Source of the DNA: a virus
Virus record (IMG/VR): IMGVR_UViG_3300034104_002572
Span: 1 to 35,980 of that record
Strand: one strand, 5' to 3'
DNA length: 35,980 nt
Below, piece by piece: positions 1-35,980 of the stretch (positions within the stretch are counted from its first letter, which is position 1; every line of letters begins with the position of its first letter). The position numbers and the translations under genes are program-made. Below the pieces are notes generated by a model. The model was given only the letters and a program-made list of their open reading frames with translations, did no database searches and was not told the origin of the DNA.

Positions 1-64
1 GTCTTCCTTCTTTGAGAAGGTTGCGAATAACTTGTTTGCCAATTCCTCTATTGTTAAATTCCAT
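1..64 (-). CDS. Start of an unidentified phage gene, cut by the window edge
   Basis: Downstream of the polymerase gene a new reading frame opens and runs off the left edge. Starting at the ATG at 64 it reads MEFNNRGIGKQVIRNLLKEGR, a basic and probably helical beginning, 12 bases after the polymerase stop. A second ATG at 69, in another frame (MTWNLTIEELANKLFATFSK), is also open to the edge, so the start and even the frame are unsettled. About 21 codons are visible, so no family can be assigned. It would be co-transcribed with the polymerase. Confidence 0.35.
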   Translation of the reverse strand, partial: MEFNNRGIGKQVIRNLLKEGR

Positions 65-76
65 GTCATAAATATG

Positions 77-1336
77 TTATTTTTTTATTAAAGCACCATA
101 GTTCTCGCCAATACTCATACGTGTTGGGAATCCATCAGCCTCTAATTCTTGTTTAATTTTTGGTAATAATGTTTTAATGTCTTCTTTAGCCACGTCCAAT
201 AGAATTGAATCATATGTATATAATACTATTTTAGTTTTCTTACCATCTAGTAATTTTAATACACGATCTAATGTTAATGTATTATAATATGTTTCGTATG
301 CCTGGATTAGATAACTTAATATTTTATTTTTATTTGGATTTTCTATTCTATTTTTATAGATATTAGTTCCCCATGGTAATTTTAGTCTATTTGTAGAGTT
401 AAATTCTTCCCACTGGCTTTCTAACCATTTACTTAATTTAGCAAAAAATGGAAACCATGCATATTCGTCTCTAATACCACCATATAAATTTTGAAACATT
501 ATTTCTTTAGGCACTTCATCATATGGATCAACTTCAAATTCATAACCTATTGCTTTACCAATTATACGGGGGTGGTAAGCACTATAATCAAATTCAACAA
601 ACATATAATTATTTGGTTCAAATGACTCACGTGCGTCGCCCTTAGGTAAAGCGGCGTAATTAACGCCATTAAAGGCGTTTGACGGGCGATAAGTTAAATT
701 ATATAGATTATATTGAGTAAAAACTGTATTCCCGTAAATCGAATTATCTTTCCAAGTAGTTTCAAAATGTTTATTAAACTTACGTGGATCAATGCCTATA
801 CCATTTTTTTCAATCTGATGGAATACATTAGTAAAATTATAATTTAAAAATGTACTAGCTACTTGCCATTTAGAAATCATTCCTCTTTCTTTTATATTCC
901 GATATATTTTTTCCCATTTCTCATAATGTTTAGATATAGGGATAAGTGTACTTAACTCTTGTATATAATATTTTTCACGATTAAAATCAGTGTGTACTTT
1001 AGTATCAAATTGTGATTCATCTATGTAACTATAAAAATTTATATCAATTAAATTATGTCCTGGTAGAAAATATAAGTGAAATTTCTTATCTAAAACATAA
1101 ACAGTATTAATACTAGATATAAATTCCTTAACTGTTTCCCAATCTAATTTAAATGCTTCACTATGGTCGATAGGTAAAATATAACCTTTTTCTCCATCAT
1201 TATAATATACTAAACATGGTTTAGTTAAAGACGGATGACGATTATCATTTGTAGTAATGATATTAACAAAACATTTATCATGTTCTGGTTTGCCTAGATA
1301 ATCTAGTTGTTCTTTTGTCTCAACTATATAAAACAT
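77..1336 (-). CDS. Atypical compact family-A (Pol I-like) DNA polymerase
   Basis: This 419-residue protein carries the three signature motifs of family-A DNA polymerases in order. An RPSN...N..ALPKGDARESF stretch (217-239) precedes motif A, which reads DYSAYHPR (250-257) with the metal-binding Asp. Motif B is K277-x(3)-FQNLYGG (to 287), corresponding to K...FG..YG of the O helix. Motif C is YTYDSILLD (373-381) with Asp376 in place of the usual HDE. It would add nucleotides in phage DNA replication or repair. The first ~130 residues resemble a decayed 3'-5' exonuclease fold: where DxE is expected the sequence reads NIITTND, so proofreading is probably absent. Motifs A and B are only about 27 residues apart (about 50 in E. 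coli Pol I), and the whole protein is far shorter than Pol I or T7 polymerase. It lies directly after the tail genes, an odd place for a replication enzyme. Polymerase-family membership is fairly secure; activity is not. Confidence 0.75.
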   Translation of the reverse strand: MFYIVETKEQLDYLGKPEHDKCFVNIITTNDNRHPSLTKPCLVYYNDGEKGYILPIDHSEAFKLDWETVKEFISSINTVYVLDKKFHLYFLPGHNLIDINFYSYIDESQFDTKVHTDFNREKYYIQELSTLIPISKHYEKWEKIYRNIKERGMISKWQVASTFLNYNFTNVFHQIEKNGIGIDPRKFNKHFETTWKDNSIYGNTVFTQYNLYNLTYRPSNAFNGVNYAALPKGDARESFEPNNYMFVEFDYSAYHPRIIGKAIGYEFEVDPYDEVPKEIMFQNLYGGIRDEYAWFPFFAKLSKWLESQWEEFNSTNRLKLPWGTNIYKNRIENPNKNKILSYLIQAYETYYNTLTLDRVLKLLDGKKTKIVLYTYDSILLDVAKEDIKTLLPKIKQELEADGFPTRMSIGENYGALIKK

Positions 1337-1366
1337 AACCTTAATTATGCTTTAAATATAGTAAGG

Positions 1367-1963
1367 TTAGCTTGGCTTACCAAACTGAAGAAGATCTGTC
1401 AAATATAAAGACAGATTAGGCATAGTTTTTTCAGCTTCAGATAATGATCTTTTATTACTGTCTATAATACCAGATAATATTCTAATATTGTCTCTATAAA
1501 CATCATATAATGGACCTGTAAGTTTCCAAACTAAATTTATTGATTTATATAATACCTTAGCATCACCATCTTGAATAACAGATATATATTTATCAGACTT
1601 AACTTCAATAAAGTCATTTATTTGAGAACTAATAGTTGGTTTTAATATAAAACGAATCATAAAACCATTATTATAATCTGTACTTGTTGGTTGAATAAAG
1701 TCAGGTGTTACAACTAATGGAGGTAAGGTTTTAGGATTTAATGAGGCATATTTACTATCAAAAACAATATTAGAACTTGTAGAAGAAGTTGGATTTCTTC
1801 TTAGTAACTCAACACTATTACTTGTATATGTTTTACCTGTATAAGCATTATTATTTTTATCAACAAAGTAAAATCCAACATATGGTTGAAGATTTGATCT
1901 AAGAATAAAGTCTCCACCATTGGTGTAATCACTAAATAATATATTTGAAATAGGTATATACAT
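1367..1963 (-). CDS. Unknown protein at the end of the baseplate gene run
   Basis: A 198-residue protein with no family I recognise. It is beta-rich and Asn/Ser/Thr/Tyr-rich, with no signal peptide, membrane segment or cysteines. The C-terminal third (about 150-195) is more helical (YRDNIRILSGIIDSNKRSLSEAEK). It starts 2 bases after the stop of the large hub-like gene, so the two are translationally coupled, and it ends 30 bases before the polymerase. Position and composition suggest a baseplate or tail-tip structural component; that rests on context only. Confidence 0.7.
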   Translation of the reverse strand: MYIPISNILFSDYTNGGDFILRSNLQPYVGFYFVDKNNNAYTGKTYTSNSVELLRRNPTSSTSSNIVFDSKYASLNPKTLPPLVVTPDFIQPTSTDYNNGFMIRFILKPTISSQINDFIEVKSDKYISVIQDGDAKVLYKSINLVWKLTGPLYDVYRDNIRILSGIIDSNKRSLSEAEKTMPNLSLYLTDLLQFGKPS

Positions 1964-1965
1964 TT

Positions 1966-4900
1966 TTAATGGATTGCTGAGAATACTTTATTAGAATTAC
2001 CAATATCACCAGCTACTGGTTTTAACTCAACAGGTACTGAATCAAAATAATCTCCTGCTCCTGATGAATTTTCACATATATATCGATAACATTGATTAAA
2101 TACATCTATATTAGATAATGGTTGTTTATAATTATAAACAGCCTGACCATTTTTATCTTTAGTTTCTTCAAAGAAGAAAGTAAGAGGTTTAATATTAAAA
2201 TACTTAGCTGAGTTAGGATCACCATTCCAAGAAGTTGTTTTTGAGCCATCCTTAATATAAGAAACATATTCTGGGCTACGTAACATAAAGTTATCCTTTA
2301 AAAGTAAAGGTATAGGATTACCTATAGCTTTACGAACATCTATTTTGCTATTAGTTTCTGATAATCGTACTGGATATGATATAAATTTGTTAATTACCTC
2401 TTCTAGAGTAGGGAAAGGTACATTAACTACTTGTCCTGTTGATAATTCATATACTGCTCTAACTGAATTATGGAGAGCTTTATCTGAAGCTAGAGCTTCA
2501 ATAAGTTTAAGTTTATCAGGATCATTTTTATATCTTGTTTTAGCTCTTGGATACCAAACTTTATCAAAATATTCTTGAATATTTGGTGATACCATATACC
2601 CAAATTTGCCACTATATTCATTATTTCCAATCACAATTGGATTAATACCAAAAACTTCCTTTTCAAATCCTTTTTCTACACTATCTATTTCATAACCTCC
2701 AGCTTCATATGTTCCCGCTCGGTCTGGAACTTTTTGATACATAAAATCATATGTTCTATATGGACTTGTAAAAAATCTAACAGCAGCATCATTACCATAT
2801 TCATTAGTTTCTCCAATCTTTTTTGGAAAAGGATAATAAACACCAGCTGTATTTTCATAATAAGCAGCCATAGCTTCTCTAGATGTTGTTTTTCCAAAAG
2901 GTTTAGTGTCTTTAGGGTTATATGCTTTATTATATGATTGATTTTTTATAATATCATAGAAATTAGTATATATATTGGTCATATAATCAGCAACAACATT
3001 CCATAAAATAATATTTTTTTCTCTTGTTTGTTTAACTTGTTGTAAAACAGCTAGTGCTGAACCACCTAATTCATCTTTCTTTACTGCTGGTTTTGGTATT
3101 TTCTCATTATCCAATAAACAAATTTGAGTTTTTATAGAAGTTATCCAATCATTATTTTGTAAAGAATGTGATAATCCTGTAATAATAAAACCAATATTAC
3201 TTTGATGATATCTAGATGGTAATATACTAGTATCAACTTTGAAAATTTGCCCTTGAACTAATCCTGATATTCCATCTAATACTATTTCTAATTCAAATGG
3301 TATAATAGCTTTAAAGTCTAAATCATCTCTATCAGCTTGAAGTAGGACAGTTTTTTGTAAAGAAGCAGCATTAGATACTTCTTCAGGAGTAGGATATATA
3401 ATAGAATTTAAACCACCACCTGATGATGCTGGGGTACCTAGACATTTTAGTCCTAAATAGTTTCGTAATGATAGTAGGTTACCAAATGAACTTTTTATTC
3501 TATCTGTAGCTGTGGTTTTAGAACTAGCGCTATCATCGTATATAACTTTATCAACTAATATTCTATCTCTTAATCCTTTATTAAGTTGATTCTGTGTTGA
3601 TGAGTATATATCACCAATATTAGCTTTACTTTGAGCTGCTATAGCTATCATACTTGATTGTGACTCAAAAATACGAGATGTTATTTTAACATCACGACAT
3701 ACACTTTTTAATCCTAATAAATCAAGGGTATATTTTTTACTACCTGCTCCTCTTTCTAAATACTTAACATCAATTATTTGAATAGTACTTTTAGTAGTAT
3801 GTAATTGAAAATCATTTACACCACCTAAAGATATTGATACTTGATTTAATAAATCTTTTAAAAAATCAATAACAGACACATCAGAATTATTTCCGCCTTT
3901 ATTTCTGTATAAGTCAAGTATTTTAGGTATTGATATAAAAATATTCCCAATTCGGCCTAAATTATTACCTGATAGAAACTGTTCATCAGTGACATCTGTA
4001 TCAGCTGTATTTGAAGTAAGTGTTGAAAATGAGTTTAATGTTTTTGGAAAAGCACCATCACTTCTATCTGTTATCCATGTAGCTTGATCATTATATATAA
4101 TACATGTTGTTGGATCAATTGATACAGAATCTGCTCCCGCTAAACATGGAGTATTTTTTGGTATTAAAATCTGAGATATTATTTTATTATTTTGGTCTTT
4201 AAAATTAAAATACAAATTTATAATGGATATAAGTACATCCATTTGTATATATTCAATACCAATACCATCAACATTACCTTCAGTTAGTAGGATTTTACCA
4301 TAGTCTTTTGAACTTATTTTTGACTGTAATTCTGTTGAATAGTTTTTACCATTGTAGTCTTTTAAAGCAACTTTAGTTAATCTTGTATTTAAATCATTTA
4401 AAAGATCATCTTTAGTTTCTTGTCTAACAGGAGATGAACCTGTAGCGAATTGACCAGCTTGTCCAGCTAAACCTGGATCAGCACTTAATTCACCTTCATT
4501 AATTAATGCTGAATAATTTAGCATTACATTTTCAAATAATGATAAAGGTGGAGCATTCACATTAGTTTTGCTTGTAAAAGAAGGACCATTACTATTTAAT
4601 TTTAAAGTTGAAATAACTTCACCTCTAGATATTAATACTGTTGTACATTCAAATCCACCATTAGGCATTAATTGCCATGAAAAGTTTTTTACATAACCTA
4701 ACATAGCATCATAATTAGCATAAGTTTTATCATGTAAAGTATCTATTTTACTATATATTACTTCATCAGAAGTATCATCTCCTTTAGGTTGTAAAATATC
4801 TTTATCATAAAAAATATCAATAGTAGGATTAAGAAAATTTTCTATTTTAATATTATCTAAATTAGAAGAGTTTAAATATTGAGACCACCCCCATTCAAGC

Positions 4901-5484
4901 AAAACAGAGTAACCTGTTCTCATATATAATAACTCTAACTCTTCTAATTGGTGTTTATCCCAAGCGTAAAACTTAATAGTAGCTTCTCTTAATGAACCAT
5001 AAGCTGATTTGTTATTAACTTGAACAGAAGTTATACCAGGCATTGGTCTATAACCAAGCGGTCTGTCTCCTCCAATATCAAGATCAGAAGCATAAATTGA
5101 TCCTCTTTGACCAACTCCTGATCTTAAAGTAAATTTATTTGGTTGATTTGGATCTTCAAATAATGTACCTCCTTCTAATATATATTTTCTAGCTAGATCA
5201 CTACCAAAATATGTTTTACTACCAATTTTTAATCCTGCGTTGACTACTTTACCACCTTTTTCAACAGGATTAACAATATCAACAAATGATTGCATTTTTA
5301 CCCAGGCGTTTTTTCCTGTGGTAAATCTTAAAAAATTATCTTTTCTAGGAGTGATGCCAGCGTTATATATATCATTTCCTTTAGCATCTACAACACCTGT
5401 GTTACCCCATTGGGAAACAACTCGTTTGCGAGCTTCTAATTGGTTTTGTACAAAAGGATGTAATGTATCTTTAAATATAGACAT
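1966..5484 (-). CDS. Very large baseplate hub-like protein
   Basis: A 1172-residue protein placed where myoviruses encode the tail hub (T4 gp27 / Mu gp44 type), just after the LysM-like gene. Residues about 135-205 (PGITSVQV...LREATIKFYAWDKHQLEELELLYMR...VLLEWGW) look like the first hub barrel. Residues about 740-790 (SRYHQSNIGFIITGLSHSLQNNDWITSI) resemble the conserved end of gpD/gp44-type hub domains. The hub would close the tail tube and carry the spike. At 1172 residues it is about three times T4 gp27, with a Tyr/Asn-rich C-terminal extension of about 350 residues that I cannot assign. No lysozyme, OB-fold spike or peptidase motif is evident. The ATG at 5484 lies 7 bases after the upstream stop. 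Hub assignment is inference from motif style and order. Confidence 0.65.
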   Translation of the reverse strand: MSIFKDTLHPFVQNQLEARKRVVSQWGNTGVVDAKGNDIYNAGITPRKDNFLRFTTGKNAWVKMQSFVDIVNPVEKGGKVVNAGLKIGSKTYFGSDLARKYILEGGTLFEDPNQPNKFTLRSGVGQRGSIYASDLDIGGDRPLGYRPMPGITSVQVNNKSAYGSLREATIKFYAWDKHQLEELELLYMRTGYSVLLEWGWSQYLNSSNLDNIKIENFLNPTIDIFYDKDILQPKGDDTSDEVIYSKIDTLHDKTYANYDAMLGYVKNFSWQLMPNGGFECTTVLISRGEVISTLKLNSNGPSFTSKTNVNAPPLSLFENVMLNYSALINEGELSADPGLAGQAGQFATGSSPVRQETKDDLLNDLNTRLTKVALKDYNGKNYSTELQSKISSKDYGKILLTEGNVDGIGIEYIQMDVLISIINLYFNFKDQNNKIISQILIPKNTPCLAGADSVSIDPTTCIIYNDQATWITDRSDGAFPKTLNSFSTLTSNTADTDVTDEQFLSGNNLGRIGNIFISIPKILDLYRNKGGNNSDVSVIDFLKDLLNQVSISLGGVNDFQLHTTKSTIQIIDVKYLERGAGSKKYTLDLLGLKSVCRDVKITSRIFESQSSMIAIAAQSKANIGDIYSSTQNQLNKGLRDRILVDKVIYDDSASSKTTATDRIKSSFGNLLSLRNYLGLKCLGTPASSGGGLNSIIYPTPEEVSNAASLQKTVLLQADRDDLDFKAIIPFELEIVLDGISGLVQGQIFKVDTSILPSRYHQSNIGFIITGLSHSLQNNDWITSIKTQICLLDNEKIPKPAVKKDELGGSALAVLQQVKQTREKNIILWNVVADYMTNIYTNFYDIIKNQSYNKAYNPKDTKPFGKTTSREAMAAYYENTAGVYYPFPKKIGETNEYGNDAAVRFFTSPYRTYDFMYQKVPDRAGTYEAGGYEIDSVEKGFEKEVFGINPIVIGNNEYSGKFGYMVSPNIQEYFDKVWYPRAKTRYKNDPDKLKLIEALASDKALHNSVRAVYELSTGQVVNVPFPTLEEVINKFISYPVRLSETNSKIDVRKAIGNPIPLLLKDNFMLRSPEYVSYIKDGSKTTSWNGDPNSAKYFNIKPLTFFFEETKDKNGQAVYNYKQPLSNIDVFNQCYRYICENSSGAGDYFDSVPVELKPVAGDIGNSNKVFSAIH

Positions 5485-5491
5485 AACAAAA

Positions 5492-5791
5492 TTAACTATT
5501 TAGATTTTCTAAATTTCTAAGTATTTCAACATCAAATATAGGTATTCTTAGTTGATAACCCAAAGGTGGGTATAAACTATCTTTAGGTAAATCTGGATTA
5601 GCATACGATATAATCCACCATAATGTTGAATCATTATAGAACTGAAATGCTAAATTATCTAAACGATCTCCATATTGAGTTATGATATATGAATCATTTA
5701 TAGATAGTGGGATTTCTGGATATCGAGTTGATGAACGATATCTAGGTTTAGATGTTGACTGAATAATCTCATTAAATTCATAGCGATCCAT
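5492..5791 (-). CDS. LysM-like baseplate wedge protein (T4 gp53-like)
   Basis: A 99-residue protein with one LysM-type module at about 36-86. Its core YIITQYGDRLDNLAFQFYND is followed by STLWWIISYANPD and a closing PPLGYQLRIP, which matches the pattern of LysM tail/baseplate proteins (T4 gp53, Mu-like gpX, eCIS LysM adaptors). In these machines the LysM protein joins the inner tube to the baseplate wedges rather than binding peptidoglycan. It sits between the 669-residue tube-like protein and the hub-like protein, the usual order. The start ATG at 5791 is nearly abutted by the ATATTTAT element at 5796-5803. Confidence 0.8.
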   Translation of the reverse strand: MDRYEFNEIIQSTSKPRYRSSTRYPEIPLSINDSYIITQYGDRLDNLAFQFYNDSTLWWIISYANPDLPKDSLYPPLGYQLRIPIFDVEILRNLENLNS

Positions 5792-5828
5792 GATAATAAA
5801 TATTAACCTTTATTAGAGTTTTATTTGA

Positions 5829-7838
5829 CTATTTAGAGCCACGCAGAACAGCATCAAATATGTTCCTAAATGATTTAGGATCATTTGGATCTTTGAATGG
5901 TATAACAACATTATTTTTCTGTGGGAATATATTAAAAGAAGGGGATGTATTAGGTGTATTATTAGCGGATGCTGCTAAAACACCTACAGTATTACTAGTT
6001 GTAGCTGGTACAGCAGGTCTATTACTAGTAGTTGATGTTGAGTTAGCAGATGCCCCATTTTGATTTTGTTGTTGTTGCTGTTGTTGTTGTTGCTGTTGTT
6101 GTTGTTGCTGTTGTTGATTTTGTTGTTGTGATAGTGGTTGAGATTTTTTAGGATATGATCTAAAGTCTCTACCAATGAATCCAGCGCGTCCTTTTCTTGG
6201 TAAGAATGTATGAATTGGTTTAAATGATAACTGAATTTTAGCCATCATTGGTAATTCATTATTAAAATTTTCATTTTCTTCTTCACTTAAAGTATTTAAA
6301 CCTACATTCCAAGGACCTTCAAAAAGACTACCAATTTTAATATCTGTAAATACACCAGGTTGTCTATATAAATAATCTCCAACAGTTAAATAACCTATAT
6401 TACCTCTCATTTTTAATTTCTCACTATAATCTGGAGTGAATGTTGATAATAGGTAGTTAAGTTTTTCATATAATGGGTTTAGTTCTGCTCTAGTGTGAGC
6501 AAACATTGTAAAAGATACATTTATATCTCTTGTAAATCCATCATATACATAAAATTCTTCACCACGACCCATATAACGATATGAATTCCATTTAGCAGAC
6601 ATACCATCATTAAAATCATCAATGTAAGCTCTAAATGTTAAAACATCTGTATTTACAGCTATTCTATTATCACTTCCTTTATAACCAGTTACATCATTAT
6701 TTAAAAACTCAAGTCTAAATTTGATTAAGTCTTTACCAAAATCACCACTAACTTGTTTACCATCAAGTGGAGCTAAGTCAGTAGAAGCTACATCACTTGT
6801 TCTTTTACCTTTATTAGTGTCATAAAAAACTTGACTATTAGTGATTTTAATCATGTTGATAGAATCAACATTTGATGGAGTTGAAACTCCTATTCTATTT
6901 TCTATATTGTTTTTAGCAATATTATCTTTTGTAATACTTCTAGAATAAAATGGAGAAGCAGCTAAAACTGTTTGTAAAGAATTTGAATTAATATTTTTAG
7001 TTTCAAATTCAGCTATTTCTTTATTAGTTAAAGGAATGAAACCATTAAACTTTGGATCTGTAAGGTTAGCGTTTTTTACAAAAGTTGTTTGATAGTAAGA
7101 TATAGTTCTTGTTCTACCAATAATACCATATAATGAGTTAGGACCACCTAAATAACTATCTAAAACAACCTCATTATTATTACTATTAAAAATTTTAGCA
7201 GTGTATTCTAAAAGTCTGTTATTTGATTTTTCTGTAATTTTAAGATTAGATTGCTTATCTTTAAAGTTATTTGAGTAAGCAGCACCAGCAGTTGGACTAT
7301 TAGCGTCACCACCATATTTTTGATTAGCAGGAACAACACCAAAAACACCAATTCTATCAAAATGCAATCCAAAAGCTGATCCACCAACAGAGGCTAATGA
7401 ACCAATTCCTGTAAATGTTCGAGTTGGACCTCCTAAAATACCAGCTAAACCACTTAGTACATTTCCTTTATTTATTTCTAATTTAGGATTAGATCTTTGT
7501 AAACCAATTTGACGAGCAAAAAATAAAGCACCTTTAGCATTTTCTACAAATTTCTCATATCCTGTATTACCAGTAGCCTGTCCTCCATCTGGATTAGTAA
7601 AGAATTTAGTAATACGAAGAAAATCTTTGGTAGTAGCTAAAATTGCGTTTTGAGCTCCTCCTCTTATGAATCCATCATCTGATAGACTAAATTGTTCTAT
7701 ATTACTAGGGATCTCTGGTTTTGGAGAGCTAACTACATTGGGATAATTAGCCGTACTAGCAAATCTACCATTAGTTACACTATTGTAGTAGTCTGCTAGT
7801 TTGCTTTTAGGATCATTATTGAATGTTATAAAAGGCAT
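5829..7838 (-). CDS. Large baseplate / tail-tube-initiator-like protein with poly-Gln tract
   Basis: A 669-residue protein. The middle-to-late part (about 390-560) reads RAYIDDFNDGMSAKWNSY, then GRGEEFYVYDGFTRDINVSF, then LYEKLNYLLSTFTPDYS. This pattern, W-x-x-Y..GRGE..Y.Y..F.R.I...F...A with a trailing KLN.L helix, is typical of baseplate proteins with a tube-like beta-barrel. The N-terminal ~380 residues are Asn/Ser/Gly-rich and unassigned. Residues about 571-593 are almost pure glutamine, followed by a Thr/Ser/Asn-rich linker and a short C-terminal segment (PFKDPNDPKSFRNIFDAVL). The start ATG overlaps the stop of the previous gene by one base (TAATG), indicating coupled translation. A role in linking tube to hub is inferred from order and motif style; I do not recognise the exact family. 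Confidence 0.7.
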   Translation of the reverse strand: MPFITFNNDPKSKLADYYNSVTNGRFASTANYPNVVSSPKPEIPSNIEQFSLSDDGFIRGGAQNAILATTKDFLRITKFFTNPDGGQATGNTGYEKFVENAKGALFFARQIGLQRSNPKLEINKGNVLSGLAGILGGPTRTFTGIGSLASVGGSAFGLHFDRIGVFGVVPANQKYGGDANSPTAGAAYSNNFKDKQSNLKITEKSNNRLLEYTAKIFNSNNNEVVLDSYLGGPNSLYGIIGRTRTISYYQTTFVKNANLTDPKFNGFIPLTNKEIAEFETKNINSNSLQTVLAASPFYSRSITKDNIAKNNIENRIGVSTPSNVDSINMIKITNSQVFYDTNKGKRTSDVASTDLAPLDGKQVSGDFGKDLIKFRLEFLNNDVTGYKGSDNRIAVNTDVLTFRAYIDDFNDGMSAKWNSYRYMGRGEEFYVYDGFTRDINVSFTMFAHTRAELNPLYEKLNYLLSTFTPDYSEKLKMRGNIGYLTVGDYLYRQPGVFTDIKIGSLFEGPWNVGLNTLSEEENENFNNELPMMAKIQLSFKPIHTFLPRKGRAGFIGRDFRSYPKKSQPLSQQQNQQQQQQQQQQQQQQQQQNQNGASANSTSTTSNRPAVPATTSNTVGVLAASANNTPNTSPSFNIFPQKNNVVIPFKDPNDPKSFRNIFDAVLRGSK
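6060..6128 (-). repeat. CAA/CAG trinucleotide repeat coding poly-Gln
   Basis: On the coding strand 23 consecutive codons are CAA/CAG, broken only by two AAT codons: Gln3-Asn-Gln17-Asn-Gln. CAA dominates, with scattered CAG. The same bases are also open in a neighbouring frame, which creates a false 63-codon ORF. Such a tract is prone to slippage and probably encodes a flexible linker near the C-terminus of the 669-residue baseplate protein. Confidence 0.9.
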
Positions 7839-8173
7839 TAACCTCCAAGATAAGTGTTAGTATTTGGATACGGGTTAATAAACGATCCAGCAGCATTTAA
7901 TACTCTAAAGTATGGTTTACCTACTCTAGCATTAGGATTAGAAACTGGAGGATCAGATTCTGGTGTCACATATGGACCAGTTAATCCTCTCATAGCAATT
8001 GTTCTTCCTGTTAATAAATCTTCAGAATCATCTAAAGCAGTTCCAGTAACTTTAGCTTGAATTTTAGATATAGTTCTTTGAGATAATGCTTCAAAGACAG
8101 GGCCTGGTCGGCCTTGTAAACTTAAGTTCTTTGGTGTTGGACCAGCCTGTAATAAATTAAGTAATTGAGACAT
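7838..8173 (-). CDS. Small tail/baseplate protein of unknown function
   Basis: A 111-residue protein between the tape measure and the 669-residue baseplate protein. It is Pro/Gly/Asn-rich, mostly non-helical (LQGRPGPVFEAL, RGLTGPYVTPESDPPVSNPNARVG), without cysteines or membrane segments. Its stop codon overlaps the start of the next gene by one base. It is preceded by the recurrent ATATTTAT element (8201-8208), so it may open the transcription unit for the baseplate genes. I do not recognise the family. Confidence 0.65.
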   Translation of the reverse strand: MSQLLNLLQAGPTPKNLSLQGRPGPVFEALSQRTISKIQAKVTGTALDDSEDLLTGRTIAMRGLTGPYVTPESDPPVSNPNARVGKPYFRVLNAAGSFINPYPNTNTYLGG

Positions 8174-8200
8174 GATATTTAAATTTAAATATTGTTTGGT

Positions 8201-8208
8201 ATAAATAT
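8201..8208 (-). promoter_or_regulatory. Putative late-promoter-like element before the 111-residue gene
   Basis: The coding strand reads ATATATTTATACC, with the core 28 bases upstream of the ATG at 8173. It is a full match to the octamer found before the tape measure, tube, sheath and other genes. No experimental support; AT-rich background lowers certainty. Confidence 0.35.
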
Positions 8209-8209
8209 A

Positions 8210-10534
8210 TTAAGCGAATGAATTCGGCGCACCATATTGTGATTGTACTGTATTAAGACGTAATAAAGTATCAGTGTTAGCTTGAACATTTACAGATATT
8301 GGACGATTAGCTATAGCGTCTAAATCAGCTTTAGTTATTCCTCCACCACCTCCAATCATACTAGCAGCATTTGGTGCGGCTACTACTTGATCAGCAGGAT
8401 CAGTAATAAATGATCCTTTAGGACCTGATATTAATAAACCACCTGATGGGCTAATAGCGGCGTCTCCTACTTTTTTGGCTTCCATATCACTTGTAATACT
8501 ATCAAAAGTACCCATAATTGATGATACAGCGGCTATAATAGCTATAGCACCTAAACCAAAAGTAACAGCTGAAGCCGCGGTGGCTGCACCTGCACCCATG
8601 ATACCTGCTTCAACAGCAGCTACGCCTAATTGTACCACAGCTTTAGTTAATCCTAATACTAATTTTCCTCCAACTAATATAACAATAGCACTAATTATCT
8701 TTTCAATAGCTGAAAATATACCTTTTAAATTCTCAGCGTTACTGATAAAATTAGCAAATTTTTCAATCATATGAAGCATAGGACCACCAGCTATTTCAGT
8801 GAATGTTTCCTTTAATTTTTCAACAGCAGCTTGGAATTTTTCTTGAGCACCAATTTGAGCGGCTTGAGCAGCTAACTCTTCACCATTAGAGGCTTGTTTA
8901 ACACTAGCCATAAACTCATCTAGTTTACCTTGTTTGGCAGCTAATCTAGCTTGTTCTTCAAAAGCTGCTTTTGTAGCAAACGCTGTTCCTTTTAATAATT
9001 CTTGTTGTTTATAAGAATCAGCTAATTCATCAGCAGACATACCAATTGATTTAGCTATAGCATCTTGTTGAATAACATTTAGTTTTTGGAATTCATCTAG
9101 ACCACCTAATTGACCTAATAATTCAGAGGCAGCTTCAGTTGTTTTACCTTGTAAAGCTAAAGATCTAGCTTTTTCATAATTAAGACTTTTACCAGTCAAT
9201 AATTCAGCTTCTAACTCATTTGTAATTGATGATTCAAAATCTAGAAGTGAACTAGATATTTTTTTAGATTGCTCTAGACTAATACCTAATTTTTGAGCTT
9301 GTATAACAGCAGCAGCTATACGTTTAGGATCATTACCTAAATTAGCTGATAAAGTACCACTAACTTTAGTAACTTCAGTCATTATCTTTTTGAAGTTAAG
9401 AGCAATACCTGTTTCTTGTCTAAATTTAACTACCTGATCACCTATTTCATTTGTTACTTTTTCAGCTGATTTTCCTTGTAAACCAGCTAATTGCTCTAAT
9501 TTAGTAGCTGTTTCTGCTTCTAATCCCATTTGTTTAGTTAAAACAACATGGTCTGCTAATTGTTTTTCAGTAAATAAACCTGCTGTACCTAAACCTTCAT
9601 TTAAACTATTAGTGGCTTCAATTTGAGAATGTATTGTAAATAAAGCACCATTTAAGTTTTTATTATATTGACCAGCATTATAGCCAGCTATCATAAAGTT
9701 TTTCTGGAGTATATGAGCGCCATCTTTAGATATGCCTAAATTCTTAGCCATACTAGTCATGTGCTTATCCACTTCAAGAGCAGCTTTCACCATCATTCCA
9801 AAAATACCAACTATACTAGTTACAATAACTAAAGGATCAGAAAATGCTTTTGTTAAACCACCAGCAAATCCACCTATTGATGCTCCTAGTATTTTAAATT
9901 TATCAGCTATACTAGCTGTTTTATTTTCAGATACACCTAAAGCTTTAGCTTTAGCTTCAGCTGCTTTTCTAGCAGCTTCAAATGGTTTTTGTAAATTTTT
10001 AGCGCCTATTTTTTCTAGTAAAGTCTCAGATATTCTTAAAAAATCACCTGTGGCACCAGTAGCCTTATTTAAATTTTCAGTTTTCTTAATTCTAGCCTCA
10101 ATTAAAGATACTGTTTCTTCTTCTAAAAGAAAATTTTGTTGAGCTGCTCTTAATAACGCTATTTCTTCATCAGTTAAATCTCTTCTAACTGAGAGATCCT
10201 CTCTAACTAGATCAACAATACCTTTTTGTGTGGCTAATGTAGAAGCAGCTGTTTTTAAATTATCTAAATTAGTTCTAGCTTTAGATTTTAATTTATCTAA
10301 ATTTTCTTTAGTTAATTTAGTTTCACTTTCTTCATTACGTAAAATCTCATTAGAGATATCTCGCAATGATGAGTATTGTTTTTTTGCAGTTGTAAGTGAT
10401 CTTTCTTGATTACCTAACTCATCACCAATCTCTCTAAGAAGATCACGTTGATCTCTAGCCGCATCAGCTAATGATCTTTCAATAGCTAACAGTCGTTCCG
10501 CTCGTTGTATTTCTTCTGCTGTAGGAGGTGGCAT
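8210..10534 (-). CDS. Tail tape measure protein
   Basis: This 774-residue protein sets tail length and is packed inside the tube. The first ~200 residues are long amphipathic helices rich in Glu/Lys/Leu (coiled coil). A hydrophobic stretch at about 215-255 (ILGASIGGFAGGL...PLVIVTSIVGIFGMMVKAAL) and a second at about 605-680 (ISAIVILVGGKLVLGL ... GAGAATAASAVTFGLGAIAIIAAV) fit the membrane-inserting segments of tape measures. The middle is Ala/Leu/Gln-rich helix. The C-terminus is a Gly-rich linker plus ITKADLDAIANRPISVNV. At about 0.15 nm per residue, 774 residues would fit a tail of roughly 115 nm. It follows the chaperone-like gene pair and a terminator, and precedes the baseplate genes, the standard order for long-tailed phages. 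Confidence 0.88.
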   Translation of the reverse strand: MPPPTAEEIQRAERLLAIERSLADAARDQRDLLREIGDELGNQERSLTTAKKQYSSLRDISNEILRNEESETKLTKENLDKLKSKARTNLDNLKTAASTLATQKGIVDLVREDLSVRRDLTDEEIALLRAAQQNFLLEEETVSLIEARIKKTENLNKATGATGDFLRISETLLEKIGAKNLQKPFEAARKAAEAKAKALGVSENKTASIADKFKILGASIGGFAGGLTKAFSDPLVIVTSIVGIFGMMVKAALEVDKHMTSMAKNLGISKDGAHILQKNFMIAGYNAGQYNKNLNGALFTIHSQIEATNSLNEGLGTAGLFTEKQLADHVVLTKQMGLEAETATKLEQLAGLQGKSAEKVTNEIGDQVVKFRQETGIALNFKKIMTEVTKVSGTLSANLGNDPKRIAAAVIQAQKLGISLEQSKKISSSLLDFESSITNELEAELLTGKSLNYEKARSLALQGKTTEAASELLGQLGGLDEFQKLNVIQQDAIAKSIGMSADELADSYKQQELLKGTAFATKAAFEEQARLAAKQGKLDEFMASVKQASNGEELAAQAAQIGAQEKFQAAVEKLKETFTEIAGGPMLHMIEKFANFISNAENLKGIFSAIEKIISAIVILVGGKLVLGLTKAVVQLGVAAVEAGIMGAGAATAASAVTFGLGAIAIIAAVSSIMGTFDSITSDMEAKKVGDAAISPSGGLLISGPKGSFITDPADQVVAAPNAASMIGGGGGITKADLDAIANRPISVNVQANTDTLLRLNTVQSQYGAPNSFA

Positions 10535-10556
10535 CTATCAAATTTTAATATCGGGT

Positions 10557-10564
10557 ATAAATAT
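10557..10564 (-). promoter_or_regulatory. Putative late-promoter-like element before tape measure
   Basis: Coding strand TAATATTTATACCC, core 23 bases upstream of the tape measure ATG and immediately after a terminator hairpin (10566-10591). Same octamer as at the other gene junctions. Confidence 0.4.
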
Positions 10565-10565
10565 T

Positions 10566-10591
10566 AAAGCGCCCTATTTTTTGGGCGCTTT
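10566..10591 (-). terminator. Terminator-like hairpin overlapping the chaperone-extension stop
   Basis: A perfect 9-bp stem (AAAGCGCCC / GGGCGCTTT) with an 8-base loop. On the minus strand it is followed by AATATTTATA, a weak U tract. The UAG stop of the upstream ORF lies at the loop/stem boundary. The plus strand has the better T run after the stem, but there are no plus-strand genes. Confidence 0.6.
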
Positions 10592-10864
10592 TATTTTTGA
10601 TGTAAAATCAGCTTGTGGAACATTTGGACGGGCTAGTGGCTTGCTTGATGAGGTTGATGATTTTTTTACTGCTTGTTCTTCAGCCTCAGCTTTTTTATCT
10701 AGATAATCCTGTATTTTTCGTATATGATAACGCCTATAAGATATAGGCATATTATAAACAGTATCATAAGGAAACCCACCACGTCCATGATAAACTAAAT
10801 CATGAACCTCAGACATATACACTGTCTTATAGGCTGGAGTCAGGCCAAAGAAAGCTAATGCCAA
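10574..10864 (-). CDS. Tail assembly chaperone extension (probable frameshift partner)
   Basis: A 96-codon ORF directly upstream of the tape measure, overlapping the end of the gp26-like gene in the +1 (equivalently -2) frame. The annotated start is a TTG at 10864; the first ATG (10816) would remove FFGLTPAYKTVY, which looks like part of the domain. The sequence FFGLTPAYK...EVHDLVYHGRGGF..DTVYNMP..YRRYHIRKIQDYL resembles the second half of frameshifted tail-chaperone pairs, and its C-terminus is charged and Pro/Ser-rich. The frame is open back to a TAG at 10886-10888, so it may be made only as a fusion to the upstream protein (about 331 residues) by frameshifting near 10845-10856. It would guide tube polymerisation around the tape measure. 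The family is inferred from position and pattern. Confidence 0.65.
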   Translation of the reverse strand: MALAFFGLTPAYKTVYMSEVHDLVYHGRGGFPYDTVYNMPISYRRYHIRKIQDYLDKKAEAEEQAVKKSSTSSSKPLARPNVPQADFTSKIKAPKK

Positions 10865-11570
10865 TAGGCAAATTGACGCCCTCCACTACGTCACCATTAT
10901 CTTTAGTATAATCAAACTTAAGACTAAGTTCTGGGGTTACTTTGATAATATATTTACGTAGTTCTCTTAAGTCAGATATTAACATATTATCTACAAACTC
11001 ACGAATATTTGTTGTATCTCTATCGCCATTAATAGCTATAATAGTATGTTTTAATCGAGTTGTTTGATCAAATGAACCTTGTGGATTTATCTTTTTTAAA
11101 CCTTGAATTTCTCTATCAATCTTTTTCTCATCACCATGTGTTAATAACTTAAATGTCACAGTAACATTAGCTTTAGGTAAATGAAAATCAAATTCATTTC
11201 TACCTGGTTTTATATTTTCATTAAGTGGTAATGGATCAACTGATGATAAATCAAAATTTATTTTTTGTCCATCATATTCAAATTCATAATCTTTACCATA
11301 ACCTAAAATACGAGCGGCTACTAATAAAGCATTTTTATCACAGATTAATAGATCATCATAATTGATAGAAGTAACAATCATTGATTGTAATAATTTATCA
11401 ATAACTGTTCCATTTTTTAAAAAGTTAACATTAGTTAAAATGTCTTCTTCTTTAGCTGACATATACTTCATTTCAAGTACACCTTTAGATAATAGTGATT
11501 CAGCTGGGTAAGGTAAACCCTTAGATGGTAATTCAATCTGCTCTGTTGGGAACTTTAATTTTTCTTCCAT
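10827..11570 (-). CDS. T4 gp26-like baseplate/tail assembly protein
   Basis: A 247-residue protein. The opening LKFPTEQIELPSKGLPYPAESLLSKGVLEMKYMSAKEEDILTN is the hallmark of the T4 base-plate family (gp26-like, PF12322 as I recall it): an LPSKG.PYP turn, then an E..Y.SA.EE..L helix. Next come a KLL..SI/M-type helix, a 'LLICDKNALLVAARILGYG' helix and a beta segment (YEFEYDGQKINFDL). In T4 this protein is needed for hub assembly; it is placed here where other phages encode tail assembly chaperones, just before the tape measure. The last 59 bases overlap the next ORF in another frame (see the frameshift site). The start ATG at 11570 follows a terminator and an ATATTTAT element. Confidence 0.78.
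   Translation of the reverse strand: MEEKLKFPTEQIELPSKGLPYPAESLLSKGVLEMKYMSAKEEDILTNVNFLKNGTVIDKLLQSMIVTSINYDDLLICDKNALLVAARILGYGKDYEFEYDGQKINFDLSSVDPLPLNENIKPGRNEFDFHLPKANVTVTFKLLTHGDEKKIDREIQGLKKINPQGSFDQTTRLKHTIIAINGDRDTTNIREFVDNMLISDLRELRKYIIKVTPELSLKFDYTKDNGDVVEGVNLPIGISFLWPDSSL
10845..10856 (-). other. Candidate +1 ribosomal frameshift site
   Basis: Within the overlap the zero frame reads AGC TTT CTT TGG. A +1 slip of the Phe tRNA from TTT to TTC gives ...I-S-F-F-G-L-T-P, joining the gp26-like protein to the downstream ORF without loss of its FFGLTP start. A CTT-to-TTT slip in the next codon is also possible, as is a -2 slip. UUU-C and CUU-U are known kinds of +1-prone codons (influenza PA-X, prfB). 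No stimulatory structure was established. Confidence 0.4.
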
Positions 11571-11593
11571 AACGTTTTATTAATTTTATATAT

Positions 11594-11601
11594 ATAAATA
11601 T
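11594..11601 (-). promoter_or_regulatory. Putative late-promoter-like element before gp26-like gene
   Basis: Coding strand GTATATTTATATAT, core 24 bases upstream of the ATG at 11570 and just downstream of the terminator at 11612-11640. Matches the recurrent octamer. Confidence 0.4.
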
Positions 11602-11611
11602 ACAAAAAATA

Positions 11612-11640
11612 AAGGAGCCGTCCAAAAGGACGGCTCTTAA
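11612..11640 (-). terminator. Rho-independent terminator after the tail tube gene
   Basis: A perfect 9-bp GC-rich stem (GAGCCGTCC / GGACGGCTC) closes a 4-base TTTT loop (minus strand). It is followed on the minus strand by CTTTATTTTTTG, a good U tract. It lies about 20 bases after the tube stop and ends the sheath-tube unit. Confidence 0.85.
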
Positions 11641-11659
11641 TATTTGCACTGTGTTTAGA

Positions 11660-12145
11660 TTAGTAGTTCAATACACAATAATCCATAGCGATTGTCATGC
11701 TGATGCTAACATAAGCTTCGTTAGCCCAATCATATTCACCAAAGTTAGCTTCTTTAACATAAGCTCCCATCACTAACCATTCACCAACAACATCACCTAC
11801 TGGACCTAAAACTTCTAATGTAATATTTTTCTTATAGAAGTCTGAGTAACCATCACGGCCTGTTACTGATTCATGTGCTAAACGAGCCCATTCCATTACA
11901 GCTTGAGCACCACTTGGAGTTACTGGATCGTAAAGTTCCATTGACATATCATTCCACCTAACTTTACCTTTTACTTTACGGTAAACGTTGATATGGTCTA
12001 ATATGATTTCACCAGCGTTAAATGATGGAGATGCAACTTTTCTAACTAAGTAAGTTGGAATACCACCTATTCTCATTAAGAAACGATTTTGAACTTTAGG
12101 TTCAAACGCTGTAAACATTATTTCGGTAGGGTCTAATACTGCCAT
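11660..12145 (-). CDS. Tail tube protein (T4 gp19-like)
   Basis: A 161-residue protein, almost the same length as T4 gp19 (163). It polymerises as hexameric rings to form the inner tail tube through which DNA passes. Family features are NRFLMRIGGIPTYLVRKVASPSF near the N-terminus, RKVKGKVRWNDMSMELYDPV in the middle (the typical V.W.D..L...DP strand), AVMEWARLAHE, and a C-terminal ANFGEYDWANEAYVSISMTIAMDYCVL strand pair. It is encoded directly after the sheath with a 37-base gap and is followed by a strong terminator, the usual high-expression structural pair. An ATATTTAT element lies 17 bases upstream of the start. Confidence 0.92.
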   Translation of the reverse strand: MAVLDPTEIMFTAFEPKVQNRFLMRIGGIPTYLVRKVASPSFNAGEIILDHINVYRKVKGKVRWNDMSMELYDPVTPSGAQAVMEWARLAHESVTGRDGYSDFYKKNITLEVLGPVGDVVGEWLVMGAYVKEANFGEYDWANEAYVSISMTIAMDYCVLNY

Positions 12146-12161
12146 TGTATTGTTATTTTAT

Positions 12162-12169
12162 ATAAATAT
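12162..12169 (-). promoter_or_regulatory. Putative late-promoter-like element before tail tube
   Basis: Coding strand TAATATTTATATAA, core 17 bases upstream of the tube ATG in the 37-base sheath-tube gap. No terminator precedes it here, so it could give extra tube mRNA. Confidence 0.35.
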
Positions 12170-12182
12170 TAATAGATTAAGT

Positions 12183-14336
12183 TTATGAACCGAATTCTAC
12201 ACCAGTTGGTAAGATGTTGAAATCTAAGAGGATAAATTCAGCTGTACGAGTTGGTTGTAAGTAAATTTGTCCTACTAATTGATTACGATCAATTACATCT
12301 GGAGTGTTATTTGTATCATCCATTACAACTCTGAAGGCGTATAAACCTTGTCTTTGTTGTACTGATTCAAGATATGGAGTAACTGTGTTTATAAAAGCAT
12401 TTCTTGTAGTAGCTGTATTTTGTTCAAATACTAAGTTTTCAGCTACGTTACCAATATATCTCTTAAGCGCAATTAATAATCTACGAACATTGATACGATC
12501 TAAAGCACTAGCTTTTTTCTGTAATGTTTTCTGACCAAATGCAGCTACACCAATATTAGGGAAAGTAGAGATTGGATTAACTTTACCAGCATATAAATTA
12601 TCACGATCTGTTGGAGATAATTTTCTTTCAGCTTGTAATACATTACCTAATCCACCTCTTGTTAAACCAGCTGGGGCAAACCATTCAGCACTCACATTAT
12701 CATTGAAAGCATATACACCTGGCATAATTGTTGAAGCTGGAACCCATACACGTTTGCCAGTTTCTTGAGATATTACTTGAACCCAAGGCCAATAAGCACC
12801 TGCGTAGTTAGTATCTAAACCAGCTGCTTGATTAGTCACAGTTTTAAGTGTAACATTGTATGGTGATAAATCAGTAATATAGAAACAATCACCTCTGTTT
12901 TCAGCTAAACTGATAAAACTACCTACAGCTGAAGAGTGTAATGATTGGATCAAACCTGGAGTTGCTAATAAGGCGAAATCAAATTCATCTTTATTACTTA
13001 ATAAAGCAGAAGCTGTAACGTAGCTACCTTGAAGTAAACCTTGAGTTGTTGAACCAATATTATTAAATAATGTGTCGCCAATACTAGCTAAATCATTACC
13101 AGCAGCACCACCAAAAGCACCACCTTCAGATCCACTACCATTTACTGGAATAGAAGCTGTGTATTCATTTTTAGCGTTTCCAGCATTATCAAAATAATTT
13201 GGAGTTGTATAGTTAACTTGGCTTACACGAACATAGCGACTATTATTAGCATAATCACCTATAGTTTGAATATAGTATTGACCATCAGCATCTTTAATAG
13301 CTAATTTTCTTTGGTTACCTATAACAGCCTCTAAGTAGTTTGGTTGATTTGGATCTAATGATAAGTTACTAAATGTTTCTAAAACAGTCTTACTATTATC
13401 ATTATCATCACCTTGACGAACTAATAATGTGAATGTACCGCTTGAAGTGTCAGTATTTTGGACTTCCCATCTTACATTCATATTAGAACCACTAGCTAAT
13501 GAACCATCAGATAAAATAGAACCTGAGTTGTTCATTATAAAGCCAGTAGATAAAGTTTCTAGTACAAATGTTGGGATTGTACTTGAAGCAACACTTCCTC
13601 CACCAAATACTGACTGTGATGGGAACTGTTGTATATTGTAATACCAATCTTGTCCACCATACCAATTAGTGTTATTTAAAGCTGTACCAGCTGAAGAAGC
13701 GGTAACAGAAAATACATTAGTTGATGTATTATAACTAGCTGATAACTGATTACTAAGAGATGTGTTATTAATAAATTCTGATGCTGAAACGCCAAAGTTA
13801 TCAGCATTCCATGTAGTACCACCATCTGGTGTGGCATCTATATAGTAGTAAGTTTGTCCAGCGAATTGATTAGTAAATGTAGCGTTTGAAGCTACAATGA
13901 TAATGTTGTCTTGAGATCCCATATCAAATATGAAACTCTTATTCCAACTATTAAACATAGCATCAGTTAATACCATACTAGCTGAAGCTTTAGTGTTTGT
14001 ACCACCAGTGACATTATTTGGAATTAAACTAGATGTAGCTGAAGTATAAGTTTCATCAGTTACTCTTGTGATTAAAGCTGTAGTACCACCTTGTTGGAAA
14101 TAGTTTCTAGCAGTTATTGATGTTAGGAACTCATAATTAGCACCACCACTAGTGAACAAGCCACCAAATTTGTTTTTGAAGTCACTATAAGAAGTAACTA
14201 CAGTTGGTACGTTAACGGGGCCAGTAACAGTTGGACCTACTAAGGCTAAACCAACAGTAACTGGATTCTGTGTTATTTGAGATAAGTCATTCTCACGTGT
14301 TAGAACACCTGGAGAAATTAATGTTTCTTGCGCCAT
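12183..14336 (-). CDS. Contractile tail sheath protein
   Basis: A 717-residue protein (T4 gp18 is 659) that forms the contractile outer tail. The N-terminus SPGVLTRENDLSQI...PVTVGLALVGPTVTGPVNVP is the standard sheath opening (SPGV...E.D.S), followed by V.SYSDFKNKFGGL. The variable, surface-exposed middle is Ser/Asn/Gly/Thr-rich (about 100-400). The C-terminal half carries conserved sheath elements: DRINVRRLLIALKRYIGNVAENLVFEQNT, then NTVTPYLESVQQRQGLYAFRVVMDDTNNTPDVIDRNQLVGQIYLQPTRTAEFILLDF. The tail tube gene follows. It starts a new unit after a terminator. The presence of a sheath defines the phage as a myovirus. Confidence 0.95.
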   Translation of the reverse strand: MAQETLISPGVLTRENDLSQITQNPVTVGLALVGPTVTGPVNVPTVVTSYSDFKNKFGGLFTSGGANYEFLTSITARNYFQQGGTTALITRVTDETYTSATSSLIPNNVTGGTNTKASASMVLTDAMFNSWNKSFIFDMGSQDNIIIVASNATFTNQFAGQTYYYIDATPDGGTTWNADNFGVSASEFINNTSLSNQLSASYNTSTNVFSVTASSAGTALNNTNWYGGQDWYYNIQQFPSQSVFGGGSVASSTIPTFVLETLSTGFIMNNSGSILSDGSLASGSNMNVRWEVQNTDTSSGTFTLLVRQGDDNDNSKTVLETFSNLSLDPNQPNYLEAVIGNQRKLAIKDADGQYYIQTIGDYANNSRYVRVSQVNYTTPNYFDNAGNAKNEYTASIPVNGSGSEGGAFGGAAGNDLASIGDTLFNNIGSTTQGLLQGSYVTASALLSNKDEFDFALLATPGLIQSLHSSAVGSFISLAENRGDCFYITDLSPYNVTLKTVTNQAAGLDTNYAGAYWPWVQVISQETGKRVWVPASTIMPGVYAFNDNVSAEWFAPAGLTRGGLGNVLQAERKLSPTDRDNLYAGKVNPISTFPNIGVAAFGQKTLQKKASALDRINVRRLLIALKRYIGNVAENLVFEQNTATTRNAFINTVTPYLESVQQRQGLYAFRVVMDDTNNTPDVIDRNQLVGQIYLQPTRTAEFILLDFNILPTGVEFGS

Positions 14337-14360
14337 GTTTTGAATAGATTTTGTCTAATG

Positions 14361-14368
14361 ATAAATAT
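14361..14368 (-). promoter_or_regulatory. Putative late-promoter-like element before tail sheath
   Basis: Coding strand ATATATTTATCATTAG, core 25 bases upstream of the sheath ATG and about 20 bases downstream of the terminator at 14388-14422. Confidence 0.4.
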
Positions 14369-14387
14369 ATAGAGTGTGTTATAAAAC

Positions 14388-14422
14388 GAAGAAGCCCCGA
14401 CATTGCTGTCGAGGCTTTCTTC
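14388..14422 (-). terminator. Rho-independent terminator between small genes and sheath
   Basis: On the minus strand an 11-bp stem (AAGCCTCGACA / TGTCGGGGCTT, one G-U pair) closes a GCAA tetraloop, a stable GNRA type. The stem is extended by GAAG/CTTC past a one-base bulge. GTTTTAT follows. It lies in the longest gap of the window (14337-14453), after the 76-residue gene, and separates the fibre/modification genes from the sheath. Confidence 0.82.
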
Positions 14423-14453
14423 TATATTAACTCCTAACACCTAACAATACATA

Positions 14454-14684
14454 TTACGGTTTTACTTCTCCTGTATCAAGATCAATAGATCCTTGACCAT
14501 ACTTTTCTTGCAACTGTTTAGCAATTTGTTTTTCCTTACTAATTAATTCTTTTTGCATTTCTAATAAAGACGATTTTTGTAATTCTAAATCACCTACAGC
14601 TTGAGCTAAATTAGTATATTCTTGTCTAAGATCTTTAACAGTTTGTAATTCATCCGCTGTTAATTTTTTAGCGACAATACCCAT
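14454..14684 (-). CDS. Small coiled-coil protein
   Basis: A 76-residue protein made almost wholly of one amphipathic helix rich in Leu/Glu/Gln/Lys (about 8-63: TADELQTVKDLRQEYTNLAQAVGDLELQ...LISKEKQIAKQLQEKYG), ending in a short acidic DLDTGEVKP tail. No enzyme motif is present. It starts 2 bases after the 153-residue gene and ends before a strong terminator. It may be a small scaffold, chaperone or structural component; function unknown. Confidence 0.75.
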   Translation of the reverse strand: MGIVAKKLTADELQTVKDLRQEYTNLAQAVGDLELQKSSLLEMQKELISKEKQIAKQLQEKYGQGSIDLDTGEVKP

Positions 14685-14686
14685 GA

Positions 14687-15148
14687 TTATTCTTCAATTT
14701 TAATTAACTTAAAAAATGTGTTATAAACACCTTCAGTTTCAACACCTTCAAATTCTTCAAGGCTAAAAGAACGATATTCTAAATCACGCTCTTCATTTAA
14801 CAAAGCATTAAAATCATTTTGAAACTTAACAAAATCTGGATTCACTTCACGTGATTTGATTTCTTTAGTTTCTTCATCAATAACTTCGTTAATGTAAAGT
14901 GGAATACTAATAGCGCCATTTTCTTCTTTACCGTATTTCTTGATTAACTCTTCTTTAAGTTTTTCTACTGATTCTTTTTCAGCAGCTACTTTCTTATTAA
15001 GATCATGTAACCAATACTTTGTAGTTAATTTGATTTTTTCGCTCAATAAGCCTTTTGATAATACTTCACCTGTTTGTTGGTTAGTGACACCATTTAATTC
15101 AGCTTCAAGTTGATAAAATTCCGATAACTTCAATGTAATTTTTTCCAT
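14687..15148 (-). CDS. Unknown helical protein
   Basis: A 153-residue acidic, Lys/Glu-rich protein (MEKITLKLSEFYQLEAELNG...) with long helices at about 10-75 and a more beta-like centre (GAISIPLYINEVIDEETKEIKSREV). The C-terminus is FKLIKIEE. No membrane segment or catalytic motif was seen. It lies 3 bases downstream of the membrane-anchored 80-residue gene and 2 bases upstream of the coiled-coil gene, so the three form a co-translated group. Family not recognised. Confidence 0.72.
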   Translation of the reverse strand: MEKITLKLSEFYQLEAELNGVTNQQTGEVLSKGLLSEKIKLTTKYWLHDLNKKVAAEKESVEKLKEELIKKYGKEENGAISIPLYINEVIDEETKEIKSREVNPDFVKFQNDFNALLNEERDLEYRSFSLEEFEGVETEGVYNTFFKLIKIEE

Positions 15149-15151
15149 ATA

Positions 15152-15394
15152 TTATTTTTGTGCTTTTTTTACAACTTTTTTAGCAGCTGGTTTCTTAGCG
15201 GCTGCTTTCTTTTTAGGTTCTGCTTTTTTCTTAGCAATAATTTCAGCTATTGGAGCTGGTGTAACTTCTGGAGCTAAATCATCAGTCCATGGGTCGTTAT
15301 TTACTTCTTTTATTTCTTCATTGTGTTTTTGGTTTAAAAGCCATAGGCCAACACCAACACTTAATACAGCAGCGATAATTAAAAATGTTACCAT
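15152..15394 (-). CDS. Membrane-anchored protein with Lys/Ala-rich (H1-like) tail
   Basis: An 80-residue protein. Residues 3-20 (TFLIIAAVLSVGVGLWLL) form one N-terminal transmembrane helix or uncleaved signal anchor. A short acidic linker (DPWTDDLAPEVTPAP) follows, then a C-terminal tail of about 27 residues that is nearly all Lys, Ala and Pro (AKKKAEPKKKAAAKKPAAKK). Such tails resemble histone-H1-like or TonB-linker sequences and could bind DNA, peptidoglycan or an acidic partner. The start ATG at 15394 has an A-rich leader and an ATATTTAT element 16 bases upstream. Function unknown. Confidence 0.75.
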   Translation of the reverse strand: MVTFLIIAAVLSVGVGLWLLNQKHNEEIKEVNNDPWTDDLAPEVTPAPIAEIIAKKKAEPKKKAAAKKPAAKKVVKKAQK

Positions 15395-15409
15395 AATTTT
15401 TTATTTGAT

Positions 15410-15417
15410 ATAAATAT
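15410..15417 (-). promoter_or_regulatory. Putative late-promoter-like element before the 80-residue membrane protein
   Basis: Coding strand ATATATTTATATCA, core 16 bases upstream of the ATG at 15394, in the 50-base gap that ends the enzyme cassette. Confidence 0.35.
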
Positions 15418-15444
15418 ATATAAAAATAGAGAAATAACCAAATT

Positions 15445-16215
15445 TTATTTTATTTGTTTACTTCTTATAAAAGATATGTCATAAGTGGTGGTAGATAAAG
15501 GCAATGTTTCATTGTTAAACGGATGTTTATATGGATCAGTCACACGCCACCCTTCACCCCACTTTTTATTCATATACTCAAAATTAATCAAATTGATTTG
15601 ATCTAATCTATTAGTCAATTCAGGGCTAGATTTTTTAGTTTGACTACCATGAGTATAATATTCATTATATAATCCTGGGCCATGTAGATATGGTTTACTT
15701 AAATTATATATTTTATCTACTGGTTGGTTATACAATCGCATTATATAATCAGCATCTTCACAATAAGCGGGAGTTAGATTTTCATCAAATAGTCCATGGC
15801 TTTGTATTACTGAATCTTTAATTAAAAATAAATCCCATGCTCCTTGTCCAAAATCACCTCCATACGGAAATACTAACCCAACATTCTGTTGAGCCGCTGT
15901 ATACATTTCTTCAAGTAATCCTTCTGTAAACGCTACATCATCATTCACTATAATCCAATAAGGTGAACTAATGTAAGATTTAATAATTAAATTCCAAACA
16001 CACGATACACCTAAGTTAGATGGTAAATGACATACTGTAAGTTTATTTACAAACTTATGCTCTATATTTTTTAATGCTTCTAATTCTTGAGTAATTTCAT
16101 CCTTACCATTATTATTAAAAATAACAAAGTTTTCTACTGGATAATCTATACTTTTATATAGACGTTCTACCCAATAAGGATTTTTCATAACTGCTGTTCC
16201 TATAACTGGTATCAT
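15445..16215 (-). CDS. Family 2-type glycosyltransferase (GT-A fold)
   Basis: A 256-residue protein of the nucleotide-sugar glycosyltransferase type. It starts PVIGTAVMKNPYWVERLYKSIDYPVENFVIFNNN, the usual GT-A first strand and helix, then HLPSNLGVSCVWNLIIK. The metal-binding acidic motif is IIVNDDVAF (about 88-96), and the later acidic acceptor/catalytic motif is YCEDADYIMRL (141-151). A HGPGL segment at about 178-182 follows. It would transfer a sugar from a nucleotide donor to an acceptor that the sequence does not reveal. Its start overlaps the stop of the oxygenase-like gene by 4 bases (ATGA). It is the last gene of the enzyme cassette, and its C-terminal part is short and soluble. Confidence 0.8.
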   Translation of the reverse strand: MIPVIGTAVMKNPYWVERLYKSIDYPVENFVIFNNNGKDEITQELEALKNIEHKFVNKLTVCHLPSNLGVSCVWNLIIKSYISSPYWIIVNDDVAFTEGLLEEMYTAAQQNVGLVFPYGGDFGQGAWDLFLIKDSVIQSHGLFDENLTPAYCEDADYIMRLYNQPVDKIYNLSKPYLHGPGLYNEYYTHGSQTKKSSPELTNRLDQINLINFEYMNKKWGEGWRVTDPYKHPFNNETLPLSTTTYDISFIRSKQIK

Positions 16216-16877
16216 TGTTGTTCGTTGAAGAAAAATATGTGAAATAATCTACTACTTTCTATATCCCATCCAAAATAATTTAATCCAGAATGAATTAAAC
16301 CACCATCAAATATAACTAATCTATTAAATACATTTCCTACAATATCTACTGTTTCATATGGTGTACCGTCTACAAATGTTTTTTGATTAAATACTTTCAT
16401 TCCTTCTCCCGCATCCCAATTAATTTGACTATTGTGAAATATTTTAGTTTCTTTATGTCTAAGAAAACTAGTACCTGATTGAGGTGGAGCATCTGGTGTT
16501 AAGTAAATTACAGCGGCCCATTTTTGAGTGTCACAATGAAATACTGATGGTGTTCCTGCGGGACAATATTGGAAACGTCCGTTAATTCCTTCATCAAACC
16601 ATCCATATCCATTATCACGATCTGCTATTTTTTTACCAATAATACTTTCAAACGCTTCTCTTACACCATCAAACATAAATTGTTTTCTAGTGCGATGACC
16701 AACAGCTCCTTCTCCTGGATAGTATGTTTGTTGTAAGGCAAAGTTTCTAACAGCAATTGGATCAGCATAGAAGTTATCTACAACAAAAAATCGTTTATCT
16801 TCTAAATTGGATACTCCACATTGATCTGTTTCAACTATTCCCCATTCTGATTCTGGATTGCGATCTATATATTTCAT
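16212..16877 (-). CDS. 2OG-Fe(II) oxygenase-like protein (DUF6445-like)
   Basis: A 221-residue protein. It has the cupin-type iron triad of 2-oxoglutarate/Fe(II) oxygenases: H114-C-D116 (SVFHCDTQKW), distal His196 (DGGLIHSGLN) and Arg210 (ESSRLFHIFFF) in the co-substrate position. The N-terminal half includes FFVVDNFYADPIAVRNFALQQ and HRTRKQFMF, which I associate with the DUF6445 family. It would hydroxylate a protein or small molecule, or act on a sugar; the substrate is unknown. It is coupled on both sides by 4-base overlaps to the methyltransferase-TPR gene and the GT2 gene. Confidence 0.72.
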   Translation of the reverse strand: MKYIDRNPESEWGIVETDQCGVSNLEDKRFFVVDNFYADPIAVRNFALQQTYYPGEGAVGHRTRKQFMFDGVREAFESIIGKKIADRDNGYGWFDEGINGRFQYCPAGTPSVFHCDTQKWAAVIYLTPDAPPQSGTSFLRHKETKIFHNSQINWDAGEGMKVFNQKTFVDGTPYETVDIVGNVFNRLVIFDGGLIHSGLNYFGWDIESSRLFHIFFFNEQQ

Positions 16878-18007
16878 CCTATACGGTTTAAATTATTTAA
16901 TATAGCTTGTTTATGTATATCATCTACTGGCTCATTCTCTAATAAATATCTAAATATGTTTCTTGATTCTTCACATAATCCACACCACCAAGCACTAACT
17001 GCTTTTTCAAATATAACACCATAGAAACCTGGATAGTCAAGAGTAGTTTTTAATTTGCTTGGTTTTCTAGTAGCTACTTTATCACCTATACTAGCTATAA
17101 GATAACTATTAAACCATTTTTCAGCTCGCTCATAAAATCTACTCAAATAGAAATATCCTTCAGGTCTATGAGGCATTAATGCTACAGCATGTTGTAACAT
17201 ACCTTCTACTGAATTGTTTCTACTACCTTGTGAATCAAAACACATCGCTGCTCTTAACAAACATTCATAACGAACTAATTCATCATATGTCCTTTCAGCT
17301 GCCCTTAAATAAAACGATACAGCAGATGCCGTTTGTTCTATACTATGGTAATAATAGCCCATATAAAAGTTTATTTCTGGGTTATTTGGGTATTCTATAT
17401 AGTGACTTAACAGTGATTTTAATATATCTTTTTCACCCATTTCTTTATAAAAATCAAGTAATGAATATATATTCATCCACACTTGTTTATTATAAGTAAA
17501 GTTAGTATAGTTTATATCTTCAGTTATGTTAAGTTTAGTTTGATGTCCTTTTTTAATAACACCTAAACCCATATCTGTATCTATAGTGAACATTTCAAGA
17601 TCATTTCTTGTTTGTCTTAATTCAACAAATGCTTTCCAACAATCACCTGTCCACATTCCACTACTAAAAGGAATTATTTGCATTTCTTCATTAGTAGGAA
17701 GCATATCATGACATATAATATATCCATGTGGGTTAAGACAATCTAAAGCATTAATTATATCTTTATAAACTTGATCTGAATGATGTAATCCATCTATAAG
17801 AACAATGTCAAATTTTTCAGTGTTAGTTTTGAAGAAATCATCTGATGTTTCTTTAATAACTCCTGGATATGGTGAGTATGGATCAACTCCTACTTTATGT
17901 TCTATTTTTATATTTTCAAAACTAAAGCCTTGATCAACACCTATTTCAAGGTATTTTTTTGCTTTAATTTTATCAGCTAAATAATTTATAATATATATTT
18001 TATCCAT
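16874..18007 (-). CDS. SAM methyltransferase fused to TPR-like helical repeats
   Basis: A 377-residue two-part protein. Residues 1-~165 form a class I SAM-dependent methyltransferase of the Methyltransf_24 kind. Motif I is KYLEIGVDQG (18-27), an acidic VGVDPYSP follows, and DIVLIDGLHHSDQVYKDI (67-84) and GYIICHDMLP (95-104) complete the pattern. Residues about 185-377 are helical repeats of TPR type (EINFYMGYYYHSIEQTASAVSFYLRAAER, EGYFYLSRFYERAEKWFNSYLIA). TPR units usually bind protein partners, as in O-GlcNAc-transferase-like systems. The enzyme may methylate sugars or proteins made by its neighbours. It overlaps the GH130-like gene by 8 bases and the oxygenase gene by 4. Confidence 0.8.
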   Translation of the reverse strand: MDKIYIINYLADKIKAKKYLEIGVDQGFSFENIKIEHKVGVDPYSPYPGVIKETSDDFFKTNTEKFDIVLIDGLHHSDQVYKDIINALDCLNPHGYIICHDMLPTNEEMQIIPFSSGMWTGDCWKAFVELRQTRNDLEMFTIDTDMGLGVIKKGHQTKLNITEDINYTNFTYNKQVWMNIYSLLDFYKEMGEKDILKSLLSHYIEYPNNPEINFYMGYYYHSIEQTASAVSFYLRAAERTYDELVRYECLLRAAMCFDSQGSRNNSVEGMLQHAVALMPHRPEGYFYLSRFYERAEKWFNSYLIASIGDKVATRKPSKLKTTLDYPGFYGVIFEKAVSAWWCGLCEESRNIFRYLLENEPVDDIHKQAILNNLNRIG

Positions 18008-18980
18008 TGATAAATTCCTCTATTGTTGTTTTAGGTGCTCTTAATAGATAAGCGGCGTTATCTTGAAAGCCAAATGTTATTAAATATTCATTTTTATACT
18101 CAGCCATTCCAACACAAAATTCAACATCAGCATCCATAAAATGAAATTCTGGTGTTATTTTAAGTATATTAAAATCTTTATCCCATACAATGAAGCGATG
18201 ATAGTAAACAGCGTCTTTTCTTCCTTCTTCACTTTTAAATAAATCTACTTCATGTGTAATAGCAAAATAACCATCTTTATATGGTATAATTTGAGATCCA
18301 CCTCTTAAGTCTCTAGGTATATTAACTGTATTACTTAAATGAACAGTTTGTGATGTACCATTTGTAGGATCTACTTTAACTAATTCTGTTGGATTAGCCC
18401 ATTTAACATAATGAAATGGTTTGTCAATAACAGGCATCCAATTTTTTTCACAATATGAATTTGGATTGTTAGGTGGTTCTATTCTTACTCTACTAATTTC
18501 TTTTACACTGTCTTTATTTACTTGTATTTCAGATAACTCCATTCTACCAACTCCATTTGTAGTAGTGTCTCTACGTACACCTGAAAGATATAATTTATTA
18601 TCCCATTCAATAATACGTGCGTCTTCTAATCCTACAAATTCCCATAATGGTTCATATATATCAAATGTACTAGTATCTACTTTATGATATTTACTAACTT
18701 TAAAGTCATTACCTATTTCACAATACCAATTCCATGTTCGTAAACGAACATCATTTTCTGGATGAATATAAGTTAATGGTCCGTATGGGTGTTGAAATAA
18801 TTTTTTTTCTGAATGGTAGAAGGTATAGTTAACATGTCTAATAATAACAGTAATTTTTCCATCTTTTACCATCACAGATGGATTCATTAATCCAGTACCA
18901 CTAGTAAGTTCAGATGGAATAAGAAGAGGAGTGATATCTCCTCCAGCATTAATAACACGTTTAACTAGATTTTTTTCCAT
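18000..18980 (-). CDS. GH130-like five-bladed beta-propeller glycosidase/phosphorylase
   Basis: A 326-residue protein with the repeating short beta-blade pattern of GH43/GH130-type propellers. Recognisable points are LMNPSVMVKDGKITVIIRHVN (31-51), EFVGLEDARIIEWDNKLYLSG (114-134, compare the GxEDPR signature of GH130), EKNWMPV (178-184), LRGGSQIIPYKDGYFAITHE (225-244) and VEFCVGMAEYKNEYLITFGFQD (276-297). GH130 enzymes cleave or phosphorolyse beta-mannosides; here it may trim or transfer sugars during glycan decoration. No signal peptide was seen, so it should act in the infected cell. It lies between the prolyl-hydroxylase-like gene (19-base gap) and the methyltransferase-TPR gene (8-base overlap). 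Substrate and activity are unproved. Confidence 0.72.
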   Translation of the reverse strand: MEKNLVKRVINAGGDITPLLIPSELTSGTGLMNPSVMVKDGKITVIIRHVNYTFYHSEKKLFQHPYGPLTYIHPENDVRLRTWNWYCEIGNDFKVSKYHKVDTSTFDIYEPLWEFVGLEDARIIEWDNKLYLSGVRRDTTTNGVGRMELSEIQVNKDSVKEISRVRIEPPNNPNSYCEKNWMPVIDKPFHYVKWANPTELVKVDPTNGTSQTVHLSNTVNIPRDLRGGSQIIPYKDGYFAITHEVDLFKSEEGRKDAVYYHRFIVWDKDFNILKITPEFHFMDADVEFCVGMAEYKNEYLITFGFQDNAAYLLRAPKTTIEEFING

Positions 18981-18999
18981 AACTTATTAGCTATTTTTA

Positions 19000-19554
19000 T
19001 TAAGGTATAAATTTATTCTCACGTATCCAAACAATAGCTATATATTTTATTCCTTCTTCTACAGGTAAACCAGCATGAAGCGAATCATTATTCAATGAAC
19101 CATCAGGATTTAGATTATCCCATATTATTAATTTACCTTGTTCTGGTGCTACTTTCACATCAATAGTAGGAAATACTGTTTCGCCACCTTTAAAATTATC
19201 ATTTAAGTAAATTAAACATGATTTAGTTCGTTGTCCACCTTTAGCTAATTCAGCTTCAGTGTAAGATTGATTTAGGTGAAAAAAGTCATGATGATTTTTA
19301 TACTCACCACCAATTTTATATTTAACTAAATGAATACTTTCTTGATTTTCCTTTGGTAATTTAGATACTTCAACTAACATATCTGAAATGAAATTATTAT
19401 CATTGTCATTTTTATCTATCCATGTTCCTTCAGCTTTTCTATATTCATCTTCATTATCACTACCTAATACTTTTAGATTTTCTAATTTTGATTCACATAT
19501 TTGAATCAAGGTATTACATTGTTCTGGTGTGATAAAATTTTTAATTTCTACCAT
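19000..19554 (-). CDS. Prolyl 4-hydroxylase-type 2OG-Fe(II) dioxygenase
   Basis: A 184-residue protein with the complete prolyl-4-hydroxylase core. The iron ligands are H88-x-D90 (KNHHDFF) and His160 (SLHAGLPV), with Lys170 (GIKYIAIVWIRE) ten residues later binding 2-oxoglutarate. The double-stranded beta-helix has RTKSCLIYLNDNFKGGETVFP and KLIIWDNLNPDG. This family hydroxylates proline (or related residues) in proteins; collagen and mucin-like plant and algal proteins are classical substrates. The gene overlaps the downstream end of a glycosyltransferase-like gene by 14 bases. It sits about 1.9 kb from two genes that encode (Thr-Pro)n and polyproline tracts, which makes those proteins candidate substrates. 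Catalytic class is secure; substrate is inference. Confidence 0.9.
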   Translation of the reverse strand: MVEIKNFITPEQCNTLIQICESKLENLKVLGSDNEDEYRKAEGTWIDKNDNDNNFISDMLVEVSKLPKENQESIHLVKYKIGGEYKNHHDFFHLNQSYTEAELAKGGQRTKSCLIYLNDNFKGGETVFPTIDVKVAPEQGKLIIWDNLNPDGSLNNDSLHAGLPVEEGIKYIAIVWIRENKFIP

Positions 19555-20500
19555 ATTGTTTTAATTTTGGATGTTTTAATAAATGACTATATTTAGGAAA
19601 GTTTATAGATATTTCTTGATACATTTTTTTACAGTGTTCTACTCTTAAGTCTTCACTTTTATTATAATAAGCTTTCCATAACCATACATGCCACCAATTA
19701 ATAAGATCTTTAGTAGCGTCATGTTTAATAGGATAATAAAAAATAGCACTTTCTCCAACCTTATCATCACCTGTTCCTTCAAAATTTGATAGGAATACTT
19801 TATCAGTGAGTGTTTGTGGTTTAATATTATTTCTTCTTAATATTTGTCCTAATAATCCTTGATCTGTAAGTAACCAAAACCATTCAGGTATTTGATCTTT
19901 AGTATTTACTGCTTCTAAATGATCTTTTAAATATTCTGTTTGTATACTTTTATTATTAATATATAAAAAAGAAGTATTTGGAACTAACATATGGTATGAG
20001 TAATCTTCTGGTGGTGACCAATGTTTGATTTCTGAGAATTGTTCTTTATTTGGATAATATTGTCCTCTAGCTATTTCCCAATGAGCAATTGTTATATCAG
20101 AATTAAACACCCATTCAGGTAATTTTTCTTTAATTATAAAATCTAAATCTAAAAAACAAAATGGAGGTTCTTCTTTACAAATACAGAATGTTTTACCTGA
20201 TGTCCAAAATTGTCCCGCGTCTATATTATTATAATTATTTAAAGTATCTATATCAATTTCATCCCATAACTCTAACATATTATGTTTTCTATAATATTCA
20301 TATCCAGTAGAATCAGTATAAAGTTTAGTAGGACCATTATATTCTTTCCAGTAACCAACAGACATTATAGTGTATAATAATTCATAATCAACTATAGTGT
20401 ATTTATCTGAAGTTATTTTGTTTATTATTTTAAACGCAGGATTTATTAATCTTTTTCTTTCTGAGAATGGTTTAGTCCAATTAACAAAAACAGCTTTCAT
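19541..20500 (-). CDS. Glycosyltransferase-like protein (DUF6734-like), copy 2
   Basis: A 319-residue GT-A-like protein. The N-terminus (KAVFVNWTKPFSERKRL) and LYTDSTGYEYYRKHNMLELWDEI precede a DxD-type metal motif in PFCFLDLDFIIKEKLPEW (113-130). Then come SDITIAHWE, VPNTSFLYINNK, and WLLTDQGLLGQILRRNNIKPQTLTD. It shares this layout with the next gene upstream (DSTG.EYY / FTKKYYEQFG; LDLDF / FDLDF; NTSFLYI / NVSFLYI; DQGLLGQILRR / EQHMLYELVKK), so the two are paralogues. Its start lies inside the end of that gene (20-base overlap). It probably transfers a sugar to a virion or host acceptor. I recall the family as DUF6734 but cannot confirm it here. Confidence 0.68.
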   Translation of the reverse strand: MKAVFVNWTKPFSERKRLINPAFKIINKITSDKYTIVDYELLYTIMSVGYWKEYNGPTKLYTDSTGYEYYRKHNMLELWDEIDIDTLNNYNNIDAGQFWTSGKTFCICKEEPPFCFLDLDFIIKEKLPEWVFNSDITIAHWEIARGQYYPNKEQFSEIKHWSPPEDYSYHMLVPNTSFLYINNKSIQTEYLKDHLEAVNTKDQIPEWFWLLTDQGLLGQILRRNNIKPQTLTDKVFLSNFEGTGDDKVGESAIFYYPIKHDATKDLINWWHVWLWKAYYNKSEDLRVEHCKKMYQEISINFPKYSHLLKHPKLKQYGRN

Positions 20501-21401
20501 TATCAGATATATTATATATTTTATTAAATGTATTTAAATATTTTGTATCAGTCACTATAGAGTTAGTGATATTATACATGTGGTTTAATTCATCCACGTA
20601 TGTTTTACCTTTATTTTTCATTTCTATCTTACCACTAGCATAATGATAAAGATACTCACCAGCATTTTGATATGATATACCTACTCCTTCAATATGGTTA
20701 GGTAAAGTTAAATCTGATTCATAGTCATGAATTAATACTTTTACTTTTAAATTGAGTTTTTTTACTAATTCATATAACATATGTTGCTCAACAAATGTAA
20801 TATACTTACCTCTTTCAAATTTTTCAAACTCATCTTTAATAACTTTACTAGCTTCAACCATGTACTCTATTGCTGAGTTGCAATATGTTTTTCTAAATTC
20901 TTCATCTTTTATATAAAGAAAAGATACATTAAATGATTTATTACCCCAATTGTAGTCCCAATTCACATTAATATTATTAAAAGCGTCTTGAGGTTTTAAA
21001 TAATTTTTATTTATATATTCAGCCCACAAACAAGATATGTCTGTGTTTTCAAATACACCCATTTTTTCTAGGTTAGAATAAAATCTAAAATCTAAATCAA
21101 ACATAACAGAAGGACCGTCAATAAAAAGCTGTGCTTTTATTTTTGCGGCTGCCCAAAATATATTAAGATTTATATCAGTAATTTCATCTAATAAAGTATC
21201 ATTTACTTCATCAAATAACTCTAGTATCCCAAACTGTTCATAATATTTCTTAGTAAATTTATCTACAAAAAATATAGTTTTCCATTCTGGGTGAAAATGT
21301 TTAACAAATGCTAAACATGATACAGTACATAACACTTCAGTTTTTAATTGAATATATGAACCATTTTTACTTGTATCATTTGCAATCCATATTGCAGTCA
21401 T
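20481..21401 (-). CDS. Glycosyltransferase-like protein (DUF6734-like), copy 1
   Basis: A 306-residue paralogue of the following gene. The shared order is: CTVSCLAFVKHFHPEWKTIFFVDKFTKKYYEQFGILELFDEV, FWAAAKIKAQLFIDGPSVMFDLDFRF with a DxD-type motif (101-105), NTDISCLWAEY, FNVSFLYIKDEEFRKTYCNSA, and FVEQHMLYELVKKLNLKVKVLIHDYES. This pattern (GT-A nucleotide-binding half, then a short C-terminal acceptor half) suggests a sugar transferase. It begins 2 bases after the stop of the (TP)n/S74 protein and so is translated together with it, a direct link between a stalked virion protein and the enzyme cassette. Confidence 0.68.
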   Translation of the reverse strand: MTAIWIANDTSKNGSYIQLKTEVLCTVSCLAFVKHFHPEWKTIFFVDKFTKKYYEQFGILELFDEVNDTLLDEITDINLNIFWAAAKIKAQLFIDGPSVMFDLDFRFYSNLEKMGVFENTDISCLWAEYINKNYLKPQDAFNNINVNWDYNWGNKSFNVSFLYIKDEEFRKTYCNSAIEYMVEASKVIKDEFEKFERGKYITFVEQHMLYELVKKLNLKVKVLIHDYESDLTLPNHIEGVGISYQNAGEYLYHYASGKIEMKNKGKTYVDELNHMYNITNSIVTDTKYLNTFNKIYNISDNESCFC

Positions 21402-21403
21402 AA

Positions 21404-22201
21404 CTAGTTTATTTGCTTAAATTCTACATCTATCTTAGAGTAATTTACATTATAGAATCCATTTTCATCAATCCCTACAGCACTTTCAAATTCAGTTCCA
21501 ATTAATTCTTGAGCAATAACTCCTTGATATACAACACCAGGATTATTAATATATTCAAAAGTGTAAATATTAATTCCTAATACTGAGTTGCCAATCATCA
21601 TTAAGTTAGTTTTTAATCTAACATCAGATGGAGATGATGGTGGTGGTGGCGGTGGTGGAGGAGGAGGAGGTGGAGGAGCAGCACAAGAAGTATAGTTAGT
21701 TACCATACCAGATGAGTCAGTAATCACAGCGTAAATGTTAACTCCATCAAATGATACTCCTTTCCATTGACCCCCTGTATTTAAAGGAGTAGTAAGAGCA
21801 GTATCGTCATAGATATAAGTAACACTTGATTGTATAAAGTTCACATTAGTGTAATAGCTTCTAGAACTAAAGTAATTATTACAAGCTGTTGTTGAATCAT
21901 TAGCTAAACCACCTACAGGCCCTAACAACACATAATATACTGGTGTAGGTGTTGGGGTTGGAGTTGGAGTAGGGGTAGGTGTTGGTGTTGGAGTGGGTGT
22001 ACAAGTAGCAGTATGGTTATAACCATACCACTCACTCATAGCAGCTGGATTACCAGAACTAGGTCTAGAAGGACTACAAACATTAATAGTGACATAACCA
22101 CCATTTTCTGCTGTGTCCAATGAGAATGGGGATTGAGTAGATATTCCTAACTCAACCCTTATATCATTCATTGTTATAGTTCCTGATGATGGTAATGCCA
22201 T
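21404..22201 (-). CDS. Small fibre protein with (TP)10, poly-Pro and a minimal S74 domain
   Basis: A 265-residue modular protein. Residues about 1-65 start ALPSSGTITMNDIRVELG, an N-terminal domain common in phage tail proteins, ending in AMSEWYGYNHTA. A Cys-(Thr-Pro)10 stalk follows (about 67-87). Next is a small beta domain (YYVLLGPVGG...YTNVNFIQSSVTYIYDD, 89-175) and a run of 13 prolines (176-188). Finally SDVRLKTNLMMIG...FEYINNPGVVYQGVIAQEL, a Peptidase_S74 (intramolecular chaperone) domain with the S-D-x-R-x-K start at about 191. The S74 domain is short (about 75 residues) and lacks the usual C-terminal coiled coil. It follows the 142-residue (TP)-rich gene by 8 bases. Confidence 0.8.
   Translation of the reverse strand: MALPSSGTITMNDIRVELGISTQSPFSLDTAENGGYVTINVCSPSRPSSGNPAAMSEWYGYNHTATCTPTPTPTPTPTPTPTPTPTPVYYVLLGPVGGLANDSTTACNNYFSSRSYYTNVNFIQSSVTYIYDDTALTTPLNTGGQWKGVSFDGVNIYAVITDSSGMVTNYTSCAAPPPPPPPPPPPPPSSPSDVRLKTNLMMIGNSVLGINIYTFEYINNPGVVYQGVIAQELIGTEFESAVGIDENGFYNVNYSKIDVEFKQIN
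21638..21676 (-). repeat. CCN repeat coding 13 prolines
   Basis: Thirteen consecutive proline codons (CCA/CCT/CCG) on the coding strand, just before the S74 domain of the 265-residue protein. Likely a stiff polyproline II spacer and possible hydroxylation target. Confidence 0.9.
21941..22000 (-). repeat. Hexanucleotide-like repeat coding (Thr-Pro)10
   Basis: Ten exact Thr-Pro units (ACN CCN) preceded by a Cys codon. Synonymous codons vary, so the peptide rather than the DNA appears to be conserved. A shorter imperfect version ends the next gene upstream (22213-22310). Confidence 0.9.
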
Positions 22202-22209
22202 ATTTTATA

Positions 22210-22638
22210 TTATTCTACAGTTGGAGTAGGGGTAGGTGTAGCTGTTTCAGTAGCTGTAGGGGTTGGTGTTGGTGTAGCTGTTGGAACTGGAGTTGGAGTA
22301 ACTAACCATGGAGATGTTAAAGTCACTACTGGTGGGTTGATTTGGTTAGCAATGTTTTGAGCTAAACCAGCTTTTAAGTTATCAACAGATCCAGTACCCA
22401 TAGCATTTTCTACCCATCCTTGTACTTGTTCTAATGTTAATTCTTCAAACGGAGTAAATGATGAACCAGATGTGTAGGTTAAGCCTTGTGTGCCGATTGA
22501 TTGAGCTGTGTAAGTTGTTTCGCCTACTATTTCAGAAGCATGTAGTTGCCAGTGAGCAACAAATACCACATCATGTTCACCAGATGATGTAGGGTAAGCT
22601 TCTAGTGGGTTAATTGTCCAATTGTAAGTAATAGCCAT
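22210..22638 (-). CDS. Small tail protein with Thr-Pro-rich tail
   Basis: A 142-residue protein. The N-terminal ~110 residues (TYNWTINPLEAYPTSSGEHDVVFVAHWQLHAS...YTSGSSFTPFEELTLEQVQGWVENAMG...NIANQINPPVVTLTSPW) form a compact domain seen in many phage structural proteins of unknown role (DUF7936-like from memory). The last ~30 residues are Thr/Pro/Ala-rich (TPTPVPTATPTPTPTATETA...), a mucin-like stalk. It lies between the giant fibre and the (TP)10/S74 protein. It is probably a virion or fibre-associated protein, and its tail is a possible O-glycosylation site. Confidence 0.72.
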   Translation of the reverse strand: MAITYNWTINPLEAYPTSSGEHDVVFVAHWQLHASEIVGETTYTAQSIGTQGLTYTSGSSFTPFEELTLEQVQGWVENAMGTGSVDNLKAGLAQNIANQINPPVVTLTSPWLVTPTPVPTATPTPTPTATETATPTPTPTVE

Positions 22639-22655
22639 TTTAATTTATTTTAGTT

Positions 22656-25600
22656 TTATTTTTGTGATAATAAATATTTAAGATCTTCAACTTCAGTTTT
22701 TAGTTCTTTGATTGCTTCGATTAATACACCTACAATGTTGCCGTATGCCACACTATAGTTACCATTAGTGTCTTGTTGTACTACTTGTGGTAATATTTCT
22801 AATACTTCTTGTGCTATTACACCGACTTTTTCTGATTTGTCTTCACTATCGTTGCGAGTGTAAGATACACCTCTTAATGATGTTACTTTGGTTAAGGCGT
22901 CTGTGATTGTGTTTACATTTTCTTTAACGCGGGCGTCTGAGTAAGCGATTACGTCGCCTGTGGCGCGGATGGTGCCTGATACATCTAATGTGTATGATGG
23001 GGATGTGGTGCCTATACCAACATTACCTCCGTTATATGCTAAAAATACATTATTAGCACTACCAACATATAAATTCCCATTCGCTGTATTATTAATAAAC
23101 ATGTTAGCACCATCAGTCATGCCAATAGTACTTGTTCTATTTAATCCAGTAGCAGTAAATGTGAGTGTTGGAGCAGTATTAGCTACGGTAAGGCTACCAT
23201 TAAAATATCTATTACCTACATTTCGTACTTTAATACATTTCCATCCTGAAATATAGCATCTTCTAGTTCCTGAAGAAAAACCATAGTTAAATAATGCTTG
23301 TGGTGTGAAATATTTTGTACCAGAAACCCAGTTGTTTGTGTTACCTGTTCCTGAGCCTCCTGAAGAAGAACCGAATCCATTCCAGTAACCATATACTTTA
23401 GTCCATGATGTTCCTGGGTTGTAATTCAACATTACGTTATAAGTGTATGAGCCTGGGTTTCCTCCTAGGCTTGAAAAGTCTTTATCATAATCAATACCAC
23501 CCATGTAGTGGGAAATAGATGATCCAGCTTCATTCTTAATATAACATTCCATGTAATACCAATCATCTTGGCTAGAATCTACTGGGATGTAAGGGAAACC
23601 AGAACTGTAAGGTCCATTACCTACATTTACAGCACCATCAATTTGAATAGCATATCCTCCAGGAGCATCAGATGATGCTACCCAAGAAACATTACTAGAA
23701 CCAAAGAAATCTTGAAGTTGAGCTTGAGCCCATGTTGGATCAATTTCAAATACAGTTTCACCTGGAGTGTAGTGGCCTACTGGGTGTTTTTGGCTAGTGC
23801 CTATTCTAGTATTTCTAAGTGTAATACCACCTGCTACATCTAAAGTAGCGTTTGGTGAAGTGGTTCCTATACCAACTCTACCACTAGTAGCTAAATATAA
23901 TTGATTGTCATTACCATAAGATTGTAATACTAAAGGTATATTAGCTCCACCACTATAGTAGTTAGTAGCAATACGACCAGAAGTTGAAGAAGCACCTATA
24001 TCTAAAACATAAACATTAGACGACGCGTCTGTAAGTCTTATATCACCTCTACTAAAATAGTTTCTATCAGATGTTGTACCAACATATATAGGACCATCAA
24101 AGTAACCAGTTCCTTTTACATCTAGTTTATATCCTGGTGATGTAGTGCCTATACCTACGTTACCTCCACTTTTAGCAAGTATAGCGCTTCTAGCTATATT
24201 CACATCTCCTCCTGATACCCAGTTAAGAAACATTGTTGATATAGTGCCTCCTGAGGTATAAGTATTTATTTCATTTGAATTTTCAAATTGTGTATAGTGT
24301 GTTGTGTTACCATGCCAAAATCTAGCATTGCCATTATATACATCTAGTCTTGCAGATGGTGATGTAGTTCCTATACCAACATTGCCTCCATCTTTCATTA
24401 GAGAAAGTATATTATTATAAGCAAACGAAATAGCGTTACTTGTTTGAGTTCCTCCTCCTGAATTTTCAACTGTAAATGAAATTCCAACCATGTCATTTGA
24501 ATCAACACTGGAGGCTGCAAATTTACCATGTATATTTAGTAAAGAGTTAGTACTATTATCTGATAATCCTGATTTGTATACTTGTAAAGTAGTACTTGGG
24601 GATGTAGTACCAATACCAACATTACCTCCATTAAGGTAAGAATTACCATTAGAATTTAATCGTACATAAACAACAGCACCACTACTTCCTCTTGCTATAT
24701 CAAGAGTAGCAGTAGTATCAGTATAACCTAATAAAGTAGATCCTGCTTGATATAAGTTATATGCTTGACCTGTAATAGGAAGAAAAATACCATAACCAGC
24801 AAATTGAGCAATATTATCTGTATTTTCTCCTCTAAATACAATTCTATTGCTTGATGAATATATTTCTGTTTGAGCATTGCTTCCTATTCTTATTCTACCA
24901 TTTACATCTAATGCTTGGCCTGGTGCTGTAGTACCTATACCAACATTACCCCCACTTGTTATTTGAACAACACTTGAATTTGTTGTATAAGAATAAAAAT
25001 GATAAGAACCAACTTGATCTGCTGCTCTTAATCCTATATACCAACTATCTGTACCACCTGTTGAGTATTTCCATCCTGCTTCATAAGAAGTACTTGATCT
25101 ATTTACTTTTGGATAATTGTTTACATTAACTCCATCTATGTGTAATATATTATTAGGAGATGTGGTACCTATACCAACATTACCATTAGCAATAATACGC
25201 ATTCTTTCATTTCCTACAGTAGTTTGTCCATTTGGATAAAATGAAATAAATCCTGAAGTGGATGATCTATTATCTATTCTAAATTCTCCGGTTCCGGCAT
25301 CTGAGTAGATAAGTCCGGGATATGAATTATGTCCTATAGCGATTGTGCCTACATTAGTACTATCTTGTACATGAAGTCTATATTGTGGAGATGTAGTACC
25401 TATACCAACATTACCACTAGTATTAAAAACTATTCTAGCAGCTCCACCTGTGTAAAATCCAAAACTATCTCCAATACTAGCTACACCTTGACCTACTGTC
25501 CATCGTTGTTCAAGGGTTTGGTCTGTTCTACCAAAGTGTATAGAAGTTTCGCCAGTGTTATTTGAAGTGCTAAGTATTCTAACCTGACCATAAGAAACGG

Positions 25601-28600
25601 TTGATCTTTCAATATGTAATAATGTTCCTGGTGATGTAGTACCTATACCAACATTACCACCAGATTTTATAACAGCAACATCACTATTGTTTATTCTAAA
25701 GTTAATGTCATATCCTGTTTTAGCATTTATAAAGGTTGTACCAACACTATCTGATAAGAATGAATACTCTCCTGCTCCTGCTCTTGATTTATGAGAAAAT
25801 TGAGCGTTTGACGTTCCATAAGTTGGTACTTGACCCATTAAACTAACATCTGAAACTACAGTACCGTTTACATCTAATTTATATGCTGGAGATGTAGTGC
25901 CTATACCTAAGTTACCATCAAAGTTCATCACCATTACCTGGGAATTGTTCTTATTCCAACTATATAGATCACCTGCTGCTTTACTAGAAGCAGTACCTAT
26001 AATAGATGTCATTTCAGAATCCCAGTTACCAACGTTATATACTAAACGAGCTCCACCTTGTATCCAAAATTCATCTGAGTGTACTCCTGTTCCTTGGAAG
26101 TCATTATATACACCTATTGAGAAACGAGCATCTTCTGCTGTTGGAGCTCCTTGAACATTAGCTGAATCATCTTGGAATAAGATGAATCCCATATCTGAAG
26201 TAGCATTTACTTTAGATTCAAATTGAATCCAAGCATTACCACCATTTGTTGCTGGTTGTAAACGAATTGTTTTTCCGTCTCTAGTTCCTAAATCAAGTTT
26301 AGCGGCTGGACTTGTATTACCTATACCAACATTAGTTCCATTGTCAAAAATTAAACTATCTCCAATAGTGGTAGAACCTGTAAATTTAGATACATAGTTT
26401 GTAGTACCTCCTGGGCTTACACCTGTAGCACCCTGTGTACCTTGAGTACCCTGTGTACCTTGTACGCCCTGTATACCTTGTGTGCCTTGAGCACCTTGGG
26501 CACCTTGAGCTCCTTGTACTCCCTGTATGCCTTGAATACCCTGTGTACCTTGTGTACCCTGGGTTCCTTGGGTACCCTGAGTGCCTTGTACGCCCTGTAT
26601 ACCTTGAATGCCTTGTGTGCCCTGAGTACCCTGCGTTCCTTGAGCACCTTGGGCTCCTTGAACACCCTGTACGCCTTGGATTCCTTGTGTGCCTTGAGTT
26701 CCTTGAGTGCCCTGTGTACCCTGAGTACCTTGAACACCTTGAACACCCTGTATACCTTGTGTTCCTTGAGCACCTTGGGCACCTTGAGCTCCTTGTACTC
26801 CTTGCACACCTTGAATCCCTTGAGTACCCTGAGTACCTTGTGTTCCTTGAGCGCCTTGAGCTCCTTGAACACCTTGTACACCTTGTATTCCTTGAGTACC
26901 TTGTGTGCCCTGAGTGCCTTGAGTACCTTGGGTACCCTGTATACCCTGTACACCTTGTATGCCTTGGGTGCCTTGGGTTCCTTGAACACCCTGAATGCCT
27001 TGAGTACCTTGAGTACCCTGTGTGCCTTGAACTCCTTGTATTCCTTGAATACCTTGTGTACCCTGCGTTCCTTGAATGCCTTGAGTTCCTTGTATACCCT
27101 GAGTACCCTGAGTACCTTGTAAACTTAAATCTGTTCTATATTTAAAATTACCACCAGCATCTGCTACTACAATATTAGTTTCAGTTGTACCTTGTGGTAT
27201 GTTTGTATATGCTAATGATCCTGTTACACTTAATAAGCCAGAAACATTATAATTACCTGTTAATGATTTTGAATTTACCCATTGTGATCCATTATAATAT
27301 AATAAATCACCTGCTGTTCTACCTGGTATAGATACATCTGATAGACCAGCTAATGTGTTTGAAAGAGGTGATGTTCCTGATGATCCAATACCACCAACAT
27401 TTCTAAAGATACCACCTTGAAGAATATTAGCATCAGAGGCATTTGTTAAACTTGAAGCACCTCCTGCTACCAGTATCCATCCTACAAATATAGCATTTGC
27501 TGCTGTATTTGGAGCTTCTATAAAAGGTTCTGTATTAATGTTTGCCGCAGCATCTACTAAACTATCATATTGAGCGTTACCGTAGTAAACTATAAAAGCA
27601 TTAGTTGGTGAATTTGGTATCCAGAATACTCTTTGAATTGAATATTTGTTATTAGATACTGGGGTTAAAGCACCAGTTGCTGTATTGACACATTGTGTAG
27701 GATCAATAACTGTGTATCCAGCAGCAGCAACACCAGTATCAATTATAGGAGTAGATCCTGAAATATAATAACGGTATATTTTAGATATATTAATATTATC
27801 TTCTACTGTTGTAGAAGGATGATTTGCATTAAAACGGTAGTTAGCACCTTCTTTATAGGCATTACCACCTGTTTTAATAATACTTAAAGTTGATCCACTT
27901 GCTTGAAGTGTATGCCCTGATATTTTTAATGGTCCAAATGCTCTAAAGAAGTCATCTGCTTTTTGTGGAAAACCATATGATACTTGAGGAGCACTAAACA
28001 CACCTGTAGATACACTACCAGATAAGTGTAATACAACACCTAAATTAATTTGAGTATCAAATTGATTAATATCAGTAGAACCCCAAGGCACTGTTTGTTG
28101 AACAGGTGTTCCTGTATTATCTATACCAACATAACTTAATCTAGCTGATCCAGAATTAGTGATTGGAATATTTGTTATTGCATCCCAAGCTATATATTGT
28201 ACTACTGGGTATGGGCTACTAGCTGTAGAAGCATTTTGTGTCACAATAATACCACTACCACTAGTAATATTCCATGTGGTTGATCCTGGAGTTGATGTAA
28301 TTACACCTCCATTTAATATACCAGTATATAAATTAGATTCTAACCAACGTAAACGAGTTGTGTTACTAAATCCTTTATTGTTTTGACTAAAATATAAGTC
28401 TGCTGTTGAACCAGAAACGTAAATATAAGAACCAGATAATGTGGTATCTATATTTTTATTTACTGGTAGTAATCCTATAGTTCCTGTCACATCAACATCA
28501 CCAAAGAATCCAATAGTTGCTGTTGGTAGACCTTGTGAGCCTGATACAGTTAAACTACCTGATAATAAAGTGTTTCCAATTAATGTGTTATTACCTGTTT

Positions 28601-30560
28601 GAGTGGTAGATCCAGTTATATTTAAACTACCTGTTACTGTTGTAGTTCCTATAACATCTAATGAGCCTGTTATTCTAGCTGATCCTGTATAAGGAAATAT
28701 TATTGTTGGTGGAGCATATGATGCTGATATAGCATTATTAGACCAGCTAGCAGTTCCAAAAAGTGATCCAGTTATTGAAGGTACTATTAGTGATCCTGTT
28801 ATTTCAACTGTAGAATCATGAGCGTATATTAAGTTTGATCTATTACTATCGTCAGTTCCATTACCTACAATAAAAGCAGCAGGTACAGATGATACAGTGT
28901 TAAATTGGCCCTGTACGTGTTGATGATTGGCTAATGCTATTGTTTGATAACCTTCAGCATGTGAATATGAGCCTGATGCTATTGTTTCTTGACCTTCAGC
29001 ATGTGAATAATTTCCTTTCGCTTGGGTATAATCTCCTTCAGCATGCGAGTAGTCTCCTGTTGCTTTAGTAATACTTCCCTCAGCATGTGAGTATTCTCCG
29101 GTTGCTATATTTCCCTCTAACCCTTGAATAAGAGAGCCTGTTATTATAACTAGTTGATTTAAAGGATTAATATATGATGCAGTTGAGGCAAATGATGAGC
29201 TTACTGCGTTTAGTACATAGGAAGCAGTAGTTGCATTTTGAGCCCAACTTGAAGTTCCAAATAAAGATCCTGTAAATCCTTGAGTAGCTGTTACTGATCC
29301 AGTAATTGTTAATCCTTTTGCAGTAATATTATCAGCATCTATGTATTGAAAATAATCAACTGAGTTAGTACTAGTTCCTGTAAGCGTAGAACCTGGTTTA
29401 TCATAGATAGTATTAATAATTGAATAAATACCTGCAACACTAATAGGTGCAACATTATTTCCTGCCTGAACAAGAACTTGGCTATTAAGCAAAGTTAAAG
29501 TTGTTGAAGCACCAGTAATAGTTATACCATTTCCACCTAAAGCTGTAACAATACAATCAACTATTGCTAAATTACCTGCACTAGCTGAAGGTGTCACTAC
29601 ACTATTACATCCCTTTATGATAACTTGTGCTGAAGCATTGCTTACTGCTACTCCAACATTTTTATTACCGTTAATAATAGTAATGCCGGCACCAGAAATT
29701 TGAATACCAGAAATACATTGCAGTTCTGAGTTGATAATTTCAACATAACCGCTAGAGGATTTAACTACATTATTATTAACTGTACAATTACTTACATATG
29801 CTTGAGCAGTTCCTGTAATAGCAAGATTATCCATTGAAAATCCTGAAATACGTGAGAATGAACCTGATGTAGGAATAGTTAATGTTCCATAAAGAACTGT
29901 GCCTCCGCCTGTTAATTCTGATGTTGAAATTGTTACATTTGTAGTGTTAATCGTTGGATTTTCCGTATAACCACCAGGATGTACAACAATAATTCTTCGA
30001 GAGTCTCCTACTAAGGTTAATGCCTTAGTAATAGATGCTACTGGTTTAAGTAAACTACCATCACCCGTAGTATCATTTCCATCTATTTGACTAACGTGAA
30101 CTTCATATTGAAAATTTGACGATACATAGCTTGCTGTAGTAGCATATGAAGCACTCACAGCATTCAATATATAGCTAGCTGTTTGGGCATTTTGTACATA
30201 AGAAGCTGTTTGTGCTGTTGTTGCGAATGAGGAAGATACTGCATTTAGAATATAGGAAGCAGTAGTTGCATTTTGAGCCCAACTTGAAGTACCAAATAAT
30301 GAACTAGTTATACTAGTTGCATTTATACTACCGTTTTGTACTGTTGAACCTGAAATGTAGATAGAACCTGTAAATGTTAATGTATCCGCATTGGAAGAGA
30401 ACACTGTTGAGCCAGCATTACTAGCTATATTTACTGAACCACTTACTGTTAATGATCCACTAAGATTAGATGATCCAGTAACTGTTAATCCGTTTGTTAC
30501 ATTAATAGAGTTTAAAGCAGCACTTGAGCCGCTAACTAAGACTTTCTTCCAATTTGGCAT
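22656..30560 (-). CDS. Giant modular tail fibre with collagen-like tract and S74 chaperone
   Basis: A 2634-residue receptor-binding fibre. (a) 1-~150: anchor NWKKVLVSGSSAALNS and Ser/Ala/Thr repeats (SLFGTSSWAQNATTASY). (b) ~150-375: right-handed beta-helix, beginning VSQIDGNDTTGDGSLLKP, pectate-lyase-like. (c) 486-555: five 14-residue YSHAEG repeats like trimeric adhesin heads. (d) ~700-1130: beta-rich shaft. (e) ~1148-1381: about 78 Gly-X-Gln triplets (GTQ, GIQ, GVQ, GAQ). (f) ~1400-2260: shaft with eleven GNVGIGTTSP-type units, each opening a beta module. (g) ~2257-2447: lectin/CBM-like insertion (WYYMECYIKN...YISGWKCIKV). (h) ~2539-2634: Peptidase_S74 chaperone, SDARVKENV..., GVIAQEVLEILPQVV and a final coiled coil (LIEAIKELKTEVEDLKYLLSQK). 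S74 domains cut themselves off after the trimer folds, via Ser/Lys. The product should be a very long homotrimer. Confidence 0.92.
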   Translation of the reverse strand: MPNWKKVLVSGSSAALNSINVTNGLTVTGSSNLSGSLTVSGSVNIASNAGSTVFSSNADTLTFTGSIYISGSTVQNGSINATSITSSLFGTSSWAQNATTASYILNAVSSSFATTAQTASYVQNAQTASYILNAVSASYATTASYVSSNFQYEVHVSQIDGNDTTGDGSLLKPVASITKALTLVGDSRRIIVVHPGGYTENPTINTTNVTISTSELTGGGTVLYGTLTIPTSGSFSRISGFSMDNLAITGTAQAYVSNCTVNNNVVKSSSGYVEIINSELQCISGIQISGAGITIINGNKNVGVAVSNASAQVIIKGCNSVVTPSASAGNLAIVDCIVTALGGNGITITGASTTLTLLNSQVLVQAGNNVAPISVAGIYSIINTIYDKPGSTLTGTSTNSVDYFQYIDADNITAKGLTITGSVTATQGFTGSLFGTSSWAQNATTASYVLNAVSSSFASTASYINPLNQLVIITGSLIQGLEGNIATGEYSHAEGSITKATGDYSHAEGDYTQAKGNYSHAEGQETIASGSYSHAEGYQTIALANHQHVQGQFNTVSSVPAAFIVGNGTDDSNRSNLIYAHDSTVEITGSLIVPSITGSLFGTASWSNNAISASYAPPTIIFPYTGSARITGSLDVIGTTTVTGSLNITGSTTQTGNNTLIGNTLLSGSLTVSGSQGLPTATIGFFGDVDVTGTIGLLPVNKNIDTTLSGSYIYVSGSTADLYFSQNNKGFSNTTRLRWLESNLYTGILNGGVITSTPGSTTWNITSGSGIIVTQNASTASSPYPVVQYIAWDAITNIPITNSGSARLSYVGIDNTGTPVQQTVPWGSTDINQFDTQINLGVVLHLSGSVSTGVFSAPQVSYGFPQKADDFFRAFGPLKISGHTLQASGSTLSIIKTGGNAYKEGANYRFNANHPSTTVEDNINISKIYRYYISGSTPIIDTGVAAAGYTVIDPTQCVNTATGALTPVSNNKYSIQRVFWIPNSPTNAFIVYYGNAQYDSLVDAAANINTEPFIEAPNTAANAIFVGWILVAGGASSLTNASDANILQGGIFRNVGGIGSSGTSPLSNTLAGLSDVSIPGRTAGDLLYYNGSQWVNSKSLTGNYNVSGLLSVTGSLAYTNIPQGTTETNIVVADAGGNFKYRTDLSLQGTQGTQGIQGTQGIQGTQGTQGIQGIQGVQGTQGTQGTQGIQGVQGTQGTQGIQGVQGIQGTQGTQGTQGTQGTQGIQGVQGVQGAQGAQGTQGTQGTQGIQGVQGVQGAQGAQGAQGTQGIQGVQGVQGTQGTQGTQGTQGTQGIQGVQGVQGAQGAQGTQGTQGTQGIQGIQGVQGTQGTQGTQGTQGTQGIQGIQGVQGAQGAQGAQGTQGIQGVQGTQGTQGTQGATGVSPGGTTNYVSKFTGSTTIGDSLIFDNGTNVGIGNTSPAAKLDLGTRDGKTIRLQPATNGGNAWIQFESKVNATSDMGFILFQDDSANVQGAPTAEDARFSIGVYNDFQGTGVHSDEFWIQGGARLVYNVGNWDSEMTSIIGTASSKAAGDLYSWNKNNSQVMVMNFDGNLGIGTTSPAYKLDVNGTVVSDVSLMGQVPTYGTSNAQFSHKSRAGAGEYSFLSDSVGTTFINAKTGYDINFRINNSDVAVIKSGGNVGIGTTSPGTLLHIERSTVSYGQVRILSTSNNTGETSIHFGRTDQTLEQRWTVGQGVASIGDSFGFYTGGAARIVFNTSGNVGIGTTSPQYRLHVQDSTNVGTIAIGHNSYPGLIYSDAGTGEFRIDNRSSTSGFISFYPNGQTTVGNERMRIIANGNVGIGTTSPNNILHIDGVNVNNYPKVNRSSTSYEAGWKYSTGGTDSWYIGLRAADQVGSYHFYSYTTNSSVVQITSGGNVGIGTTAPGQALDVNGRIRIGSNAQTEIYSSSNRIVFRGENTDNIAQFAGYGIFLPITGQAYNLYQAGSTLLGYTDTTATLDIARGSSGAVVYVRLNSNGNSYLNGGNVGIGTTSPSTTLQVYKSGLSDNSTNSLLNIHGKFAASSVDSNDMVGISFTVENSGGGTQTSNAISFAYNNILSLMKDGGNVGIGTTSPSARLDVYNGNARFWHGNTTHYTQFENSNEINTYTSGGTISTMFLNWVSGGDVNIARSAILAKSGGNVGIGTTSPGYKLDVKGTGYFDGPIYVGTTSDRNYFSRGDIRLTDASSNVYVLDIGASSTSGRIATNYYSGGANIPLVLQSYGNDNQLYLATSGRVGIGTTSPNATLDVAGGITLRNTRIGTSQKHPVGHYTPGETVFEIDPTWAQAQLQDFFGSSNVSWVASSDAPGGYAIQIDGAVNVGNGPYSSGFPYIPVDSSQDDWYYMECYIKNEAGSSISHYMGGIDYDKDFSSLGGNPGSYTYNVMLNYNPGTSWTKVYGYWNGFGSSSGGSGTGNTNNWVSGTKYFTPQALFNYGFSSGTRRCYISGWKCIKVRNVGNRYFNGSLTVANTAPTLTFTATGLNRTSTIGMTDGANMFINNTANGNLYVGSANNVFLAYNGGNVGIGTTSPSYTLDVSGTIRATGDVIAYSDARVKENVNTITDALTKVTSLRGVSYTRNDSEDKSEKVGVIAQEVLEILPQVVQQDTNGNYSVAYGNIVGVLIEAIKELKTEVEDLKYLLSQK
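22670..22677 (-). promoter_or_regulatory. ATATTTAT element overlapping the giant fibre end
   Basis: Coding strand AAATATTTATTATC, in the last codons (KYLLS) of the giant fibre, 32 bases upstream of the 142-residue gene start. Because it is coding, it may be coincidental. Confidence 0.2.
26416..27120 (-). repeat. Degenerate 9-base repeat coding Gly-X-Gln collagen-like tract
   Basis: About 78 tandem nine-base units of the form GGN-NNN-CAR, with X being Thr, Ile, Val or Ala and Gln almost always third. Longer sub-repeats recur (GTQGIQGVQGTQG blocks). The low-complexity DNA opens spurious ORFs on both strands. Confidence 0.9.
28896..29105 (-). repeat. Five 14-residue YSHAEG adhesin-head repeats
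   Basis: Within the giant fibre five consecutive 14-residue units follow the pattern A-x-G-x-Y-S-H-A-E-G-x-x-T-x; the fifth is diverged (ALANHQHVQGQFNT). This is the left-handed beta-roll repeat type of YadA-like heads and some phage fibres. Confidence 0.8.
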
Positions 30561-30576
30561 TTTATATTACAATTTT

Positions 30577-30595
30577 TACTGCGGTTAGATACATA
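30577..30595 (-). promoter_or_regulatory. Shared leader element before the giant fibre
   Basis: Coding strand TATGTATC-N5-GCAGTA, ending 16 bases before the fibre ATG. The same element occurs at 31627-31645 before the short fibre gene. It overlaps a small hairpin (ATACAC/GTGTAT, 30593-30611). Could be a regulatory site or the remains of a duplicated 5' end. Confidence 0.35.
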
Positions 30596-30646
30596 CACTT
30601 ATGCCGTGTATATGCCTACTTCCTTTCGGCCAACAGTATGTTTGTA

Positions 30647-30654
30647 ATAAATAT
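30647..30654 (-). promoter_or_regulatory. Putative late-promoter-like element upstream of the giant fibre
   Basis: Coding strand TCATATTTATTACA, 87 bases upstream of the fibre start in the 101-base gap. Full match to the recurrent octamer, though further from the start codon than elsewhere. Confidence 0.3.
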
Positions 30655-30661
30655 GAAAAAA

Positions 30662-30859
30662 TTAAGGTAACTTAGAATAGTAATTCTGTAGTTTCAAAAT
30701 AAGTTCATATACTTTTTGAACATGCTCACCTTTAAAACTAGCCTCTTTAACCATCATTAGTAAGGTTTCCACCTCACCTTTACTTAATTCAATAGATGGT
30801 ACTGATTTAGAATCGTCTGTTCTTCCTAAATTAATAATACTTTTTGCGTTAAAAGCCAT
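30662..30859 (-). CDS. Small helical protein between fibre genes
   Basis: I favour the ATG at 30859, giving 65 residues: MAFNAKSIINLGRTDDSKS... It has an A-rich leader and begins 23 bases after the upstream stop. A longer form from 30892 (76 residues, adding MVLINKLKNLV) would overlap the short fibre gene by 10 bases. The core ELSKGEVETLLMMVKEASFKGEHVQKVYELILKLQNYY is two amphipathic helices, a kind of small protein often seen beside phage fibre genes, perhaps a fibre assembly factor. No enzyme motif; function unknown. Confidence 0.65.
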   Translation of the reverse strand: MAFNAKSIINLGRTDDSKSVPSIELSKGEVETLLMMVKEASFKGEHVQKVYELILKLQNYYSKLP

Positions 30860-30882
30860 AACTAAATTTTTGAGTTTATTTA

Positions 30883-31596
30883 TTAAGACCATATAAAAAT
30901 ATCGCCTGTGTCTTGTTTAATCCATAAGTTACCAGCGCCGTTTGATGAGCCACCCCATGTTGGAGGTGTAGCATCTGATGGAGCTGCGTTTGTTGATAAT
31001 TTAGCAGTAACACCAAATTCATCTGGTGTTGCAGATGAAGCAGCAGCATCTACGTTTGGAGCTACAGCCCATCTTCCATATTCACCTGTTGAAGTTGATT
31101 CTAAATACCAAGCTGAACCTGAATATCCTGGACCTGAACTTACTATAATACCACCATCTGTTAATGTGCCTGAACCAGATGCTAATAAAGCAAATCTATC
31201 AGCAATTAAAAGTGATGTTTGATTATTAAAACTAGCTGTACCAGCAACTGTTAAGTCACCTGCTACAGTTAAAGCACCTGCTATAGCAACATTATTAGGT
31301 AAACCAACAGTAATTGTTTGGCCAGAAACTGAAGTTTCAACTTCATTAGCTGTACCAGCAACTGTTAAGCCTTGAGTCAATAAATTAACTGAACCACTAG
31401 TACCATTAGAACCAGTAATTCCTAAAGTTGTAGCTAAACCAGTTAACTGAGATCCATCACCTTGGAATGATCCGCTAAATGAACCACTTAAATAAGTAGT
31501 TAAATGTGATGTTGATATTTGTTGGTTTGTACCAACAGTTACCTGATTAAGTATCGCGTTACTACCTGATACTATGACTTTTTTCCAAGTTGCCAT
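30883..31596 (-). CDS. Short fibre protein with the shared WKKV anchor
   Basis: A 237-residue protein. The N-terminus ATWKKVIVSGSNAILNQVTV matches that of the giant fibre (PNWKKVLVSGSSAALNSINV), so both probably dock to the same baseplate or fibre socket. The rest is Gly/Ser/Thr/Ala-rich beta repeats (SGSFSGSFQGDGSQLTGL, AGALTVAGDLTVAGTASFNNQ) and a C-terminal domain LWIKQDTGDIFIWS that may cap the fibre. No collagen tract and no S74 chaperone. It may be the proximal segment or a connector for the larger fibres on either side. Confidence 0.8.
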   Translation of the reverse strand: MATWKKVIVSGSNAILNQVTVGTNQQISTSHLTTYLSGSFSGSFQGDGSQLTGLATTLGITGSNGTSGSVNLLTQGLTVAGTANEVETSVSGQTITVGLPNNVAIAGALTVAGDLTVAGTASFNNQTSLLIADRFALLASGSGTLTDGGIIVSSGPGYSGSAWYLESTSTGEYGRWAVAPNVDAAASSATPDEFGVTAKLSTNAAPSDATPPTWGGSSNGAGNLWIKQDTGDIFIWS

Positions 31597-31626
31597 GTTT
31601 CTATATTAGTTTTTAAAGAAAGTATA

Positions 31627-31645
31627 TACTGCCTGTCGATACATA
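31627..31645 (-). promoter_or_regulatory. Shared leader element before the short fibre
   Basis: Coding strand TATGTATC-N5-GCAGTA, ending 30 bases before the ATG at 31596, flanked by a TGTC/GACA inverted repeat. Same element as before the giant fibre. Confidence 0.35.
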
Positions 31646-31664
31646 TGACAAAAAACAGTAAATA

Positions 31665-34600
31665 TTACTTCTGTGATAATAAATGTTTTAATTCGTCTAT
31701 TTGTTGTTGTTGTTCTTTTATTGCTTCTATTAATAATGGTACTATCTTTTCGTATTTAACTGTTAGATAATTCTCACCAGATCTTGATTTACCTTCTTGA
31801 TAATCAAACGGAGCAAATTCTACAGCTTGAGGTAATACAGCTTGTATTTCTTGAGCAATAACCCCAGCATCATTATATCTTCTTGAAGGAATAAATCCTG
31901 CTTTTATTGATGTCTCATTCCAATCAAATGTAACACCATTTAGTGATAATACTTTTTCTAAAGCACCTTCAATTGGTTTAATATTTTCTTTTAAACGTCT
32001 ATCTGATGAATAAGCTACAACATCACCAGTTGCGTACATTGTACCTGTACCATTTACTCTCCAAGTGACAGAGTTTCCATTCATATTAAATAATCTAAAA
32101 CCGCGATTATCATCACCTGTTCCATAATATCTTACCTGCATCCAATATTGAGTACTATTATCAGAAGAACAACCAAATGTCCAGTTAGTATCAGTAGTTA
32201 TAATTAAAGCAGCGGGGGTGTTATAACTTACCCCAGCTAAATAACTAGCGCTAGTTCTAATATCACCAATTACCTCTAATTTATAACCTGGAGATGTAGA
32301 TCCTATACCAACATTGGCTCCTGTAACAGTTAATATTGTACCATTAGTAGAAGTTTGGAGGTAAGTAGTAGAATGTCCTTCTCCTATTTGTAAATTAGTA
32401 CCATTACCTTCTATTGCTCTAGAACTATTAAAATAAATTCTATTGTTACCACCACTAAAATTTAAACCAAAACCTGATCCAGCAATATGAAGATTATTAT
32501 TTGGGTCAGTAGTTCCTATACCAACATTACCATTAGCCGCTATACGCATTCTAATTTGTCTAGTTGTACCAGAGTTAGTGGTATAAAAATTTAAAGCACC
32601 TGCTTCAGATCCAGCAGTGTTAGTAGAAATTATAGCTCCTAAACCACCATATTCTGTAGTATTACCACTACTATTTCTTAAAGTAAAATGTAAATTTGAT
32701 CCACCTGAGGCTACATTATGAGCCATATCAATATATAAAACACCAAAATTATCACTAGTACCTGAATATCCTGATTTTCTAATAGTGAATGGTACTGGTG
32801 TGTTTGCTCCTGAGTGTTCAAATAATACTTGGTTATTAGGACTATTACCAGCGTCTACATAGAATGCATTTCCGGTTCCTCCACTATTATTAACATTGAA
32901 TTTTGCTGAAGGAGATGTAGTACCTATACCCACATTACCTGAAATACCGTCTATAATTAATCTAGTAGTTCCACTACTATATGGATCTCCTCCTTTAGCA
33001 TCACTACTTGAAAAACTTAAACTTTGCTGAACATCTCTATATGGGGATATAGCCCAGTTTCTTTCATTAACACTATTAGCTTTTGGATATAGTTTTAAAG
33101 CAGGTGCTCTATTTGTTCCGGCTGAGTCAGATTCTATTAATATGCCATCTCCATTTCCTGAAGCAAAAACATGTAAGTCTTGAATTGGACTTGTAGTACC
33201 TATACCAACATTGCCGTCTCCAATAATACGCATTCTTTCAGTATTATTAGTAGCTAATACAAGAGGAAAATTATTATAATTCCACACATAACTTACATTT
33301 CCTGTATGTCCAACATAAAAACCATTTCCTCCTCCTGTTCCTGTACCTGATGTTTGGTACACAGTTGCTGCGTTAGAGCCATAAAGGTTTAATAAAAATG
33401 AAGGGTTAGTAGTACCAATACCAACATTACCATTACTTCCCTTAATATACATTAGGTAGTTACCATTAGTATCATCATAGAAACCTAAGTTTCCAGCACC
33501 ACCACCATTACTAGAAGCAGTTGAAATAATATACCAATTATGACCTCCGGTATCTGTATTTAATATAGCAACACCAGTACCATTAGCATTACTGCTTCTT
33601 ACTATTAAACTTGTATTATATTGTCCTCCAACTATATCTAATTTTCCAGCTGGAGATGTTGTGTTTATACCGACATTACCACTACCATTAATTAAAAATC
33701 TATAAGAAGTATTTGTTCTATCATATACAAACCATTCATTACTAGTATTAGCTTGAAGTTCCCATCTATTACCTGATCCTGGTTTGAATTCAATACCTGC
33801 TGATGAAGCACTTGATTGAACTCTTAATTGTGTATATGTAGAATTTACAATATTTAATCCAATTCCAGTTGATTCTAAAGAAGGAGATGTAGTACCTATA
33901 CCAACAACACCACCTGCTGTGATATTGAATCTATCAACACCATTATCTTGGTCATATAGTCTAAATAATTTAGTTGTGTTACCTGATGATCCTAAAAATC
34001 TCCAAGTTCCTGCTCCACCACCTGTACTTATAAGCCATAAATCAGCTTCACCACCTTCAACTTTAAGTTGAGCACTAGAACCTCCAACAACATGAAGTTT
34101 AGATGTTGGGGCAGAAATACCTACACCAACATTTCCATCAGGTTGTATAGTGAACATGATTGCTTCTGAGTTGTAAGGTGATGGATTTCCTCCTCCTCTC
34201 CAAATAGTAAATTTATTACCATTATCAGCTGCTCTTGAAGATAAAGACCAATAAACTCCTGTCCATCCAGTTTCATTAGCTGCTGCTGTATGACCAAAAA
34301 GAATATCTGCTGGATAATCAGTTCCATTAGAGTCAAGTCTAATATTTGCTCTATTAGATATAGCCCAGTTTCTACCTGCTCTTACACCAAGTACATCAAG
34401 AGGAGCTGTTGGTGAAGTAGTACCGATACCAACACTTCCACCTGTTGAGAAAGTAACACTTCTACTTTGTCCTGGGTAGAATGTTATAGCTTGGGTAGAA
34501 TACCAATAAACATATCCTCCAGAATCATGATAAAATGCACTTTGTCCATTGCTATTTCTAAACACAAAGTCATTACCAGAATAACCTACAGTTCCACCAG

Positions 34601-35980
34601 CATTAACTTCAAGTTTATTTTGGGGTGTTGTAGTACCTATACCTACACTTCCTCCATTTAATGACATTATATGTTGAGTACCAATAGCAGTTAAAGTATC
34701 TGTACCATATTGCCAAACATAAAAATCAATTGCGTTGCCTGAAAATGCTCCAGAATTATGTCTTGTTTTTATAGCATGACGATAATCAGCTGTGTTAGAA
34801 TATCCAAGTGTAATTTGATTACTACTAAAATTAGTAGAAGAATTCCCTGATCTTAATTGTAAAGATATTACTCCAGATGTATCAGCTAATCCTTTAATAT
34901 CTAAATAGGCAGATGGTGATGTAGTACCAATTCCTAAATTAGATCCATCAAATATTAAATTTGATTCTCCATTAAATGGTGTTCCACTATCTCCAGTAGC
35001 AGTAACAACATAGTTGTTAGTGTTATTAGAAATAGATGTAGCAGCTGAAGTACCTTGAGCTCCTGTTGTTCCCTGTGTACCTGTAGTACCCTGTGTTCCT
35101 GTTGTACCCTGAGCGCCAGTAGTTCCTTGAGTACCAGTTGTACCTTGAGTACCTGTTGTACCTTGGGTACCAGTAGAACCTTGTGTTCCAGTAGTACCCT
35201 GTGTTCCTGTTGTACCCTGAGATCCAGTTATACCTTGCGCACCTGTAGTTCCTTGTATGCCTTGCGCACCTATAGTTCCTTGAATACCTTGAGCGCCTTG
35301 AGCGCCTGCTGTACCTTGAATACCTTGAGATCCAATAGTACCCTGAATGCCTTGAGCACCAGTAGTACCTTGTACTCCTTGAGTACCTTGTGTTCCACTA
35401 GTACCTTGTATACCTTGAGTTCCTGTTGAACCTTGAATACCTTGTGTACCAGTAGTTCCTTGTGTTCCAGTAGCACCTTGTGTACCTGTAGTACCTTGAA
35501 TGCCTTGAATACCTTGTGAACCTTGAGTACCAGTAGATCCTTGTGTGCCTGTAGTACCTTGTACTCCTTGAATACCCTGAATACCTTGAGCCCCAGTTGT
35601 ACCTTGAGTACCTGTTGTACCTTGAACTCCCTGTATACCTTGTGTACCCTGAGTACCTTGAGTACCCTGAGCGCCTGTTATACCTTGAATTCCTTGTGTA
35701 CCTTGAGTTCCAGTTGTGCCTTGTATTCCCTGAATACCTTGTGTACCCTGAGTTCCAGTTGTTCCTTGTATACCTTGAGTTCCTTGTGTTCCTTGTATGC
35801 CCTGTGTTCCTTGAGTTCCTTGTGTGCCTTGAATACCTTGTATACCTTGTATACCCTGAATGCCTTGTTCACCTTGAATACCTTGTATTCCTTGTGTACC
35901 TTGAGTACCAGTTATACCTTGTGTACCTTGAGTACCTTGAGGTCCTTGTATACCTTGTACACCTTGGATTCCTTGAGCAC
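31665..35980 (-). CDS. Collagen-like S74 tail fibre, 5' end beyond the window
   Basis: I followed the frame from the internal Met at 34667 to the right edge: there is no stop, so at least 1437 residues are present and the start lies outside. Visible order: about 309 residues of Gly-X-Gln / Gly-X-Thr collagen-like triplets (35980-35054); SNNTNNYVVTATGDSGTPF and a shaft with eleven GIGTTSP-like units, the first upstream of Met34667 (SNLGIGTTSPSAYLDI); then the Peptidase_S74 chaperone from SSDRRLKENIKPIEGALEKV through AGVIAQEIQAVLPQAV to the coiled-coil end LIEAIKEQQQQIDELKHLLSQK. It shares this architecture and the last residues (LLSQK) with the giant fibre, so they are paralogues. The chaperone should trimerise the fibre and then cut itself off. 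Taking only the Met at 34667 as start would wrongly drop the collagen part. Confidence 0.9.
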   Translation of the reverse strand, partial: AQGIQGVQGIQGPQGTQGTQGITGTQGTQGIQGIQGEQGIQGIQGIQGIQGTQGTQGTQGIQGTQGTQGIQGTTGTQGTQGIQGIQGTTGTQGTQGIQGITGAQGTQGTQGTQGIQGVQGTTGTQGTTGAQGIQGIQGVQGTTGTQGSTGTQGSQGIQGIQGTTGTQGATGTQGTTGTQGIQGSTGTQGIQGTSGTQGTQGVQGTTGAQGIQGTIGSQGIQGTAGAQGAQGIQGTIGAQGIQGTTGAQGITGSQGTTGTQGTTGTQGSTGTQGTTGTQGTTGTQGTTGAQGTTGTQGTTGTQGTTGAQGTSAATSISNNTNNYVVTATGDSGTPFNGESNLIFDGSNLGIGTTSPSAYLDIKGLADTSGVISLQLRSGNSSTNFSSNQITLGYSNTADYRHAIKTRHNSGAFSGNAIDFYVWQYGTDTLTAIGTQHIMSLNGGSVGIGTTTPQNKLEVNAGGTVGYSGNDFVFRNSNGQSAFYHDSGGYVYWYSTQAITFYPGQSRSVTFSTGGSVGIGTTSPTAPLDVLGVRAGRNWAISNRANIRLDSNGTDYPADILFGHTAAANETGWTGVYWSLSSRAADNGNKFTIWRGGGNPSPYNSEAIMFTIQPDGNVGVGISAPTSKLHVVGGSSAQLKVEGGEADLWLISTGGGAGTWRFLGSSGNTTKLFRLYDQDNGVDRFNITAGGVVGIGTTSPSLESTGIGLNIVNSTYTQLRVQSSASSAGIEFKPGSGNRWELQANTSNEWFVYDRTNTSYRFLINGSGNVGINTTSPAGKLDIVGGQYNTSLIVRSSNANGTGVAILNTDTGGHNWYIISTASSNGGGAGNLGFYDDTNGNYLMYIKGSNGNVGIGTTNPSFLLNLYGSNAATVYQTSGTGTGGGNGFYVGHTGNVSYVWNYNNFPLVLATNNTERMRIIGDGNVGIGTTSPIQDLHVFASGNGDGILIESDSAGTNRAPALKLYPKANSVNERNWAISPYRDVQQSLSFSSSDAKGGDPYSSGTTRLIIDGISGNVGIGTTSPSAKFNVNNSGGTGNAFYVDAGNSPNNQVLFEHSGANTPVPFTIRKSGYSGTSDNFGVLYIDMAHNVASGGSNLHFTLRNSSGNTTEYGGLGAIISTNTAGSEAGALNFYTTNSGTTRQIRMRIAANGNVGIGTTDPNNNLHIAGSGFGLNFSGGNNRIYFNSSRAIEGNGTNLQIGEGHSTTYLQTSTNGTILTVTGANVGIGSTSPGYKLEVIGDIRTSASYLAGVSYNTPAALIITTDTNWTFGCSSDNSTQYWMQVRYYGTGDDNRGFRLFNMNGNSVTWRVNGTGTMYATGDVVAYSSDRRLKENIKPIEGALEKVLSLNGVTFDWNETSIKAGFIPSRRYNDAGVIAQEIQAVLPQAVEFAPFDYQEGKSRSGENYLTVKYEKIVPLLIEAIKEQQQQIDELKHLLSQK
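35054..35980 (-). repeat. Degenerate 9-base repeat coding Gly-X-Gln/Thr collagen-like tract
   Basis: At least 103 tandem Gly-X-Y triplets, continuing past the window edge. Gln dominates the third position; Gly-Thr-Thr and Gly-Thr-Gly-type variants recur (about every third to fourth triplet), unlike the more uniform tract at 26416-27120. Spurious ORFs appear on the other strand. Confidence 0.9.

Follow-up and report, generated by a model that had tools for sequence, protein, structure and literature searches.

A reduced family-A polymerase of the divPolA1 group, probably an accessory enzyme of T4-like phages

Evidence for a complete family-A polymerase

Here, we report that a gene in a 35,980-nucleotide stretch of DNA from a T4-like freshwater phage (IMG/VR record IMGVR_UViG_3300034104_002572, a fragment; the whole stretch is called the window below) encodes what is, as judged from sequence and a predicted model, a complete family-A polymerase, a Pol I large fragment slimmed down. 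The gene is a new member of divPolA1, a group named by Yutin et al. in 2024 in a description that lists 14 genomes, including that of Flavobacterium phage immuto (PMC11348598). In T4-like phages divPolA1 is probably an accessory, active polymerase that would serve in gap filling or in the extension of recombination intermediates. A preliminary description of the window had proposed a family-A polymerase of minimal size, with a dead exonuclease, downstream of tail genes, and the profile searches, hhalign, the model and the tail genes found upstream all bear this out. All conclusions on the polymerase are drawn from sequence and a predicted structure.

77..1336, minus strand: divPolA1-type family-A polymerase, 419 aa, with a dead exonuclease-like N-terminal domain, a vestigial thumb, shortened fingers and an intact palm

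The open reading frame is complete, with 419 codons from ATG to stop, and its start codon is backed by the conserved first methionine and the uniform length among relatives. Motifs A (FDYSAYHPRI, with D250), B (K277-x7-Y285-G286) and C (YD376S) are readable in the 419 residues, as first described. The window sequence alone was insufficient to reveal the homology in Pfam or PDB, where a Pfam scan and a phmmer search against PDB gave no match, and profiles of relatives were needed. Against PHROG the single sequence gave a weak match to PHROG_17 DNA polymerase (E 0.0015) and, at residues 100–145, a match to PHROG_24165, a family of unknown function (E 7e-4). A profile of 18 relatives matched E. 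coli Klenow in PDB (E 2.4e-6), the three motifs being aligned in register, and Pfam DNA_pol_A matched 4 of these 18 members, the best at 4.6e-11. With 52 relatives hhalign matched nine full-length family-A enzymes (E 5.5e-6) and gave no meaningful match to seven family-B enzymes. Family B, which the resemblance of DYSAYHPRI in motif A to the PolB pattern DxxSLYPSII and the YDS of motif C might suggest, was rejected on this result.

Structural comparison with Pol I, which had been named as a check on the first reading, gave a concordant answer. The AlphaFold2 model has a mean pLDDT of 93 and a pTM of 0.91, and its best Foldseek matches in PDB are the Taq, human Pol nu, apicoplast and human Pol theta polymerases (E about 1e-16 to 1e-15). 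VIA-align places model residues 1–417 on residues 300–876 of Bst Pol I (Z 25.9, rmsd 4.2, 389 residues). Since the alignment runs the full length of the Bst large fragment, the N-terminal part is the counterpart of the exonuclease domain, and the protein is an entire Pol I large fragment in slimmed-down form.

Reduced domains and altered active site

Reduction affects the exonuclease domain, the thumb and the fingers, while the palm is kept. Residue equivalences to Pol I were taken from sequence alignments, in which the surroundings of motifs A, B and C contain no gaps.

797..1336, minus strand: 3'-5' exonuclease-like domain, residues 1–180, without the catalytic carboxylates; conserved H34, H58, K84, K85 and D98
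680..805, minus strand: thumb junction, residues 178–219, holding T215, R217 and P218
557..601, minus strand: motif A, residues 246–260, with catalytic D250 and with H255, which is invariant and occupies the steric-gate position (Pol I E710)
473..511, minus strand: motif B (O helix), residues 276–288, with invariant K277, F281, Y285 and G286 and Asp at the R754 position
188..223, minus strand: motif C, residues 372–383, with catalytic D376 and Ser at the Pol I E883 position

The acidic exonuclease residues are absent, as had been observed: in a hand alignment the positions D355, E357 and D424 are taken by I26, T28 and H87, and the relatives lack the carboxylates too, with mostly V/P/I, T/S/P and L/H/M. 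The conserved residues listed for this domain are invariant or nearly so, and its median dN/dS is 0.09. The dead domain is thus both conserved and constrained, and we infer that it probably has a binding role. Between the NGxxIDP-like and TGR-like motifs (here NGIGIDP and TYRPSN) lie 37 residues versus 123 in Klenow, so that the thumb is almost gone. Motif A Asp and motif B Lys, whose separation the preliminary description put at about half the usual, are indeed 27 residues apart; the distance is 53 in E. coli Pol I, 47 in T7 DNA polymerase and 27 to 48 within the family. The fingers have lost residues both before and after the O helix (27 versus 53 and 68 versus 91). The enzyme thus shares with the large fragments of E. 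coli, Bst and Taq Pol I the fold, motifs A, B and C, the TGR-like motif and a Gln like Q849, and differs from them in having no exonuclease carboxylates, about 86 residues fewer at the thumb, shorter fingers, His for E710, no R754 and Y-D-S for H881-D-E.

Relatives were collected by scanning IMG/VR contigs and were found on at least hundreds of them, with 196 distinct relatives among the matches listed. In all 196, D250, K277, F281, Y285, G286, Q345, Y375, D376, R217 and N226 do not vary. The E710 steric-gate position is likewise His in 196 of the 196 distinct relatives listed, a count to be read with the knowledge that motif A peptides including this His were among the patterns in two of the scans for relatives, the scan with the window sequence and the A1 profile scan being free of them. 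The steric-gate Glu is kept in 9 of 9 full-length family-A references, the relatives' own phage PolA included, and also in the divPolA2 protein AUR84708. At the R754 position the family has Tyr, Asp, Glu or Val, and Arg was never seen.

Absence of the steric-gate Glu and an xDS motif C recall T7 RNA polymerase. That divPolA1 is a single-subunit RNA polymerase is nevertheless scarcely credible: the exonuclease domain of DNA polymerase I has its aligned counterpart in the N-terminal domain, F281 corresponds to Pol I F762, and the A–B spacing is 27 residues against 94 in T7 RNA polymerase. Hhalign with the 52 relatives left T7 RNA polymerase unmatched, which is a weak point as a single T7 sequence was used.

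The position of Pol I E883 holds Ala or Ser across the family. The YDS form of motif C noted at the outset is real, but its reading as abnormal does not stand: the polymerase of phage Tt72 is active with Ser at this site (PMC9324360), and loss of the carboxylate is therefore not disabling in itself. Pol I E710 is required for a stable ternary complex (PMC9324360). The change of E710 to His and the loss of R754 both touch residues that hold the incoming nucleotide, so that catalysis, as read from the sequence, could be weak or altered. Taken further, these changes, together with the missing thumb and the Ser or Ala at E883, might describe a non-catalytic scaffold or clamp that has kept the fold and lost the activity. 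We hold this to be very unlikely, given the activity of the Tt72 enzyme and the invariance, in the 196 distinct relatives listed, of D250, D376, K277, Y285 and Q345, for which a scaffold would have no need.

Relatives, selection and membership of divPolA1

The reduced architecture is common to the relatives, which measure 403–452 aa, and one scan of cellular genomes gave no relative of the polymerase. Pairwise dN/dS (Nei-Gojobori, for pairs at 85–98% identity) has a median of 0.08 overall and 0.068 in the palm and fingers. These figures bear on the suggestion, made at the outset, of a split, specialised or decaying enzyme, of which only the specialised alternative is favoured. A length of about half to two thirds of the usual would fit an ordinary phage PolA that is decaying or has been split. 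This origin is most improbable in view of the low dN/dS, the catalytic residues invariant in all relatives listed, the same architecture throughout the relatives and the end-to-end alignment of the whole protein to the Pol I large fragment. The missing part of fingers and thumb was not found encoded elsewhere in the form of a conserved partner gene between the polymerase and SSB genes. Descent as a copy of a resident PolA was also considered and rejected, as BLASTP within immuto detects no similarity between the small enzyme and that phage's own full-length PolA.

As published, divPolA1 keeps the palm residues, has a truncated thumb and an inactive exonuclease, occurs in addition to a regular family A, B or C polymerase, and is followed by conserved replication genes (PMC11348598). 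The window gene is homologous to immuto gp001 (32% identity, tblastn E 4e-58 over 98% of the query) and has the catalytic palm, the truncated thumb and the inactivated exonuclease domain; the exonuclease carboxylates and steric-gate Glu of canonical Pol I and of phage replicative PolA are absent from it. Immuto gp001 itself has an intact palm, a truncated thumb and an inactive exonuclease, with a regular polymerase besides and the same replication genes downstream. The two differ in size (419 aa in the window clade, 441 aa in gp001), in the segment between motifs A and B, which is shorter in the window clade, and in the accompanying replicase, which is family B in the window clade and family A in immuto. 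The divPolA2 protein AUR84708, as characterised in the same publication (PMC11348598), is similar in that its family-A palm lacks a thumb and its phage also has a regular polymerase, but it has another N-terminal domain, a motif A with Glu (YDFKAFE) and a variable neighbourhood. Close kinship with divPolA2 was rejected for want of a significant hhalign profile match.

In the literature searched, the name divPolA1 occurs only in Yutin et al. 2024 and its preprint, and no biochemical activity of divPolA1 is reported. To the 14 genomes of the published description the present analysis adds at least hundreds of IMG/VR contigs. It further adds the invariant steric-gate His and the missing R754, some residue details of which may already be contained in the figures of that paper, and, relative to the account given there, the dN/dS values, the position at the junction of the baseplate and recombination clusters, and the co-occurrence with a separate primase.

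Genomic neighbourhood

Upstream of the polymerase lie tail genes, namely sheath, tube, baseplate hub and a gp25-like wedge.

1367..1963, minus strand: conserved neighbour directly upstream, 198 aa, at the end of the baseplate cluster
5492..5791, minus strand: baseplate wedge protein resembling gp25, encoded upstream of the polymerase

The window stops 76 bases beyond the polymerase gene, and the downstream side was therefore read in the contig of a 95% identical relative, L094. There the order is a 139-aa protein, an HNH gene, a gp32-like SSB (PHROG_1192, 8e-20), UvsX (PHROG_97, 3.5e-18), a Pol I-type 5' nuclease (PF02739, 2e-30), DnaB (PHROG_19, 1e-72) and ribonucleotide reductase. Neighbours were counted among the distinct relatives listed that had enough flank, with duplicates removed. 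On the upstream side, the counterpart of the 198-aa protein was found in 145/145, that of a 1172-aa protein in 119/119 and gp25 in 105/105; downstream, SSB and UvsX were each found in 90/90, the 5' nuclease in 75/77 and DnaB in 59/61. Gene order was kept in all 58 of the 58 distinct relatives listed for which it was scored, and the synteny baseplate – polymerase – SSB – UvsX – 5' nuclease – DnaB is nearly perfect.

Two further features of L094 concern the same region. The homing/HNH endonuclease-like gene (L094:11733-12290) sits, in the window clade, between the 139-aa neighbour of the polymerase and the SSB gene. The counterpart of window 1367-1963 in L094 (6085-9939) is a 1284-aa protein matched at 36% identity in its first 200 residues, and has thus grown by about 1080 aa at its C terminus.

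A second polymerase and a primase in the same genomes

The second polymerase looked for in the preliminary description is present in the relatives. The 36-kb window record, a fragment, gave no full-size family-A polymerase, and the contig of the 95% identical relative encodes an 863-aa family B polymerase. Family B polymerases of 863–869 aa are found in the window-clade contigs G001, G002, G003, G010, G011 and G030, and family B is present also in Mel-JY01 and its relatives. The immuto clade and the L066/L067 contigs have family A polymerases of 773–796 aa, and LR756508 has pieces of family B together with a family C polymerase. Among the IMG/VR records above 100 kb that were searched, 10 of 11 harboured a second polymerase; in the other, G025, searches for families A, B and C found none, and this record may be incomplete. 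Completeness is not given for IMG/VR records, so that presence counts as evidence and absence does not. On the divPolA1 tree, whose deep branches are long and unsure, the type of replicase changes once or twice. The replicase label switches while divPolA1 stays, and the small enzyme is therefore retained whichever replicase is present: divPolA1 is an extra enzyme, kept while the replicase is exchanged.

In some records the family B polymerase is divided over two open reading frames: in G023 and G044 (the records behind L290 and L232), with 610+306 aa and 596+298 aa, and in LR756508 (260623-266900), with 1022+625 aa. This suggests an intron, a homing endonuclease insertion or a genuinely split polymerase.

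A DnaG/gp61-type primase is present in immuto, Mel-JY01, LR756508 and 5 of 5 tested IMG/VR records of at least 150 kb, and the window-clade contigs, which are fragments, gave no match to one. This distribution bears on the possibility that divPolA1 is itself a primase, for DNA or RNA, acting singly or with a partner and starting strands de novo as does CCPol-MP of SCCmec. CCPol is a small family-A enzyme that has no exonuclease domain, has a last thumb helix predicted to be short, and primes when bound to the ssDNA-binding protein MP (PMC7581432). Both enzymes are small and non-proofreading and have ssDNA-binding and helicase genes nearby. In divPolA1, too, residues of thumb and exonuclease have been lost, and the His at E710 could relax the choice of sugar. 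Yet a priming enzyme is already there in the near-complete relatives, which weakens the analogy. CCPol, moreover, lacks the exonuclease domain wholly and retains the steric-gate Glu, and no conserved small MP-like gene lies between the polymerase and SSB genes across the clades. On this comparison we regard a primase as unlikely.

Proposed role

Since near relatives carry a normal polymerase as well, the spare polymerase is probably a helper in repair or recombination rather than the product of a decaying gene. The kept palm favours an active polymerase, and the lost thumb and proofreading speak for short, distributive synthesis; divPolA1 would accordingly be catalytically active, yet distributive and non-proofreading. 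CCPol shows that a small family-A enzyme without exonuclease can be active in vitro (PMC7581432). The neighbouring genes favour gap filling and recombination-linked extension, and their products, the gp32-like SSB, the UvsX recombinase, the Pol I-type 5' nuclease and the DnaB/gp41 helicase, may be its working partners. The enzyme would extend short primers, for example in filling gaps during the maturation of Okazaki fragments, or invading 3' ends in recombination-dependent replication and repair, and bulk synthesis would be left to the exchangeable replicase of family A or B. Pol I would, in effect, be divided in the phage between two genes, one for the polymerase and one for the 5' nuclease. 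A neighbourhood is no proof of a pathway, and the data do not separate Okazaki-fragment processing, D-loop extension and lesion bypass.

A translesion or mutagenic polymerase, with low fidelity and an open active site for the bypass of lesions, would also lack exonuclease carboxylates and might have a vestigial thumb, short fingers and altered nucleotide-binding residues. Human Pol nu and Pol theta are among the top Foldseek matches, but all family-A enzymes score alike and fold scores cannot separate translesion from ordinary members. The context is one of recombination and replication rather than that of a damage-response cassette, and we consider this role unlikely. A bolder variant of the accessory role, which we think quite unlikely, is that the exchange of Glu for His and the shed thumb allow unusual primers or nucleotides to be used, in RNA-tolerant synthesis or in priming inside D-loops made by UvsX; divPolA1 would then be a polymerase dedicated to recombination, coupled with SSB, UvsX and helicase whatever replicase the phage has.

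The accessory role in gap filling or recombination remains our preferred reading, and it matters beyond the single gene. T4-like phages are a reference system for recombination-coupled replication, and a second polymerase that stays while the replicase differs (A versus B) implies a conserved job outside the work of the replicase. divPolA1 is common in freshwater and marine viral contigs. The invariant steric-gate His makes sugar selection directly and simply testable, and a 419-aa, exonuclease-free and nearly thumbless polymerase would inform on the minimal needs of family-A catalysis.

Other genes in the window and in immuto

The immuto genome (L071) is annotated at 18607-37015 with a 7-deazaguanine DNA modification set comprising QueC, QueD, QueE, FolE, DpdA and QueF. 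In the window, a very large tail-fibre-like open reading frame of 2634 aa (22656-30560) has matches to collagen-like and tail fibre PHROGs, and a second fibre-like reading frame of 1000–1437 aa runs past the window end (31665-35978). The interval between sheath and fibre genes (15445-18007) holds a galactosyl transferase-like gene (PHROG_29879), a PHROG_1644 protein and a PHROG_27561 'DNA methyltransferase'-like gene, which are possible surface glycan or modification genes amid the tail genes.
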